Part shown: positions 1-64,000 of the stretch, in pieces | Position numbering within the stretch: the stretch's first letter is position 1 | Layout of the letters: each line of letters opens with the position of its first letter | Source: Sulfuriferula sp. | Lineage (GTDB): Bacteria > Pseudomonadota > Gammaproteobacteria > Burkholderiales > Sulfuriferulaceae | Length of the DNA: 64,000 bases | Assembly (NCBI GenBank): GCA_013140765.1 | Contig: JABFSE010000010.1 | Location: 1 to 64,000 of the forward strand | Direction: 5' to 3' | Notes under the pieces: generated by a model | Told to the model about the DNA's origin: nothing | Seen by the model: the letters and a program-made list of their open reading frames with translations, nothing else | Databases searched by the model: none | Position numbers and translations under genes: made by a program

Positions 1-274
1 TATATCCGCACGCGTACAGGCTGGTTGTATGGGGTAATTGTTGGGATAATGCCGCTATGGAACGCTTTTTCCTGAACTTAAAGATGGAGCGAGTCTGGCA
101 AAGGGATTATGCGAACCAGATGGAGGCAAGCAAGGACATCGTGGACTATATCGTCGGCTTTTATAACTGCCTGCGGTTACATTCCACCTTGGGCTACACT
201 TCACCGATTAACTATGAGCAAGATATGGCAGCTAAACAACCTAGCTGGGTGTCTGAAATTTGTTGACCACTACA
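1..274 (+). mobile_element. 3' end of an IS3-family element with an internal deletion (copy 1)
   Basis: This stretch matches 47793-48066 almost base for base. It carries the last part of an IS3-type OrfB transposase (57-266): the glutamate block around [12 protein letters not shown] and the usual C-terminal segment with LHSTLGYTSP. The sequence just before it (1-32) encodes [10 protein letters not shown], which in intact relatives lies near the first catalytic Asp, so the middle of the catalytic domain is missing and the frame shifts at the junction. The right end is placed at 274 because similarity to copy 2 stops there with a terminal CA, and because the interrupted integrase gene resumes at 275. 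The left end lies outside the window. It cannot encode an active transposase. Confidence 0.85.
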
Positions 275-418
275 TCCCTTATCCATTTGTGCTTCAATTT
301 CTCTGGCTCAAGCCTCAGCTTCTTTTTTTGTAGGGAGGGTCTTTGATTGAGAAGGGTGACCCTTGCGACGCACTTTCGCTTGCCACCATCCTGATTCACG
401 TTTATCAAATGTAGCCAT
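275..418 (-). pseudogene. Tyrosine recombinase (phage/island integrase) N-terminal remnant
   Basis: Read on the minus strand from the ATG at 418, the translation begins MATFDKRESGWWQAKVRRKG and continues with SKTLPTKKEAEA. This is the typical amino-terminal DNA-binding (AP2-like/SAM-like) start of phage-type tyrosine integrases. Codon 37 is TGA (308-310), where relatives usually carry Trp. After AREIEAQMDKG the reading frame runs into the IS end at 274. The gene is therefore doubly dead: a nonsense codon plus an insertion that removed the whole catalytic domain. Its position next to the tRNA-Ser fragment at 509-570 fits an integrase lying just inside the attachment site of an integrated island. 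The family call is from motif memory; no search was run. Confidence 0.75.
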
Positions 419-508
419 GACTGTCCCCGTTTTGTCCCCATAATTGGTTTTATTATATTATTACCATTGCAACACATTGTAAAAAAATGATTTTTTAGAC
501 AAAAATAA

Positions 509-570
509 CGCGCCTGGAAGCGTGTTTGGGGTCATTCCCAACGGGGGTTCGAATCCCCCTCTCTCCGCCA
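509..570 (+). pseudogene. tRNA-Ser(GGA) 3' fragment, probable island attachment-site remnant
   Basis: The sequence holds the 3' half of a class II tRNA: an anticodon arm with GGA (about 509-525, apparently one base short in the loop), a long variable arm with GGG and CCC arms, a perfect T-arm (GGGGG TTCGAAT CCCCC, 543-559), and an acceptor 3' strand ending GCCA at 570. No matching 5' acceptor strand or D-arm lies upstream, so this is not a functional tRNA. A 3' tRNA fragment next to an integrase relic is the classical scar of site-specific integration into a tRNA gene. The intact tRNA-Ser is not in this window. Confidence 0.75.
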
Positions 571-841
571 TTAAGTTTTTGATTTTGTTTGTTGTATTTG
601 TCCGTCTTTCTTTCCTCTGTTAACCCCCTGTCAGTGCTAAACCTCATCACCTAGGCTAGGATGATTTACTTTTGGCTAAGCGGCTTATTTTGGTGATGCT
701 GTCGAGTTAAGTAATCAGGCTTTATGTTACATGAGAAGCGTGGCAGGCTTATCGTTATTTTAATATAGGCTTTATTTCAAAGCCTAGCCTGCACGTGTTA
801 GAATCACGGGATTACTCGTTCCTATAAAAAATTATTACGCA
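571..841 (+). promoter_or_regulatory. gyrA upstream region with a tentative promoter
   Basis: No gene is seen here. A possible sigma-70 promoter is TTCAAA (776-781) and TAGAAT (799-804) with 17 bases between them, which would give a 5' leader of about 30 bases. There is no strong Shine-Dalgarno sequence before the gyrA ATG. The match to consensus is moderate, so this is a suggestion only. Confidence 0.35.
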
Positions 842-3418
842 ATGGAATCTTTCGCTAAAGAAACACTACCCGTCAGTCTTGAAGATGAAATGCGCCGTTC
901 CTACCTCGATTACGCGATGAGCGTGATTGTGGGGCGTGCCTTACCTGATGTTCGCGATGGTTTGAAACCTGTGCATAGACGCGTGTTGTTTGCCATGCAC
1001 GAGTTGTCTAATGATTGGAACAAAGCTTATAAAAAATCGGCGCGTATCGTCGGTGACGTTATCGGTAAATATCACCCGCACGGTGATACTGCGGTATATG
1101 ACACCATCGTTCGTATGGCGCAGGATTTTTCGTTGCGTTATCCCTTGGTCGATGGTCAAGGTAACTTCGGTTCGGTGGATGGCGACAATGCGGCGGCGAT
1201 GCGTTATACCGAAATCCGCATGTCTAAAATCGCGCATGAATTGCTGGCGGATTTGGATAAGGAAACGGTAGATTTCGGTCCTAACTATGATGGTTCTGAG
1301 CATGAGCCGCTGATATTTCCTGCAAAAATTCCTAATTTGCTCATTAACGGTTCGTCGGGTATCGCGGTGGGGATGGCGACGAATATCCCGCCACATAATT
1401 TAACTGATGTGTGCGATGCGTGTTTAACCCTGTTGCACGAGCCTGATACGGATATTGAAGCCTTGATAGATATAGTCAAAGCACCTGATTTCCCGACTGC
1501 TGGGATAATCTATGGCTTGACGGGTGTGCGTGATGGTTATCGCACGGGGCGTGGTCGGGTGGTGATACGTTCGCGCACGCACTTTGAGGATATGGACAAG
1601 CTGGGTAATCGCCAGGCGATTATTGTTGATGAGTTGCCATACCAGGTTAATAAAGCGAATTTGCTGATTAAAATCGGCGAGCTGGTGCGCGAGAAGAAAA
1701 TCGAGGGTATTTCTGATCTGCGTGATGAATCCGATAAGTCGGGTATGCGCATGGTGATAGAACTCAAGCGCGGCGAAGTGGCTGAAGTTGTGCTGAATAA
1801 TCTCTACAAACAAACCCAGTTGCAGGACAGCTTCGGTATGAACATGGTGGCGTTGGTGGATAATCAGCCACGCCTACTCAACCTCAAGCAAATGTTATCT
1901 GCTTTCTTGCGTCATCGTCGTGAAGTGGTGACGCGCCGTACCGTATTTGAGCTGAAAAAAGCGCGTGAGCGCGGGCATATTCTGGAAGGTTTGGCGGTTG
2001 CGTTATCCAACGTGGACGACATTATCGCGCTGATTAAAGCCGCACCTACGCCAGCTGTGGCAAAAGAAAGCCTGATGAGCCAGACTTGGCGTTCGCAATT
2101 GGTTGAGGAGATGTTATCGCGTGCGGTCGCAGATGCGAATGCTTTCCGCCCTGCAGGCTTGGCGATAGAGTTTGGCTTCTCAGCAGATGGCTACCGTTTG
2201 TCAGACGCGCAGGCGCAAGCGATATTAGAGTTGCGCTTGCAACGTTTGACAGGCTTGGAGCAGGATAAAATCCTCAATGAATACAAGGAAGTGGTCGCTA
2301 AAATCGCTGATTTGCTGGATATTTTGGCGCGTCCTGAACGGGTGACTGCGATTATCAATGATGAAATCAATTTGGTAAAACAGCAGTTTGGCGATAAACG
2401 CCGTTCTGAGATTGTCGCCTTTGCACAAGATTTGAGTCGTGAAGATTTGATTACGCCGCAAGATATGGTGGTGACATTGTCACACGGCGGTTACATGAAG
2501 TCGCAACCATTGGATGATTACCGTGCGCAAAAACGCGGCGGTCGTGGTAAATCTGCCGCGCCGACTAAAGATGATGACTTTATTGAACGTCTGTTCATTG
2601 CCAATAGCCATGATTACATCCTGTGCTTCTCTAACTTTGGTCGCGTGTATTGGGTCAAAGTCTATGAAGTGCCGCAAGGCAGCCGTATTTCACGTGGTAA
2701 GCCGATAGTCAACTTGCTGTCTATGTCTGAAGGCGAAAAAATCAACGCTATCTTGCCAGTTAAAGCGTTCGTTGATAATCGTTATATATTCATGGCAACG
2801 GCGTTTGGCGTGGTGAAGAAAACAGCTTTGTCTGAATTCGGCAATCCGCGTCGTGCGGGCATCATTGCAGTCGGTCTGGATGAGGGTGATTACTTGGTAG
2901 GCGTGGATATTACCGAAGGCAGCCATGATGTGATGCTGTTCTCTGACGGCGGTAAAGCGGTGCGCTTTGATGAGAATGATGTGCGTTCTATGGGGCGCGG
3001 TGCGCGTGGCGTGCGCGGGATGAAGCTGGCGGCTGGGCAAAAAGTGATTTCTCTGTTGGTAGCAGAAAACGAACAGCAGTCAGTGTTGACAGCGACTGAA
3101 AATGGTTATGGTAAACGTACCAATATCGCTGAATACACCCGTCATGGTCGCGGTACGCAAGGCATGATAGCGATACAAACCACCAAGCGTAACGGTCGTG
3201 TGGTGGCAGCGACGTTAGTTGAGCCAGATGACGAAATTATGCTGATTACCGATGGTGGTGTGTTGATCCGCACCCGTGTCAAGGAAATGCGTGAAATGGG
3301 TAGAGCAACGCAAGGCGTGACACTGATTAACCTTGATGATGGGCAAAAGCTCATCGGCGTTGAGCGTGTCATGGAGCGAGATGACGACGACGCGAATGCC
3401 ACGCTTGATTTGGATTAA
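842..3418 (+). CDS. gyrA: DNA gyrase subunit A
   Basis: GyrA is the DNA-breaking and rejoining subunit of the A2B2 gyrase that introduces negative supercoils. The protein has 858 residues, normal for the family. The breakage-reunion domain fills roughly the first 500 residues and the active tyrosine is Y122 in AAMRYTEIR. The quinolone-determining loop reads [12 protein letters not shown], with Thr at position 83 (Ser in E. coli) and Asp at 87. Thr83 is a natural variant in many proteobacteria and is not by itself a resistance mutation. The C-terminal beta-pinwheel starts with a GyrA box of the form QKRGGRG near residue 562 and ends in an acidic tail. The next gene starts seven bases downstream, so the two are probably co-transcribed. 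Confidence 0.98.
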
Positions 3419-3424
3419 GCGACT

Positions 3425-4327
3425 GTGACCTTAGCACCGCGCCCACGCAAGCATCCACGTTATGTTGAGTTCTTAGTGGCGAGCTCAGGTCATCCTGCGC
3501 ATGTTTTGCGTGTGGATTGGCGTTATTTGCAACTGCTGATGGCGGGTCTGGGTTTGGCGTTACTAACGTGGTTGGGGAGTGTAAGTTACGCTGTTTATTA
3601 TCAATATATAAATAGTGATGCGTTGGACAAAATGGCGACTACGCAGTTTCGGGTGCAACAATTAACGCAAAAAAATGCGCAGTTGATCGCCAATAAAGCG
3701 ACATTGACGCAACATTATCAAGCGATGCTTAATCGCGTGAATGAGGTGGAGTCAAAAGTCAGATTGCTGATGCGCCATGATGCACCAAATGGTGAGACGC
3801 AGGCGCATACCACGGCTAAAGGTATGGGTGGATATGCCCAACCGATTAGTGCAGACGAAGCCGTTGTGGATTTTCAGCAGTCTGCGCAATTGCGTATTGG
3901 GCGGTTAGAAAGCACGCTCAATCGTATTTTGGCACGCCCCAATGGCTGGCCTATTACGGATAAGGCGGAAATTACGTCCCATTTTGGCGCACGCACTAAT
4001 CCATTTGGCGAAAATAGTTATGAGTTTCACAAAGGTATGGATTTCGCTGCACCGCTAGGTTCACCTGTGCAAGTGACAGCACCTGGCGTGGTGGTTGAGG
4101 CAGGTTTGATGGGCGCAAATGGTAATTTAGTTGTCGTCGAGCACGGTTATGGTTATCGTACCGCCTACGCACATTTATCAAAAATAATGGTGGTTAAGGG
4201 TGAGCAGCTTAAATTAGGGCAGGTGGTTGGGCTGTTAGGTAGTACAGGACGTTCAACTGGACCACACTTACATTATGCTGTTTATATTGATGGCGCATTA
4301 GTGAATCCAGCCAGTTTTATGGAATAG
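3425..4327 (+). CDS. M23-family murein endopeptidase, membrane-anchored
   Basis: This is a 300-residue predicted peptidoglycan DD-endopeptidase of the LytM/M23 type, starting at GTG. A single membrane segment lies at about residues 36-58, followed by a coiled-coil-like stretch (about 65-115) and a C-terminal M23 domain from about residue 185. The zinc ligands are visible as H202 and D206 in FHKGMDF and H283 in GPHLHYAV, with H250 in AYAHLS as the further catalytic histidine, so the enzyme looks active. It sits between gyrA and a bactofilin gene with almost no spacing. M23 peptidase-bactofilin pairs occur in several bacteria and act together in cell-shape control, which is the likely role here (inference). 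Confidence 0.9.
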   Translation: MTLAPRPRKHPRYVEFLVASSGHPAHVLRVDWRYLQLLMAGLGLALLTWLGSVSYAVYYQYINSDALDKMATTQFRVQQLTQKNAQLIANKATLTQHYQAMLNRVNEVESKVRLLMRHDAPNGETQAHTTAKGMGGYAQPISADEAVVDFQQSAQLRIGRLESTLNRILARPNGWPITDKAEITSHFGARTNPFGENSYEFHKGMDFAAPLGSPVQVTAPGVVVEAGLMGANGNLVVVEHGYGYRTAYAHLSKIMVVKGEQLKLGQVVGLLGSTGRSTGPHLHYAVYIDGALVNPASFME

Positions 4328-4335
4328 GGGTGTTT

Positions 4336-4737
4336 ATGTTTAAGTCATCAGCAAAAAAAGCTGAACGTCTGCAATTAAATAGCAACCTCACTTTTATCGG
4401 TTGCGGTTGTAAAATCACGGGCGATATTCATTGTGAAGGCAATTTGCGGATCGATGGCAGTATTACGGGCAATGTGACGGTGCTGGGCGATGTTGATATA
4501 TCGGCGGACGGTATCGTGATAGGTGATGTTTTAGCGGCTAAAAATGTCATTGTACATGGTCGTGTTAAAGCAAAAATAGAAGCGCAGGGCTTGTTGCGCA
4601 TACACAAAAATTCAGTCGTAGAGGGTGACGTATCTTCAATCTCACTGGATATTGAAAATGGCGCACGCTTTGTTGGTCATAGTAATACGGGGGCAGCACC
4701 CACCGAACTCACAGAAACTGAAACGCCACAATTATGA
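4336..4737 (+). CDS. Bactofilin family cytoskeletal protein
   Basis: A 133-residue bactofilin (DUF583/CcmA family), a polymer-forming beta-helical scaffold protein. Typical features are the periodic glycine and hydrophobic pattern such as [17 protein letters not shown] and [12 protein letters not shown], with short disordered ends. I start it at the ATG at 4336 because AGGGG (4326-4330) lies five bases upstream; a GTG at 4330 would add two residues. It follows the M23 peptidase gene at once and its stop overlaps the serC start (ATGA). It probably localises the upstream peptidase at the membrane, as proposed for other bactofilin-M23 pairs. Confidence 0.88.
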
Positions 4738-5813
4738 CGATTTATAATTTCAGCGCAGGACCCGCCGTATTGCCAAAATCCGTATTAACGCAAGCGCGAG
4801 ATGAAATGCTGGATTGGCATGGCTCTGGCATGTCCATTATGGAAATGAGCCATCGTGGCAAGGAATTCACGGCGATAGCCCAGCAGACTGAAGCTGATTT
4901 GCGCGAACTATTGGCGATACCTGATAATTACAAAGTATTGTTTTTACAGGGCGGTGCAACAGCGCAATTTGCCATGATTCCTATGAATTTGTTGCGTGGC
5001 AAAGCCAGTGCCGATTATATAGATACGGGTATTTGGTCAGAAAAAGCGATTAAAGAAGCGCGACGGTATAGCACCGTTAATGTCGCGGCTAGTAGCGCGG
5101 ATAAAGCCTACACTTACGCACCCGCTTTCGCAGACTGGCAATTAAACAGCGATGCCGCTTACGTACATTACACACCGAATGAAACCATAGGCGGGGTGGA
5201 GTTTCATCGCATACCCGATACAGGTGACGTGCCGTTAGTGGCAGATATGTCGTCTAACATTTTATCTAAACCCATAGATGTGAGTCGATTTGGGTTGATT
5301 TATGCGGGGGCGCAAAAGAATATCGGCCCAGCGGGGTTGACTATTGTTATTGTGCGCGAAGACTTGATGGGGCAGGTATTGTCGGGCACGCCAACTTTGT
5401 ACGATTACAAAGTGCAGGCGGATAATCACTCCATGTACAACACACCGCCAACCTACGCGATGTATATTGCGGGCTTGGTATTTCAGTTGCTAAAGCGCGA
5501 AGGCGGCTTGGCTACGATGGAGCAAGCGAATATCGCTAAAGCTAAACTGCTTTATGATTATTTGGATAGTAGCGATTTTTATCATAATCCTGTCGCGCCT
5601 GAAAACCGTTCACGCATGAATGTACCGTTTACGTTAAGCAATCCCGCATTGGATGCCGCTTTCCTACAGGGCGCACAACAGCAAGGTTTATTGCAATTAA
5701 AAGGGCATGCCTTAGTCGGTGGGATGCGTGCCTCTATGTATAATGCTATGCCATTTGAGGGTGTGCAGGCGTTAGTTGATTATATGCAAGATTTTGTGAT
5801 TAAGCAGGGCTGA
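4734..5813 (+). CDS. serC: Phosphoserine aminotransferase
   Basis: SerC converts 3-phosphohydroxypyruvate plus glutamate to phosphoserine, and also acts in pyridoxal phosphate synthesis. The 359-residue protein opens with [15 protein letters not shown], has the phosphate-binding GGATAQFAM, and carries the PLP-binding lysine in [12 protein letters not shown] (near residue 195). Length and motifs are standard. It is the first of a tight run serC-pheA-hisC-DAHP synthase; the start overlaps the bactofilin stop by four bases and pheA begins two bases after its stop. Confidence 0.97.
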
Positions 5814-5815
5814 GT

Positions 5816-6880
5816 ATGGCAGAAAATTTACAAGTTTTACGCGAGCAAATTGATGCGATAGATGCACAAGTATTGGCACTGATTAACCAGCGTGCGCAAC
5901 ATGCGCAGACAATAGGTCGGCTAAAAAACGGCACTGTCTATCGCCCAGAGCGTGAAGCACAGGTATTATTGCGTATTAAAGAAATGAATAACGGACCGTT
6001 GTCGGACGAGTCAGCGGCGCGTTTGTTTCGTGAAATCATGTCGGCATGTCTGGCGTTAGAAAAACCACTATCGGTCGCTTTTTTAGGTCCGCAAGGCACA
6101 TTTAGCCAAGCGGCGGCGGTTAAACAATTTGGTCACGCCGCGCAAACAGTCCCTTGCGCGGCGATAGATGAGGTTTTTCATATCGTCAATGCGGGCGAGG
6201 CGGATTACGGTATCGTGCCTGTAGAAAACTCAACTGAGGGCGCAGTCAATCGCACGCTGGATTTGTTGCAAGATACGCCGTTAAAAATTTGCGGTGAAGT
6301 TGATTTGCGCATTCATCATTATTTGTTGCGTAAAATCAATGGTTTAGATGGTGTAAAGGTTGTTTATTCACACGGACAATCTTTAGCGCAATGTCATGAA
6401 TGGCTTAATCGCCACCTGCCCAATGTGCCGCGTGTGCAAGTCGCAAGCAATGCCGAAGCCGCGCAAATGGCGGCGGCAGATGAATCTGCGTTGGCGATTG
6501 CGGGCGAGTTGGCGGCTGAAATTTATGGTTTGCAATGCTTGTTTGAGCACATAGAAGATGAGCCTGACAATACCACTCGATTTTTGGTATTGGGCACGCA
6601 CGAGGTGAGTGTGTCGGGGCGCGATAAGACTTCATTGCTGATGTCGGCGCGTAATTTACCAGGTGCTATTTTGGAACTTTTACAGCCATTTGCACGTCAT
6701 GGTGTTTCATTGACTAAATTAGAATCGCGTCCTGCACGTTCTGGTTTGTGGGAATACGTGTTTTTTGTGGACATCGAAGGTCATCGTGATACGCCTGCTG
6801 TTGCTGCGGCGTTGGCTGAATTAAAAGATAAAGCCGCTTTGTTAAAATTATTAGGGTCTTACCCCATTGGTGTTTTGTAA
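5816..6880 (+). CDS. pheA: Bifunctional chorismate mutase/prephenate dehydratase (P-protein)
   Basis: The 354-residue protein makes phenylpyruvate from chorismate by way of prephenate. The domains in order are an AroQ-type chorismate mutase (about residues 5-80), prephenate dehydratase (about 88-265, with [12 protein letters not shown] and the NTTRF signature) and a C-terminal ACT regulatory domain (about 272-350). The ACT domain holds ESRP within [12 protein letters not shown], the known phenylalanine-binding motif, so feedback inhibition is expected. It overlaps the following hisC start by one base. Confidence 0.97.
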
Positions 6881-7986
6881 TGACGAATTTGTGTGATTTA
6901 GCACCTGATTATATCCGTGCTATCGCGCCGTATCAGCCAGGTAAGCCGATAGATGAATTGGCGCGAGAGCTAGGATTGGACGCGTCACGCATAGTTAAAC
7001 TGGCTTCTAATGAAAACCCGCTAGGCGCAAGTCCTAAGGCATTAGCGGCAATAGACGACGCGCTCTACAGCTTGGCACGTTATCCTGATGGTAGCGGTTT
7101 TGAGTTGAAAGCGGCATTAGCGGTCAAACTTAACGTCGATGCCGCGCAAATTGTATTGGGCAACGGCTCTAATGATGTGCTGGAAATGGCGGCGCGAGCG
7201 TTTTTGTCGGCTTCAGCATCAGCCGTGTTTTCTGAGCACGCGTTTGCCGTTTATCCGCTGGCAACTTTAGCCGTGGGTGCAACGGGCATTACCGCACCAG
7301 CGCGGGATTACGGGCATGATTTGAGTGCCATGCTGACCGCTATACGCGCTGATACGCGCATGGTGTTTATTGCTAACCCTAATAATCCCACAGGTACGTT
7401 GTTAAGTAATGCCGATATGCTGGCTTTTTTGGAACAAGTACCCGAGCATGTTATCGTGGTGTTGGATGAGGCTTATGGCGAGTATTTGCCGCAAACGTTA
7501 CAATCTGATGCGCTAGACTGGTTAGCCCGTTTTCCTAATTTAGTGGTTACGCGCACTTTCTCCAAGGCTTACGGGTTGGCAGGCTTGCGCGTCGGTTATG
7601 CTTTGGCGAGCGTCGCTATGGCTGATATGATGAACCGCGTGCGTCAGCCATTTAATGTCAACAGTTTGGCGTTAGCTGCAGCAACTGCGGCACTGAATGA
7701 CGATGAATTCATTGCGCGTAGTTATGCGCTGAATCAATTAGGTATGCGACAATTAACGCAGGGTTTGCATTTGCTGAACATAGATTACATCCCTTCTTTT
7801 GCGAATTTTTTAGCGATACGCATAGGTAATGCGACAGACATGTACCGACGCTTACTGGAAAATGGCGTTATCGTCAGACCGATTGCCAATTACGGTATGC
7901 CCGAGTATTTGCGTGTAAGTATAGGGCTGGCAACAGAAAACAATCAATTTTTACTAGCGTTAGAAGACGCTCAAATTAAGGACTAA
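6880..7986 (+). CDS. hisC: Histidinol-phosphate/aromatic aminotransferase
   Basis: A class I/II PLP aminotransferase of the HisC family, 368 residues. Visible motifs are SNENPLG near the N-terminus, NPNNPTG (about 176-182) and the PLP lysine K229 in [15 protein letters not shown]. In betaproteobacteria this copy lies among aromatic amino-acid genes between pheA and the DAHP synthase gene, so it may transaminate phenylpyruvate or hydroxyphenylpyruvate as well as imidazole acetol phosphate. Which substrate dominates cannot be told from the sequence. Confidence 0.93.
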
Positions 7987-7989
7987 ATC

Positions 7990-9006
7990 ATGATTATCGT
8001 AATGAGCCCAAGTGCTACCGAACAGAATATAGATACAGTAGTCAAAAAAGTGAAAGAGTACGGTTGTGATGTCAATATATCGCGTGGCGTAGAGCGCACG
8101 ATTATCGGCGCAATAGGCGATGAGCGCACGATAGATCAAGAGTTGATAGACGCATTGCAAGGTGTAGAGCAATCCATGCACGTGGTTAAACCATACAAAA
8201 TTGTGGCGCGTGAATGGCATAAAGAAAACACCGTAGTTGACATCAAAGGCGTGCCTTTGGGTGGCAATACCGTGCAGATTATCGCGGGTCCATGCTCGGT
8301 TGAAACCCAACAGCAAATGGATGATTCAGCTAAATACGTTAAAGAAGCAGGTTGCCGTTTGATGCGTGGTGGTGCGTTCAAACCACGTACCAGCCCTTAC
8401 TCGTTTCAGGGTAAAGGGGTAGAAGGTCTGGAAATATTCCGTAAAGCGGCAGATGCGCAAGGCTTGCCTATCGTCACCGAATTGATGGACGTGCGTATGC
8501 TCGATACATTCATGGAATGGGATGTCGATGTTATTCAAATCGGCACACGCAATATGCAAAACTTTGATTTGCTGAAAGAAGTCGGGCGTATTAAAAAGCC
8601 CGTTATTCTCAAGCGCGGTATGTCAGCGACGATTTCAGAATGGTTGATGGCGGCGGAATACATCGCGGCGGCAGGTAACCACAACATTATTTTCTGCGAA
8701 CGCGGCATACGCACATTTGAAACTTACTACCGCAATGTGTTGGATGTCACTGCGATACCTGTACTGAAAAAAGAAACGCATTTGCCCGTCATTGTTGATC
8801 CATCACACGCAGGCGGCAAGGCTTGGATGGTTCCAGCATTATCGCGTGCGGCGATTGCGGCAGGAGCAGATGGCTTACTGGTGGAAATGCACCCAACACC
8901 CTGTGAGGCTTGGTGTGATGCAGACCAAGCGTTGACACCAGACGAGCTGAAAAAATTGATGGTAGAGCTAGGTGGCATCGCTAAAATCATAGGGCGTGAT
9001 ATTTAA
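7990..9006 (+). CDS. aroF: 3-deoxy-7-phosphoheptulonate synthase (DAHP synthase)
   Basis: The first enzyme of the shikimate pathway, joining phosphoenolpyruvate and erythrose 4-phosphate. The 338-residue protein has an N-terminal ferredoxin-like regulatory domain (about residues 1-70, starting MIIVMSPSATEQNID) and then the barrel. Motifs include IAGPCSVE, KPRTSPYSFQGKG, ILKRGMSATISEW and DPSHAGGK. This is the class Ib type (Thermotoga AroF-like), not the E. coli AroFGH type; the N-terminal domain in relatives gives feedback control by tyrosine or phenylalanine. It closes the serC-pheA-hisC run and is followed by a strong terminator. Confidence 0.95.
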   Translation: MIIVMSPSATEQNIDTVVKKVKEYGCDVNISRGVERTIIGAIGDERTIDQELIDALQGVEQSMHVVKPYKIVAREWHKENTVVDIKGVPLGGNTVQIIAGPCSVETQQQMDDSAKYVKEAGCRLMRGGAFKPRTSPYSFQGKGVEGLEIFRKAADAQGLPIVTELMDVRMLDTFMEWDVDVIQIGTRNMQNFDLLKEVGRIKKPVILKRGMSATISEWLMAAEYIAAAGNHNIIFCERGIRTFETYYRNVLDVTAIPVLKKETHLPVIVDPSHAGGKAWMVPALSRAAIAAGADGLLVEMHPTPCEAWCDADQALTPDELKKLMVELGGIAKIIGRDI

Positions 9007-9014
9007 TACGCAGG

Positions 9015-9039
9015 AGGCCGCAGATTGCGGCCTTTTTTG
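9015..9039 (+). terminator. Rho-independent terminator after the DAHP synthase gene
   Basis: The stem GGCCGCA (9016-9022) pairs with TGCGGCC (9026-9032) over a three-base loop, followed by six T residues. It ends the serC-to-DAHP synthase transcript seven bases before the first possible tyrA ATG, so tyrA either has its own promoter or relies on read-through. Confidence 0.9.
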
Positions 9040-9063
9040 TGAACGATGGAAGCAATAGCAAAT

Positions 9064-9927
9064 ATGAAATTAACTAAGCTCGCTATTTTTGGCGTAGGAC
9101 TGATAGGCGGCTCGCTTGCTTTGGCATTAAAGCAAGTGGGTGCAGTGGATGAGGTCGTTGGCGTAGGACGTAGCCATACCAATCTTGAGCAGGCTTTGGC
9201 ATTAGGTATTATTGACCGCGTTGCACTTGATGTTGCCGATGCCGTGCGCGATGCAGACGTGGTTTTGCTCGCCGTGCCTGTGGGGCAAATGGCGACATTG
9301 ATGCAGGCAATAGCACCGCACTTGGCGGCGCATACGATAGTGACCGACGCGGGTAGTACTAAACAAGATGTGTTAGCGTTGATGCAAACTTATTTACCTG
9401 TTGCGCAATGCGTGCCTGCGCATCCGATTGCAGGGGCTGAATTGAGTGGCGCAACAGCGGCGCGTAGTGCGCTTTATCAGGGTAAAAATCTGATATTAAC
9501 GCCACTGCCACAGACTAACATTGCCGCCGTGCAAACCGTGCGTGAAATGTGGCAGTTGGCAGGTGCGAAAGTGAGCGAGATGTCAGCGGCAGAGCACGAT
9601 GCGATTTTTGCCACCGTGAGCCATTTGCCGCATTTATTGGCTTATACCTTGGTGGATATGATAGTGCAACGTGAGAATGCGGCGGTATTATTTGGCTTCG
9701 CCGCCAGTGGTTTCCGCGATTTCACGCGTATTGCTGCGAGTAGCCCCGAAATGTGGTGTGATATTGCGCTGGCAAACAAAGATGCGCTACTCATGGAGTT
9801 ATCAGCCTACCAAGATAAATTAACACAATTACATACCGCACTGTCACAATCTGACGCTGATACGATAACGCAGATTTTTAGCCGTGCCCAAGCCGCCAGA
9901 CAAGCCTGGCAAACTAAGCTGGTTTAA
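9064..9927 (+). CDS. tyrA: Prephenate dehydrogenase
   Basis: TyrA oxidises prephenate (or arogenate) to the tyrosine precursor using NAD(P)+. From the chosen start the protein has 287 residues, with a Rossmann signature GVGLIGGSLALAL near the N-terminus, VPAHPIAGAELSGA in the catalytic part, and a helical C-terminal dimerisation domain. I choose ATG 9064 because it gives the usual short lead (MKLTKLAIFGVG) and has GGAAG upstream. The ATG at 9046 lies almost against the terminator and lacks a ribosome-binding site. It meets psd tail to tail with a three-base overlap. Confidence 0.93.
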   Translation: MKLTKLAIFGVGLIGGSLALALKQVGAVDEVVGVGRSHTNLEQALALGIIDRVALDVADAVRDADVVLLAVPVGQMATLMQAIAPHLAAHTIVTDAGSTKQDVLALMQTYLPVAQCVPAHPIAGAELSGATAARSALYQGKNLILTPLPQTNIAAVQTVREMWQLAGAKVSEMSAAEHDAIFATVSHLPHLLAYTLVDMIVQRENAAVLFGFAASGFRDFTRIAASSPEMWCDIALANKDALLMELSAYQDKLTQLHTALSQSDADTITQIFSRAQAARQAWQTKLV

Positions 9928-10778
9928 TTTTGGCTCATGGCTGTGCCCATTTGTACAGGGCGGTCGGCTTGCCAGTCTGGATTAAACTGCATAGCACCTT
10001 GTTGGAACAGCATAACCACGGTGGAGCCGAGTAAAAAACGCCCCATTTCATCCCCTTGTTTGAGCGTGATATTGTCATGCGTGTAGTCCCAAGTGCGCAC
10101 GTTACGGGTGCGTGGTGGATTGACCGTGCCGTGCCAGACTGTTTCCATACTACCTACTATCGCCGCGCCCACCAGCGTGATTACCATTAAACCGTGCGCA
10201 GTTTCAAACACACACACAACGCGCTCATTACGAGCAAATAAACCTGGCACGCCGCGTGCAGTGGTGGGATTAACTGAGTATAAATCACCAGGCACGTATA
10301 TCATTTGCGTTAATTTACCGTCGCACGGGATATGAATACGATGATAATCTTTGGGGCTGAGGTAAATGGTGGCGAATTCGCCATTGTTGAATTTTTCCGC
10401 TAATGCCGCATCACCACCGACTAAAGCGCGGGTCGAGTAGGTGTGACCTTTAGCTTGCAAGAGCTGATCGTGTTCGATGTGACCTAATTGGCTAATCGCA
10501 CCGTCAACTGGGCTGATAAAAGTGCTGTTTGCCAACGGACGCACACCCGCGCGTAACGGGCGGGTAAAAAACGTGTTGAAACTCGCATAACTGCTGATGT
10601 CGGGATTAACGGCTTCGTCCATATTGACACCATATTTACCGACAAACCAGCGAATAATTGCGCTAGTAATGAGTCCCGCTTTGGCGTTGGCAACATACCA
10701 GCCGAATTCGGTGATAGCGCGTTTAGGCAGTAAATGCTGGATGATGACGTGGCGTTTATCGGACATGCGAATAATCAA
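9924..10778 (-). CDS. psd: Phosphatidylserine decarboxylase proenzyme
   Basis: Psd makes phosphatidylethanolamine at the inner membrane. The 284-residue proenzyme carries the self-cleavage motif LGST (Ser252), which yields the pyruvoyl cofactor, plus the conserved SPVDGAI and YHRIHIP segments that supply catalytic Asp and His. The start shown is TTG at 10778, with GAGG about nine bases upstream; an ATG at 10766 (MSDKRHV) is the alternative. The gene is convergent with tyrA. Confidence 0.95.
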   Translation of the reverse strand: MIIRMSDKRHVIIQHLLPKRAITEFGWYVANAKAGLITSAIIRWFVGKYGVNMDEAVNPDISSYASFNTFFTRPLRAGVRPLANSTFISPVDGAISQLGHIEHDQLLQAKGHTYSTRALVGGDAALAEKFNNGEFATIYLSPKDYHRIHIPCDGKLTQMIYVPGDLYSVNPTTARGVPGLFARNERVVCVFETAHGLMVITLVGAAIVGSMETVWHGTVNPPRTRNVRTWDYTHDNITLKQGDEMGRFLLGSTVVMLFQQGAMQFNPDWQADRPVQMGTAMSQN

Positions 10779-10898
10779 TTAAGTAAACCTCAGGATTGTA
10801 CTGATTTTGAGCACTTTTTGCACGGTTAAGTCTTTATATCTTGCCAGAAAGACGTTAGACTTAGAGATTGTTTAATTAAGATTAGATTGTCTTAAATT

Positions 10899-11552
10899 AT
10901 GATGCAAACACAAATGACCTCTATGCTGGATTTAGATAAATTCAGCGCGACTAAATTAAATTCTGATCCATTTGAATTCATGGTGTTGCCGAACTTTCTT
11001 AAAGCGGATGCGCTGGTAAACATTAGCCGTGATTTTCCCGCTATCAAGCAAGCGGGCAGTTTTCCTGCGGATAAGCTCAATTGCGGTCCTGCTTTTCTTG
11101 AACTGTTGCGCCAATTAGAGGGCGATGAGTTTCGTCACGCGGTCGAGCAGAAATTCAAGCTGGATTTAACAGGTCGTCCCACCATGATTACCGTGCGTGG
11201 GCACACCGATGATACCGACGGGCGTATTCATACCGACAGCAAAACCAAGATTATCACCATGCTGATTTATTTCAACGAGACTTGGCATGAGTCAGCAGGG
11301 CGTTTGCGGCTGTTGCGCTCAGGTGAAGATCTGGATGATTTTGTGGCTGAAGTTGAGCCTAGCATAGGCACATTATTGGCGTTCAAACGCAGCGATAATT
11401 CCTGGCATGGGCATAAGCCCTATATAGGCGAACGCAAAGCCTTGCAATTGAATTGGGTGCTCGATGAGCAAGTCAAACGCCGTGAGCAAAAGCGTCATGG
11501 CGTGTCTGCGTTTTTCAAGAAGTTATTCGGCAATAAGGAATATAAAGGCTGA
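10899..11552 (+). CDS. 2-oxoglutarate/Fe(II)-dependent oxygenase family protein
   Basis: A 217-residue protein with the double-stranded beta-helix pattern of 2OG-Fe(II) oxygenases (prolyl-4-hydroxylase/PKHD-like). The iron-binding HxD is H111-T-D113 in RIHTDSKTKI, the distal histidine is in SWHGHKPY (H170 or H172), and R179 in GERKALQLNW would hold 2-oxoglutarate. The substrate is unknown. The stop overlaps the start of the ELM1-like gene (TGATG), so the two are translationally coupled. The neighbouring genes suggest envelope or surface modification, but this is only inference. Confidence 0.8.
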   Translation: MMQTQMTSMLDLDKFSATKLNSDPFEFMVLPNFLKADALVNISRDFPAIKQAGSFPADKLNCGPAFLELLRQLEGDEFRHAVEQKFKLDLTGRPTMITVRGHTDDTDGRIHTDSKTKIITMLIYFNETWHESAGRLRLLRSGEDLDDFVAEVEPSIGTLLAFKRSDNSWHGHKPYIGERKALQLNWVLDEQVKRREQKRHGVSAFFKKLFGNKEYKG

Positions 11553-12499
11553 TGTCTGCGCGTCGCACTGCCTGGGTGTTATCCAATGATATTGTGGGTA
11601 TGGATAACCAGTCGTTTGGTTTAGCCGAGGCGTTGGATTTAGACTGTGTGAAAAAACGCGTGGTTGTGAGTGCGCCCTGGCGTTATTTGCCGCCGAATTT
11701 ATGGCTGTCGCCATTGCGTTTTTTAGGTGCGGGTAGCGATAATTTTGCGCCACCTTGGCCTGATGTGGTCATCGGTACAGGGCGGCTGAATGTCGCGGTC
11801 GCTGTGGCGATTAAGCGTGCCAGCGGCGGGCGTACGGTCAATATCCGTGTACAACATCCGCAAATGAATCTGCGTGCGTTTGACATCATTGCCGCACCGC
11901 AACATGACAGTTTGCAAGGCGCGAATGTGTTTTCTACGCTGGGCGCAGTGAATCGGGTGACGCAAGCGCGATTAGATGAGGCGGCGCAACAATTTTCTGC
12001 TGAATATGCCCACTTGCCGCGTCCGTTGATAGGCGTGTTGCTGGGTGGCAGTAATCGCAAATATACGCTGGATGCGGCATTTGCCGAGCGTCTGGCAGAT
12101 CAGCTCATACAAGCACAACAGCATGGCGGCACGGTGCTGATTACACCATCGCGGCGCACTGATGCGGCTGTGGTTGAGGTGTTACGGCGACGTTTACCTA
12201 ACGCGAAAATATGGGACGGCGCGAGTACCAATCCCTATTTCGCTTATTTGGCATTGGCTGATTACTTAGTGGTTACGGCAGATTCAGTAAATATGGCTTC
12301 GGAAGCGAGTTTTACGGGTAAGCCTGTGTATGTGGCAGGCTTGACGGGTGGCAATCATAAATTTGAGAATTTTCACCGTAGTTTGCAGGCGCGTGGTTGT
12401 ACGCGAGCATTTACGGGTGAATTGGCGCATTGGCAATATCAACCGCTGGACGAAACACGGCGGGTGGCGGATGAAATCAAGCATAGATTAGGATGGTGA
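11552..12499 (+). CDS. ELM1/DUF1022 family protein, GT-B glycosyltransferase-like
   Basis: The 315-residue protein resembles the bacterial homologues of plant mitochondrial fission protein ELM1 (DUF1022). It starts with AWVLSNDIVGMDNQSFGLAEAL, has the glycine-rich LIGVLLGGSNRKYTLD in the middle, and ends with a segment rich in TADSVNMASEA and GKPVYVAGLTGGNHKF, as in GT-B fold nucleotide-sugar enzymes. In bacteria these genes often sit among lipopolysaccharide or capsule genes, but the function is not established. It is coupled to the upstream oxygenase and one base separates it from the next gene. Confidence 0.8.
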   Translation: MSARRTAWVLSNDIVGMDNQSFGLAEALDLDCVKKRVVVSAPWRYLPPNLWLSPLRFLGAGSDNFAPPWPDVVIGTGRLNVAVAVAIKRASGGRTVNIRVQHPQMNLRAFDIIAAPQHDSLQGANVFSTLGAVNRVTQARLDEAAQQFSAEYAHLPRPLIGVLLGGSNRKYTLDAAFAERLADQLIQAQQHGGTVLITPSRRTDAAVVEVLRRRLPNAKIWDGASTNPYFAYLALADYLVVTADSVNMASEASFTGKPVYVAGLTGGNHKFENFHRSLQARGCTRAFTGELAHWQYQPLDETRRVADEIKHRLGW

Positions 12500-12500
12500 A

Positions 12501-14417
12501 ATGTCGTTAAAAATCGAAACGTTTAGCAATGCCAAGGGCGGTAATAGTTTTTTTAAGGCATTAGGTCACCCATTGACCGTGGCGAAAGCGGCGGATTTAT
12601 ATGCGCGGCTACGTGCGGCAGGAAAAATCGCCATCTATGATCCACACAGCATGGCGGAAGGCTTGCATGAGTTTTATCCGCTGGATGGTCTGGATATTGC
12701 GGCCGTGTATGTGCAACGCGTTGAAGATTTGGGCAAAGTCACACTGGGTCATAACGTACAGCCCGTGACTGCATTGCCAGCCTCGGGCGCGCGTATCGTG
12801 CTGGTGACGGCGTTTGACGCGGGACGGGCAATGGATCATATTCGCCATCTTGTGCCTGCTGGCGTGACTTTGCTGAGTCTGGATGAATTGCGTTTACCAG
12901 CGGCGATGTTGACTAACACGAACCGCTATCTCGACCCGCTGAATTTTGCTACCAATTTTGGCTTTTTGCGCGACGCACTAGGTCAGCATACGCGCATCGT
13001 TACAGCGGATTACTGGTCAGGCTTAGGCGCGGCGGCAGTGCCGCAAGTGTGGTATTGCCTGTTTGACCAGTCAGGCGCGATATTGGCGCAATGGCAAGAT
13101 GCTATCCCTGCGGCGGGTGCGAGTCTGATTATTGACAGTCAGGAAGTACGTGCGCGTTTTGGCTTGGGCGATTTTGTCGCATCGTTATTTATACATGTGC
13201 TAGGCGTGGCGCGGCATGACATCGTTAAATACGCGCTGGATGTTTATGGCGACGATGACACGGTGTTGTCGTGTACGCATGACGCGAATGCCTGGCCGTC
13301 GGATTTGTTTGCGGGCTTGCCAGCACCCAATGACGATGAAACCGTGGTGATGTGGATACAGAATAGCCATCCCGTGGCGATACCTGCCAATGCGGTGGGG
13401 ATCAACTTGATGGGGTCGGATGAAGTGCGTTATGTGCCGACTGCTATACCGCCTTTTGCCTGCTACGCGCTGAATGTGGCAGATTTGTTCCCCGAAGTGC
13501 GCTGGCCGCAGCAGTTGGAAGTACAGGCGGGGCGGTATTTTGTGCGGCCGCGTTATGAAGTTCACGTAAAAAATGGGCGTAGCCGTATGGCGCATGTGAA
13601 CGTCGAACGTAACGATTTAGTTATCGACCCGAATATACCGAATTTGACTCAGCAACTGGGTAAATCCTACATCTTGCCCGCGCCGATTTTGCCAGTGGCG
13701 CAATGGCAAAGCACGATGCAGCCTAATCCCATGTCCACCGCGCAAGTGGATTTGCCGATAGCAGCAATATTCTACGACGCGACCGGTGTGGAAGTGGCGC
13801 GTCATGCCTTTGGCTGTCTGCAACGTAGCGATAGTGTTGCGGTGGATATGAACGCGATTTTAGCCGAACAAGCGGCGGCGTTGCCTAGCGGCTCAGGGCA
13901 CGTTGAGTTAGTCTATGATTTCGCCCAAGGCGGCGGGGCGGATGGCTGGTTGCATGGCTTGTTCCGCTACACCCAGCGCAGTAGCGGGCATATTGCCGAA
14001 ACCAGTTTTGGCGGGCATGTATTTAACACCGTCATGACTTACAAAAACGAGCCGCAATCCTACGCAGGCCCAGCCCCAGGCTTGAGCACACGTTTATTCT
14101 TGCGCTTGGGCGATGCGCCGCTGGATACGTTTTGTCATCTGATTTACCCAGCCTCCACCCCTTGGCACGCGCAGTCAGATACGCAATTGACGCTGTTTAA
14201 CCAGATGGGCGTACAAATCGCGCAAACGCAAATTAACATCCCCTGCGGCGGCTCATTACATTGGCGTTATAGCGAAGTGTTCGACGCGGCAACACGCGCC
14301 GAGGCTGGCAATGGTAGCTACATCATCATACGTGACGTGACGTGCCGCTTATTTGGCTATCACGGCATGGTCAACGGCGATAGCGCATTCTGCATGGACC
14401 ATATGTTTGGATTCTAA
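12501..14417 (+). CDS. Conserved-looking protein of unknown function (638 aa)
   Basis: I do not recognise this family. The product has 638 residues, no signal peptide and no evident membrane segment. It is rich in beta-type sequence with scattered aromatic residues, for example around YFVRPRYEVHVKNGRSRMAH (near 350-370). Residues about 60-140 contain alternating hydrophobic stretches that could form a Rossmann-like N-terminal domain. The C-terminal half (from about 430) has repeated segments such as GHVELVYDF and TQLTLFNQMGVQIAQT that look like beta sandwiches. It starts one base after the ELM1-like gene and is followed two bases later by the hemerythrin gene, so it is surely part of that transcript. 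Confidence 0.75.
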   Translation: MSLKIETFSNAKGGNSFFKALGHPLTVAKAADLYARLRAAGKIAIYDPHSMAEGLHEFYPLDGLDIAAVYVQRVEDLGKVTLGHNVQPVTALPASGARIVLVTAFDAGRAMDHIRHLVPAGVTLLSLDELRLPAAMLTNTNRYLDPLNFATNFGFLRDALGQHTRIVTADYWSGLGAAAVPQVWYCLFDQSGAILAQWQDAIPAAGASLIIDSQEVRARFGLGDFVASLFIHVLGVARHDIVKYALDVYGDDDTVLSCTHDANAWPSDLFAGLPAPNDDETVVMWIQNSHPVAIPANAVGINLMGSDEVRYVPTAIPPFACYALNVADLFPEVRWPQQLEVQAGRYFVRPRYEVHVKNGRSRMAHVNVERNDLVIDPNIPNLTQQLGKSYILPAPILPVAQWQSTMQPNPMSTAQVDLPIAAIFYDATGVEVARHAFGCLQRSDSVAVDMNAILAEQAAALPSGSGHVELVYDFAQGGGADGWLHGLFRYTQRSSGHIAETSFGGHVFNTVMTYKNEPQSYAGPAPGLSTRLFLRLGDAPLDTFCHLIYPASTPWHAQSDTQLTLFNQMGVQIAQTQINIPCGGSLHWRYSEVFDAATRAEAGNGSYIIIRDVTCRLFGYHGMVNGDSAFCMDHMFGF

Positions 14418-14418
14418 T

Positions 14419-15120
14419 ATGAACGAAAATTACTGTGACTTAACCCAAACTCCTCCCAGCCACTTGCAAACGGCAGTATTCTACGAAATAAAAGACATGC
14501 CGCGTGGCGAAACCGCTACCGTATTATTCGCCGAAGACCCCGCGATTACCCTGCACAGCCTGAATTTGCAATTGCGTAATAACTTACGCTGGGAAATCAG
14601 CCGTACTGACGCGGGGCATTGGTTGACAACTATCCACCGCGCCGAAGACGTACCGCCCGTCGATGTGTTCGACTCGCTCAAACGCGACCACAAACGTCTG
14701 GATGCGATGTTCTCCCAAGTCATCCACTTGACTGACCAGAATCACCTGGTCCAAGCCCACGCCATCATGCGCGCGTTCATCGAAGGCCTGCGCAAACACT
14801 TCGCCGTCGAGCACGACATACTCGCCAAAGCGATACGCACCCCACCCAACGCGATGGGCGTTGACCCCACCGCCGCCATGATGCAAGAGCATAACGAAAT
14901 CCTCAATCAATCCATCATGATAGAACTGAGTTTTGATGAAGAAGATGCAACATCAACCAGCGTTTCACCCTTGCTGGCGATACTGGCAGGCTATTTATCC
15001 AAGCACGAATATCGTGAAGAAGCGACCATATTTCCGATCTGGATAGGGGCGATCAATAAGGCGCCTGAAGCGGCTAAGGCGGCGTTGTTTCAGCAAGTTT
15101 TGGCTACTTTGGCGGATTAG
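14419..15120 (+). CDS. DUF2249-hemerythrin fusion protein
   Basis: Read from ATG 14419, the 233-residue protein has an N-terminal DUF2249-like domain (about residues 10-75, with ALGITLHSLNLQ-type pattern and MPRGETATVLF) and a C-terminal HHE hemerythrin domain (about 85-230). The di-iron ligands are plausible in SLKRDHKRLDAMF, LRKHFAVEHDIL, MMQEHNEILNQ and LSKHEYREEATIF. Such proteins bind oxygen, nitric oxide or iron, often in redox sensing or in iron-sulphur repair. The longer frame upstream of 14419 overlaps the previous gene and lacks support. It is the last gene of the oxygenase-ELM1 cluster. Confidence 0.85.
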   Translation: MNENYCDLTQTPPSHLQTAVFYEIKDMPRGETATVLFAEDPAITLHSLNLQLRNNLRWEISRTDAGHWLTTIHRAEDVPPVDVFDSLKRDHKRLDAMFSQVIHLTDQNHLVQAHAIMRAFIEGLRKHFAVEHDILAKAIRTPPNAMGVDPTAAMMQEHNEILNQSIMIELSFDEEDATSTSVSPLLAILAGYLSKHEYREEATIFPIWIGAINKAPEAAKAALFQQVLATLAD

Positions 15121-15137
15121 TTAAACATGGGTAATGG

Positions 15138-15162
15138 CTTGGCGTATATTTTATGCCAATTT
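15138..15162 (+). terminator. Weak stem-loop after the hemerythrin gene
   Basis: TTGGCGTA (15139-15146) can pair with TATGCCAA (15152-15159), with one G-T pair, over a five-base loop; only a few T residues follow. This could end the cluster's transcript but is not a convincing terminator. Confidence 0.3.
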
Positions 15163-15260
15163 ACATTAGGTGTTGTGAGTTACTTCGAGACCTGTCCCTG
15201 AATTATTCAAAAATGGGCTAGTATTGCCATTCATTAAGCAAGCCTATTTGGTTAATTTAT

Positions 15261-16064
15261 ATGACTATTTTAATTGAGACCAGAGGTCCAAAAACTGGTA
15301 AATGCAATATCTGTGGCGAGTTAGGCCCGCTTACCGAAGATCATACGCCGCCCAAGGGGTGTCTTAAGCCAAGGCAGGTTGAGATTCACCACATTTCTAG
15401 TTTACTCTCTCAGGGCGAAGCGCCCACGCGTGGGCGGCGATCACAGAATGGCGTTAAGTACCGTACCCTTTGTCATCGTTGCAATAATACCCTTTTGGGT
15501 GCCCGTTATGATCCTTTATTTATTGAATTTGTCAACAATATTGGCCAATTGCTTAAGACTTCAATGCAGCTTCCTTCAGCACTAAGCATACGAGGGCAGC
15601 CTCAGGCAATCCTAAGGTCGCTTCTTGGTCATATTGCCGCGCAAGGTGTAGATCGTTATCTTAAGGGGCCGCTGACCGAGTCAATTCGAGATTACATTCT
15701 TGATGAGACCAAACCATTTCCAGAAGAGTTGTGTGCATACTACTGGGTTTATCCGTATAAGCCTCATGTGATGGTTAGAGATGCTGCTTTTCTTGACATA
15801 CCGAGTGGCAAGCCATTCTCAATCTGGCTGTTGAAATTTTTCCCTGTTGCATTTCTGGTCACTTGGGGTCGGCCGACTTACCTTGAATATTCACCACACT
15901 CGTTCGAATCTTGGCGTTCATGTCCTTTTAGGTACGAAGTGGAGATGCCGCTAACTTTGCAACCAGTTCTACCAGTTTGCTGGCCTGAAGCTCCATCAAA
16001 TCGAACTGTGTTGGTTTATGGACAAGAAGCTATTCATGTAGTGGGCGAGTCTCAGGCAAAATAA
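15261..16064 (+). CDS. HNH-endonuclease-like protein, accessory
   Basis: A 267-residue protein with a zinc-finger HNH-like N-terminus: C15 and C18 in KCNICGELGP, then T25-E-D-H28, and C71/C74 followed by Asn-Asn in TLCHRCNNTL. This matches the layout of HNH nucleases that carry structural cysteine pairs around an (E)DH core. The rest, with several Trp/Tyr/Pro-rich segments, is not recognised. It stands alone between the hemerythrin cluster and a repetitive element, so a horizontally acquired, possibly defence-related nuclease is likely, but the activity is unproven. Confidence 0.55.
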   Translation: MTILIETRGPKTGKCNICGELGPLTEDHTPPKGCLKPRQVEIHHISSLLSQGEAPTRGRRSQNGVKYRTLCHRCNNTLLGARYDPLFIEFVNNIGQLLKTSMQLPSALSIRGQPQAILRSLLGHIAAQGVDRYLKGPLTESIRDYILDETKPFPEELCAYYWVYPYKPHVMVRDAAFLDIPSGKPFSIWLLKFFPVAFLVTWGRPTYLEYSPHSFESWRSCPFRYEVEMPLTLQPVLPVCWPEAPSNRTVLVYGQEAIHVVGESQAK

Positions 16065-16129
16065 AAGCAGTGTTAGGTTTTGTATTAGTATATTTCACCA
16101 GTTTATTTGTAATCGAATCTAGTTTGAAA

Positions 16130-16345
16130 AGCCAGTGCAAGTCGGGGTTGCCCGACGGCAAGTTACTTTCTCTTGCTTGCCCAAGAGAAAGTAACCAAAG
16201 AGAAGGGCACCCCGCTGCGCCAGTCCTGTGGACTTCCCACGTAGCAGCTAACAAAGCGGGCGGCTGCGGAACTCGCGCTGTGCGCTCAGACAGTCCTCGC
16301 CGACTGTCCCCGCTTTGCTAGTCGCTACGTGGTGGCGCAGAAGGG
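16130..16345. repeat. Structured intergenic repeat element
   Basis: A GC-richer, highly folded segment. GTCGGG/CCCGAC form a hairpin at 16141-16156, and a perfect 14-bp stem GTTACTTTCTCTTG/CAAGAGAAAGTAAC (16162-16195) follows with a six-base loop. Further on are CGCTGCGCCAG-type sequences whose complements recur near 16325-16340, so the whole unit can fold back on itself. From memory, closely similar sequence occurs in many copies in beta- and gammaproteobacterial genomes, where it gives spurious short ORFs. An open frame at 16070-16321 is such an artefact. Confidence 0.6.
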
Positions 16346-16455
16346 GATTGTATCTTTGCCAGCGGTAGCAATAATGGTAGTTCCTAAGCTGATAATGCCG
16401 CTAGTTGATGGGTTTCGCTTTGCTCTACCCATCCTACCATTTTTATATAAGTAAA

Positions 16456-16489
16456 TTGATATTTATCAAAGTATTGATATAATTACTTC
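16456..16489 (+). promoter_or_regulatory. Promoter and operator of the HigBA-like module
   Basis: TTGATA (16456-16461) and TATAAT (16478-16483) are spaced by 16 bases, a near-consensus sigma-70 promoter. The -35 lies inside the perfect palindrome TTGATATTTATCAA (16456-16469), a good candidate operator for the antitoxin. The first in-frame ATG (16490) falls only six bases after the -10, so the transcript would be leaderless or nearly so, unless translation starts at ATG 16496. Confidence 0.6.
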
Positions 16490-16813
16490 ATGAAGATGCT
16501 TAAATTTGTTGGCTCTAGCCTCGATGATTTGAAGGGTTTTCCTGCTGAAGTGCGGCGTGAGGCTGGATTTGAGCTGCATGCTATACAGCGCGGTTAAATG
16601 CCGTCCGATTTTAAGCCGATGCTGGCGGTTGGTTCTGGGGTGTATGAAATTCGTTTGTATATTCTTGGTGAGTGGCGCGTGATTTATGTGGCGAAGCGTG
16701 CTGATGCGGTTTATGTACTGCATGCTTTTCAGAAGAAAACGCAAAAAACACGACATGAGGATATTGCGCTGGCTGCACGGCGGTATCAGTTGATAGGAGC
16801 AGGCAATGAATGA
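16490..16813 (+). pseudogene. higB: HigB/RelE-type toxin gene split by an in-frame stop
   Basis: Translation from 16490 gives MKMLKFVGSSLDDLKGFPAE and RREAGFELHAIQRG, then TAA at codon 36 (16595-16597), directly followed in frame by ATG and MPSDFKPMLAVGSGVYEIRL through HAFQKKTQKT to the stop at 16813. Both halves together match the phage-derived Gp49-like/HigB toxin family, whose members mostly read through this point. A single base change making a stop explains it. The TAA-ATG arrangement might allow reinitiation of the C-terminal 71 residues, so some product cannot be excluded. The antitoxin gene downstream overlaps by eight bases and is intact. Confidence 0.8.
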
Positions 16814-17087
16814 TGAAATAATTGAATCGAGTGGTAATGTCTTTGCTGATTTAGGGTTTGGTCCCGAAGAATCCGCTTTGCTGATGATGCGTGCGACGTT
16901 GATGGCGCAGGTGAGGGAGGCGATAACTGCACATGGCTGGACGCAGGTAGAGGCGGCGCAACATTTGGGCATAGGGCAGTCTCGCGTGTCTGATTTGGTA
17001 CGCGGTAAGCGTGATAAATTTAGCCTTGATATGTTGGTAACTTTGGCAACAAGAGCAGGGCGCAGGGTTGAGCTGGCTTGTGTATGA
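16806..17087 (+). CDS. higA: HigA-type XRE antitoxin
   Basis: A 93-residue helix-turn-helix protein of the XRE/HTH_37 type that usually neutralises Gp49-like/HigB toxins and represses their promoter. The HTH lies around residues 45-70: WTQVEAAQHLGIGQSRVSDL then VRGKRDKFSLDML. Its start overlaps the end of the toxin frame (ATGAATGA). Because the toxin is interrupted, this may be an orphan antitoxin retained as a repressor. Confidence 0.85.
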   Translation: MNDEIIESSGNVFADLGFGPEESALLMMRATLMAQVREAITAHGWTQVEAAQHLGIGQSRVSDLVRGKRDKFSLDMLVTLATRAGRRVELACV

Positions 17088-17191
17088 AGAAATAAACGCT
17101 GATCAAGTCTTGTGAGCGCATCTAGTAATTGCTCTGTTGGCGTGTTTACTATAATCGTCCATCATTTTTATTTCCATCTATGAGAAAAATA

Positions 17192-17284
17192 TTGACTTTG
17201 GTCATTGTGTTTAATATATTTCCATATTTGGAAATTGTGTGTATATTTACGCTTATTCTGCATTTAATCGCCATATATGGAAAT
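17192..17284 (+). promoter_or_regulatory. hipBA promoter with palindromic operators
   Basis: A sigma-70-like promoter, TTGACT (17192-17197), 17 bases, TATATT (17215-17220), precedes the module. Two palindromes lie over and after it: ATTTCCA-TATT-TGGAAAT (17218-17235) and CCATATATGG (17271-17280). A weaker related sequence starts at 17171. The spacing and shared TTTCCA/TGGAAA arms suggest cooperative binding of the HipB-like repressor, alone or with HipA, as known for hipBA autoregulation. Confidence 0.6.
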
Positions 17285-17285
17285 T

Positions 17286-17582
17286 ATGACACCGCTATCA
17301 TCTACGCTTATTACCCCGCTTTCCCCCAAAGTCGATGATATTGCTGCATTGGGGCGGTTGATACGGGCGCAACGGCTTGCGGCTGGCTTGCGGATTGATG
17401 ATGCTGCGGCGCTTTGTGGTGTTTCTGTTGCGGTGTTTTCCCGTCTGGAAAATGGCGGGGAGGGTGTCTCGGTGGGGCGTGTTTTCAAAATACTGGATGC
17501 GTTAGGGCTATCGGTGCTGGTTATTGAGAAATCTAAAGCGTCGCAAATTTCGATCTCATTGCCCACATCTGCGCCGATATGA
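17286..17582 (+). CDS. hipB: HipB-type XRE antitoxin/repressor
   Basis: A 98-residue XRE-family protein with the HTH at about residues 17-70: ALGRLIRAQRLAAGLRIDDA, then ALCGVSVAVFSRLENGGEGV. It would neutralise the HipA kinase next door and repress the shared promoter. I use the ATG at 17286, which has GGA five bases upstream; an ATG at 17277 lies within the second operator. The stop overlaps the hipA start (ATGA). Confidence 0.85.
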   Translation: MTPLSSTLITPLSPKVDDIAALGRLIRAQRLAAGLRIDDAAALCGVSVAVFSRLENGGEGVSVGRVFKILDALGLSVLVIEKSKASQISISLPTSAPI

Positions 17583-18907
17583 CGGCTACGAACTGCCATT
17601 ATTTGTGGGTGTTCGCAGATCAGCGTCATGTTGGCACTATCTGCTACGATAGCTTGGAAGCGCTGTTTTCGTTTGAGTATGAATCGGGTTGGCTTAATGC
17701 CGCAGATGCTTACCCAATCTCACCCTGTTTTCCTTTGTCTGGCACGGCTGTTTCATCGGGCGGCATACGTCGCTTTCTTGAAAATTTATTACCCGAAGGC
17801 CGAGCACTTGATATTGTTTCGACGACGCATCAAGTCTCGAAAAATAATATATTTGGGCTGGTGCGTGAGCTTGGTGGTGAAACCTCGGGTGCGCTTTCAT
17901 TTTACTCAGCAGGCACACACCCAGCATCACGTCTGACAACTCGCAGAGAAATCCCATTAACTGAACTTCAGTGCCGTATTGATGAGCGCACGCAAGTACC
18001 CTTTGCAATTTGGGATGGGCGTGTGCGTATGTCGATAGCGGGCTATCAGGATAAATTAGCCGTGTACATGCGGGACGGTTGCTTTTATCTTGTTGAAGGC
18101 GATTTGGCTTCTACGCATATTTTGAAACCTGAGCCTGTTGATCATCGCTTGTCTAATTTGGTGGCTAACGAACACTACTGTATGCAGTTTGCGGCTCGAT
18201 TGGGGCTGGATGTGGCAGAAGTGAGCATCGTGCGGGTTCCGCATCCTGTATTGGTGGTTAAGCGTTTTGACCGCGAAATCCACGAGGATAGTGTGCGGCG
18301 TATCCATCTTGTTGATGGATGCCAAGCACTTGATTTACCTGTTGCTTATAAGTACGAACGCATTTTCGGGTCGGGGGCTGACGTTCGTCATATCCGTGAT
18401 GGTGTCAGTTTTGAGCGTCTGTTTTCGACGGCGGTCATGCTGAGTTCGCAGAAAGCACTGGTTCGCCAAGCCCTGACGCGCTGGGTGATATTGCAATACT
18501 TGATTGGTAACGCTGATGCTCACGGCAAAAACGTGTCGTTTTTTTGTTATCGTGATGGGTTGGCGATTGCCCCTTTTTACGATTTGGTTAGCGTGGTGCA
18601 ATACTCAGGGTTGGATCACGAGCTCGCCATGGGATACGGCGATGAATTCATACTTGAGGAAATCAGCCCATATGCTTGGGCTGATTTCGCTAAACGGACA
18701 GGGTTGCCGCGTTCCTACCTCGCACGAGAAATGACGCGCATGGCAAATAGCGCACTAAAAGAAGCACCTCGCCAAGCCGCGCTGGCAATTTACATAGATG
18801 ATGAACGCGAACTTGTCTCGCGTATCAGTCAGTTTGTTATATCTCAGGCACAAAAACTGCGCGATGCCGCCCAAGCTATGCAACACATTGATATGGCATT
18901 GCTTTAG
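17579..18907 (+). CDS. hipA: HipA-type serine/threonine kinase toxin
   Basis: A 442-residue HipA-family kinase. HipA of E. coli phosphorylates glutamyl-tRNA synthetase and causes growth arrest; the target here is unknown. Key residues are present: the autophosphorylation loop SIAGYQDK (Ser152), nucleotide-binding lysine in HILKPEP (K183), catalytic D313 and N318 in GNADAHGKN, and the metal-binding D335 in PFYDLVS. The N-terminal subdomain (about 1-115) has the family's NLLPEGRAL motif. The gene looks intact and is coupled to hipB. It ends 14 bases before the convergent leuA. Confidence 0.92.
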   Translation: MTATNCHYLWVFADQRHVGTICYDSLEALFSFEYESGWLNAADAYPISPCFPLSGTAVSSGGIRRFLENLLPEGRALDIVSTTHQVSKNNIFGLVRELGGETSGALSFYSAGTHPASRLTTRREIPLTELQCRIDERTQVPFAIWDGRVRMSIAGYQDKLAVYMRDGCFYLVEGDLASTHILKPEPVDHRLSNLVANEHYCMQFAARLGLDVAEVSIVRVPHPVLVVKRFDREIHEDSVRRIHLVDGCQALDLPVAYKYERIFGSGADVRHIRDGVSFERLFSTAVMLSSQKALVRQALTRWVILQYLIGNADAHGKNVSFFCYRDGLAIAPFYDLVSVVQYSGLDHELAMGYGDEFILEEISPYAWADFAKRTGLPRSYLAREMTRMANSALKEAPRQAALAIYIDDERELVSRISQFVISQAQKLRDAAQAMQHIDMALL

Positions 18908-18921
18908 CGCACTCGTTACTA

Positions 18922-20580
18922 TTATGCCAACCTGTTCAACCCACTTACCAATGCCTTGATAGACGCGGTGACGATGTTGTCGTCCATACCTACGCCGTAA
19001 CATTCTTTGCCGCCTGTGGTGCGGTTGACTTCGACGAAGGCGCAGGCGGTGGCGTTGCTGCCTTTGTTCAGACCGATGGCGCGTTCTTCAAAGCTGCGCA
19101 CTTGCAAGCCTGATGTGATGGCGTGGAGCGCGTGGATGGCCGCGTCTATGGGGCCGTTGCCTGTGCCTGTTAAGGTGTGTTGCTCGCCATTCATCTCAAC
19201 TATTAACGATATGCCTTGGGCTTCATCTTGCTCAAATAAATGATGTTCAACGTAGCGCACGGGTTTGTCTTGGGCGAGGTAGGTTTGCTGGAATAATGCC
19301 CAAATATCTGCCGCGCTCATTTCGCCGCCGTGATTGTCCATGTAGCGTTGCACTTCGGCTGAAAACTCAACTTGCAGGCGGCGTGGCAAGGCTAATCCAT
19401 ATTCATTTTCCAATAAATAGGCGATGCCGCCTTTGCCTGATTGGCTGTTGACGCGTATCACCGAGCCGTAGCTGCGCCCAACGTCGGCGGGGTCTATGGG
19501 CAAGTAGGGGACGTTCCACAGTGCGTCAGGTTGTTGTGCGGCAAAGCCTTTTTTGATGGCATCCTGATGCGAGCCTGAAAAAGCGGTGAACACTAAATCA
19601 CCGACGTAGGGATGGCGTGGGTGTATGGGCAATTGCGTGCAGTATTCCACCGTTCGCGCCACGGCGTTGATGTCGGAAAAATCCAAGCCTGGCGCGACAC
19701 CTTGAGTGTAAAAATTAAGCGCGAGGGTGACAATGTCGACGTTGCCAGTGCGTTCGCCGTTGCCGAATAAACAGCCTTCTACGCGGTCTGCGCCTGCCAT
19801 CATGCCTAATTCCGCCGCCGCCACCGCTGTGCCACGGTCATTGTGCGGGTGTAAGCTCAGGACAATACTGTCGCGGCGGGCGAGGTGGGTGTGCATCCAT
19901 TCGATTTGGTCGGCATAGACATTGGGCGAGGCGACTTCTACCGTGGTTGGCAAATTGAGGATGACTTTGTTATCAGGTGTCGCGCCCCAAGCGGCGGTGA
20001 CGGCGTCGCAGATCTCCAGCGCGAAATCCAGCTCAGTCGCGGTAAAGGTTTCTGGGCTGTATTCCAATACCCATTCGGTATCTGGCTGTTCGCTGGCGAG
20101 TTGTTTGATGAGCAACACCGAGCTAACTGCCATTTCCAATACGGCCGCCTTACTCATGTTAAACACTACATCGCGGAAAGGTTTGGAGGTGGCGTTGTAA
20201 ACGTGAACAATGGCGCGGCGTGCGCCTTTGAGCGATTCCATGGTGCGGCGGATAAGGTGTTCGCGTGCCTGGGTGAGCACTTCTATGGTGACATCGTCGG
20301 GGATATGTCCGTCTTCGATAATCTGGCGGACAAAGTCAAAATCAGTCTGCGAAGCCGATGGAAACGCGACTTCAATTTCCTTGAAACCGATGTCGCACAA
20401 GGTTTTGAACATGCGCAATTTACGTTCCGCATTCATAGGCTCAAACAAAGATTGATTGCCATCGCGCAAATCCGTGCTCATCCAGATAGGCGGCGTGGTG
20501 AGCGTGCGGGTTGGCCACTGGCGGTTAGTCAATGGCACGGCGGGGAAGGCTTGATACTTGGTTGATGGGTTTTGTAACAT
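18922..20580 (-). CDS. leuA: 2-isopropylmalate synthase, long form
   Basis: LeuA condenses acetyl-CoA with 2-oxoisovalerate, the first step of leucine synthesis. The 552-residue protein is the long type found in actinobacteria and many proteobacteria. The metal and substrate motif [14 protein letters not shown] appears near residue 35, the HxH metal site is in [12 protein letters not shown], and a C-terminal leucine-sensing domain follows (about 425-552). It faces hipA tail to tail. An Lrp-type regulator starts 160 bases away in the opposite direction and may control it. Confidence 0.95.
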
Positions 20581-20738
20581 GACGCGGTGCTCCTGTGAGT
20601 GTATGTGAGTATGGTACGCAAATTTGCCCGCTATGTGCTTGCGTAATTGGCGATAAAATCACTATAAATTAGCATAAAATTGCGTTATATTGAGTTTAAT
20701 GTATTTTTTGTATCTTAAAATTTAAGGTGTGCGCAATT

Positions 20739-21212
20739 ATGATGGAGATGGACAAGTTTGATCGGCAAATTTTGCGGCTGTTGCAGGCTGACGGGCGCAT
20801 GAGCAATCAGGATTTGGCGGATGCAATAGGCTTGTCGCCGTCGCCGTGTTTGCGCCGCGTGCGTGCGCTGGAAGAGGCAGGTGTGATAGTGGGGTATCGT
20901 GCCTTGGTTGAGGCTAAATTATTAGGTTTGTCGTTAATGGCGTTGATCCATATTTCCATGGATCAGCACACGCCTGAGCGATTTAACCATTTTGAAGCGA
21001 GCATTGCCGACATACCCGAGGTGATAGAGTGTTTACTGATTACGGGGCAATCGGCCGATTATCAACTCAAAGTCGCGGTTAAAGATATGGATGCTTATCA
21101 AGAATTATTATTAAATAAAATCAATAGAATAACGGGGGTAACGGGTGTGCATTCTAGCTTTATTTTGCGACGAGTGGTGAATAGAACAGCATTGGCGATA
21201 GCGGATAATTAA
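20739..21212 (+). CDS. Lrp/AsnC family transcriptional regulator
   Basis: A 157-residue regulator with an N-terminal winged HTH (MDKFDRQILRLLQADGRMSN, then ADAIGLSPSPCLRRVRALEE) and a C-terminal RAM/ACT-like ligand domain. Such proteins respond to amino acids. I start it at ATG 20739, with AAGG 11 bases upstream; a GTG at 20727 is less likely. It is divergent from leuA, which makes leuA a reasonable target (inference). Confidence 0.9.
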   Translation: MMEMDKFDRQILRLLQADGRMSNQDLADAIGLSPSPCLRRVRALEEAGVIVGYRALVEAKLLGLSLMALIHISMDQHTPERFNHFEASIADIPEVIECLLITGQSADYQLKVAVKDMDAYQELLLNKINRITGVTGVHSSFILRRVVNRTALAIADN

Positions 21213-21252
21213 GGGTAAAATTGCACGCTTAATCTACATAACGTATCCCACC

Positions 21253-21954
21253 ATGACACGGCAAATTTTCCTCGATACTGAAACCACAGGCCTAGACCCC
21301 AAGCAGGGGCATCGCATTATCGAAGTGGCAGGTGTGGAGATGTTTAATCGCCGACCGACAGGCAAGCATTTCCATCGCTATCTTAATCCCGATCGTGAAA
21401 TCGACGCAGGCGCGGTGGCGGTGCATGGCTTAACGACCGAATTTTTGCAAGACAAGCCACATTTTGCTGATATTGCGGATGAGTTAATCGAATTTTTATC
21501 AGGTGCGGAACTGGTTATCCACAATGCGCCATTCGATATTGGTTTTCTCAATAGCGAGTTGACACGGCTCAATCGTTCGTCCATGAACAGCTATTGTCCT
21601 GAAGTGCTGGACACCCTCAAGCTCGCCAAAGACATCCATCCAGGGCAAAAAAACAATCTGGACGCGCTGTGCCGTCGTTACGAAGTTGACAACACTAATC
21701 GTACTTTTCACGGCGCATTGCTCGATGCGGAGTTATTAGCCGCCGTCTATATCGGCATGACACGCGGGCAAGAAAGCCTGGTGATGGATGTAGAGGTGAC
21801 GGCCGCGCTTACCACCGCCAGCAATGACGCGGCGAATATGCCTATACGAGTAATAGCGGCAAGTGCGGCTGAATTAGGTGAGCATGAAATGACGCTGGTG
21901 AATATACAAAAAGACAGCCGTGGTGCTTGTTTGTGGCTTAAAGCAGATGCTTAA
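21253..21954 (+). CDS. dnaQ: DNA polymerase III epsilon subunit (proofreading exonuclease)
   Basis: A 233-residue DEDDh exonuclease. Exo I is [11 protein letters not shown] (residues 6-16), Exo II is [14 protein letters not shown], and Exo III is [14 protein letters not shown] with the catalytic His. Length agrees with DnaQ, which proofreads for the replicative polymerase and docks to the alpha subunit through its C-terminal tail. It overlaps the convergent pseudouridine synthase gene by four bases. Confidence 0.95.
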
Positions 21955-22688
21955 AACTGCTCATCGTTAGCCAAGTACCGCCATTGCCCCATCGGTAAAT
22001 CGCTGAGTATTATTTTGCCTATGCGTATGCGTTTCAAGCCCACAACTTTCAGCCCGACCAGCTCACACATACGTCTAATCTGACGTTTGCGACCTTCGCG
22101 CAGGACAAATCGTAGCTGGTCTTTATTTTGCCAACTCACTTGCGCGGGGCGTAATACCACATCATCCAGACTCAGTCCGTGATTCAGCAATTGCAGGCCT
22201 TGCGCAGAGAGTCGTCCCTCGGTACGCACTAGGTATTCTTTATCTATATCCGAGTTCTCACCTATCAGTTGTTTGGCAATGCGGCCGTCCTGAGTCAGCA
22301 CTAATATGCCCGTGGAATCAATATCCAGCCGCCCCGCAGGCGCAAGCCCAAACGCATGTTCATTACTAAAAACGATACCTGATTTATCTTGTACGTCGTG
22401 ATTAGCCGCCGTAATCAGCACGCTGGCAGGCTGATAGCCGTCTTCCGCTTGTGCGGAAACATAGCCGATAGGCTTATTCAAAATAATGGTAACGCGGTTA
22501 TTTTGCTCACGTTGCGCTTGCGGGAGGAGGGTGACGCGGCAATCGGGCGACACCTTAGTGCCCAGCTCCGTGACGATAACGCCGTTTACTTTAACCCAGC
22601 CACGTTCAATATAGACATCAGCCTCACGGCGGGAGCTAAGTCCACGCATGGACATGAGTTTGGATAAACGTAGTGTGGTGTCGGTCAT
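21951..22688 (-). CDS. rluF: RsuA/RluF-family rRNA pseudouridine synthase
   Basis: A 245-residue enzyme with an N-terminal S4 RNA-binding domain (about residues 6-50: [20 protein letters not shown]) and an RsuA-type catalytic domain. The catalytic Asp is in [15 protein letters not shown], and the [12 protein letters not shown] motif is typical. The sequence [10 protein letters not shown] and the overall layout resemble RluF (23S U2604), but RluB/RluE/RsuA cannot be fully excluded, so the symbol is tentative. Confidence 0.88.
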
Positions 22689-22918
22689 GATGGTTATTTT
22701 TGATGCAAATAAAATAGCATTTTACGTGATAACGCCTGTGTTCGTTGCAAAAAGCGCAATAAACACCACGCGTACTATGGCGAATTTTGATGTGTTCCAT
22801 GCTTGCTTATGTTGCTTTTTTATTAAAGTAACGTTGGCTAAGTCGTAACACGTAACGTAACGTAACCTGCATGCACCCTCATTAAATTGCCGTTAAATAA
22901 TATAAAATATTGAATTAT

Positions 22919-24100
22919 ATGAAAATAAAATTTGGCACATGTCTTGCTTTAATTGTGCTTAAGATTTTATTTGAAGTGAGTGTACCCATTATGTATCCCC
23001 TTGTTGATAGCCTGCCAAAAAATTGCGTAGCACTCAGTGATACAACTGTTGAGTCCGAGCGCTCGCATATTACGCAAGTGTTAATGACATTGCTGGCATC
23101 CCCAGTATTGCATGGGGCACAGTTGGTTCAGCAGGTTTTTGCGGGTTTGCTTCAATCTAGCGAGGCAGTTTGTCTTGCTTGTTATGCGGTAGTTGATGGC
23201 GAGCAAGGGGTTTTGTTGCCTGAATGTGTTACTGGTATGGCTGTTAATAATTTACAGCTACGGTTGCGTGAGACTGATTTGGCGCAGTTATTAGTGAAAT
23301 CAGGTGAGTCTTATATCGTTGATGTGAACGCAACTAACGCGCCTCATTGGGTAGGTGTTTTTCAAGGGCTGTTGAGTGAGTTGCTTATTACGCCGTTTAT
23401 GATGGCCGGTGTTCGCGCTATCTGCATTACAGGGGCAACACAACAAGGGTTTTTTAATCGTATAGGTATGCCTCAATTTGTTGCTTTTACTAACTTAGTG
23501 GCTCTTTCGTTAGGTTTACGAGCCGAGGCTTCGCATGACCCTCTAACGAAGCTACCTAATCGCACTGTGTTTTTCGAGTCTTTAGAGCGTGCTTGCGTCT
23601 ATGCCAAAAGATCTGGTGACTTAGTTGGTTGTGGGGTTTTGGATCTTGACGGTTTTAAGCAGATCAATGACTCGTATGGGCATGATGCGGGCGATAGGCT
23701 TTTGCAGTACGTTAGTGCTCGTATTCGTAAAAGTTTACGTGCCTCGTGCGTCGTTGCTAGGCTCGGCGGAGATGAGTTTGCGATTTTATTCGTAGGGTGC
23801 GTGCAAGCTGATGTGGAACGCATGTGTGTGCGTGTGCTGGATAGTGTGAGCACGCCTATGGACTTAGGATGTTACGGGGAGGTTAAAGTCACTGCGAGCC
23901 TAGGCGTTACTTTATTTCCTTTGGATGATGGCGACGGTGCCGAGCTTATGCGCCATGCTGATATGGCTATGTATGCCGCAAAAGCGGCTGGTCGCAATCA
24001 GTACCGTTTACACAGTGTTGATTATAAAGAGTATGTGGGGACTATAAGTGAACGTAAGAAACCTAGTGCACCATCTTTGCGGCTAGTCGCTAGTATATAA
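22919..24100 (+). CDS. Diguanylate cyclase (GGDEF) with an unrecognised N-terminal sensor region
   Basis: A 393-residue predicted c-di-GMP synthase. The C-terminal GGDEF domain (about 200-365) is complete, with DPLTKLPNR, DLDGFKQINDSYGHDAGD and an intact ARLGGDEFAIL. The inhibitory I-site, normally RxxD five residues before GGDEF, reads RASC, so product feedback is probably lost. The region about 40-190 has a GAF-like hydrophobic pattern, but I cannot assign it firmly. The first 24 residues from ATG 22919 are hydrophobic. ATG 22991, with AGTGAG upstream, would give a soluble protein, so the start is uncertain. Its place beside the adhesin and Tad genes suggests control of attachment. Confidence 0.88.
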   Translation: MKIKFGTCLALIVLKILFEVSVPIMYPLVDSLPKNCVALSDTTVESERSHITQVLMTLLASPVLHGAQLVQQVFAGLLQSSEAVCLACYAVVDGEQGVLLPECVTGMAVNNLQLRLRETDLAQLLVKSGESYIVDVNATNAPHWVGVFQGLLSELLITPFMMAGVRAICITGATQQGFFNRIGMPQFVAFTNLVALSLGLRAEASHDPLTKLPNRTVFFESLERACVYAKRSGDLVGCGVLDLDGFKQINDSYGHDAGDRLLQYVSARIRKSLRASCVVARLGGDEFAILFVGCVQADVERMCVRVLDSVSTPMDLGCYGEVKVTASLGVTLFPLDDGDGAELMRHADMAMYAAKAAGRNQYRLHSVDYKEYVGTISERKKPSAPSLRLVASI

Positions 24101-24164
24101 ATAGGTCAATGCTTGAATTATTTGGTTTTTGTGATTTTTTATTGTGTTGATAGGAGTGAATATT

Positions 24165-25424
24165 ATGAAACAAAAAAATATGTTGGTTGTAGCGTCAGTT
24201 TTAGTAACGGCTTTGTTAGCTGGTTGTTCAAGCACAGGTAGCGGCTTCGCTAGTGGTAGTGCAGGTAGTGCAGGTAGTGCAGGTAGTGCAGGTAGTACAG
24301 GTAGTACAGGTAGTACAGGTAGTACAGGTAGCACAGGTAGCACAGGTAGCACAGGTAGCACAGGTAGCACAGGTAGCACAGGTAGCACAGGTAGCACAGG
24401 TAGCACAGGTAGCACAGGTAGCACAGGTAGCACAGGTAGCACAGGTAGCACAGGCACCGCACCAGTCAATACATTATCTGGTGTGGGTACGACAGTATCA
24501 GGTGTAGGTAGCACTGTGTCGGGTTTAAGCACTACGCTTGCTAGTGTGCCATTGGTATCGCCTGCGGCGCAGACTGGTTTGAACGGTGTATTAGTGAATG
24601 CAGGTAGTGCAGTTAGCACATTAGGTAATGGTGTCGCTAATGGTTTAGGGCAAATAGGTGTGGTTAGTGATCCAGTTGGTGTCACTGTAGGCAGTGTCAG
24701 CGGTGTGGTAGGCAAACTGGGTGCAACGGTTAATAGTGCTGGACAATTAGTGACCGGCTTAGGTAGTGGGACGCTTTCAGTTCTATCACCAGTGACCACC
24801 CCAGTAGGTGCTTTAGTAAGCTCGCTTGGTATTGGCTTAACACAAGCAGAATCACCGTTGAACTCAGCATTAACGACAGGAACCGTTAAAAACCTAACAC
24901 AAACGGTGAGCAATGTTTTGACACCTGTTGTAGGTTCAGTCAATGGTTTAACACAAACAGTGGGTAATGTGACAGGGCTAAATGGCATTGTAAATCCGTT
25001 GTTAGTGACAGTAGGTCAAACCGTTGCGGGTTTAGGTACTTCGCTTGCCTTGACTAATGTGCCTGTTGTGAATGGTGTAGGTGGTGTTGTTAATACCGTG
25101 GGTAATACAGTAACGGCGTTAGGCGTTAATGGCTTGACGCAAACAGGACAGCCATTATTGGGTAACCAATACACAGGTGGCTTGTTATATCCCGTAACTG
25201 GTCTGCTAGGTGGCTTAACGGGTGTTGTTCCAGGTTCATCAACGGCTACAACTGGTTTATTAGCACCTGTAACAGGTTTGTTAGGTGGCTCTAGCACAGG
25301 TGGTTTACTTGCACCCGTGACTGGTTTGTTAAACGGCTTGCTGGGTGGTTTGTCATTGGGTACGTCAAGTTCAACGTCAGCATCCGCACCATCATCAACT
25401 GGTTTATTAGGTGGTTTGTTGTAA
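24165..25424 (+). CDS. Exported repeat lipoprotein, Gly-Ser-Thr and GLLAPVTGLLGG repeats
   Basis: A 419-residue predicted lipoprotein. The signal peptide ends in the lipobox LLAGC (Cys about 21). Directly after it come 22 Gly-Ser-Ala/Thr triplets encoded by a 9-bp tandem repeat. The rest is almost entirely Gly, Val, Thr, Leu, Ser and Ala in short imperfect repeats (SGVGTTVSGVGSTVSG, GLTQTVGNVTGL), and the C-terminus has LLAPVTGLLGG units shared with the next protein. Annotation pipelines tend to label similar proteins as collagen-like, though here Y-position prolines are absent. It may be a surface stalk or adhesin; the function is unknown. Frames on the other strand through the repeat are artefacts. 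Confidence 0.8.
   Translation: MKQKNMLVVASVLVTALLAGCSSTGSGFASGSAGSAGSAGSAGSTGSTGSTGSTGSTGSTGSTGSTGSTGSTGSTGSTGSTGSTGSTGSTGSTGSTGTAPVNTLSGVGTTVSGVGSTVSGLSTTLASVPLVSPAAQTGLNGVLVNAGSAVSTLGNGVANGLGQIGVVSDPVGVTVGSVSGVVGKLGATVNSAGQLVTGLGSGTLSVLSPVTTPVGALVSSLGIGLTQAESPLNSALTTGTVKNLTQTVSNVLTPVVGSVNGLTQTVGNVTGLNGIVNPLLVTVGQTVAGLGTSLALTNVPVVNGVGGVVNTVGNTVTALGVNGLTQTGQPLLGNQYTGGLLYPVTGLLGGLTGVVPGSSTATTGLLAPVTGLLGGSSTGGLLAPVTGLLNGLLGGLSLGTSSSTSASAPSSTGLLGGLL
24255..24452 (+). repeat. 9-bp coding minisatellite, 22 units
   Basis: The unit GGTAGYRCA is repeated 22 times without interruption: four GGTAGTGCA, four GGTAGTACA, then fourteen GGTAGCACA. The block structure shows stepwise expansion from a few founder variants, with the last fourteen copies identical. 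Because the unit is nine bases, copy-number change alters the stalk length but not the reading frame. Confidence 0.97.
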
Positions 25425-25670
25425 CGCATTTTTGGTTTGGTTATTTGTTAATGTTGTGAATATATTGGTTATCTAATTTGCAGATCGTCAATATATTTTC
25501 AATACGGTATTTAGCTTAGGGGAGGTGGGGAAACTTCATTTCTTGGGCTAAATTATTAAGCGTGGGAATTTGCTTAATAGTTGTTCATAAATTTTCTTGG
25601 CTTATAGTTTATTTGTCCATGATTTTTTATTTTTTATTCAATGTAGGTCAACTTTTTAGAGGATTTAATT
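25425..25670. other. AT-rich intergenic region between the two repeat-protein genes
   Basis: No gene and no clear terminator or sigma-54 site is seen. A ribosome-binding sequence AGAGGA precedes the ATG at 25671. The length and AT-richness suggest that the second repeat protein has its own promoter. Confidence 0.4.
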
Positions 25671-26507
25671 ATGAACGTATCACGTAATAAATTTGTGCCG
25701 TCTTCATTGTTGCTAGTTGCGTTGTTAGCTGGCAGTACTATTGCTAATGCAGATATTTTACCTACTGCTGAATTGTTGGCTCCTGTGGTTGGCGCGACTG
25801 GTATTTTAGTTGATGTTGCCAGTGCTAAAGTCGGTGGTTCTGGTAATTTAGTTGCGCCAGTTGTTAGTTCTGTGGGTGGCGTTTTGACTGCTGTTGGCAG
25901 CCCTACTGGCTTGCCAGTGCTTACCTCTGCTGTTGGTAGTGCTATTCGTACAGCATCTGGTGTTGTACCTGTGCTTGCTGGTCAAGTAGGTGCGATGACG
26001 GGTACGACTGCTATTTTGCAACCTGTAGTTAGTGCTGTTGGTATTTTGACTGATGTTGCCAGTGCTAAAGTCGGTGGTTCTGGTAATTTAGTTGCGCCAG
26101 TTGTTAGTTCTGTGGGTGGCGTTTTGACTGCTGTTGGTAGCCCTACAGGTTTACCAGTGCTTACCTCTGCTGTTGGTAGTGCTATTCATACGGTTGCAGG
26201 TGTTGTAACACCAATTACTTCATTAACTAATGCAACGGGCTTATTGGCTCCTGTAACAGGTTTGTTGGGTGGCGTAACAGGTGGTTCTACAGGTGGTTTG
26301 TTGGCTCCTGTAACTGGTTTGTTAGGTAGCTTAACAGGTGGTTCTACAGGTGGCTTATTGGCTCCTGTAACCGGTTTGTTGGGTAGCGTAACAGGTGGTT
26401 CTACTGGCGGTTTGTTGGCTCCTGTAACAGGCTTAGTAAGTGGCTTGTTAGGTAGTGTGTCTTTTGTTGCATCAACTACAGCGTCAACTACAGCGTCAAC
26501 TAACTAA
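25671..26507 (+). CDS. Exported repeat protein with duplicated 80-residue module and LLAPVTGLLG repeats
   Basis: A 278-residue protein with a Sec signal peptide (SLLLVALLAGSTIANA, cleavage before DILP). The mature part holds two nearly identical copies of an 80-residue module (first block LVDVASAKVGGSGNLVAP), then four 19-residue units LLAPVTGLLGG/S-TGGSTGG, then an STTAS tail. No cysteines, no charges to speak of, and no known domain. The LLAPVTGLLGG unit also occurs at the C-terminus of the preceding lipoprotein, so the two are related. The next gene encodes a TpsB-type transporter, which raises the idea that it exports one of them (inference). Confidence 0.8.
   Translation: MNVSRNKFVPSSLLLVALLAGSTIANADILPTAELLAPVVGATGILVDVASAKVGGSGNLVAPVVSSVGGVLTAVGSPTGLPVLTSAVGSAIRTASGVVPVLAGQVGAMTGTTAILQPVVSAVGILTDVASAKVGGSGNLVAPVVSSVGGVLTAVGSPTGLPVLTSAVGSAIHTVAGVVTPITSLTNATGLLAPVTGLLGGVTGGSTGGLLAPVTGLLGSLTGGSTGGLLAPVTGLLGSVTGGSTGGLLAPVTGLVSGLLGSVSFVASTTASTTASTN
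25801..26190 (+). repeat. 240-bp-offset direct repeat within the repeat-protein gene
   Basis: Bases 25801-25950 recur at 26041-26190 with only a few differences, an exact 240-base (80-codon) offset. The near identity at silent positions shows a recent duplication or ongoing gene conversion. Confidence 0.93.
26241..26445 (+). repeat. 57-bp tandem repeat encoding 19-residue units
   Basis: Units begin at 26241, 26298, 26355 and 26412, each starting with a Leu-Leu-Ala-Pro-Val-Thr-Gly block and differing mostly at third codon positions. The fourth unit is partial. Confidence 0.92.
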
Positions 26508-26620
26508 TCAGTAATTTATTAGTAAAGTAATACGCTCGTTGCTCACCACTGCGTTGCAATGTGGTGGTGAGTTTACTTAATGTTAATTATTTTTTACGCT
26601 GTTTCCTTACTAAAGTGAAT

Positions 26621-28321
26621 ATGAGCTTACGTTATTTTAACGGCACAATTATAGTTGCCATGCTTTTAATACTATCTACACCAATAGCGGGTGCAGATAC
26701 TACGGGGCCTGTTATTACCCAAGCTAATCCAGTGGATAGTTTTCCTGTTACTGGTGGTAAAGCGGCGGAACCTGTAAGTTTAGAAGTGGCTACACCTGCT
26801 GTAGATCCTGCAGTTCAGAATTTATTAAATAGTCATTTGGTTGTCTCCCGTGTGGAGTTAAGTGGTGTCCATGCTTTACCGTTTGAGCAAGTGGCGAGTT
26901 TTTTTACTGCTTTTGTTAATAAAGATACGACAGTTGCTGAAATGTTGACTGCCGCTAATCGCGTTACCCAGTTATATCGTGACCAAGGTTATCCTTTGTC
27001 GTTTGCTATCGTCCCAGCGCAGACTTTTGCCGATAATGTGGTCAAAATTACGGTTGTTGAAGGTTATGTAAACAAGGTGCGCATAGAAGGCAACGCGGGC
27101 TACAGCAAAAATCGCCTTAAAGCTATTGCCTCACAATTGGAAACCGAAAGGCCATTAACCCAAAAAGCCTTTGAGCGCATCATAGGGGTGTTTAATTTAC
27201 AACCTGGTGTACAAGTTGTTGCCAGCGTTGCTCCTCCTACAACAGAGGATGGTGGCGCAGAAATGTTGTTAAATGTAAAACGTCAGCCTATTACCGTAGG
27301 TTTAGGTATCGACTCTTTGCAATCAGGTATCCGCGCGCTAACGACAGTCAGCACTAATGCGCTCACGCCGTTAGGCGAGCAGCTTTCTGCCAGCGTTTTA
27401 CAGCCAGGCGGGGCGTTAAAAGAATCATACTATGCAGTAAATTACACTCAGCCTGTGGGCAAAAATGGCATGTTGCTTAAAGTTAACGGGTCAGATTACA
27501 AGGCGGAGCCAACTAATCAAACGTTGGCAGCACAGCAGTTTCAAACCCAATACCAAACCAAAATAACACGCTTGGGTGCAACACTCAGTTATCCTTTGAT
27601 ATTAGAAAATACACGTACTTTGACGCTAACGGGTGGGCTTTATGCGGCAGAGAGTAAGCAAGTGTTTGAACGTTCTGTGCCAGCATTACAAATGTCAGTT
27701 GAACTCAGCACTAAGGTGCGAGCTGTCAGTGCTGAATTAGCGTATGCGGACGTGAGTAAAAATAGTGAAAACCAGCAGCTAACACGGCAAATTTCTGTCG
27801 GTGTGTTTAGAGGTATCAATGGGCTAGGTGCGGCGAGCGTGAATAGCAATGCGGATTTAACGTTTACCCGAGCGACATTACAGCTTTCATTAGCCAAGCA
27901 ACTAAGCTATGGCTTTGGTATCGCATTTGCAGCGCGTGGGCAATATAGTGCTGATATTCTGCCATCCACTGAGCAAATAGGCTATGGCGGGCGTTTATTT
28001 GGCTTAGGCTATCCGCTGGGTGAAATTGCGGGTGATAGTGGTATCGGTGCTTCACTGGAGCTTAACCGTTTGTTTCCCGTTAATACTAAATACTTAAAGC
28101 AACTACAGCCGTATTTATTGGTGGACAGGGCTAAGGTTTACGCTAATGCGACGACATTGATACATGATAGTTTGGCCTCGGTCGCTTTGGGTATTCGTCT
28201 GTCAGATAATCGTCATTATAATCTTGATTTTTCTGTTGCGAAGCCGATAGCTGATAAACCAGCCAATAGTGCAAGTATGGCACCTAGGGTAAATGTGGCA
28301 TATTCGTATCAGCTAAATTAA
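26621..28321 (+). CDS. TpsB/FhaC/ShlB-type outer-membrane transporter
   Basis: A 566-residue two-partner-secretion pore of the Omp85 superfamily. From ATG 26621 it has a signal peptide (IIVAMLLILSTPIAGA). Two POTRA-like domains follow (about 60-220), with VVSRVELSGVHALPFEQV and VVKITVVEGYVNKVRIEGN. The rest is a beta-barrel ending in an aromatic/polar C-terminus (VNVAYSYQLN). No canonical TpsA exoprotein with a TPS/haemagglutination domain is next to it; the neighbours are the two repeat proteins and the Tad locus. The upstream frame to 26561 lacks a signal peptide and is not used. Confidence 0.88.
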   Translation: MSLRYFNGTIIVAMLLILSTPIAGADTTGPVITQANPVDSFPVTGGKAAEPVSLEVATPAVDPAVQNLLNSHLVVSRVELSGVHALPFEQVASFFTAFVNKDTTVAEMLTAANRVTQLYRDQGYPLSFAIVPAQTFADNVVKITVVEGYVNKVRIEGNAGYSKNRLKAIASQLETERPLTQKAFERIIGVFNLQPGVQVVASVAPPTTEDGGAEMLLNVKRQPITVGLGIDSLQSGIRALTTVSTNALTPLGEQLSASVLQPGGALKESYYAVNYTQPVGKNGMLLKVNGSDYKAEPTNQTLAAQQFQTQYQTKITRLGATLSYPLILENTRTLTLTGGLYAAESKQVFERSVPALQMSVELSTKVRAVSAELAYADVSKNSENQQLTRQISVGVFRGINGLGAASVNSNADLTFTRATLQLSLAKQLSYGFGIAFAARGQYSADILPSTEQIGYGGRLFGLGYPLGEIAGDSGIGASLELNRLFPVNTKYLKQLQPYLLVDRAKVYANATTLIHDSLASVALGIRLSDNRHYNLDFSVAKPIADKPANSASMAPRVNVAYSYQLN

Positions 28322-28372
28322 AAAGTTATTTATATTAAATTTTGTTTATATTCAATTTGTTATGTTGTTTAA

Positions 28373-28428
28373 TTGCCAGTTGCCAGTTGCCAGTTGCCAG
28401 TTGCCAGTTGCCAGTTGCCAGTTGCCAG
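28373..28428 (+). repeat. Heptanucleotide tandem repeat (TTGCCAG)x8
   Basis: Eight perfect head-to-tail copies of TTGCCAG lie in the 219-base gap between the TpsB-type gene and the Flp pilin gene, ending 112 bases before the pilin ATG and followed by TTGCGAC. It is noncoding. Perfect heptamer arrays are prone to slippage, so copy number may vary between cells and could change promoter spacing or regulator binding. Confidence 0.97.
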
Positions 28429-28540
28429 TTGCGACTTGACTAAATCTGTTTTTTGTAAGAGACTTTACGTATTCTTGTTGATGTCATGACATGAATTTTG
28501 GGGCGTTCCCATTGTTGTTTGTTAATTAAGGAGATTTACC

Positions 28541-28714
28541 ATGAAAGAAAATATCATCGCTTTTTTGCAAGACGAAGAAGGTGCGACCGCTATTGAATAT
28601 GGTTTGATTGCAGGCTTAATTGCAGTTGCGATTATTGTTGGTGCTACTGCTTTGGGCGGTCAATTGAATGCTTTGTTTACTAACATTGCGACGAAATTGG
28701 GTATTACTGTCTAA
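28541..28714 (+). CDS. flp: Flp-family type IVb pilin
   Basis: A 57-residue prepilin, too short for usual ORF cut-offs. The start has AAGGAG upstream. The sequence MKENIIAFLQDEEG is followed by ATAIEYGLIAGLIAVAII. Cleavage by the TadV/CpaA-type peptidase is expected after Gly14, leaving the Flp signature with Glu and Tyr at mature positions 5 and 6. It is the major subunit of the Tad pilus. Its prepilin peptidase gene follows 20 bases later. Confidence 0.95.
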   Translation: MKENIIAFLQDEEGATAIEYGLIAGLIAVAIIVGATALGGQLNALFTNIATKLGITV

Positions 28715-28734
28715 GTTAAACGTTAACCAGATAG

Positions 28735-29247
28735 ATGTTGATTTTATGGTTGTTGGTCATTGTTTATTACGATGTTAGCTGGCGTCGTGTACCTAACCAG
28801 TTATTGCTGGCCGCGATGGTGTGGCAAGGCGTTAACTGGTTAGTGTTCCACACGGGTTTATTTGATATTTCGCTTGAGTCTGCTGTGTTGGGTTTTGTTG
28901 TGAGTTTGGTAGTGTTTTTGCCACTATATGTTTTTAGGCTGATGGCGGCGGGGGATGTGAAATTTTTCGCTGTATTGGGTTTGTTGTTGGGACCCGTTAG
29001 TTTGTTACCTATTTTTGTGATTGGTTCATTGTTGGCGGGTGTGCATGCGTTGTTATATAAAACTTTGCACACGGGGAATGCCTTTTTATTACATTTGTTA
29101 CTCGTGCAGATGCAGCGTGGTCGATTTGTGCGCTACATTTTACAAAAACTTGACGCGAGAACAGGCCTACCCTACGCAGCTTATTTAGCAATAGGTGCGA
29201 TAGCCGTAGTGGTTTATACGCAAGCAAGTTGGTGGTTGCCATATTGA
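28735..29247 (+). CDS. tadV: Prepilin peptidase, TadV/CpaA type
   Basis: A 170-residue multi-spanning A24-family aspartic peptidase that cleaves Flp and the TadE/F-type pseudopilins. Catalytic aspartates are visible in YYDVSWRRVPN near the N-terminus and in the conserved AAGDVKFFA (around residue 75). It lacks the N-terminal methylase domain of PilD, as is normal for the Tad type. Confidence 0.93.
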   Translation: MLILWLLVIVYYDVSWRRVPNQLLLAAMVWQGVNWLVFHTGLFDISLESAVLGFVVSLVVFLPLYVFRLMAAGDVKFFAVLGLLLGPVSLLPIFVIGSLLAGVHALLYKTLHTGNAFLLHLLLVQMQRGRFVRYILQKLDARTGLPYAAYLAIGAIAVVVYTQASWWLPY

Positions 29248-29275
29248 GTTTGTGGTTTATTTTAAGGGGGAAGAA

Positions 29276-29707
29276 ATGAGCTTAGTTCGTGCTGACTTAC
29301 TACCTCAACGCGGGGCGGTAGCAATAGAGTTTGCGCTGGTGTTTCCCATATTTTTTGTACTCATGTACGGCATAGTGACTTATAGCGTTATTTTTTTGGC
29401 ACAACAGTCTATTACCTTAGCCGCTGAAGAAGGTGCGCGTGCTGCCTTGCGTTATGCGCCTACTACAGATGAACGTAATACCACGGCATGTAGCGTGGCC
29501 GCGCTTTCTTTGACTTGGCTGGGTGCTGGTAATGTTACTTGCAATGCGCAGGCGGGTAGTGTTGCGACGAATGGTAGTTATCCTATTAAGGTAACGCTTA
29601 GTTATCCTTATCAAGCAAAGCCACTAGTACCACTATTGCTTGGGTCGTTAATGAATGTAGCCGTGCCTACCACGCTGGCAAGCTCGGCAACGGTGTTCAT
29701 TGATTGA
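29276..29707 (+). CDS. tadE: TadE-like minor pilin
   Basis: From ATG 29276 (GGGGGAAG upstream) the protein has 143 residues. The N-terminal QRGAVAIEFALVFPIFFVLM is the TadE-type pseudopilin segment, with the conserved Glu after the cleavage site. The periplasmic part contains two Cys that could form a disulphide. It belongs to the pilus assembly operon. Confidence 0.9.
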   Translation: MSLVRADLLPQRGAVAIEFALVFPIFFVLMYGIVTYSVIFLAQQSITLAAEEGARAALRYAPTTDERNTTACSVAALSLTWLGAGNVTCNAQAGSVATNGSYPIKVTLSYPYQAKPLVPLLLGSLMNVAVPTTLASSATVFID

Positions 29708-29782
29708 GTGTGATGGATGTTGAGTCTGCGAGATGTATTTTTGAGGTAAGATAAATGAATTTTTTGACACTGAGCAAATGCG

Positions 29783-30754
29783 ATGAATAATTTGACAAAA
29801 GTGATTGCGGTAGTATTGGTGATTGCGGCAATTGTGCTGGCAATACTGGCTTGGTGGATGGGCAGTCGCCCAGCACCCGTACCTGTAGCGGTTAATAAGG
29901 GAGCGGTGGCAAGTTACCCCGTGGTGGTGGCTGTGCATGATTTGTTACCTAACAAACCCGTAGTCGCTGAAGACGTGCATCTGGTTGTCCTGCCTATTAA
30001 CCCAGCAGGGGCTTATACCGCTGTGAGTGCCGTCGTTGGTAAAGTGCCTATGGCCATTATCGGTGCAGGTACACCCTTAACAGAAGCGGGCATGGCGAGC
30101 GGTTTGGCAATCAAGTTGTTAGAAGGTGAGCGTGCTGTGGCAATTCGTGTGGACGACGTTATCGGCGTGAGTAACCAAGTTCACCCTGGTGATTATGTTG
30201 ATGTGTTTTTCACACTAAAGCAGGGTCAGGATGTTGACATAGATAAAAGTCAGGCTAGGTTGCTGTTATCAAGATTGCATGTGCTCTCATACGGGTCCGA
30301 TGTCGTCGGTGCCAGCTCTGCCGCAGTAGTGCCAGCAAGCCATAACCCTATGCCTGCGCCACAACAACCACAGCCACAACCAGCACATGCGGCTGTTTTG
30401 GCAACGCCTGTGGGTGATGTGAATCAGCTGTTATTAGCGGCACAAAATGGTAAGTTGATGTTGGTATTGCGTAATCCAACTGATGAAAAAATACCTGATT
30501 TAGCTTTATTCCCAACGCCGCCAGTAGTGCTTAACGCTAAAGCAGGGTTAACTAAAGACCAAAAAGAGGCATTGGTTACACCTGATAACTTGGCTTTTGC
30601 GGGTGCAAAATTGTCTGGTCTAGTTGGCGATAGTAAAGCACGACGTGTAACTGAGGTGGGTAAACGTGGTGTGGGCGGCGGGCAAACAGATGCTAAACCT
30701 GCTCCGCGAATTGAGGTGATTCGTGGTGTTAAGCGTGAAACAGAGACGTTTTAA
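29783..30754 (+). CDS. cpaB: Flp pilus assembly protein CpaB/RcpC
   Basis: A 323-residue protein with an N-terminal membrane segment (about 6-27) and then an SAF domain (about 45-115, with AVHDLLPNKPVVAEDVHLV) followed by the RcpC/CpaB domain containing GERAVAIRVDDVIGVSN and VHPGDYVDVFFTL. A Pro/Gln-rich linker interrupts the middle (about 190-205). It is thought to act in the periplasm with the secretin, perhaps binding peptidoglycan or carbohydrate. Confidence 0.94.
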   Translation: MNNLTKVIAVVLVIAAIVLAILAWWMGSRPAPVPVAVNKGAVASYPVVVAVHDLLPNKPVVAEDVHLVVLPINPAGAYTAVSAVVGKVPMAIIGAGTPLTEAGMASGLAIKLLEGERAVAIRVDDVIGVSNQVHPGDYVDVFFTLKQGQDVDIDKSQARLLLSRLHVLSYGSDVVGASSAAVVPASHNPMPAPQQPQPQPAHAAVLATPVGDVNQLLLAAQNGKLMLVLRNPTDEKIPDLALFPTPPVVLNAKAGLTKDQKEALVTPDNLAFAGAKLSGLVGDSKARRVTEVGKRGVGGGQTDAKPAPRIEVIRGVKRETETF

Positions 30755-30823
30755 GGCTAACTGATTATCCACGGTAATTTTGCTGATGATCGATGTAAGT
30801 TAACAATGGAATGAAGGCAAGTT

Positions 30824-32143
30824 ATGAAAAATTATGCTCCAGTTTTTAGCCTAGTATTGGGTGCGATGATAGTGTCGCAAGGCGTGCAAGCGGCAGTGAA
30901 AGAGATGGATGTAACTTTGAGCATACGTCAGCAACAGGTGTTGCCCATGCCCACGAGTTTAGAGCGTGTTGTCGTTGCTGACCCCGAGGTCGCTGATGTG
31001 CTAGTGGTACGGGGGGGGGCTGGTCAACCGGGTAGTATTATTTTGTCAGGTAAGAAAGCGGGGCAAACGACGGTGACTGCTTGGTCAAAAGGTAGTGCTG
31101 TCAGTGTTTGGAAAGTATCTGTATTTGGAAATATGCAGTCTATTTTGGCTGGACAATCTGGTGCGACGCTGAAAGTACAAAATAATGTTGCGATGCTGAG
31201 TGGTGTTGCGCCGTCGGTTTTGTCACACGCTAATAGCGCAACTGCGGCACTTAATGCGGTAGGGCAGGGCAATGTATTAGATATATCTACGATAGATAGC
31301 TCGGGTGTGGTGCAAATTGATGTGAAGATTGTGGAATTCAGCAAAAAAGTATTGAAAGAGGCTGGCTTCGATTTTGGTGGTAGTACGACGAGTAGTAATT
31401 TTTCTTTCCAGTTGGGCAGTAATTTGGCCAGTGCTGGGGGCTTAACAGCGGCCTCATCGGCTTTTAATTTATTGACTAATTTTAATCGTAATACTGGCTA
31501 TAGTTTGGTAAGTAATTTGCGTTTGATTGAAGGTAATGGGCTGGCACGGGTGTTAGCTGAACCTTCATTGACGGCACTCTCTGGACAAAGTGCAAGTTTT
31601 TTAGTGGGTGGCGAGTTGCCTATTCCTTCAGCAGGTGGGCTGGGTACAACGACGATAGTGTATAAGCCCTTTGGTATCGGTTTGACGGTATCTCCTACGA
31701 TATTGAGTAAAGATAGGATAGTTTTGAAAGTAGCACCTGAAGCCAGTGAAATTGATTATAGCAATGCGATTGTGTCTAACGGGGTTTCTATCCCCGCTAT
31801 TACGACGCGCCGCGCTGATACGACGGTTGAGTTGGGTGATGGTGAGAGCTTTGTGATAGGCGGTCTGGTGTCACGCGCAACGCGCTCTAATGTCAATAAA
31901 ATTCCATTGTTAGGTGATTTGCCTATATTAGGCACGTTTTTTCGTAACTTAAGTTATACCCAAAATGATAAAGAGCTGGTGATTGTCGTTACACCACATT
32001 TGGTGCGCCCTATTGCAAAAAACACTAAGTTGGCTTTGCCTGGTACGCAACAAGAGCAACATGGTGAGGCTGCGACAGTGTGGGGTAGTTATTTATTAGG
32101 TGGTGCGGTAGATGATACCACTGTACCTGGTTTTTCCAAGTAG
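30824..32143 (+). CDS. cpaC: Tad secretin CpaC/RcpA
   Basis: A 439-residue outer-membrane channel protein. A signal peptide (ending GVQA) precedes an N-terminal domain that binds the pilus system, then a BON-like middle (about 105-150) and the secretin domain (about 170-405) with SNLRLIEGNGLARVLAEPSL and TVELGDGESFVIGGLVS. It forms the ring through which the Flp pilus passes. It follows CpaB, the usual order. Confidence 0.95.
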   Translation: MKNYAPVFSLVLGAMIVSQGVQAAVKEMDVTLSIRQQQVLPMPTSLERVVVADPEVADVLVVRGGAGQPGSIILSGKKAGQTTVTAWSKGSAVSVWKVSVFGNMQSILAGQSGATLKVQNNVAMLSGVAPSVLSHANSATAALNAVGQGNVLDISTIDSSGVVQIDVKIVEFSKKVLKEAGFDFGGSTTSSNFSFQLGSNLASAGGLTAASSAFNLLTNFNRNTGYSLVSNLRLIEGNGLARVLAEPSLTALSGQSASFLVGGELPIPSAGGLGTTTIVYKPFGIGLTVSPTILSKDRIVLKVAPEASEIDYSNAIVSNGVSIPAITTRRADTTVELGDGESFVIGGLVSRATRSNVNKIPLLGDLPILGTFFRNLSYTQNDKELVIVVTPHLVRPIAKNTKLALPGTQQEQHGEAATVWGSYLLGGAVDDTTVPGFSK

Positions 32144-32174
32144 TGAAGCCAGGGGCAAACAAGGTGATCGATAT

Positions 32175-33449
32175 ATGAATGCCAATAGAGCAACTTCAGC
32201 GCACCGTATCGTATTGTGTTCCATGCTAGGTGAGCAAGAGAGTTGGCTGAATCAAAATTTGGCTGTTTTTGGTGGTGTGTCATGCGAGCGTGGTGACTCA
32301 CCTACATTAGTTCCCCGACTGCTAATGCGTCAACCTACGTTAGTGATTATTGATTTTTCGGGTGAGGTAACGACGACAAGCGCGCTAGTTGGTAGCGTTG
32401 AGGAAGCTGAAACAGGGGTGTTAAATAATGCAGTTGCATTAGCTCATTCCTTAAAAGAGGCGGATGCTCATCTATTGATGGTGGGGATTGGTCGCATGGA
32501 TTCCCCTGCGGGCGTGATGGCGGCTTGGCGTGCTGGTGTGCATGGTTTTATAGACATGATGGGGGAAGCGCAGGATGCGGTAGATATCGTTCATTTGGCG
32601 TTATCTCGCTCGACAAATAATAAACCCACACCTGTTAAAAAGGGCGATGTGTTGGCTTTGTTAAGTGCTCGCCCAGGTGTTGGTGCTAGTACGTTGGCCG
32701 CGCACTTTGCTGATAAATGTCAGCATCGTTTACGCGATAAAACCACAGATTTAACACATAGGCATGTATGTGTGCTGGATTTAGGGTCTCCTACTGGAGA
32801 TGGTCAGTTGTATTTAGGCGCAAATGGACAATTTGATTTTGTTGAGGCTGTACGTAATTTACATCGTTTGGATGCAACTTTAATCAATACAGCTTGGGCA
32901 CATAGTGCTAGTGGTGTGGCTATTGTGTCTGCGCCTGTCATAGCTACCGATTTGGATATGTTATCGTTAAATGATGTGTTAGCACTTATTGAACGTTTGC
33001 GTTTGTATTTTGATGTCGTCGTCATAGATTTGGGTGGCTTGGTTAACTTTAAGTTAATGAATGCTGTTGCAGGTATGGCTAATAAAGTGTGGGTGGTAAC
33101 GGATCAAAGTGTTGGTGCATTGGTGTCGTTAGCGGGTGTATTGAAAAAATTAGATGAGTCGTTACTAAATGAACACAAAGTGCAGCTTATTGTAAATCGC
33201 TATGATGAGCGTTACGGTATGTCTGCAGTGCAAATTGGAGAGCGTTTCCAATTGCCGTTATTACGTTCATTGCCTGAAAGAGCGTTGAAACTGATGACCA
33301 GTGCAAATCGTGGAAAACTGTTGCATGAGTTATTACCCAGCGATATTTATGCGCAAGCAATAGACGGTTTAATGGATGACTATTTTGGGCAATCAGTAGG
33401 TCGTAAACGAGTGAGTTGGTTGGCTAAGTTTTCGCCACGAAAATCGTGA
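32175..33449 (+). CDS. cpaE: TadZ/CpaE-like localisation ATPase
   Basis: From ATG 32175 the protein has 424 residues. An N-terminal receiver-like domain (about 10-135) is followed by a MinD/ParA-like domain with LLSARPGVGASTLAAHFA. In this Walker A the usual lysines of MinD are replaced (GVGAST in place of GKGGVGKT), a known property of many TadZ/CpaE proteins that suggests a structural, pole-marking role more than strong ATP hydrolysis. The longer frame to 32112 overlaps the secretin gene and is not supported. Confidence 0.9.
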   Translation: MNANRATSAHRIVLCSMLGEQESWLNQNLAVFGGVSCERGDSPTLVPRLLMRQPTLVIIDFSGEVTTTSALVGSVEEAETGVLNNAVALAHSLKEADAHLLMVGIGRMDSPAGVMAAWRAGVHGFIDMMGEAQDAVDIVHLALSRSTNNKPTPVKKGDVLALLSARPGVGASTLAAHFADKCQHRLRDKTTDLTHRHVCVLDLGSPTGDGQLYLGANGQFDFVEAVRNLHRLDATLINTAWAHSASGVAIVSAPVIATDLDMLSLNDVLALIERLRLYFDVVVIDLGGLVNFKLMNAVAGMANKVWVVTDQSVGALVSLAGVLKKLDESLLNEHKVQLIVNRYDERYGMSAVQIGERFQLPLLRSLPERALKLMTSANRGKLLHELLPSDIYAQAIDGLMDDYFGQSVGRKRVSWLAKFSPRKS

Positions 33450-33596
33450 GTGTATATTTTTTGTAGTTAGGTAGTGGATATTGATAGCCATTGAGTTAGC
33501 GGGGCGGTCGTCATAACGGTATGCCGTGTTTCCTTTAACCTAACGCCTGTAAATGGTTGTGTATCTAAAGATTTAGCAATAATTAGGAGAAATGGC

Positions 33597-34922
33597 GTGA
33601 TCGACCAAATTGAGCTTTCGGAGAGCGAACGAGCATTCTCGAATACACAGGAATTTCAAGATATAAAAACCGCAACATACGAACATTTGTTGACGCGGAT
33701 TGAGGAGCTGGGGTCTGAGTTTGGTCGTTGGTCTCGAAATACAGTTCACCAGTTTGTTAATTTAGAAGTTGACGGTTTTGTACGCATAAATCGCATCCCG
33801 TTAAATGAGCAAGAGGTTAGACAAATATCCAGTGCGCTGACTAATGAGCTCGCTGGCATGGGGCCACTAGAAGATTTGCTGGCAGATGCGGCTGTGGAAG
33901 ATATATTGATTAACGGTTATAACGATGTTTTTGTTTCACGACATGGGATGCTACAGCGTGAAAACTTACGTTTTACCGATAATGCGCATTTGTTGCGTAT
34001 TGTGCAACGTATTTTAGCCCAAATAGGGCGGCGTTTAGATGAGTCTAATCCTATGGTGGACGCTCGCTTGCCAGATGGCGGGCGGATGAATGTGGTTATT
34101 TCGCCGTTGGCGGTAGATGGCCCTATGGTGTCTATTCGTAAGTTCCGTGTCGAACCATTGAAACCTGAAGATTTGCTTAACCTAGGTACGATGAATCAAG
34201 AAATTTATACGTTATTAGATAATGCGGTAAAGGCGAGATGCAATATCTTGATTTCTGGCGGTACTAGCTCGGGTAAAACTTCTTTATTAAATGCGCTGGC
34301 GTTCTTTGTGCCGAATAGCGAGCGTGTGGTGACAGTGGAAGATACAGCAGAGTTATCATTAAATCATCCACATGTAGTACGATTGGAGTCGCGTATTGGC
34401 GGTTTTGATGGTGCTGGCGCGGTTAGTATTCGTGATTTAATTCGGAATAGTTTGCGTATGCGCCCAGATCGTATTGTCGTTGGTGAAGTGCGTGGTGCAG
34501 AAGTGCTCGAGATGTTGCAGGCGATGAATACGGGGCATGACGGCTCTATGGCGACAATACATGCGAACTCACCGCGTGAATGTTTGCATCGTATCGAAAT
34601 GTTGGCTGGATTCGCTGGCTTTCAAGGGAGTGAAAACTCTTTACGCAACCAGATTGCGGGTGCTTTGGATTTCGTCGTACAAATTGCCCGTTTGGCTAAT
34701 GGTCGCCGCCGCTTGGTTTCAATTACGGAAGTGACGGGCATGGGCGATAACATTATTACACTACAAGAGCTGTATCGTTATGAGAGTTATGTCGGTGCAG
34801 ATGGGGAAGATGTTGACCGTTGGGTCGCTATGGGGATTTTCCCACATTCGCCTAAGTTGCAACGCTTACGTCAGCAACAAGGTGTGAAAAATAGTGCTAG
34901 TGAATTAGTTGGGAGACGCTAG
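33597..34922 (+). CDS. cpaF: Tad pilus assembly/retraction ATPase CpaF/TadA
   Basis: A 441-residue secretion ATPase of the VirB11/PulE superfamily, starting at GTG with AGGAG about seven bases upstream. Walker A is ISGGTSSGKTSLLNAL; further motifs are VTVEDTAELSL, MRPDRIVVGEVRGAE (Walker B region) and the His box MNTGHDGSMATIHANSP. It drives pilus polymerisation at the inner membrane. It is followed directly by tadB. Confidence 0.96.
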   Translation: MIDQIELSESERAFSNTQEFQDIKTATYEHLLTRIEELGSEFGRWSRNTVHQFVNLEVDGFVRINRIPLNEQEVRQISSALTNELAGMGPLEDLLADAAVEDILINGYNDVFVSRHGMLQRENLRFTDNAHLLRIVQRILAQIGRRLDESNPMVDARLPDGGRMNVVISPLAVDGPMVSIRKFRVEPLKPEDLLNLGTMNQEIYTLLDNAVKARCNILISGGTSSGKTSLLNALAFFVPNSERVVTVEDTAELSLNHPHVVRLESRIGGFDGAGAVSIRDLIRNSLRMRPDRIVVGEVRGAEVLEMLQAMNTGHDGSMATIHANSPRECLHRIEMLAGFAGFQGSENSLRNQIAGALDFVVQIARLANGRRRLVSITEVTGMGDNIITLQELYRYESYVGADGEDVDRWVAMGIFPHSPKLQRLRQQQGVKNSASELVGRR

Positions 34923-35852
34923 ATGACGCATATTGCGCTTTGGTTAAGTTCGGGAACGTTGTTGTTAACCGCGCTGGCAGTCTGGTTTTGGCAGAAAGCT
35001 GGAATAGAAGCACGTCAGCAAAAAAGTGCAAATTTCGTTGACAGCCATATACAGGATGACTACGTTGTTCAGCAGCAGGGAGTTACGCCTGATGGTAACG
35101 AGTTGTCTAATCTGCATTCAGTGGCATTCCGTGATTTCTTTTTACGAGCGGGTATAACGCCTACCGTATCATTTTTCTTAAAGCTGGTATTGCCTTGGTT
35201 GTTTTTGAGTATTTTGGCAGCTTATTTTGGTGGTTGGTTGTCAGTAGCTGGTGTGTTGTTGTTGTATGTAGTGCTGGTGCGCTTTAATTGGTGGCTACGG
35301 ACATCTAGGCGACAACGAGATATGTTGCGTCAATTACCCGTGTTGATTGAAACAATGGTGCGCTTAATTACGATAGGTCATAGTATAAGCGCGGCTTTCC
35401 AGCAAGCAGTGATAACAACGGATGAACCGTTACGTGACGTGTTGGATCGCGTAAATCGACAGGCTCAATTGGGTGTGGCTTTAGATAAGGCACTACATAA
35501 AGAGGCGAAAACTTTTCGTTTTACTCAGTTGGATTTAGTGGCTGCTGTGATTGGTTTGGCAAGCCGCTTTGGCGGACGTTCAGATCAGGCGCTTGAACGT
35601 ATGGCCGCTTTTATGCGGGATTTAGAGCATGCGCAACAGGAATTCGCTTCACTGTCAACCGAGGTGCGTTTATCCGCTTGGGTAATGGCTTTGTTGCCTA
35701 TCGCTATCGGTATATTTCTTATTATTTTTAATAATAATATGTTTTTAACAATGTGGCATGACCCTATAGGTAAAAATATGCTGGTAGGTGCTGTGGTGTT
35801 GGAGATTGTAGGTAGTTATTGGTTGTATCGATTAGCAAAAACCATACGGTGA
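34923..35852 (+). CDS. tadB: Tad inner-membrane platform protein TadB
   Basis: A 309-residue T2SSF-domain membrane protein. Hydrophobic segments occur at the N-terminus (about 5-23), in the middle (about 75-115) and at the C-terminus (about 245-305). The cytoplasmic part contains LPVLIETMVRLITIGHSISA, typical of TadB. It starts with the base after the cpaF stop, so translation is coupled. Confidence 0.93.
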   Translation: MTHIALWLSSGTLLLTALAVWFWQKAGIEARQQKSANFVDSHIQDDYVVQQQGVTPDGNELSNLHSVAFRDFFLRAGITPTVSFFLKLVLPWLFLSILAAYFGGWLSVAGVLLLYVVLVRFNWWLRTSRRQRDMLRQLPVLIETMVRLITIGHSISAAFQQAVITTDEPLRDVLDRVNRQAQLGVALDKALHKEAKTFRFTQLDLVAAVIGLASRFGGRSDQALERMAAFMRDLEHAQQEFASLSTEVRLSAWVMALLPIAIGIFLIIFNNNMFLTMWHDPIGKNMLVGAVVLEIVGSYWLYRLAKTIR

Positions 35853-35876
35853 TTTGGAAAAAGTGAGGGTAAAAGA

Positions 35877-36824
35877 TTGAATTCAGTACAACAGGTATTG
35901 TGGGTGTTTGTGTTGCTATTGATCGCTGGTGCGTTGTTGCTGGTTGGTTGGTCTTTGCTCGCACAGGGTAGGCGATTGGCTGAAAATGAACTGGTGGTCG
36001 ATCGTATCATTGCGGCGCAGCATGATGATAAGGATGCTAAGCCAGTGCTGTCATGGCAAGATCGTTTGGTGGATTTGTTTAAGGGTTTAATAGATACACC
36101 TTTGGGACGGATATTTGTAGCTGAGGAAGATAGACACTTATTAGATCAGAGCGGCTTAAACGATAACCGTGGACGAGTTTTGTTCTTTATTCTACGTGCT
36201 GGGTTAAGTGTAGGTTTACCTTTGCTGGCTTTTTTGCTATTGAGTAAAAGTAATGATGTGTCAGTGGTGATATTAAGTGCTTTTTTTGGTCTGGCACTGG
36301 GGTACATGTTACCTAAGTGGGTAATGCAAAGTATAGCGACACAGCGCAAGGAGAGAGCCGCTGAAGAGTTGCCATTGCTAATTGATTTGTTGAGACTGTT
36401 GCAGGGTGTAGGACTATCTGTGGATCAAAGCCTGCATGTGATTGAGCACGAGTTTATTGAAGTGTTGCCTGTTTTAGGTGGTGAATTAGTACTCGCATCA
36501 CAGCAGTATCGCGTTGGTCGCACTCGTGAACAGTCATTAAAACGGCTTGCAACTGTCTTTGATCACGCTGATTTACAGTCCTTAACTCAATTGATTGTAC
36601 AAGTAGAGCGGCATGGTGGTGCTGTGCAAGAACCATTACGTGTATTTAGCGAGCGAATTCGCGAGCAACGTAAATTAGATATGAAGGCGTTAATTGGTAG
36701 GCTAACAGTGAAAATGACGGGAGTGATGGTGTTGACCTTGTTACCAGGGTTGTTGATCATTACAGGAGGCGTTGGATTTTTAGCGGTTATTCGGGCGTTG
36801 TCTAAAATGACGGGTACAAGTTAA
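35877..36824 (+). CDS. tadC: Tad inner-membrane platform protein TadC
   Basis: A 315-residue second T2SSF protein, starting at TTG with GAGGG upstream. It has an N-terminal segment (about 5-27), central hydrophobic stretches (about 95-145) and a C-terminal pair (about 275-308), with ELPLLIDLLRLLQGVGLSVD as the family's cytoplasmic motif. It pairs with TadB in the pilus platform and overlaps tadD by one base. Confidence 0.93.
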   Translation: MNSVQQVLWVFVLLLIAGALLLVGWSLLAQGRRLAENELVVDRIIAAQHDDKDAKPVLSWQDRLVDLFKGLIDTPLGRIFVAEEDRHLLDQSGLNDNRGRVLFFILRAGLSVGLPLLAFLLLSKSNDVSVVILSAFFGLALGYMLPKWVMQSIATQRKERAAEELPLLIDLLRLLQGVGLSVDQSLHVIEHEFIEVLPVLGGELVLASQQYRVGRTREQSLKRLATVFDHADLQSLTQLIVQVERHGGAVQEPLRVFSERIREQRKLDMKALIGRLTVKMTGVMVLTLLPGLLIITGGVGFLAVIRALSKMTGTS

Positions 36825-37732
36825 TGTGCTGTAAGTGGCTATATTTTTTATCTGGACTGATAGTGGTATCCACGCTGTCTGGATGTACGAATGACTCTGC
36901 CGCACGTTTGTTTGCGCAACAAAATGCGGCGGCAGAGCTACGTCAACAGGAAGAAAGTAAAACACCTACCCCTGATAATCAGGTCGTGTATCTGGGGCTT
37001 ATTAAGCAGATGCAAGCGAAGGGTTTGTATTTTGCTTCGCTGGCGCATATAGACGCGTATGAAAAACAATATGGGAATTCATCCGCTTTGAAGCTGTTGC
37101 AAGCGGATGCTTTAAGGGAAACGCAACAAACGGTTGCCGCTGAAGCGACTTATCGCGAGTTACTTTCGACTTCGGAGTCAGGATACGCTTGGCATGGTTT
37201 GGGGTTGTTAGCCGCAAAAAATGGACATTATAAGGAAGCTGTACCCTTTTTGCTGTCGGCGGTTAAAGAGCATCCCACCGATGCGACTGCGTTAAGTGAT
37301 TTAGGGTTTGCGCTATTGCAAACGGGGGATGTGGCAGGTGCACGTGTGCCGCTTGCTCAAGCGGCTGAACTCGCGCCAGATAACGGTGTTATTGTTGCCA
37401 ATTTTGCGTTAATGCTGAGTATCAGTGGTGATAATGGTAAAGCGCAAGCAGTGATGAGTAAAATCAATTTGCCTGCTAAAAGTCAAGAGGCTGTATATAG
37501 TTTAGCAAAAACATTGATGTCACCCGTTCCAGTGGTGTTGGTTAAAAAGGAGGTTGTTTCTACCGCCCACGGTGAGTCGGTTAATAAGGGGGGTGTGGTA
37601 ACGCCGCCTATTACGCCTCATGTTGCAAGTGCAGTGATTGATGTAGTAGATGAGATACCTCTACCTGGTCTGTCATTACGACCTAGTATGGCTCTGTCTA
37701 ATGTAACGCCATATCATCAGTCACAACGTTAG
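36824..37732 (+). CDS. tadD: TadD-like TPR lipoprotein
   Basis: A 302-residue predicted lipoprotein with lipobox LSGC (Cys about 21) and tetratricopeptide repeats from about residue 45 to 215 (for example GYAWHGLGLLAAKNGHYKEA and ATALSDLGFALLQTGDVAGA). The C-terminal 80 residues are low-complexity. TadD is a pilotin-like helper for the secretin in other Tad systems. Confidence 0.9.
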   Translation: MCCKWLYFLSGLIVVSTLSGCTNDSAARLFAQQNAAAELRQQEESKTPTPDNQVVYLGLIKQMQAKGLYFASLAHIDAYEKQYGNSSALKLLQADALRETQQTVAAEATYRELLSTSESGYAWHGLGLLAAKNGHYKEAVPFLLSAVKEHPTDATALSDLGFALLQTGDVAGARVPLAQAAELAPDNGVIVANFALMLSISGDNGKAQAVMSKINLPAKSQEAVYSLAKTLMSPVPVVLVKKEVVSTAHGESVNKGGVVTPPITPHVASAVIDVVDEIPLPGLSLRPSMALSNVTPYHQSQR

Positions 37733-37782
37733 TGTTTGCTAAAGTGATTTAGTGTGTTCTGTGTCAATTTTAGAGGTTAGGA

Positions 37783-38121
37783 ATGAATATGAAAAATAGT
37801 CTATATAGCAATTTAATGCGGGCATTAGGTCTGATTTCTGCGTTGTCGTTGATACCCTTTGGTAGCTATGCCGAGGATACCCGTGCTCAAGTTCAGACTA
37901 CTGCGCAAACTGATATAGCACCTAGTAATGAAGCTGGCTATGTGGTTGGTGATGCAACGCGTGAGTTACTGCGGGCACAAGTGAGCGGTAGCGTTGCTGG
38001 ACCGCGTTTGCCTATGTTGGGTGTTACGGCTGATGCGAGTTTGCAACGCTATCTTGATAGTTACAAGCATCCTTTACCCGAGTTTTATGAAAATCGTATT
38101 AAAAAAGATACTGGTAAGTAA
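37783..38121 (+). CDS. DUF3613-like small exported protein of the Tad locus
   Basis: A 112-residue protein with a signal peptide (LGLISALSLIPFGSYA, cleavage before EDTRA). The mature part has GYVVGDATRELLRAQVSG and ends with a YLDSYKHPLPEFYENRI-type segment. This matches my memory of DUF3613 proteins found in Tad loci of betaproteobacteria and pseudomonads. Function is unknown. Its stop overlaps the tadG start. Confidence 0.75.
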   Translation: MNMKNSLYSNLMRALGLISALSLIPFGSYAEDTRAQVQTTAQTDIAPSNEAGYVVGDATRELLRAQVSGSVAGPRLPMLGVTADASLQRYLDSYKHPLPEFYENRIKKDTGK

Positions 38122-39800
38122 TGATGCTATATACACAATCGAATAATAGGCTGGCGGTGCGTCAACGTGGCTCGATAGCGGTGATGGCAGTGATATTTCT
38201 ATCTTTGATTGTTATTTTGTTGTCGGTTATTGATATTGGTAATCTATTTTACAAAAAACGTGATTTGCAAAAAGTGGCAGATTTAGCTGCGTTAGCAGGT
38301 GCACAATCGTTACCAATAAATAATGTGCTTGATTGCAGTGTAGTAACATCAACGGCTAAAGCCAATGCGGAGTCAAACAACTTTTCAGACGTATCGCCTA
38401 ACACAACAAATAAAATGGTCGTGCCAACTTGTGGTCGTTGGGATACGCAAACTAATCCTACATCTTCTACGGTCGCCATTTACGAAACGCCTATGGGTAA
38501 GTATTTTGGAACGCCTAAGGCTGGAATCGGTTATAACGCGGTGAAGGTGGTTGTGTCTGAGAATGTGCCGCGTTTTTTTGGCTTAGGAACGCAGTATGTG
38601 GTTGCTCAGGCGATTGCATCGCAGTCTCAACCTACGGCGGCATTCTCTTTGGGCACTGGTTTGTTATCGTTATGTAGTGCTAGTAGTCCATTATTAAATC
38701 CTTTGGTGAATGGTTTGCTGGGTAGTGATGTATGTCTCTCTGCCGTTACCTACAATGGTTTGGTTGGATCTAATGTCTCATTGTTGGGCGTGTTGGCAAA
38801 TTTGGGCTTGAGTGTGGGTACGATAGACCAGGCTTTGAATACGCAGGTGACGTTGGCGCAATTGGTCAACGCGACTGTGGCTGCGTTATCGCCAGATCAG
38901 ATTGCGGCTATCAATGTTAATGATTTAGTGGCACTTACCACGGGTACGCTAGGTGGAACATTACTTACATTAGGTGATGTGTTGAATGTGAATGCGGCGG
39001 ATGGTATGGCGGCACTGGATGCAAAAATAAATGTATTGGATTTAATCAATGTCGCTACGCTACAAGTGGCAAATAAAAATAATTTTTTAGACTTGGGTGC
39101 AGGCATCAATCTTGGTATTGCGACGGTTGCTTTGAAACTGAACTTGATTGAGTCACCCAAAATGGCTGTAGGCGGTGTTGGCGTTAGTGCAACTTCAGCG
39201 CAGTTACGTTTGGCATTGATGGTTAATGTGGGTTTGCCAGGTTTAGCTTTGGTAAACCTGCCGCTATATGTGGATTTAGCCCCTGGGAAAGCAACGTTGA
39301 CTGGTTTGCAATGCAATACCCCACAAAGTGCTACATTTGATATTCAGCCTGGTTTAGCCGAGGTGTGTTTAGGTAGTAACCAAACAGCTGCTAGTGCGCC
39401 ATTTTCTTGCCCTGCTGATATGTCACAACGTGTTAACCGTGTGGATGTTATTCCTGGAGTGCTTAATTTAGGTATTAATGCTTCTCTGACCAATGCACCT
39501 ACCTCAGTCAATACACCCTCACCATTTCCATATAGCGTCACGGTGGGGACTTTGTTGGCGAGTATTCTAGGTAACATCATTACGCCAAGCTCTATAGGTG
39601 CGGGGTCTGATTTATTATTAGGCTTGCTTGATCCTGTCATATCTGCACTATTGGCGAGCTTAGGTGCAATTCTCAATCCTATTTTAGCCTTAGTAGGTGG
39701 TTTACTTGATTCCGTGTTGGCACTGTTGGGGCTTGGTGTTGGTCAGAGTACATTAAATGTATCTTCGGTTAGTTGTGGTAATGTGCAATTGGTTTACTGA
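38121..39800 (+). CDS. tadG: TadG-like pilus assembly protein
   Basis: A 559-residue protein with a TadE/TadG-type N-terminus: QRGSIAVMAVIFLSLIVILL and YKKRDLQKVADLAALAGAQS, the typical start of TadG. The long remainder is predicted to be periplasmic or extracellular and contains many Leu/Gly/Asn repeats. Near the end there is a highly hydrophobic stretch (about 490-540) with LLDPVISALLASLGAILNP, similar in rhythm to the LLAPVTGLLG repeats of the exported proteins upstream. TadG-type proteins probably anchor or cap the pilus. Confidence 0.85.
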   Translation: MMLYTQSNNRLAVRQRGSIAVMAVIFLSLIVILLSVIDIGNLFYKKRDLQKVADLAALAGAQSLPINNVLDCSVVTSTAKANAESNNFSDVSPNTTNKMVVPTCGRWDTQTNPTSSTVAIYETPMGKYFGTPKAGIGYNAVKVVVSENVPRFFGLGTQYVVAQAIASQSQPTAAFSLGTGLLSLCSASSPLLNPLVNGLLGSDVCLSAVTYNGLVGSNVSLLGVLANLGLSVGTIDQALNTQVTLAQLVNATVAALSPDQIAAINVNDLVALTTGTLGGTLLTLGDVLNVNAADGMAALDAKINVLDLINVATLQVANKNNFLDLGAGINLGIATVALKLNLIESPKMAVGGVGVSATSAQLRLALMVNVGLPGLALVNLPLYVDLAPGKATLTGLQCNTPQSATFDIQPGLAEVCLGSNQTAASAPFSCPADMSQRVNRVDVIPGVLNLGINASLTNAPTSVNTPSPFPYSVTVGTLLASILGNIITPSSIGAGSDLLLGLLDPVISALLASLGAILNPILALVGGLLDSVLALLGLGVGQSTLNVSSVSCGNVQLVY

Positions 39801-39977
39801 CTACGTCGCCGTTGATTGTTTCGGGTAGCAAGGCTGATTTAGGTTATGCGGTAAATGAGTTGGTAATAGTGATTTAATGCTTTGAAATGAATGGGTGAAA
39901 TACGTGACTTATTGGCAACGCAATACATTAAAGCACATCGTAATAATGAAAAAACCCTGTAATGAGTACCTCTGATT
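39801..39977. other. Intergenic region before the sigma-54 activator
   Basis: No gene, clear terminator or recognisable promoter is seen in these 177 bases. Confidence 0.4.
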
Positions 39978-41333
39978 ATGGCAACTAATTCATTAGCAGA
40001 TAACTTAGAGTTGTATGTTTGGGAAGGTAAGTCTGATATAGCAGAACGTATTACAGCGTGTATGAGTAGCTTTAATGTGGACGTTATCCGCGCTGAGGAT
40101 GCGCTTGTTATGCCGAGTAAAGGTGCGGTACGACCTGCAATTGCCGTAATGTCAGTTTCTGTGATTGATCGTGCAGTTGTTTCTGCGGATGTCTGGTTAA
40201 AGACGCATCATATGCCCGTTATTTGGGTTGCTGATGTGGAGCGTGTCGCTGACCCACGTGTATATCCGCCTAGTTATAAACATATTTTGATGTTGGACTT
40301 TACTTGCGCTGAATTACGTTTGTTAATTAGCAAGATGGCAACAGAGTTGTTACGTAGTAATGAGCCTGACTCGGTATTGGTGCCTTTTGTTGCCGAGTCA
40401 GATTGTATGCAGGCATTGTTGAGTGAGGTTGAAACTTTTTCCGATTGTGATGTGAATGTGTTGGTGATGGGTGAAACAGGCGTAGGTAAGGAACGCATCG
40501 CCCAGTTGTTGCATCAGCAACATCAACGCTATTGTTTAGGATCTTTTGTCGCCGTCAATTGTGGTGCGATTCCCGATGGTTTATTTGAGTCCTTATTTTT
40601 TGGTCACGCTAAGGGGGCTTTCACTGGTGCAGTGTTGGCACACAAAGGATATTTTGAGCAAGCTGATGGTGGCACGTTGTTTCTTGACGAAATAGGTGAG
40701 TTACCTTTATATCAGCAAGTTAAATTATTGCGTGTATTAGAGTTGCGCGCGGTTACACGAGTAGGCTCTCAAAATGAGATTGCGCTGGATTTTCGATTGA
40801 TTGCAGCAACGAATCGAAATTTACGCGAATTAGTTAGCGAAGGCTTGTTTAGAGCTGATTTGTATTACCGTTTGGCTGTTATTGAGTTGCACATACCGAG
40901 CCTAGACGCACGTGGTTATAATGATAAAGTGGCTATCTTTTCTAATTTATTGGCACAGATTGATGCCGCGACACCAGCACCACCTAGCTGGTTGTTAGAT
41001 TTGGTAGGCACTTCAAATTTTGCTGGTAATGTTAGGGAACTACGTAATGTCGCCGAACGAATAGGTATTATTTATCGGCAATTAGGTCATTGGGATAGAT
41101 CGCGTATAGAGCGTGTATTCTCTACATTATTGAGTCCTGCTTTGATTATGGCTGATAGTTATCCAGATGCTGTGGTGAGTTTTAATGAAGTTGAGTTAGC
41201 AGAACGTGAACGCATTGTAGCCATGTTGGATGCGAATGGTTGGCGTCGCCAAGATACCGCCAATGCGATAGGTATCAGTCGTAAAGTTTTGTGGGAAAAA
41301 ATGCGTAAATTTCGATTGCTTACAGCGAATTAG
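39978..41333 (+). CDS. Sigma-54-dependent transcriptional activator
   Basis: A 451-residue enhancer-binding protein. The AAA+ domain (about 140-370) has Walker [11 protein letters not shown], an intact sigma-54 contact loop GAFTGAV and Walker [14 protein letters not shown]. The C-terminal Fis-type HTH contains [20 protein letters not shown]. The N-terminal 135 residues resemble a divergent receiver or unknown sensing domain; I cannot see a clear phospho-acceptor site. The gene follows the Tad operon and is the natural candidate to control it or the upstream repeat-protein genes, but I found no convincing GG-N10-GC promoter by eye. Confidence 0.9.
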
Positions 41334-41376
41334 CATTTATTATGGTTTTATCGTGTGTTGACAATACTAGCACAAT

Positions 41377-41403
41377 AAAAAAGCAGCCTAAGCTGCTTTT
41401 TTA
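41377..41403. terminator. Bidirectional terminator between the activator and pnp
   Basis: AAAAGCAGC and GCTGCTTTT pair over a four-base loop with A and T runs on each side, so it can end transcription from both converging genes. Confidence 0.9.
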
Positions 41404-41417
41404 TTGCTGATGCTTAA

Positions 41418-43541
41418 TTACTCAGCAGCAGGGGTGGCTTCTACGGTTTCTTTTGCCGCTGGCTCTACCAGTGCTTTCATCGACAAGCGTAAACGACCTT
41501 TTTCGTCAGCTTCTAGGATTTTAACGGTAACATGCTGACCTTCTTTCAGGTATTCACTCACAGCGTTGACACGCTCATGGGCGATTTGTGAAATGTGTAG
41601 CAAGCCGTCTTTACCTGGCAATACGTTCACAATTGCGCCGAAATCTAGCAATTTGATAACTGTACCTTCGTAGGCTTTGCCGACTTCAACTTCAGCGGTG
41701 ATTTCGGTGATGCGGCGTTTGGCGATTTCGCCTGATTCGGCACTGGTGCAAGCGATTTTGACTGTGCCATCTTCGCCGATGTCGATTTGCGTGCCTGTTT
41801 CTTCGGTCAATGCGCGGATAACTGCGCCGCCTTTGCCGATAACATCGCGGATTTTTTCAGGGTTGATTTTCATGCTGATAATGCGCGGTGCGTAAGCTGA
41901 CATTTCGGTGCTTGCGCCGCCTACCGCTGATTTCATCAGACCGAGGATGTGCATACGGCCTTCTTTAGCCTGTTCCAACGCGGCTTTCATGATTTCTTTG
42001 GTGATGCCTGTAATCTTGATGTCCATTTGCAATGCGGTGATACCAGCGTCAGTACCTGCCACTTTGAAGTCCATATCGCCTAAGTGATCTTCGTCACCCA
42101 ATATGTCGGTCAACACGGCAAAACGGTTGCCATCTTTAATCAAGCCCATTGCGATACCTGCAACGTGGGCTTTCAAAGGGACACCAGCGTCCATCAATGC
42201 CAAGCAACCACCACACACTGAAGCCATCGACGATGAGCCGTTGGATTCGGTGATTTCTGATACGACGCGCATGGTGTAGCCGAATTCTTCACGGCTAGGC
42301 AATACTGCCGCTAACGCGCGTTTAGCCAAACGACCGTGACCGATTTCGCGGCGTTTAGGTGTGCCTACACGGCCTGTTTCACCAGTTGCATACGGAGGCA
42401 TGTTGTAATGCAGCATGAAGCGGTCGCTGTATTCACCTTGCAATGCGTCTATTTTTTGTTCGTCACGACCTGTGCCTAGTGTGGCTACTACCATGGCTTG
42501 AGTTTCGCCACGGGTGAACAATGATGAGCCATGTACGCGCGGCAATACGCTGTTGCGGATGGTGATAGGGCGCACGGTGCGGGTATCACGACCATCAATA
42601 CGGGGTTCGCCATTCAGAATTTGGTTACGAACGATTTTAGCTTCCAAGTTGTGGAAAATGTCGTTGATTTCATTGACCGCCAGCGTGCCCATGTCGCTGG
42701 TAATCAATTGCGCTGCCATGCGGTTGTGTATGGCTTTGATTTCTTTTGAGCGTTCGCGTTTTTGGCGAATTTCGTAGGCTTTATTCAAATCAGCTTCAGC
42801 GTGTGCGGCAACTTGAGCGATAAGCTCAACGTTGGCAACAGGTGCTTGCCAATCCCAAGGTTCAGGATTTACTTCATCAGCTAATTCATTGATTGCATTG
42901 ATAACGACTTGCATTTGTTGATGACCGTAAACGACCGCGCCCAACATGATTTCTTCGGATAATTGTTGCGCTTCTGATTCAACCATCAATACTGCCTGGC
43001 TAGTACCAGCAACGATCAAATCCATCGCTGAGTTAGGTAATTCGCTCGCGAGTGGGTTTAATACGTATTCGTTGTTGATGAAACCCACGCGTGCAGCACC
43101 GACTGGACCTGCGAAAGGAATACCAGAAACAGCTAATGCGGCTGATGAGCCGATTAACGCCAAAATGTCTGAATCAACTTCAGGGTTGCTAGACATGACG
43201 GTGGCGATAATCTGGATTTCGTTGTAGAACGCTTCTGGGAATAATGGACGTAATGGACGGTCGATTAAGCGTGAAGTAAGGGTTTCTTTTTCTGAAGGCT
43301 TGCCTTCGCGTTTGAAAAAACCACCTGGTATTTTGCCAGCGGCATAAGTTTTTTCTTGATAATCTACAGTCAATGGGAAGAAATCTTGACCTGCTTTTAC
43401 GTCGTGTTTGCCGACGACAGTCACCAATACAACGGTGTCGTCAACGGTAACTAAAACTGCACCACTGGCTTGACGTGCGATTTCGCCTGTTTCTAAGGTA
43501 ACTGTCTGACGACCATATTGAAACGATTTAGTAATTTTCAT
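41418..43541 (-). CDS. pnp: Polyribonucleotide nucleotidyltransferase
   Basis: PNPase, the 3'-5' phosphorolytic RNA-degrading enzyme and degradosome component, 707 residues. Two RNase PH domains (starting [18 protein letters not shown]) are separated by an alpha-helical domain and followed by KH ([20 protein letters not shown]) and S1 (about 620-690) domains. It lies downstream of rpsO, the classical order, with a hairpin between them. Confidence 0.98.
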
Positions 43542-43574
43542 TGCTATCCTTTAGGTTGCTATTCTTAACGTTCT

Positions 43575-43612
43575 AACAAAACCGCCCCGCGTTTATAGGG
43601 CGGGGCGGTATA
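43575..43612 (-). terminator. Hairpin in the rpsO-pnp intergenic region
   Basis: ACCGCCCCGC (43581-43590) and GCGGGGCGGT (43600-43609) form a ten-base stem; on the minus strand it is followed by TTTTG. It would end most rpsO transcripts and may also act as a processing or stability structure for pnp mRNA, as in other bacteria. Confidence 0.75.
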
Positions 43613-43646
43613 GGTTAGACGGTGATAATGTCCAATGTGACGAGGC

Positions 43647-43916
43647 TTATTTACGTAAACCAAGTTTAGCTAAAATGTTGCGATAGCTTGCGTTGTTGGT
43701 ACGCTTTAAGTAATCCAGTAATTTACGACGACGGCTAACCATGCGCAACAAACCACGACGTGAGTGGTGATCTTTAGCGTTTGCTTTGAAATGGTCGGTC
43801 AAGTCGTTGATGCGAGCGGTCAACAAAGCAACTTGTACTTCAGATGAACCTGTATCGCCTGCAGCATGTTGATATTCAGCAACTAATTGTGCTTTTAATT
43901 CGGTAGTAACAGCCAT
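43647..43916 (-). CDS. rpsO: 30S ribosomal protein S15
   Basis: An 89-residue S15, which binds 16S rRNA early in 30S assembly. Family blocks [17 protein letters not shown] and [20 protein letters not shown] are complete. AAGGAG lies eight bases before the start. It is the first gene of the rpsO-pnp operon. Confidence 0.98.
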
Positions 43917-44008
43917 GGTGTTCTCCTTAAATGGATTAAAAAATCGCGAGGTGCTTCGGCTGAAGGATGCGCCTCGTTCGTGAAGCTGTGCATTATACGC
44001 AAAATAGC

Positions 44009-45364
44009 TTATTTTTTCAAACGATTAGTTACATATAATCGGCGTACCTGTGCGTCAACGCTATCTTGTGCAAAATGAATGCTGAGTTTGGCATTCAGAT
44101 CTAGCTGTTGCGCGTTGTGGATGATGTCGCCATGCTCATTGCGCACCATCGCATAGCCGCGTGCGAGTACGGCGGTGGGGCTGAGGTGGTGTAATTCATT
44201 GCGGGTATGTTGGATGAAAGTCTGGTGTTGGTTTAATAGGTGCTGCATAGCACGGTGCATTTGTTGGGCGGTGCGCGTTAATTGTTGTTGGTAAGGCGCG
44301 ATGTCAGGGCGTTTTAAGCGTAGCTTGAGCTGTGCTTGTTGACCGTTGCGTTGTTGCAATATGGCGTGATGGGCGAGGCGTAAGCGTGATGCGAGTTGCT
44401 CGGTGTGTCGCTGTTGTGTGTTAATGCGCTGACCTGGGTGGACTAAACGTGCGGCAAGATGCTGGTATTGCTGTTGGCGTTGTGCGAGTTGCTGGCGCAT
44501 TTGGCGATTGAGTCGCGCTTGGGATAGGTCTAGCGTCTGCAATAACTGATTGCGATTAGGGCACGCTAGGGTTGCCGCTGCAGTTGGCGTAGGCGCGCGT
44601 AAGTCACTGACAAAATCAGTGATGGTGAAATCAGTTTCATGCCCCACGCCGCTGATGATGGGGAGTGGGCTGGCGGCGACGGTACGCGCTACTTGTTCAT
44701 CATTAAATGCCCATAGGTCTTCTATACTGCCACCGCCTCGGCAAATAATCAGCACATCACATTCACCACGTTGATAAGCTGTATTCAAGGCATGGACGAT
44801 TTGCGCAGGTGCAGTACCACCCTGAACCTGGCACGGGTAAATGATAACGGGCAAGCTGGGCATAAGCCGATTAAGCGTGGTCAGCACATCACGCAGGGCG
44901 GCGGCTTGCGGCGAGGTGATAATGCCGATGCGATTGGGCATAGCGGGCAGGGTGCGTTTGCGGGTGTTGTCGAATAAGCCTTCTTGTTCTAATTTACGTT
45001 TGAGCTGTTCAAATGCAGCAAATAGCTCACCCAACCCAGCACGACGTAAGTTTTCGACTTGCAATTGGAAATCGCCGCGTGGCTCATACAAACCTGCTGT
45101 GGCGCGTATTTCAACTTGCATACCGTTTTCAGGTAGCCAGTCTATGAACTGATTGCGCCCGCGAAACATGACGCATTTGACCTGTGCTTGCGCGTCTTTC
45201 AGCGAAAAATACCAGTGCCCAGAGCTGGCGCGAGTGAGGTTGGAAATCTCACCCGCCACCCAAGTGAGCGGAATGTTGCTTGCCAATGTTTGCTGTACCC
45301 AGCGATTAAAGTGACTGACGCTGAGGATGGGGGCGGCTGGCGTGTTGGTTAAGATGTTTGTCAA
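44009..45364 (-). CDS. xseA: Exodeoxyribonuclease VII large subunit
   Basis: A 451-residue XseA, the catalytic subunit of the single-strand exonuclease. An OB-fold N-terminal domain (about 15-115, with [20 protein letters not shown]) is followed by the catalytic domain with [20 protein letters not shown] and [18 protein letters not shown]. The helical C-terminus is unusually Gln- and His-rich. The small subunit xseB is not nearby. Confidence 0.96.
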
Positions 45365-45842
45365 GGATTTTCCACTGTGTAGGTAAATTGAATTTATTTT
45401 TTAATAAAAAACTTGACGTGATGTTTATTTATTATGTGCATGATTATAAATGATTTATTTATATGTCAAAATTTAAGCAGCCGTTAAAATTCGTTATGAG
45501 CGGGTAACTTAGCGTCTAGTTGAACACATTATCCACAAAGTTATCCACAGAAAATGTGGGTAAGCATAAAATATCCTTACAGGGGCTAGAGTTAGCGATT
45601 AAGTTAATACATCGACATCTCGCTTGGCGCTACTAGGCTTGCGTTACCCACACCTAAAATAAATTTTCATTAAAGCGCAATAATTAGCTTGACGATGCGG
45701 ATTATTTATAACTGCATGATAGATAAGCAAATTTTGTTTGACTAAAAAATACGCCGTTGCTAAAAAGCTATACAGGCGGTTAAGTTAGCGTTCGCGCCCA
45801 CACATTACCCACAAAGTTATCCACAGAAAATGTGGGTAAACC
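45365..45842. promoter_or_regulatory. Noncoding segment with seven DnaA-box-like 9-mers in two matching clusters
   Basis: Boxes matching TTATCCACA or TTACCCACA lie at 45529-45537, 45541-45549, 45555-45563 (inverted), 45644-45652, 45805-45813, 45817-45825 and 45831-45839 (inverted). The first and last triplets have identical layout (box, 3 bases, box, 5 bases, inverted box) and form a 40-bp repeat with one difference. An AT-rich stretch (about 45400-45475) adjoins. The architecture is that of a DnaA-binding locus: an origin, a titration site like datA, or a reactivation site like DARS. No dnaA or dnaN gene is near, so origin status is open. Confidence 0.75.
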
Positions 45843-47042
45843 TTACCCAAGCGCAGGCATAACTCGACTCGCCGCTAGTTTTGCGCGTTGTCTAGCGGTG
45901 TCAGTGTTGTCTGCACACGCTAATGCGACTCCCATGCGACGGCGCACAAAGGCGGTTGGCTTGCCAAATAAGCGTATTTGGCTACGCGGTACTGCAAGCG
46001 CATCGGCAACCCCATTAAAAACGATGCCGTCGGCCTCCATGCCGCCATAAATCACCGCAGAAGCACCTGCTTCACGTAAGCGGGTATCCACGGGCAAGCC
46101 TAAAATCGCCCGTGCGTGGAGCTCAAATTCGCTTTGATATTGGCTGCACATCGTCACCATGCCAGTATCATGTGGGCGCGGCGAGACTTCAGAAAACCAG
46201 ACTATATCGCCTTTAACAAATAATTCCACCCCAAAAACACCGCGTCCGCCGAGGTTTTCGGTGACATGGTGTACGATTTTTTGCGCGTTTTCGAGTGCGG
46301 TAGCCGACATGACTTGCGGTTGCCACGATTCAACATAATCGCCTTGCACTTGAATATGCCCGATAGGTTCGCAAAAATGAGTGGCTACCTGCCCCGATGC
46401 GTCTAAAGCCCGCACCGTTAGCAAAGTAATTTCGTAATCAAAATCTATCACGCCTTCAACGATAATGCGCCCTTGCTTAACGCGCCCGCCACTGGCGGCA
46501 TATTCCCAGGCGGGTAGTACATCGGCGGCCGTTTTTATCATCGACTGCCCCTTGCCTGATGATGACATGACAGGCTTGATGATGCAGGGGTAGCCAATGT
46601 GGTTGTCGATAGCCGATTGCAGCTCTTCTAAGCTATCAGCAAATTGATAAGGCGAGGTTGCCAGCCCTAGCGTTTCGGCGGCAAGGCGGCGTATGCCCTC
46701 GCGGTTCATCGTGAGCTGAGTAGCGCGAGCGGTAGGCGTGACTTGGCTGATGCCTGATTGCTCAATAGCGAGTAGCTCATCGGTGGCGATAGCCTCGATT
46801 TCGGGCACAATGAAATGTGGGCGTTCCAACTCAACCAAAGCACGTAATTGCGCCGCATCGGTCATGTCGATAACGTGAGCGCGGTGTGCTACTTGATGCC
46901 CTGGCGCATCGGCATAGCGATCTACGGCAATCACTTCCACGCCTAGCCGCTGTAATTCAATAATAACTTCTTTGCCTAATTCGCCGCTACCTAGCAACAT
47001 AACGCGAGTAGCGGTGGGGGATAATGGTGTGCCTAATTGCAT
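45843..47042 (-). CDS. purT: Formate-dependent phosphoribosylglycinamide formyltransferase
   Basis: PurT, an ATP-grasp enzyme that formylates GAR in purine synthesis using formate. From the ATG at 47042 it has 399 residues and starts [20 protein letters not shown], the usual PurT start. ATP-grasp motifs include [16 protein letters not shown] and [12 protein letters not shown] longer frame to 47120 adds a tail overlapping the Sel1 gene and is not used. The last DnaA-like box lies four bases beyond its stop. Confidence 0.96.
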
Positions 47043-47058
47043 GGTGATGTCTCTAATT

Positions 47059-47436
47059 TTAGTTGAATAGGGAGGTGCGGGCTTTGATTTGCGCGACGAT
47101 GTCCGCTGGTGCTTCGGCAAGGATAGCCGTCATGCCCTGTTGTGCGCGGTCGTCGCCTTGATGTGCGCCAAGCTCAAATAATTCGTAGGCGTAGAGATAA
47201 TTTTGCGGCAAACCGATACCGCGATAAAACATTAACCCTAGGTTAAATTGCGCTTGCTTGTCCCCTTGGTCCGCCGCCGCGCCATACCATTTAGCCGCCT
47301 CCACATAATCCTGTGGCACGTCTTTGCCCTCAAAATACAACACGCCCAAATTATATTGCGCGTTCACATCCCCGTTTTGCGCATCGGCGGTGAGTTGTTT
47401 TAGTGGCGCATAGCCTGCGAGTTCGAGTATATCCAT
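47059..47436 (-). CDS. Sel1-repeat protein
   Basis: A 125-residue protein with two clear Sel1/TPR-like repeats: [26 protein letters not shown] and [26 protein letters not shown], plus a partial third. No signal peptide. Such repeats serve protein-protein contacts. It ends 16 bases before purT on the same strand and is probably co-transcribed; a specific partner cannot be named. Confidence 0.85.
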
Positions 47437-47551
47437 GATGTGAGCGTGGAACGATAGAAGCGTGAAGTGTAATCAAAAGTGCTTAGATGAGCAAATAAGG
47501 CTGATTTGGTTTTGTGTAATAAATGCGCTGAGGGCGGGTTTTTAGGATGAA

Positions 47552-47629
47552 TTAGGGGCGGCTGTGTGACTCAACATACGCATCAACTAAACGCCGTATC
47601 ATGCGCTGGTACTGCGTATGGTTTTTAGA
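47552..47629 (-). other. Minus-strand gene tail of unknown origin at the IS boundary
   Basis: The minus strand encodes [20 protein letters not shown] and a few more residues to a stop at 47552. The frame upstream is merely the antisense of the IS remnant. The pattern resembles the C-terminus of small antitoxin or CopG-like proteins, but that is weak. It may be the end of a gene cut off by the mobile element. Confidence 0.3.
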
Positions 47630-48066
47630 CGCTTCACGTCGCATCATGCGAGAGCTGAACATCAAACCCATCTGGAAGCGCAAGTTCGTCAACACCACAG
47701 ACAGCAAACACAACCTGCCTGTGGCAGATAACTTGCTGAACCGTGAGTTTAATCCCAGCGCACCCAACCGCGCCTGGACATCGGACATTACCTATATCCG
47801 CACGCGTACAGGCTGGTTGTATGGGGTAATTGTTGGGATAATGCCGCTATGGAACGCTTTTTCCTGAACTTAAAGATGGAGCGAGTCTGGCAAAGGGATT
47901 ATGCGAACCAGATGGAGGCAAGCAAGGACATCGTGGACTATATCGTCGGCTTTTATAACTGCCTGCGGTTACATTCCACCTTGGGCTACACTTCACCGAT
48001 TAACTATGAGCAAGATATGGCAGCTAAACAACCTAGCGGGGTGTCTGAAATTACTTGACCACTACA
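47630..48066 (+). mobile_element. IS3-family element remnant with internal deletion (copy 2)
   Basis: The remnant begins within OrfB at about [19 protein letters not shown], continues through [20 protein letters not shown] (first catalytic Asp) to TGWLYG, then jumps in another frame to [12 protein letters not shown] (the catalytic Glu) and on to the OrfB stop. The segment with the second catalytic Asp is absent. The right end at 48066 (terminal CA) is the same as in copy 1. OrfA, the left end and the left inverted repeat are missing. On its right it abuts the start of an integron cassette. Confidence 0.85.
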
Positions 48067-48076
48067 CCTTTGAAAG

Positions 48077-48597
<521 letters not shown>

Positions 48598-48601
48598 CTC
48601 A

Positions 48602-49219
48602 TCATTTAATTGCCCCCGACATGAGTTTTGAAACTGCGGCCTCGGTTTGATTGCTTGATTGGCTCAACGCTTCAATCACGCGCTGCTGATCTTCAATCGG
48701 GCGGTTTTGACTGAGTTTGAACTTGCCCTGAATGTCCGTGACTTCGATTTCAAAGCCCACAATCATGTTGAGAAGTTTTGTGCGCCGTTCACCCGCAAGG
48801 TTTGGTTCCCACGGGCTTGGCATGTGAGACTCATAAACATGGGTTAGCCGTTCAACCAAGGCTTCAAGCTCGGACTCGCTTTCGATGAGCCGGGGTTTTC
48901 CGCGCAGGTGAACCACTGCGTAATTCCATGTTGGAACGCCAGGCGACGAATACCACGAAGGGGAAACATAAGCATGTGGCCCTTGGAATACAGCCAGAAC
49001 CTCACTGCACGATGAAAAGTGCTGCCATTGCGGATTTGCCCGCGCCATGTGGCAGAGCAGCTTGCCTTTGGAACCTGCGGCGTGGTCAAAGATGAAGGGC
49101 AAGTGACTAACGAAAGGCACGCCATCAGGAGCAGTGACCAACATCCCGAAGGAATTGCCTTCAACGAGCGTCGAAATACGCTCTGGATTTGTTTCTTTGA
49201 AAAACTCTGGGATATACAT
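48602..49219 (-). CDS. PaiB-like FMN-binding protein (integron cassette gene)
   Basis: A 205-residue protein of the PaiB/FMN-binding split-barrel family (annotated as negative transcriptional regulator). It opens MYIPEFFKETNPERI, and has FVSHLPFIFD, LLCHMARANPQW, VFQGPHAYVSPSWY and WNYAVVHLRG, the blocks that form the flavin-type pocket. The function in cassettes is unknown; a flavin-dependent detoxification enzyme is one option. No Shine-Dalgarno sequence is evident; expression probably relies on an integron promoter to the right. Confidence 0.88.
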   Translation of the reverse strand: MYIPEFFKETNPERISTLVEGNSFGMLVTAPDGVPFVSHLPFIFDHAAGSKGKLLCHMARANPQWQHFSSCSEVLAVFQGPHAYVSPSWYSSPGVPTWNYAVVHLRGKPRLIESESELEALVERLTHVYESHMPSPWEPNLAGERRTKLLNMIVGFEIEVTDIQGKFKLSQNRPIEDQQRVIEALSQSSNQTEAAVSKLMSGAIK

Positions 49220-49227
49220 GGCTGATG

Positions 49228-49300
49228 AGCTCTAACGTTTAATAGACACCGAAATCGGTGTCTATTTTATTTAGTAAATCGGTGTATAACACGTAAATTT
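49228..49300 (-). promoter_or_regulatory. Candidate integron attI site with a perfect 12-bp inverted repeat
   Basis: On the minus strand AAACGTTAGAGC (around 49228-49239) gives the G-TTAGAGC crossover point that starts the PaiB cassette. Just outside lies the perfect palindrome AATAGACACCGA-AA-TCGGTGTCTATT (49241-49266), which in the plus direction is followed by T-rich sequence and could double as a terminator. No second core is seen where an attC would end, so attI is the better reading. Confidence 0.5.
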
Positions 49301-49441
49301 TCATTTTTACGCCTCATAAAAAATTATTTCTATTTGTTATTGTAATATGAAATGATATTGTTTATTAAAGAAAAATATCAGCAATTGCGTTAAATAACAA
49401 CATCTAATTCACAAACAGAATATATAAATAGGCAACGATAT

Positions 49442-49600
49442 ATGGTCGAAATAAATACACCTGTTAGCGGCTCGCCTAGGCTACTGGATCAGATCCGTGG
49501 TCTCATCAGGGTGATGCGCTACACCCACATGTTGAGCATACGTATTTAGCCTCGATTAAACGCCATATTCTATTCCATGGCAAGTAGCCGCTTTAGCCGA
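49442..49600 (+). pseudogene. intI: Integron integrase remnant
   Basis: From ATG 49442 the frame encodes SPRLLDQIRGLIRVMRYTHM then a TAG at 49547-49549. In another frame (49543-49584) it continues as YLASIKRHILFHGK and a stop. Integron integrases begin with a block of the type LLDQVR-IR-KHYS-RTEQAYVDWIKRFILFHGK, and both pieces fit it in order, with a frameshift and small deletion between. Nothing further of the catalytic domain is seen before miaA. The orientation, divergent from the cassettes, is exactly that of intI. The family call is by eye. Confidence 0.7.
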
Positions 49601-49690
49601 TGGCGGCGGTGTTGGCTGTATTAGTTAGTGGCGCGTCGCAAAAACAGCCTAGCGCAAACAGGTTACAATGCTGTTTTTATCTGAATAGCG

Positions 49691-50623
49691 ATGTGTATTA
49701 TGCTTGCTCCTGCTATTTTTTTGATGGGTCCGACGGCATCGGGTAAGACGGCGGCGGCGGTGGCTTTGTCTGCGCGGTTTCCTGTGGAGATTATTAGCGT
49801 TGATTCGGCACTGGTTTACCGTGATATGAATATCGGTACGGCGAAGCCTGATGCGGCGACGTTGGTGGTTGCGCCACATTATTTGATTGATTTGATAGAC
49901 CCGACGGCGGTGTATTCGGCGGCGCAATTTCGCACGGATGCGTTGCGTTTGATGGCGGAGATTACGGCACGGGGTAAGATTCCGTTGTTGGTGGGCGGGA
50001 CTATGCTGTATTTTAAGGCGTTGCGCGATGGTTTGTCGGATTTGCCGCAAGCTGATGCGACGTTGCGGGCGGCGATTGAGGCGGATGCTGCGGTGCGTGG
50101 CTGGGCGGCGTTGCATGAAGATTTGGCGGCGCGTGACCCTATCACTGCGGCGCGATTACAGCCTACGGATAGCCAGCGCATACAGCGTGCGCTGGAGGTG
50201 ATTGCGTTGACGGGTGAGCCGATGTCGGTTGCGTTGACGCGTACTCGCGATGTGGCGTTGCCGTATCGGGTGTTGCCGATAGCGTTAATGCCGTCTGAAC
50301 GCAGTGTGTTGCATACGCGCATTGCGCAACGCTTTGATGATATGTTGGCGGCAGGTTTGTTGCATGAGTTAAGCGATTTACGCGAGCATTATGCGTTAAA
50401 TGCTGACATGCCTGCGATGCGTTGTGTGGGCTATCGGCAGGCGTGGTCGTACCAAGAGGGTGAATATAGCTACGATGAGATGCGCGATCGCGGGGTGTTT
50501 GCTACGCGCCAATTAGCCAAACGCCAGATTACTTGGTTGCGCAGTACGCCTGATATACAGGCGGTGGATTGCGTGGGCGACGATGTGGTGGCGCAGGTGG
50601 TCGATTTGGTGGCGGCTATTTAA
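49691..50623 (+). CDS. miaA: tRNA dimethylallyltransferase
   Basis: MiaA prenylates A37 of tRNAs reading UNN codons. The 310-residue protein has the P-loop [35 protein letters not shown] and [15 protein letters not shown], then [18 protein letters not shown] start at ATG 49700 (MLAPAIF) is equally possible. It overlaps the convergent gene to its right by eight bases. Confidence 0.96.
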
Positions 50624-51047
50624 TCAATTTGGCTTGTCCTGGACGCTGGCGATATTGGGTTTCTTTGGGCGGCTTGGTGGCGGCGCGGGCAACGAGGGGG
50701 TCTATGTCTGCTTGTAGTTGTTGACGTTGAGCGGCACTCAGGTTGGCGTTACGGCAGATGGCGTGGCGCACGTTAGGGTCGCGATCGTTGACGCAGCTTG
50801 CTATCATCTCAGGCGTGAGGTCAGGACGTTTGGCAATACATAAACGAATGACATGATCTTGATCGTTAATGAGTGCGCCGATTTCCTCCATGCCCAAGTC
50901 GGCGCGGCGGGCAAAATAGCATTTAATGACCATCCACTGCTCATGCACCATAAATGGGCGATATGCTTGCGGTAAATTGTCACTTAAGGCTAAATCTAGG
51001 CGATCCGCCAGTGGCAAGGCTTTATATTGTTTCTCTAAATCAGACAT
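50616..51047 (-). CDS. Leucine-rich-repeat-variant-like protein, unknown role
   Basis: A 143-residue soluble protein. Residues about 40-115 contain three imperfect units of the pattern [40 protein letters not shown] and [14 protein letters not shown], as in HEAT/LRV-type helical repeats that often mark small conserved proteins. The C-terminal 25 residues are basic. I do not recognise a function. It overlaps miaA convergently and is divergent from rppH. Confidence 0.7.
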
Positions 51048-51128
51048 TCTCTAAATCCCAGCTTTCAAATATGAACGAACTATGAAAAAATGCACTATAT
51101 TGTAACGGATTAAATTTAGGTGGCGAAT

Positions 51129-51653
51129 ATGATCGACAAAGATGGGTATAGACCCAATGTCGGCATCATTCTCTGTAACGCCAGAAATGAGGTTTTTTGG
51201 GGTAAGCGCGTGCGGCAACATGCTTGGCAGTTTCCACAGGGTGGTATAGACCACGGTGAGAGTCCTGAGCAGGCGATGTACAGGGAATTGATGGAGGAAG
51301 TTGGGTTAGCACCCGAGCATGTGCGCATCCTCGGGCGAACGCAGAACTGGTTGCGTTATGATGTGCCTAAACATTGGTCACGCCGTGATTGTCGCGGACA
51401 TTATCGCGGGCAAAAACAAATATGGTTTTTGTTGCGATTGACAGGGCGGGATTGTGATGTGTGTTTACGTGCATCGACGCATCCAGAGTTTGATGCTTGG
51501 CGTTGGAATAATTATTGGGTGTCTATGGATACGGTAGTTGAATTTAAGCGTGATGTTTATCGTGCGGCGTTGTCAGAGCTGGCGCATTATTTAGACCGTG
51601 ACCACCCGCGTCATTACGTGTCGCAGGGTGTGTTGGCGGATGTGCTCAAATGA
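51129..51653 (+). CDS. rppH: RNA pyrophosphohydrolase
   Basis: RppH removes pyrophosphate from the 5' end of mRNA and triggers decay. The 174-residue protein starts [20 protein letters not shown], the usual start, preceded by AGGTGG; the GTG at 51120 is not needed. The Nudix box is [20 protein letters not shown]. The following gene overlaps its stop. Confidence 0.96.
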
Positions 51654-52264
51654 TGCAGTTGATATTTGAGTCATTCGATCGCGCAGTGTATTACTTGACT
51701 GATACGCTGCCTGCTGTGTTTTATTTGGCAGACAAAGAAGGCGGCGGTATTTTAATCAATACGCCTGTTTTTTCGGATGTTTTACTGGCTGAAATCAATG
51801 CCATTATGCCGTTAAAATTCATGTTTTTCCCTAGTTATTTTGGCGCACAAGACGTGGACAAATGGCGTGTGGCAAGTGGTGCGCAATCTATGGGTTATGG
51901 GCATGAAGCGCGTCGCATTACGGGGACGATAGATTTGGTGCTAGATAGGGAGAATCGCTTTTCTCGCACCATCGATTTTTTGCCGATGTCTGGTCGCACG
52001 GAAAGCAGTTGTGCGTTACGCTGTAAAAACAAACCTGGCATGGTGTTTTTCGGCCCAATACTGTCACAAGGCGAATCAGGCTGGCCAACGCTGGTCGCGC
52101 AATCCGATGATTACTCTTTTGAGAACCGTCTATTCGGTACGCTAGGCTTGCAAGATGTAAAATTTGAATACGCATTCACCGACGATTTTAACCCGCATAC
52201 TAGCCAATTCGGCCCAGGTGCAGACATAGCAATACAGCGTGAATTAGCGCATGTGTTTGATTGA
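51650..52264 (+). CDS. Hypothetical protein, possibly metallo-beta-lactamase-fold-like
   Basis: A 204-residue protein that I cannot assign. The N-terminal pattern ([36 protein letters not shown]) resembles the first strands of a metallo-beta-lactamase fold, but the catalytic HxHxDH motif is absent; [12 protein letters not shown] stands at that place. Such non-catalytic relatives exist. It starts at ATGATG overlapping the rppH stop, so coupling is likely, and the apbC gene follows 25 bases later. Confidence 0.55.
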
Positions 52265-52289
52265 ATTTTTAAGGATTTGTAAATAAATT

Positions 52290-53378
52290 ATGGCAATTTC
52301 AGAGTTACAAATACAAACAGCGTTAAAAACAGCGATAGATCCGAATACGCATAAGGATTTTGTTACCAGCAAGGCGATACGCAATATCAAGATTGATGGT
52401 GATAATGTTGCTTTGGATGTTATTTTGGCTTATCCAGCGCAGAGTCAGTTAGCCATCATTAAGCAAATTATCGTGGATAAGCTGAAAACGATAGTAGGTA
52501 TAGCGCGTATTGATGTTGGCGTGAGTTTCAAAATCGTTACCCATAGCGTACAGCGGGGCGTTAAGTTGATACCTAATGTGAAGAATATTATTGCGGTTGC
52601 ATCAGGCAAGGGCGGTGTGGGTAAATCGACTACAGCGGTTAATTTGGCATTGGCATTGGCGGCAGAAGGTGCAAAAGTCGGTATGTTGGATGCGGATATT
52701 TATGGTCCTTCACAGCCCACCATGTTAGGCATTCAAGGTCGCCCTGAATCACGTGACGGCAAGAGCTTGGAGCCGATGGAAGCGCATGGTTTGCAAATTA
52801 TGTCGATAGGCTTTTTGATAGATGCAGAAACGCCTATGGTGTGGCGCGGCCCTATGGTAACGCAGGCGTTAGAGCAGTTGTTGAACGATACGCGCTGGCG
52901 TGATTTGGATTATCTGGTGGTGGATTTGCCGCCTGGCACAGGTGATATTCAGCTAACCCTGGCGCAACGCGTGCCTGTGACGGGTGCAGTTATCGTCACT
53001 ACGCCGCAAGATATTGCCTTAATAGATGCGCGTAAGGGTTTGAAAATGTTTGAAAAAGTCGGCATACCAATTCTAGGTGTGGTCGAGAACATGAGCATAC
53101 ATATTTGCAGTAAATGTGGTCACGAAGAGCATATTTTTGGCGAAGGTGGTGGTGAGAAAATGTCGGGTGATTACGATATAGAGTTCCTTGGTTCATTGCC
53201 GTTGGATATTCGCATCCGTCAAGAAGCCGACAACGGCGCACCGACAGTGGTCACTGCGCCAGATAGTCGCATCGCTGAAATTTACAAGCAAATCGCACGT
53301 CGTGTTGCGGTCAAAGTTGCAGATCAGGCACAAGACCATAGCAGTGCTTTCCCTAAAATCGTTATTCAAAATACTTAA
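52290..53378 (+). CDS. apbC: Fe-S cluster carrier protein ApbC/Mrp
   Basis: A 362-residue P-loop ATPase that carries and transfers [4Fe-4S] clusters. An N-terminal DUF59/MIP18-like domain (about 5-80) precedes the deviant Walker [19 protein letters not shown], and [14 protein letters not shown] and the cluster-binding pair [10 protein letters not shown] are present. Length and layout match Mrp proteins of betaproteobacteria. It precedes dcd by two bases. Confidence 0.96.
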
Positions 53379-53380
53379 TC

Positions 53381-53947
53381 ATGTCTATTAAAGCCGATAA
53401 GTGGATACGCAAAATGGCCGAGCAACACGGCATGATAGAGCCGTTTGAGCCTGGTCAGGTGCGTGAGGTGAATGGGAATAGAATCGTCTCTTACGGCACG
53501 TCCAGCTATGGCTACGACATCCGTTGTGCGAATGAATTTAAGCTATTTACCAATATCAATTCGACCATTGTTGATCCGAAGAACTTTGACCCTAATTCGT
53601 TTGTTGATGTGGTGGGGGATTCGTGTATTATTCCGCCGAATTCATTCGCGTTGGCGCGGACGGTGGAGTATTTTCGCATACCGCGTAATGTGCTAACGAT
53701 ATGTTTGGGAAAATCCACCTATGCGCGTTGTGGCATTATTGTCAACGTCACGCCGTTTGAGCCTGAATGGGAAGGTTATGTGACGCTGGAGTTTTCTAAT
53801 ACCACACCGTTGCCTGCGCGTATTTACGCTAATGAGGGCGTGGCGCAGGTACTGTTTTTTGAGAGCGATGAAGTGTGTGAAACCTCGTACCGTGATCGTG
53901 GTGGTAAATACCAAGGTCAAACGGGTGTCACATTACCGACAATATAG
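53381..53947 (+). CDS. dcd: dCTP deaminase
   Basis: Dcd deaminates dCTP to dUTP for thymidylate synthesis. The 188-residue protein contains [20 protein letters not shown], the catalytic Glu in [18 protein letters not shown] and the C-terminal [15 protein letters not shown]. Length is standard. A strong terminator follows. Confidence 0.97.
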
Positions 53948-53974
53948 CTTGATATGATGTGAGTGCATGATAAC

Positions 53975-54013
53975 AAACCGCCAAGCTGTTTATCTTGGCG
54001 GTTTCATTTTTTA
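53975..54013 (+). terminator. Rho-independent terminator after dcd
   Basis: AAACCGCCAAG (53975-53985) pairs with CTTGGCGGTTT (53994-54004) over an eight-base loop, followed by a T run (54007-54012). It separates the rppH-dcd unit from the decarboxylase gene. Confidence 0.9.
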
Positions 54014-54050
54014 GTTTAGTTACGCGTTGGCGTGGCTTTAGGGAGTAGTG

Positions 54051-56294
54051 ATGAAATTTCGTTTCCCCATTGTAATTATTGATGAAGATTTTCGTTCTGA
54101 AAACGCCAGCGGTTTAGGCATACGCGCATTAGCAAAAGCCTTGGAAGACGAAGGCACAGAAGTGCTGGGCGTGACTAGCTATGGTGATTTATCTAGCTTT
54201 GCACAGCAACAAAGTCGCGCTTCGGCGTTTATTTTATCGATAGATGATGAGGAGTTTTCATCACCCACCGCCGCTGATCAAGCGGTTGCACAATTGCGCG
54301 TATTTGTGCAGGAAATCCGTTTCCGCAATAGCGAAATACCGATATTTCTGTACGGTGAAACGCGCACTTCGCGGCATATTCCTAATGATGTGCTAAAAGA
54401 ATTACACGGCTTTATCCATATGTTTGAGGATACGCCGGAGTTCGTTGCGCGGCATATTTTGCGCGAGGCTAAAACTTATCTGGATTCACTTGCGCCGCCG
54501 TTTTTCCGTGCCTTGACGCATTATGCCTCAGACGGCTCATATTCATGGCATTGCCCCGGACATTCGGGTGGCGTGGCTTTTCTAAAAAGTCCAGTGGGGC
54601 AGATGTTTCATCAGTTTTTTGGTGAAAATATGTTGCGTGCTGACGTATGTAATGCGGTAGAGGAATTAGGGCAACTGCTCGACCATACTGGTCCTGTTGC
54701 CGCCTCTGAACGCAATGCGGCACGGGTGTTTAGCGCGGATCATTTGTATTTTGTGACTAACGGCACGTCCACCTCTAATAAAATAGTATGGCACTCTACC
54801 GTCGCACCTGATGATATTGTGGTGGTTGACAGAAACTGCCATAAATCAGTGTTGCACGCCATTATTATGACGGGTGCGATACCCGTGTTTCTCACGCCGA
54901 CACGTAATCACTACGGTATTATCGGGCCGATACCGTTAGACGAATTCAAGCCTGAAAACATACAAAAGAAAATAGACGCAAACCCGTTTGCGCGTGGCGT
55001 TAAAACTAAGCCGCGTGTGCTGACAGTGACGCAAAGCACCTACGATGGCGTGTTGTATAACGTAGAAACGATTAAATCTATGCTGGATGGCGAGATAGAC
55101 ACTTTGCATTTTGATGAGGCTTGGTTGCCGCACGCGACATTCCATGATTTTTATCACGACATGCACGCAATAGGGCGGGATAGACCGCGTTGTAAAGAAT
55201 CTATGATATTTGCCACGCAATCCACGCATAAAATGTTGGCAGGTTTATCGCAGGCTTCGCAAATTCTGGCGCAAGATTCAGAAACGCGTAAGTTGGATAG
55301 AGACGTATTCAACGAGGCCTTTTTAATGCACACCTCTACCAGTCCGCAATATGCGATTATCGCTTCATGCGATGTGGCGGCGGCGATGATGGAGCCACCA
55401 GGTGGCACGGCTTTGGTAGAAGAGTCGATTATGGAAGCGCTGGATTTCCGCCGTGCGATGCGCAAAGTGGATGCAGAATTCGGTGATTCTTGGTGGTTCA
55501 AGGTTTGGGGACCCGACTACCTTGCCGAAGAAGGCGTAGGCGAGCGCGATGATTGGATATTGCGGGCAAATGAGCGTTGGCATGGTTTTGGTGATTTGGC
55601 TGATGGTTTTAATATGCTGGATCCGATTAAATCAACCATCATCACACCAGGTTTGGATGTCGATGGCGATTTTGCCGATAGCGGTATGCCCGCCGCTATT
55701 GTGACTAAATACTTGGCGGAACATGGTGTGATTGTTGAAAAAACGGGGCTGTATTCGTTCTTTATTATGTTCACCATCGGGATTACCAAAGGTCGTTGGA
55801 ATACCATGTTGACGGCGTTGCAACAATTCAAAGACGAATATGACCGCAATCAACCATTGTGGCGCGTATTGCCTGAATTTGTGGCGAAATATCCGCGCTA
55901 TGAACGCATGGGGCTGAAGGATTTATGTGATGCAATCCATGGTATTTATAAAGCCAATGATATTGCACGGCTCACCACAGAAATGTATTTATCCAATATG
56001 GAACCCGCGATGAAGCCCACCGATGCGTTTGCTAAAATGGCGCATCGTGAGATAGACCGCGTAGAAATCGATAAGCTCGAAGGTCGTGTTACCAGCGTTT
56101 TGCTGACACCTTATCCACCAGGTATTCCGCTACTCATCCCTGGCGAGCGTTTTAATGCCACCATCGTTAATTATTTGAAATTTGTACGAGATTTTAACGA
56201 GCGCTTTCCAGGTTTTGAGACTGATACGCACGGACTGATTAAGGGTGAATTGGATGGTAAAACAGTTTACTACGTCGATTGCGTGCGCCAGTGA
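54051..56294 (+). CDS. Orn/Lys/Arg decarboxylase family protein
   Basis: A 747-residue PLP enzyme of the class I ornithine/lysine/arginine decarboxylases (LdcI/AdiA/SpeF fold). An N-terminal wing (receiver-like) domain (about 5-125) is followed by the catalytic core, with HCPGHSGGVAF and the PLP lysine in ATQSTHKMLAGLSQAS, and a C-terminal domain. The substrate (arginine, lysine or ornithine) cannot be decided from the motifs seen. It could serve polyamine synthesis or acid resistance. No amino-acid antiporter gene is next to it, which argues against a pure acid-resistance module. Confidence 0.9.
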   Translation: MKFRFPIVIIDEDFRSENASGLGIRALAKALEDEGTEVLGVTSYGDLSSFAQQQSRASAFILSIDDEEFSSPTAADQAVAQLRVFVQEIRFRNSEIPIFLYGETRTSRHIPNDVLKELHGFIHMFEDTPEFVARHILREAKTYLDSLAPPFFRALTHYASDGSYSWHCPGHSGGVAFLKSPVGQMFHQFFGENMLRADVCNAVEELGQLLDHTGPVAASERNAARVFSADHLYFVTNGTSTSNKIVWHSTVAPDDIVVVDRNCHKSVLHAIIMTGAIPVFLTPTRNHYGIIGPIPLDEFKPENIQKKIDANPFARGVKTKPRVLTVTQSTYDGVLYNVETIKSMLDGEIDTLHFDEAWLPHATFHDFYHDMHAIGRDRPRCKESMIFATQSTHKMLAGLSQASQILAQDSETRKLDRDVFNEAFLMHTSTSPQYAIIASCDVAAAMMEPPGGTALVEESIMEALDFRRAMRKVDAEFGDSWWFKVWGPDYLAEEGVGERDDWILRANERWHGFGDLADGFNMLDPIKSTIITPGLDVDGDFADSGMPAAIVTKYLAEHGVIVEKTGLYSFFIMFTIGITKGRWNTMLTALQQFKDEYDRNQPLWRVLPEFVAKYPRYERMGLKDLCDAIHGIYKANDIARLTTEMYLSNMEPAMKPTDAFAKMAHREIDRVEIDKLEGRVTSVLLTPYPPGIPLLIPGERFNATIVNYLKFVRDFNERFPGFETDTHGLIKGELDGKTVYYVDCVRQ

Positions 56295-56296
56295 AT

Positions 56297-56719
56297 TTAA
56301 TCTTGTGGTTTCACAGTACCACGTAGTTGTTTGATATTGCTCTTCATTTTCTTATCCTTGCCGCGTTTTATTTTAGCGGCAAGGGTGGGCTTGGTGGCTT
56401 TACGCGGTTTGGGCACGTGCAAGGCGAGATGAATTAACGCAACGAGTTTCACCCGCACGTCATCACGATTACGGGCTTGGGTGCGGTGACGCTGTGAGCT
56501 GATAATGAGTATGCCTTCTTGATTAAGACGGCTACCCGCCAGCTTAATTAAGCGCAGACGCACGTCGTCAGGTAATGCTGGCGTGCGTGCCACATCCCAG
56601 CGCAATACCACAGCAGTGCTGACTTTATTGATATTTTGCCCACCTGCGCCCGACGCACGGATAAACTGCTCGGTGATTTCGGATTCAGGGATGCTGATTT
56701 GATGGTTAATGCGTATCAT
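56297..56719 (-). CDS. arfB: Peptidyl-tRNA hydrolase ArfB (ribosome rescue)
   Basis: A 140-residue ArfB/YaeJ homologue that frees stalled ribosomes. The catalytic GGQ is in RASGAGGQNINKVSTAVVLR and the basic C-terminal tail (from about 105, rich in Lys/Arg) is the part that enters the empty mRNA channel. It is convergent with the decarboxylase and divergent from radA, 35 bases away. Confidence 0.95.
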   Translation of the reverse strand: MIRINHQISIPESEITEQFIRASGAGGQNINKVSTAVVLRWDVARTPALPDDVRLRLIKLAGSRLNQEGILIISSQRHRTQARNRDDVRVKLVALIHLALHVPKPRKATKPTLAAKIKRGKDKKMKSNIKQLRGTVKPQD

Positions 56720-56754
56720 AGTGGCTTAATTATAACGTAATAACACCTAATCTC

Positions 56755-58113
56755 ATGGCTAAGGCAAAAAACCACTACACCTGTACCGAATGCGGCGGCT
56801 CTTTGACTAAATGGCAAGGGCAATGCCCGCATTGCAATGCGTGGAATACGCTGGTAGAAACGATAGCGGAATCCGCTGCACCGTCGCGTTATAGCGCGTT
56901 GTCGGTGGTGAGCCAAGTGCAGACTTTGGGTAGCGTGGTAGCGGTCGAAGACGAACGCGTGCTTACTCATGTTGATGAGCTCGATAGGGTGTTAGGTGGC
57001 GGGGTGGTGAAAGGCGGCGTGGTGCTGATAGGCGGCGACCCTGGCGTAGGCAAATCCACTTTGCTATTACAAGCCTTGACCGCGATGAGTGAGCAACATA
57101 AGACGCTGTATGTCAGCGGTGAAGAGTCCGCCCGCCAAATCGCGCTGAGGGCGAACCGCTTGCAATTAGACGGCGGTAAACTGGCATTGTTAGCTGAAAT
57201 TCAGCTAGAAAAAATACTCGCTACATTGCAAGCGCATCAGCCCTTTATTGCCGTAATAGATTCCATACAAACGGTGTATTCCGAAGCCATGCAGTCGGCA
57301 CCTGGCTCGGTGGCGCAAGTGCGTGAATGTGCGGCGCAGTTGACGCGTTTTGCCAAACAAACTGGCACGGTGATTTTTTTGGTCGGGCATGTGACTAAAG
57401 AGGGGGCGTTGGCGGGGCCGCGTGTGCTGGAGCATATTGTTGATACCGTGCTTTATTTTGAGGGTGATACTAGCTCGACATTTCGCTTGGTGCGGGCGAT
57501 TAAAAATCGCTTTGGTGCGGTGAACGAGCTGGGCGTGTTTGCGATGACGGATAAAGGGCTGAAAGGCGTATCTAACCCGTCAGCGATATTTTTATCAGGG
57601 CACAGAGCGGATGTGCCTGGCTCGTGTGTGATGGTGACGCAAGAGGGAACGCGCCCCTTGCTGGTGGAAATACAAGCATTGGTTGAGTCGTCCCCCATGC
57701 CTAATCCACGACGTTTGTCAGTAGGGCTAGAGCAAAACCGTTTAGCGATGCTGCTGGCGGTATTGCATAGACATGCAGGCATAGCCTGCCATGATCAAGA
57801 TGTGTTTATCAATGCGGTCGGTGGTGTGCGCATCAATGAGCCAGCAGCCGATTTGCCGCTATTGCTTGCCATTGTTTCTTCTTTCAAAAACAAAGCGATG
57901 CCAGATAAACTTGTAGTTTTTGGTGAGGTTGGTTTAGCAGGGGAAATCCGCCCCGTACAACGCGGTCAAGAGCGTTTGCGCGAAGCGGCAAAGTTAGGCT
58001 TTACGCTGGCGATAGTGCCCAGCGCGAATAAGCCTAAACAAGCGATTGCAGGGATGGAAATTATCGCTGTTGAGCGTTTACAAGAGGCGGTGACTTATCT
58101 TCGTGATATTTAA
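56755..58113 (+). CDS. radA: DNA repair protein RadA
   Basis: A 452-residue RecA-like helicase involved in recombination. The C4 zinc finger is at the start (CTECGGSLTKWQGQCPHC), Walker A is GGDPGVGKSTLLLQ, the RadA-specific KNRFGAVNELG motif is present, and a Lon-like C-terminal domain follows. It overlaps the convergent DyP gene by four bases. Confidence 0.97.
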   Translation: MAKAKNHYTCTECGGSLTKWQGQCPHCNAWNTLVETIAESAAPSRYSALSVVSQVQTLGSVVAVEDERVLTHVDELDRVLGGGVVKGGVVLIGGDPGVGKSTLLLQALTAMSEQHKTLYVSGEESARQIALRANRLQLDGGKLALLAEIQLEKILATLQAHQPFIAVIDSIQTVYSEAMQSAPGSVAQVRECAAQLTRFAKQTGTVIFLVGHVTKEGALAGPRVLEHIVDTVLYFEGDTSSTFRLVRAIKNRFGAVNELGVFAMTDKGLKGVSNPSAIFLSGHRADVPGSCVMVTQEGTRPLLVEIQALVESSPMPNPRRLSVGLEQNRLAMLLAVLHRHAGIACHDQDVFINAVGGVRINEPAADLPLLLAIVSSFKNKAMPDKLVVFGEVGLAGEIRPVQRGQERLREAAKLGFTLAIVPSANKPKQAIAGMEIIAVERLQEAVTYLRDI

Positions 58114-58997
58114 TTAACGCCTAATGTACTCAAATCCAGCCCGCCATCGGCACGCATAGGCGGGCACCAATAATAGGCACAGCTAACGGGGTGGCTGAAA
58201 TTAAACAAGCCATCGGTAATGCCGTCTTCCAACCCTAACATACGCTGTAATTGGACCTCAAAAGCGTAAAAATTTTGCGCGAATGCGACAAACATAAATC
58301 CAGCACGATTTGCATCTGCGCTGGGCATGGAGCGTCGCCATAGAAAAGCCTCGGGAGTAAAGCTCTCTTGCGCGGTACGTTTGACGTGCGCTGATGCTGG
58401 CGCGTCGTCTATCTCTTCGTTGTCGCTTATTCGTCGCCCAATAATGTGGTCTTGGGCGTGTGTGGGCATGGCTGAGAGCGTGTCTAAATCATGTAACCAA
58501 TGTTGCACGGCGACAAAACTACTGCCGTCTAATCCTGCGCCCGCGCCGCTGAGTGCGGCTGTTAGGGTGATGTCATCACCTAGTGGGTTTTCTGTGCCGT
58601 CTTCATAACCGCTTAAATCACGCCCTTGTTTGAAATAAAAAGCCTCATCGCTACTTACGCGTTCAAAAGCGGGTGCGAGCAAAGCATCTAAAGCGCGTTG
58701 CGTGTGAATTAAAGTGCCACGTTCGGCATCGCGCAACCATAACCACAATGCGTGCGGCGTGGAAGGCACATCTATGCCCGCGCCTGTGAGCGCGGAAAAT
58801 GTTTTTAAGCCTGCGATATGATGTTGCAAGGCAAGCACTAAAGACGCGCCGAATCCCACTACGACATATTTACCATCGGCAAATTGGGCTAATTTATTTA
58901 GCACGCTCACCGCATCAGTGCAAGGTTTGAGGCGATAAGCCAAATAGCGTGCATGGGCGGGCAGTGGGGCGGTGATACCAGATTGTATAAGCAACAT
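58110..58997 (-). CDS. Dye-decolorizing (DyP-type) peroxidase
   Basis: A 295-residue haem peroxidase. The family signature is GYEDGTENP (distal Asp), the proximal haem His is in SAHVKRTAQES, and the distal Arg is likely in FLWRRSMPSADANRAG. Substrate unknown; no signal peptide, so cytoplasmic, with no encapsulin gene beside it. It starts five bases after the cbbR stop, on the same strand, so the two may form one transcript, an unusual coupling of a CO2-fixation regulator and a peroxide-using enzyme. Confidence 0.93.
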   Translation of the reverse strand: MLLIQSGITAPLPAHARYLAYRLKPCTDAVSVLNKLAQFADGKYVVVGFGASLVLALQHHIAGLKTFSALTGAGIDVPSTPHALWLWLRDAERGTLIHTQRALDALLAPAFERVSSDEAFYFKQGRDLSGYEDGTENPLGDDITLTAALSGAGAGLDGSSFVAVQHWLHDLDTLSAMPTHAQDHIIGRRISDNEEIDDAPASAHVKRTAQESFTPEAFLWRRSMPSADANRAGFMFVAFAQNFYAFEVQLQRMLGLEDGITDGLFNFSHPVSCAYYWCPPMRADGGLDLSTLGVN

Positions 58998-59001
58998 GCG
59001 A

Positions 59002-59952
59002 TTACTTTCGTTCAGTTTGATTAGGAAAACCAGGCAGACCCTGCATGTAACGTTCAGCCATAGGTCTGCTTGCGGTGCGTAAAAAGTCCAAGAAAGTCAG
59101 CGCGACCAGAGATAGTTGCTTGCCCGTAGGGTGAGCAACATACCAATGACGGCGAATAGGAAAGCCTGCTACATCCAGCACCACTAATTCGTCGGCGTTT
59201 CTTTCTAGTGCGAGCGTGTGTGCCGATAATACCGCAATCCCTAAACCCCCTGCAACGGCTTGTTTAATCGCCTCATTACTACCTAATTCCATACGGATAT
59301 TGAGGCTTAAATGTGCGTCTTTGAAGAAACGTTCAGTCGCTAAACGTGTGCCTGAGCCTGTTTCACGCATCAAAAAAGGCTCTTGCGCAATACGTGCGGC
59401 AGGTATGTTTTTTTGTCCTGCCAGCGGGTGATGTCTAGGTGCAAGCACGATGAGCGGATTTTCTAGAAACGGCTCTAGTGCAATACCCATATGTTCGGGT
59501 GGCAAGCCGAGTATGTATAAATCATCTTCGTTATTGCTCAAGCGTTGCAATAAACGTTCGCGGTTGGTTACTTTAAGTGAGATTTCTATGCCGGGATATT
59601 TTTCATAAAAAGGGCCAAGTAAGCGCGGGATGAAGTATTTGCTGGTGCTAATGGCGGCGATACGTAGCTTACCTGCTTTTATGCCTTTCATATTCGAGGT
59701 GGTCATTTCAAAACGTGCGATACCGTCAAAAATGTTGTGGCATAACGCCAGCAATTCTCGACCTGCATCGGTTAAAAAAATCTTTTTACCGACTTGCTCT
59801 AGCAAAGCTAAACCAACAATATCAGTGAGTTGCTTGAGCTGTATAGAGACGGTGGGCTGCGTTAAATGTAGTTCTTCGGCGGCGCGTGTATAGCTTAAAT
59901 TACGGGCAACGACTTCAAAAATCTTGAGTTGATGGAGGGTGGCATGGCGCAT
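59002..59952 (-). CDS. cbbR: LysR-type regulator of RuBisCO genes
   Basis: A 316-residue LysR-family protein. The N-terminal HTH is MRHATLHQLKIFEVVARNLS with TRAAEELHLTQPTVSIQLKQ, and the ligand-binding domain follows. CbbR proteins sense metabolites such as RuBP or NADPH and activate cbb operons. It is divergent from cbbL and the shared 169-base gap is the expected binding region. Confidence 0.94.
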   Translation of the reverse strand: MRHATLHQLKIFEVVARNLSYTRAAEELHLTQPTVSIQLKQLTDIVGLALLEQVGKKIFLTDAGRELLALCHNIFDGIARFEMTTSNMKGIKAGKLRIAAISTSKYFIPRLLGPFYEKYPGIEISLKVTNRERLLQRLSNNEDDLYILGLPPEHMGIALEPFLENPLIVLAPRHHPLAGQKNIPAARIAQEPFLMRETGSGTRLATERFFKDAHLSLNIRMELGSNEAIKQAVAGGLGIAVLSAHTLALERNADELVVLDVAGFPIRRHWYVAHPTGKQLSLVALTFLDFLRTASRPMAERYMQGLPGFPNQTERK

Positions 59953-60121
59953 CGTTTATTGTCCTGTTACTAGCTATCATTGAAAATAATCTATCATAAG
60001 CATACGAAATTACAATTATTATTTATCGTTCTGGCTTGATATAGTTTCAACCAGCTCATCTGAGCCACACGCTTTCTGTAACAGGAAAGTATATTGTTTC
60101 ATCCTTGAAAGGAGCTTTTCA
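59953..60121. promoter_or_regulatory. Divergent cbbR/cbbL control region
   Basis: The gap is AT-rich near cbbR and contains several T-N11-A type sequences of the LysR kind around 59990-60030. I could not fix the cbbL promoter boxes confidently. A strong Shine-Dalgarno AAAGGAG (60108-60114) lies seven bases before the cbbL ATG. Confidence 0.5.
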
Positions 60122-61543
60122 ATGGCTGTAAAATCGTACAACGCTGGCGTTAAAGAATATCGTCAGACTTACTGGACACCAGAATACACACCGCTGGATA
60201 CCGACATTCTTGCTTGCTTCAAAATCACACCACAAGCGGGTGTATCACGTGAAGAAGTGGCTGCTGCTGTAGCTGCTGAATCTTCAACAGGTACTTGGAC
60301 CACTGTTTGGACCGACTTGTTGACCGACCTAGATTATTACAAAGGTCGCGCATATCGTATAGAAGACGTACCTGGTGATGACACCTGCTTTTACGCTTTT
60401 GTGGCTTACCCAATTGACCTGTTTGAAGAAGGTTCAGTTGTAAACGTATTGACCTCTTTGGTTGGTAACGTATTCGGTTTCAAAGCATTACGTGCATTGC
60501 GTCTGGAAGACATCCGTTTCCCTATCGCTTACGTTAAAACTTGCGGTGGTCCTCCTCAAGGTATCCAAGTTGAGCGCGACAAGATGAACAAATATGGTCG
60601 TCCTTTGTTGGGTTGCACCATCAAGCCTAAATTAGGTTTGTCTGCTAAAAACTACGGTCGTGCTGTTTACGAGTGCTTGCGTGGTGGTTTGGATTTCACT
60701 AAAGACGATGAAAACGTCAACAGCCAACCATTCATGCGCTGGCGTGATCGTTTTGAATTCGTCCATGAAGCGACATTAAAAGCTGAACGTGAAACTGGCG
60801 AGCGTAAAGGTCACTACCTGAACTGTACCGCGCCTACCGTGGAAGAAATGTTCAAACGTGCTGAATTCGCTAAAGAAATCGGCGCACCTATCATCATGCA
60901 CGATTACTTGACTGGTGGTTTGACTGCCAACACAAGTTTGGCTAACTGGTGTCGTGATAACGGTATGTTGTTGCACATTCACCGTGCTATGCACGCTGTG
61001 CTTGATCGTAACCCGCACCACGGTATTCACTTCCGCGTATTGACCAAAGTATTGCGTTTGTCTGGTGGTGATCACCTGCACTCAGGTACTGTGGTTGGTA
61101 AATTGGAAGGCGATCGTGAAGCAACGTTGGGCTGGATCGACACGATGCGCGACAGCTTCATCAAAGAAGATCGTAGCCGTGGTTTGTTCTTCGATCAAGA
61201 CTGGGGTTCTATGCCTGGTGTGATTCCAGTTGCTTCTGGTGGTATCCACGTTTGGCATATGCCAGCACTGGTTAACATCTTTGGTGATGATTCAGTGTTG
61301 CAATTCGGTGGCGGTACATTAGGTCACCCATGGGGTAATGCGGCTGGTGCTGCAGCTAACCGTGTAGCGTTGGAAGCTTGTGTGGAAGCGCGTAACAAGG
61401 GTGTTGAGCTTGAAAAAGAAGGTAAAAACATCCTGACTAACGCAGCTGCTCACAGTCCAGAACTGAAAATCGCTATGGAAACATGGAAAGAAATCAAGTT
61501 CGAATTCGACACTGTCGATAAATTGGACGTTGCTCACAAGTAA
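60122..61543 (+). CDS. cbbL: RuBisCO large subunit, form I
   Basis: A 473-residue large subunit that carboxylates ribulose bisphosphate in the Calvin cycle. The carbamylated lysine is in [17 protein letters not shown], the catalytic [13 protein letters not shown] and the C-terminal phosphate-binding [15 protein letters not shown] are intact. It is form I (small subunit next door), and the cbbQ and cbbO genes downstream instead of carboxysome shell genes point to form IAq, used outside carboxysomes. The codon choice is more even and the Shine-Dalgarno stronger than in its neighbours, as expected for a very abundant protein. Confidence 0.98.
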
Positions 61544-61553
61544 ACCAATCTGG

Positions 61554-61582
61554 TTTTGTGACGGCGGATTGTCGTCACAAAA
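61554..61582 (+). other. Stem-loop between cbbL and cbbS
   Basis: TTTTGTGACG (61554-61563) pairs with CGTCACAAAA (61573-61582) over nine bases. There is no T run, so it more likely protects the cbbL 3' end or tunes the cbbL:cbbS ratio than ends transcription. Confidence 0.65.
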
Positions 61583-61612
61583 TTTAACGAACTCATTGTA
61601 AAAGGATAGATC

Positions 61613-61969
61613 ATGTCTGAAGTTATGGATTACAAATCGCGTTTAAGCGATCCAGCCAGCCGTAAGTTTGAAACTTTTTCTTACTTGCCAGCGATGTCTG
61701 ATGATGACATCAAAAAACAAGTGGAATATTTGATTTCTAAAGGCTGGAACCCAGCAATTGAACACATCGAACCAGAATACTTGATGGATTCATACTGGTA
61801 CATGTGGAAACTGCCTATGTTCGGTGAAACCGACGTAGCCGTTGTGTTGGCTGAAGCATTAGCTTGTCACAAAGCTAACCCAGACAACCACATTCGTTTG
61901 ATTGGTTACAACAACTTTAACCAATCTCAGGGTGCATCCATGGTTATCTATCGCGGCAAAACAGTTTAA
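61613..61969 (+). CDS. cbbS: RuBisCO small subunit
   Basis: A 118-residue small subunit of the L8S8 enzyme: [20 protein letters not shown], then [16 protein letters not shown], and the C-terminal [20 protein letters not shown]. The length is normal for form IA. AAAGGA precedes the ATG. Confidence 0.98.
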
Positions 61970-62010
61970 TTTTTGTTAATTAACGTTTAGCAGCGCGGGT
62001 TACCCGTGAT

Positions 62011-62050
62011 AAGCCCTCCGTTGCCCGTAAGTGACGGGGGGCTTTTTTAT
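62011..62050 (+). terminator. Terminator or attenuator between cbbS and cbbQ
   Basis: AAGCCCTCCGT (62011-62021) can pair with ACGGGGGGCTT (62034-62044, one G-T pair), followed by a T run. It would reduce expression of cbbQ and cbbO relative to the RuBisCO subunits. Confidence 0.85.
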
Positions 62051-62077
62051 CTATCGTTCTATGTATAGGAATAAAAC

Positions 62078-62881
62078 ATGAATGACATCATCAAACAGTA
62101 TGTAATTGAAAAAGAACCCTATTATCGTCCTGTTGCGGACGAAGTCGAGCTGTACGAAGCTACTTACGCCGTGCGTATGCCGATGATGTTAAAAGGTCCG
62201 ACAGGTTGCGGTAAAACGCGTTTTGTTGAACATATGGCATGGAAATTAAACAAGCCGCTGATTACGGTTGCTTGTAACGAAGATATGACAGCTTCTGATT
62301 TAGTCGGTCGCTTTTTATTGGACGCATCTGGCACCCGTTGGCAAGATGGTCCGCTCGCAATAGCCGCCCGTCATGGCGCGATTTGCTACCTCGATGAAGT
62401 GGTTGAAGCGCGTCAAGACACCACCGTGGTTATCCACCCATTAACCGATGCGCGTCGAGTATTGCCGTTGGAAAAAAAAGGTGAGCTGATACAGGCACAT
62501 CCAGATTTTCAGTTGGTGATTTCGTATAACCCAGGCTATCAAAGTCTGATGAAGGATTTGAAACAGTCCACCAAGCAGCGTTTTGGCGCGTTAGATTTTA
62601 ACTATCCAAATCATGAGATTGAGACTGAAATCGTATCTCATGAAACAGGTGTGACTAATGAAGTGGCGAGCAAATTGGTGTCTATCGCTGAACGTGCGCG
62701 TAACTTAAAAGGCCACGGTCTGGATGAAGGCATTTCTACCCGTATGCTGATTTACGCAGGGTCGTTGATTGCAACGGGTGTGAACCCTCATGCGGCTTGC
62801 CGTGTCGCACTGGTACGTCCGATTACGGATGATCCTGACATGCGTGATGCGCTGGACGCTGCGGTCACCACCTTCTTTTAA
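62078..62881 (+). CDS. cbbQ: RuBisCO activase component CbbQ
   Basis: A 267-residue MoxR-type AAA+ ATPase. Walker A is [18 protein letters not shown], Walker B lies in [15 protein letters not shown], and an arginine-finger region follows. CbbQ forms hexamers with CbbO and remodels inhibited RuBisCO. Confidence 0.96.
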
Positions 62882-62957
62882 TGCAGGTTGTAAGGCGGGT
62901 GAGGGCGTGTGCCCTTGCTCGATTATATTGACAGCTTAAATAGGGTTAAAACCAACG

Positions 62958-64000
62958 ATGAGCATTAACCTCGAAGACTATCAAGACATATTAGGCGAGC
63001 TATCCGAGTCCTCGCAAAGCATACTCGACGCGTCTTGGCACGAAGCCACCAAAGTATTTAGTTCGCAAGGCTTGAGCCATTATTTGCAAGGTGCGCGTTC
63101 GCTTAAAAACTTAGGACGCGGCTGTGATTTAGTCGCGACCTATATACAAGAAGCCCCGCGAGTCGCTAAAGAAATCGGCGAAGACATCATTCCTGAGCTG
63201 GTACACACAGGCATGATGATGGCCTCTAAAACCAGTGGTGCAGTGATCGAGCGTATTTTCGCCACTGCCGCCACTGCCGCTAATCGTTTAGGCGATGAGC
63301 AAGTATTCCGTAGTTATCTGCAATTGCTGGACGTACTTATTTCGCAAGCGCCACGCGGTATGCGCCCTATGCTGGATAATCTGGAGCCGTTGTTGGCGCA
63401 ATTAACCTTGGGCGGATTACGTCGCTGGGCACTGTGGGGTGCGCAGGCGCATCGTACTGATTATCCTGAACAAACACGTTACTTTGGTTTAGAGAGTAAA
63501 GAATCGCAGGCGATGTTGCAAAAAGAGCGTAAAGGCACGCTGTTTGTCGATATGCAACGCCGTATCAATATGTATTTACGCGCATTGTGGGCACGGGATT
63601 TTTTCATGCGCCCGACCTCGGGTGACTTTGAAAACCGTCAAGGCTACAAACCCTATATCGAAAATTATTTGATGTTTTTGCCCGATGCAGTGGATGATTG
63701 CGAAGGTGTGGCGGGCATAGAAATCTATCGCGCCACTGCCGCGCATTGCGCCGCACACTTGGTTTATACGCAAAAACCTATTTCTGCAGAAAGCCTCAAC
63801 CCCATGCAAATGGCGGTGATTTCGGTGATAGAAGATGCGCGGGTTGAGCAGATAGCCATTAACGCTTTTCCTGGTATGCGCCAGTTGTGGGCTACCTTGC
63901 ATTTTGCCCAGCCTACGGATGCAAAAACTTTTGGCGATTATTTGAATCGCATTGCCCGTGCCTTATTGGATGCGAGCTACGCAGACACGCACCCGATTAT
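62958..64000 (+). CDS. cbbO: RuBisCO activase component CbbO, cut by the window end
   Basis: An open frame from ATG 62958 (MSINLEDYQDILGELSESSQ) runs 347 codons and leaves the window without a stop. The helical N-terminal part with RRWALWGAQAHRTDYPEQTR and ISVIEDARVEQIAINAF is that of CbbO/NorD-like proteins; the von Willebrand A domain expected at the C-terminus lies beyond 64000. CbbO bridges CbbQ to RuBisCO. It starts 76 bases after cbbQ. Confidence 0.93.
   Translation, partial: MSINLEDYQDILGELSESSQSILDASWHEATKVFSSQGLSHYLQGARSLKNLGRGCDLVATYIQEAPRVAKEIGEDIIPELVHTGMMMASKTSGAVIERIFATAATAANRLGDEQVFRSYLQLLDVLISQAPRGMRPMLDNLEPLLAQLTLGGLRRWALWGAQAHRTDYPEQTRYFGLESKESQAMLQKERKGTLFVDMQRRINMYLRALWARDFFMRPTSGDFENRQGYKPYIENYLMFLPDAVDDCEGVAGIEIYRATAAHCAAHLVYTQKPISAESLNPMQMAVISVIEDARVEQIAINAFPGMRQLWATLHFAQPTDAKTFGDYLNRIARALLDASYADTHPI

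Follow-up and report, generated by a model that had tools for sequence, protein, structure and literature searches.

A conserved couple of a Collagen_mid lipoprotein and a TpsB-type transporter, probably a variant of two-partner secretion

The repeat lipoprotein and the TpsB-type outer-membrane transporter encoded in the window (the whole stretch of 64,000 nucleotides analyzed here) represent a real, conserved couple. The pair recurs in many proteobacteria that are not closely related, whether or not a pilus locus is present, which points to a putative form of two-partner secretion with unusual cargo. The best reading, which we hold with somewhat better than even confidence, is a two-partner-secretion-like module with non-classical, mostly lipidated cargo that would be translocated by the TpsB; it probably represents a variant form of two-partner secretion. 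By definition, the cargo of type Vb secretion has a TPS domain and is beta-helical, and a TpsB clade tied to lipoproteins that have neither a TPS domain nor a beta-helix would, if the reading is right, widen the range of cargo that such transporters can move. The relevant features of the window are listed below.

24165..25424, + strand: P1 lipoprotein gene (ATG at 24165), with Collagen_mid domain (PF15984), lipobox and helical domain model
24262..24454, + strand: 9-bp tandem array (21.4 copies) coding for the Gly-Ser-Thr stalk of P1
25671..26507, + strand: P2 repeat protein gene (ATG at 25671), with SPase-I-type signal, internal duplication and APVTGLLG repeats
26621..28321, + strand: TpsB-type transporter gene, with POTRA_2 and ShlB domains, 2 POTRAs and a 16-strand barrel
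28541..28714, + strand: Flp pilin gene, first gene of the Tad locus (PF04964, 8.4e-20), context and not core
28735..39800, + strand: Tad locus, apparently co-acquired context (58 of 69 couples have related genes nearby)
39978..41333, + strand: sigma-54-dependent activator gene closing the Tad locus, a possible regulator (PF00158, 5e-63)

Bacterial genomes were searched with the window TpsB, and the neighboring genes were scored with a profile built from the middle domain of the lipoprotein. The resulting clade set comprises 69 loci with a TpsB at least 30% identical to that of the window (four of these loci came from other routes). A co-directional Collagen_mid lipoprotein gene lies within 500 bp of the TpsB gene in 64 of them. 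It precedes the TpsB gene in 47 and follows it in 17, on the same strand in every case, and these couples span several families and orders. Cupriavidus metallidurans CH34 (L009) and a Collimonas (L014) are among the bacteria that carry the couple. The exceptions are L051, L052, L062 and L076, which are cut by contig ends, and the Methylobacillus locus L064, where the adjoining lipoprotein has APVTG repeats and no Collagen_mid domain. None of the 11 loci of the more distant, outgroup TpsBs carries a Collagen_mid lipoprotein (Fisher 2e-12 against the clade, ignoring relatedness). In a further sample of 300 genomes from the order, Collagen_mid is found in 8 genomes and TpsB in 12, and, by coordinates, the TpsB gene adjoins a Collagen_mid gene in all 8 Collagen_mid genomes (3e-13, again ignoring relatedness). 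Three of the genomes with a TpsB but no Collagen_mid (G042, G088 and G204) encode an APVTG-repeat lipoprotein beside the TpsB. A class-wide draw of 369 genomes yielded Collagen_mid in only two more genomes, both times beside a TpsB of 29-30% identity.

All 10 sampled Collagen_mid genomes, two of them from outside the order, thus have an adjoining TpsB, the opposite of the widespread occurrence of such repeat proteins away from any TpsB that the initial annotation had named as evidence against a pairing. The pairing that it proposed stands at the level of the conserved couple and does not extend to every gene copy, as 8 of the 20 Collagen_mid copies in the order sample lie apart from TpsB, and each of these 8 comes from a genome with the couple. 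The most distant TpsB of the order sample (31% identity; G179, locus L096) has no clear adjoining lipoprotein, and an ORF about 2.4 kb away is weakly similar to P2. A test for coevolution of the lipoprotein with TpsB by pairwise distances does not single out TpsB as the partner: lipoprotein distances correlate at 0.90 with those of TpsB and at 0.93 with those of the Tad protein RcpA, and partial correlation favors RcpA.

The lipobox of P1 (LLAG/C, then SSTG) is followed by a (Gly-Ser-Thr/Ala)n stalk, the Collagen_mid domain, APVTGLLGG repeats and a C-terminal GLLGGLL. The description of P1 as a repeat lipoprotein with a stalk in the initial annotation is correct but overlooked its membership of an existing Pfam family, PF15984 (E 3.2e-51; 174 bits versus a gathering cut-off of 31.1). 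The model of the Collagen_mid domain is all-helical, with long helices packed in a bundle (pLDDT about 80-90), and the domain therefore is no beta-helix, in keeping with the earlier suggestion that the substrate is not a beta-helical hemagglutinin. The stalk and the C-terminal repeats have low model confidence, as disordered segments would, and a Foldseek search with the P1 model returned no PDB match at E < 0.5. Among 88 untruncated partners, the last residue is basic in 86 and a GLLGG-like motif occurs within the last 16 residues in 72; the window P1 keeps the GLLGGLL end and lacks the basic end residue.

The stalk of P1 consists of 23 Gly-X-Y triplets in an unbroken row, all devoid of proline, and, because the 9-bp unit is in frame, a change of copy number would affect only the stalk length. 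PF01391 matches P1 at E 1.7e-9. What P1 has in common with the collagen-like adhesins Scl1/Scl2 and Lcl is a low-scoring match of the Gly-X-Y stalk; it differs in that this match falls under every curated NCBIfam cut-off and that the stalks in related loci are usually out of the Gly-X-Y register. Strict Gly-X-Y runs of at least 6 are found in few partners of the related loci, so that the stalk has the look of a spacer of low complexity and variable sequence, and the name "collagen-like" may not suit many of these lipoproteins. The lipoprotein that adjoins the TpsB in locus L098 (5979-7652) has a very long (Gly-Asp-Pro)n stalk instead of the Gly-Ser-Thr stalk seen in the window.

P2 is probably a diverged relative of the P1 lipoprotein. 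Its signal peptide, as read from the sequence, is of the SPase-I type (ANA/D), and a sequence scan found no lipobox. The protein contains a near-exact internal duplication of ~68 residues, and its gene contains 3.3 copies of a 57-bp repeat that carries the same LLAPVTGLLG motif as P1. No family profile matches P2 over its cut-off. In tests of its likeness to Collagen_mid proteins, the middle part scores 8.6 bits (best shuffle, -8.3; the sequence is compositionally biased) and Z values are mostly 2-5, a similarity so marginal that the assignment of P2 to the Collagen_mid proteins was dropped. Non-lipidated exported companions resembling P2 are encoded as third genes in loci L061 and L106. The Sec-exported companion in L106 (4442-5419) has VGTVTDTV-GLTGG repeats in common with the lipoprotein of that locus; such sharing of locus-specific repeats is confined to L106 and absent from the window.

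The transporter of the window matches POTRA_2 (1e-19) and ShlB (7e-16), and its model (mean pLDDT 86) contains two POTRAs and 16 strands, counted by hand, with CdiB and FhaC as the top PDB matches; it thus has the POTRA domains and the 16-strand Omp85-type barrel expected on the transporter side. The genes for P1, P2 and this FhaC/CdiB-type TpsB are all in the places where the initial annotation had put them, and the Tad locus follows. The absence of an ordinary TpsA partner, which it had also proposed, is confirmed at the scale of the genome: a profile search for the TPS domain (PF05860) found no match in the whole genome (100% complete by the tool used) and none in P1 or P2, and the window TpsB is the sole ShlB protein above the cut-off. 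The same search is positive in 16 of 18 comparison genomes, which makes this null result informative. A typical TpsA elsewhere in the genome, which had been named as grounds for giving up the idea of a repeat-protein substrate, was looked for in this search and is not there.

The gene arrangement itself is not new. The initial annotation knew of no description of it, yet the order of genes has been published for Burkholderia cenocepacia, with BCAL1524-1520 located beside flp (PMC2753556, PMC10224339, PMC7970998). This cluster was already noted in 2009 (PMC2753556), and Estevens et al. have described Collagen_mid lipoproteins in the B. cepacia complex as well as the operon bcal1524-bcal1523-bcal1522-bcal1520, which adjoins the flp operon (PMC10224339). 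BCAL1523/BCAL1524 and BCAL1522 resemble the window module in the PF15984 family, the gene set and the Flp pilus neighbor (PMC10224339, PMC2753556). The published table places BCAL1522 (1,686 bp) in the outer membrane under the name "putative exported heme utilization-related protein" (PMC10224339); unlike the TpsB in the present reading, BCAL1522 is not proposed as a secretion partner. In the matching locus L100, the TpsB gene is likewise 1,686 bp long, and we infer that L100 belongs to the B. cepacia complex. Contact with host membranes induces both bcal1523 and bcal1524 along with flp genes (PMC7970998, PMC10224339), and BCAL1524 is found in outer-membrane vesicles; its deletion lowers autoaggregation, which is restored by complementation (PMC10303873). 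A literature search, with thin coverage of subscription journals, found no paper that pairs these lipoproteins with the TpsB as a secretion couple.

The more likely reading is that the module functions like two-partner secretion. P1 (and probably P2) would cross the inner membrane by Sec; P1 would then receive its lipid and travel to the outer membrane, where the dedicated TpsB would bring the repeats and the helical part of P1 to the cell surface. In this predicted topology, P1 could be anchored by its lipid and, on its low-complexity stalk, act as a filament for adhesion or aggregation, and the module and the Tad locus might be co-regulated surface-attachment functions. Since no partner has a TPS domain, recognition must differ from that in classical two-partner secretion; the best candidate signals are the C-terminal APVTGLLGG repeats and the GLLGG tail, as these are common to lipidated and non-lipidated partners.

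As in the type Vb systems FHA/FhaC, HMW1A/HMW1B and CdiA/CdiB, the cargo and transporter genes are adjacent, and the TpsB has two POTRAs and a 16-strand barrel. In contrast to those systems, the cargo candidates of the window type lack the TPS domain and the beta-helix, are mostly lipoproteins and are modeled as helical with disordered ends, whereas the TpsBs of the clade mostly lack the arginine of the L6 motif. With these features missing on both the cargo and the transporter sides, the module should not be filed as ordinary two-partner secretion. There is perhaps an even chance that it represents a branch of type V secretion in its own right. The specialized TpsB of such a branch, in most cases lacking the L6 arginine, would export repeat proteins that are lipid-anchored, largely helical or disordered and devoid of a TPS domain, and would recognize them via their C-terminal APVTGLLGG repeats. 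TbpB is an example of a lipid-anchored protein that is taken to the surface by an outer-membrane barrel, in this case Slam. To our knowledge, neither Slam nor the fused autotransporter barrels are separately encoded, POTRA-bearing TpsB proteins. The proposed module would resemble Slam-dependent and autotransporter-type (NalP, SphB1; PMC8151025) surface lipoproteins in the use of a barrel to surface a lipid-anchored protein and differ from them in that the barrel is a separate TpsB with POTRAs. If so, it would provide a candidate surface route for lipoproteins in bacteria without Slam and a transporter for the "collagen-like" adhesins of Burkholderia and its relatives.

An alternative that we consider unlikely is that the TpsB and the lipoprotein take part in one surface process but the lipoprotein is exported by another route, with the TpsB acting as an outer-membrane tether or assembly factor, in the way that the loops of HMW1B hold HMW1. 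This possibility draws on the existence of orphan lipoprotein copies apart from TpsB, which, however, are confined to genomes with the couple, and on the state of the L6 motif, VRG[YF]. In 57 of 67 clade TpsBs, including that of the window (Leu462), Leu, Met, Tyr, Ala or Ser takes the place of the arginine of this motif, which is retained in 10, whereas all 10 outgroup TpsBs with an aligned L6 region have it. The arginine has been described as forming a conserved salt bridge and as part of a motif essential for activity in FhaC (PMC5422565), so that its loss in most of the clade could reflect a changed or reduced transport function. However, both POTRAs and the complete 16-strand barrel are retained, and arginine-bearing members of the clade (e.g., L039, L064, L106 and L107) have a partner of the same kind, which indicates that the loss of the arginine is not tied to the loss of the partner. 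Should the two-partner-secretion-like reading hold, the clade would offer a natural test of the requirement for the L6 arginine in transport.

Still less probable is an accessory role of the lipoproteins and TpsB in the Tad pilus, with which they would travel as one adhesion island, the TpsB serving pilus or matrix deposition. The Tad locus of the window encodes a prepilin peptidase, TadE, RcpC/CpaB, RcpA, a CpaE-like protein, TadA, two T2SSF proteins, a TPR protein, a DUF3613 protein and a TadG-like protein, and 58 of the 69 couples have four or more Tad genes nearby. Such a role would also fit the lipoprotein distances, which follow RcpA best, the joint induction of bcal1523/bcal1524 and flp genes (PMC7970998) and the apparent co-acquisition of the block in the window species. 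Collagen_mid is found in 0 of 17 congeners and TpsB in none of the eight congeners listed, and the window RcpA is at most 37% identical to that of a congener versus 69% in G024, the reverse of the housekeeping LeuA (93% in the congener G014 and 63% in G024). Synteny with G014 reaches through dnaQ and is then lost. The whole block of module and Tad locus therefore looks acquired, and the module probably arrived together with its Tad locus by horizontal transfer. Nevertheless, the genetic association with Tad genes is not obligate, as no such genes lie within ~7-10 kb of the couple in Luteibacter (L053), Hydrogenophaga (L071) and two distant gammaproteobacteria (L106 and L107). These loci identify the lipoprotein and TpsB as the core unit and the Tad locus as dispensable, and decoration of the pilus, as suggested in the initial annotation, is not needed to explain the pair. 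We also know of no general need of Tad loci for a TpsB. Finally, a chance juxtaposition of an unrelated lipoprotein and an orphan TpsB would fit the view from a single genome only and, being refuted by the recurrence across families and orders, on the same strand and even in inverted order, has practically no probability left.

A promoter and terminator scan gave no more sites than were found in shuffled sequences. Within the Tad locus, the DUF3613 protein is encoded at 37783-38121, and the TadG-like protein (38121-39800) has a hydrophobic Gly/Leu-rich C-terminus, LLGLLDPVISALLASLGAILNPILALVGGLLD, with a faint likeness to the P1 and P2 repeats. Between the TpsB gene and flp (28373-28432) lies a perfect tandem repeat of the 7-bp unit TTGCCAG (8.6 copies), a candidate for length variation that might affect flp expression.

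Follow-up and report, generated by a model that had tools for sequence, protein, structure and literature searches.

What role does an ordered cluster of DnaA boxes play next to xseA, where no gene for replication initiation adjoins it? The question arises from a 64,000-nt stretch of the genome of a Sulfuriferula sp. (contig JABFSE010000010.1 of assembly GCA_013140765.1; source genome 2.18 Mb, labelled G000), referred to here as the window. A first-pass annotation had claimed seven DnaA boxes in 311 bases between xseA and purT, and with a limit of one mismatch to TTATNCACA we recover exactly these seven within 311 bp (45529-45839), at 45529 (+), 45541 (+), 45555 (-), 45644 (+), 45805 (+), 45817 (+) and 45831 (-), in the intergenic region from the start of xseA (45364, minus strand) to the 3' end of purT (45843). 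The outer boxes form two triplets of 35 bp, each consisting of a box, 3 bp, a second box, 5 bp and an inverted box, at a spacing of 276 bp. They are held in 40-bp direct repeats (45524-45563 and 45800-45839) with 98% identity, which agrees with the near-identical repeats of two direct and one inverted box described earlier. The annotation was also right that no replication-initiation gene adjoins the site, dnaA being located on another contig (G000:C36). An eighth, weaker box, absent from the earlier list, is found at 45368-45376 (+) and belongs to the arrangement, the parts of which are as follows.

44009-45364, minus strand: xseA; the site is conserved next to this gene
45368-45376, plus strand: distal direct DnaA box of module 1, TTTTCCACT, weak, 161 bp before triplet 1
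45433-45445, plus strand: IHF-like site of module 1, TATGTGCATGATT, two mismatches to YAANNNNTTGATW, at -96; a weak copy
45484-45512, plus strand: flanking motif copy 1, approximately AAAANCCTT...ACTTAG, before triplet 1
45529-45563, plus strand: triplet 1, DARS-core-like, with boxes at 45529-45537 (+), 45541-45549 (+) and 45555-45563 (-) and spacers of 3 and 5 bp
45569-45597, plus strand: flanking motif copy 2, approximately AAAANCCTT...ACTTAG, after triplet 1
45644-45652, plus strand: distal direct DnaA box of module 2, TTACCCACA, at -161; the middle box of the earlier annotation
45709-45721, plus strand: IHF-like site of module 2, TAACTGCATGATA, one mismatch, at -96, read from the module display
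45762-45790, plus strand: flanking motif copy 3, approximately AAAANCCTT...ACTTAG, before triplet 2
45805-45839, plus strand: triplet 2, with boxes at 45805-45813 (+), 45817-45825 (+) and 45831-45839 (-)

Taken singly, the motif TTWTNCACA shows no enrichment in the window (10 seen, 8.6 expected), and hence it is the order of the boxes rather than their number that is special. That this order is far from random, as had been proposed, is supported by the gapped triplet (at most three mismatches), which occurs twice in the window and in none of 100 dinucleotide shuffles. A dispersed repeat had been named beforehand as one refuting outcome; it is ruled out by the count for the whole 2.18-Mb genome, which holds three triplets, two in the window and a third at G000:C19:12953. 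No match to a known RNA was found in Rfam.

Since a distal box, an IHF-like site and a triplet occur in both modules, the seven boxes amount to one module present twice in tandem, the first copy being completed by the weak box at 45368. At the position of this box, the alignment of genus members shows TTTTCCACAG. The double module is also present in four relatives of the genus (G012, G013, G014 and G015) with triplets spaced by 275 or 276 bp; outside the core, modules 1 and 2, compared within each genome, are 47-59% identical in register. We regard it as an even bet that the intergenic region is a tandemly duplicated chromosomal DnaA-regulatory cassette, to which DnaA and IHF would bind.

The triplet is widespread among relatives, being found in 49 of 61 related genomes searched, where a reversed control pattern gave none, and in 118 of 150 genomes of the order, with zero reversed patterns in every genome. 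When triplet coordinates were compared with xseA and hemE matches, 77 of 176 placed triplets were 5' of xseA, all 77 on the strand opposite to the gene and mostly 140-460 bp from the start of the match, while 34 were 3' of hemE. So that the sample would not be selected for the pattern, regions were then fetched without reference to it: 80 from upstream of xseA, covering about 45 families of the order, and 40 from downstream of hemE. A double box (at most four mismatches) is present in 70 of the 80 xseA-upstream regions, always on the strand opposite xseA, so the conservation check in relatives that had been suggested comes out positive: the triplet is kept at the same gene throughout the order, and the second refuting outcome named beforehand, a lack of conservation between close relatives, does not apply. 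An inverted third box follows exactly 5 bp on in 53 of these 70, while no other spacing tested gave more than one; it is missing in about a quarter of xseA-linked sites, which counts against a reading as DARS. With offsets counted from the first box of the triplet and TAAnnnnTTGATW used as the IHF consensus (PMC8682772), an IHF site lies at -93 to -101 in 54/70 xseA and 24/27 hemE/priA regions, against a background of 4-5% in windows of equal width, and a direct DnaA box lies at -158 to -181 in 36/70 and 23/27, respectively, against 1-2%. It should be noted that these counts were not turned into probabilities because related genomes are not independent. Taken together, the DnaA boxes here form a cassette that is real, conserved and not dispersed; its core has the geometry of DARS, and an IHF-type site lies at a constant distance from it.

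The flanking motif has its own positional preference, with AAAANCCTT at -45 in 27 of the 70 xseA regions and ACTTAG at -25 in 31; it recurs order-wide at -45/-25 and also at approximately +35 to +60. Matches to the Fis consensus, which is too loose to be decisive, are weakly enriched near -65 to -70. The source genome encodes both an IHF-alpha gene and an Hda-like protein. Among the other genomes, G196 carries unusually many triplets, six on contigs C12 and C13 and all on the plus strand of the contigs, and G164 carries five; G042 (C11), G086 (C1) and G132 (C1) have same-strand triplet pairs about 27-28 kb apart, away from xseA and hemE.

Comparison with E. coli places the triplet close to the DnaA-reactivating sites. 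By the published definition, DARS1 and DARS2 share one spacing of their three boxes, with box I opposite to boxes II and III (PMC5742627), and the window triplets have precisely these features, three boxes at fixed spacing with box I inverted. On its minus strand DARS1 reads TAATACACA-TGG-TTATCCACA-GGAAT-AGTGGATAA, a 9-3-9-5-9 geometry identical to that of the window triplet, and in DARS2 this geometry occurs twice on the same strand at a distance of 316 bp, as a good and a weak triplet (L136 2136-2170 and 2452-2486), which recalls the same-strand pair in the window. At the position of the third box DARS1 and DARS2 match 7/8, whereas nrdA, polA, purH, oriC, mioC and datA match at most 4/8, so that, within E. 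coli, an inverted third box distinguishes DARS well from other sites. The double boxes of the nrdA, polA and purH promoters are likewise direct and 3 bp apart, but no inverted box follows at 5 bp (1 or 2 of 8 positions match), and within 200 bp of the double box there is no IHF-type site.

The flank of the core departs from DARS2 to some extent. DARS2 activity needs one or more IHF sites in the flank, which also contains Fis sites. The IHF site of DARS2 is on the same side and in plus orientation at -87, while the IHF-type site here is at about -97, one helical turn further; the IHF-like sites of the window, both weak with two mismatches and one, are 10 bp off the DARS2 offset and fall within the interval at which the order-wide consensus recurs. 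The direct box at about -162 is present in the window modules and absent from DARS2. The genomic neighbours of DARS1 and DARS2 (uvrB, mutH) differ from those here, and the module here is duplicated whole at 276-bp spacing. Published work reports DARS2 to be conserved among the gammaproteobacterial relatives of E. coli (PMC4245941, PMC8682772), and in the open-access literature we did not find the xseA and priA sites described outside E. coli relatives. Homology to the E. coli xseA-guaB spacer was considered, DnaA binding having been reported at guaB, and rejected, as the spacer contains no triplet even at nine mismatches; the E. coli stretch with the hemE start gave no triplet either.

The layout around the core brings datA into the comparison. 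In E. coli datA, box 2, the IHF site and box 3 are at -162, -97 and 0, all on one strand; in the cassette the distal box is at about -161 to -167 and the IHF site at -96 to -98 relative to 0, all in one direction, so that direct boxes flank a single IHF site at intervals agreeing within 0-6 bp. Function of datA is reported to need box 2, the IHF site and box 3 at their intervals (PMC5742627, PMC4585315). The predicted IHF and distal-box spacing fits datA, a DnaA-inactivating site, better than it fits DARS2. Conversely, datA, which lies by glyVXY-queG, has no DARS core (4/8 at the third-box position), with 3 bp separating its two proximal boxes, box 3 (+) and box 4 (-), in contrast to the inverted box at 5 bp kept in 53/70 xseA sites. 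The low-affinity box 7 of datA is essential and too degenerate for scoring across families. In its predicted elements, the site is a composite of a DARS core and a datA layout.

In other betaproteobacteria, the space between hemE and priA holds another conserved copy. In this genus (G000, G012, G013 and G015) the sister copy is inverted between the convergent hemE and fau, with priA not adjoining, and since no gene starts there a promoter function is unlikely at that position. Outside the order, the triplet occurs in 96 of 115 genomes of the gammaproteobacterial class; the IHF and the distal-box positions each recur in 19 of 29 gamma loci, and in at least 10 of 28 loci (L263, L271, L272, L273, L275, L278, L280, L287, L288 and L289) the cassette is immediately upstream of priA, recognised by Pfam. 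A tblastn search of the gamma loci with the E. coli genes neighbouring DARS and datA gave no match, while the xseA controls worked. The DARS-core cassette with its fixed-distance IHF-type site is accordingly present in most of the beta and gamma families sampled and in two neighbourhoods, xseA and priA.

The two neighbourhoods have kept different parts. Among genomes that are related to one another, the third box is retained more often at xseA (53/70) than at hemE/priA (14/27; p 0.03) and, with the same relatedness, the distal box more often at hemE/priA (23/27) than at xseA (36/70; p 0.002). In the relatives that could be placed from near-complete contigs, some of whose lengths are rounded, the xseA site is usually mid-arm at about 0.5-0.8 of the replichore, with outliers at 0.17, 0.92 and 0.99 (the point for G068 being the position of the gene); for the hemE/priA site, three of five lie near the origin (0.04-0.06) and the other two, G021 and G068, far from it. 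For comparison, E. coli DARS1 at 0.66 overlaps the range of the xseA site, and DARS2 at 0.41 does so more loosely. These small numbers from related genomes give hints that the xseA site may be DARS-like and the priA site datA-like.

We favour the reading that the window holds a DnaA-reactivating site resembling DARS2 but laid out like datA, to which we give a probability of roughly one half; the direction of the reaction and any effect on initiation timing are inferred. The earlier proposal of a DARS or datA locus thereby gains support on anatomy, from the DARS-core geometry, the datA-like spacing, the order-wide conservation and the count of only three copies in this genome. Each module would run from a distal direct DnaA box over about 65 bp to an IHF bend site and, 96 bp on, to the triplet of DARS geometry, that is, box III, 3 bp, box II, 5 bp and the inverted box I. 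We propose that the triplet would bind ADP-DnaA, that the DnaA molecules bound at boxes II and I, which face each other head-to-head, would make contact through their AAA+ domains and so release ADP, and that the apo-DnaA, once set free, would take up ATP. A bend introduced by IHF could let the distal box and its DnaA join or regulate the complex on the triplet, and the presence of two modules might double the capacity or permit joint action.

If the site instead acts like datA, IHF would bring the distal and proximal boxes together, ATP-DnaA arranged head-to-tail would hydrolyse its ATP, and DnaA would be switched off after initiation. The box-IHF-box spacing agrees with E. coli datA, and the sister copy at hemE/priA, near the origin in three of the five relatives placed and with the distal box kept more often and the third box less often than at xseA, would suit such a role. 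However, E. coli datA does not have the third inverted box at 5 bp that is strongly kept at xseA, and the usual place of the xseA site is mid-arm rather than close to the origin. We see inactivation as a possible function of the locus, though on the unlikely side. Somewhat more speculative, and in our judgement unlikely, is the idea that distal box, IHF site and triplet represent an ancestral two-way switch of the DnaA nucleotide state, set by IHF and by which boxes are filled and present at beta and gamma xseA and priA, such that E. coli datA, DARS1 and DARS2 would be its specialised fragments and the tandem copy in this genus a further, two-module variant.

Passive titration, in which high-affinity boxes would hold DnaA in proportion to gene dose and leave its nucleotide unchanged, could draw on the strong double box in each module, in line with the preference of E. 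coli DnaA for double boxes 2 or 3 bp apart (PMC11317965). Titration alone, however, leaves three fixed features unexplained, namely the inverted third box, the position of the IHF site and the single orientation, and we consider it distinctly unlikely. A DnaA-responsive operator of xseA, and of priA at the other locus, would be attractive in that both genes serve DNA repair or restart and directly adjoin the site over wide phylogenetic ranges, and repair and nucleotide genes are under DnaA regulation in E. coli (PMC11317965). Against this, the sister copy of this genus between hemE and fau faces no gene start, and the orientation of the cassette is opposite at the two genes (towards priA, away from xseA), which means that its parts are fixed relative to one another and not to a promoter; regulation of the neighbouring gene appears improbable.

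The annotation had also raised the alternative of an unexpected origin, and several clustered DnaA boxes with AT-rich flanks are indeed a likeness to oriC. Here, however, there is no adjoining replication gene and no change of skew, and the conventional dnaA-linked box cluster lies elsewhere, upstream of dnaA on C36, where the genes have the usual order rnpA-dnaA-dnaN-gyrB. GC skew, computed over the window and complemented by dnaA distances in relatives with near-complete contigs, has one sign (positive) throughout; in G014 (main contig 3.36 Mb) a distance of 799 kb, or roughly half a replichore, separates dnaA from the xseA site, and most placed relatives have this site mid-replichore. The marks of oriC, namely a GC-skew minimum, replication genes and a single site per chromosome, are thus not those of this locus, and a present or former chromosomal origin is very improbable. 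A functionless mobile repeat or a cluster formed by chance, for which only the duplication itself speaks, can hardly be entertained given its absence from shuffles and reversed-pattern controls, the three copies in the genome and the conserved position and spacing. Separately, on a 10-kb contig of the same genome (L116 3711-4156, G000:C22), a Rep-like ORF is directly followed by three TTATCCACA boxes in 446 bp, probably the origin of a plasmid or an integrated element.

If the preferred reading as a reactivating site is true, control of the DnaA nucleotide state would be an old and shared system, and replication-timing control may be older and wider than work on E. coli suggests. The locus offers exact, deletable sites in organisms whose replication timing is little studied, and the paired sites, usually mid-arm at xseA and origin-near at priA in some genomes, would with their different kept parts allow a direct test of on and off functions.

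Apart from the DnaA boxes, about 2.2 kb of the window between a Sel1-like gene and miaA (47437-49690) looks like an insertion. Judged by eye, it contains part of an IS3-type transposase gene (47601-47867) and two ORFs, one VOC-family-like (48131) and the other FMN-binding-like (48602), and in G012, G013 and G015 the Sel1-like gene and miaA are only about 150 bp apart.
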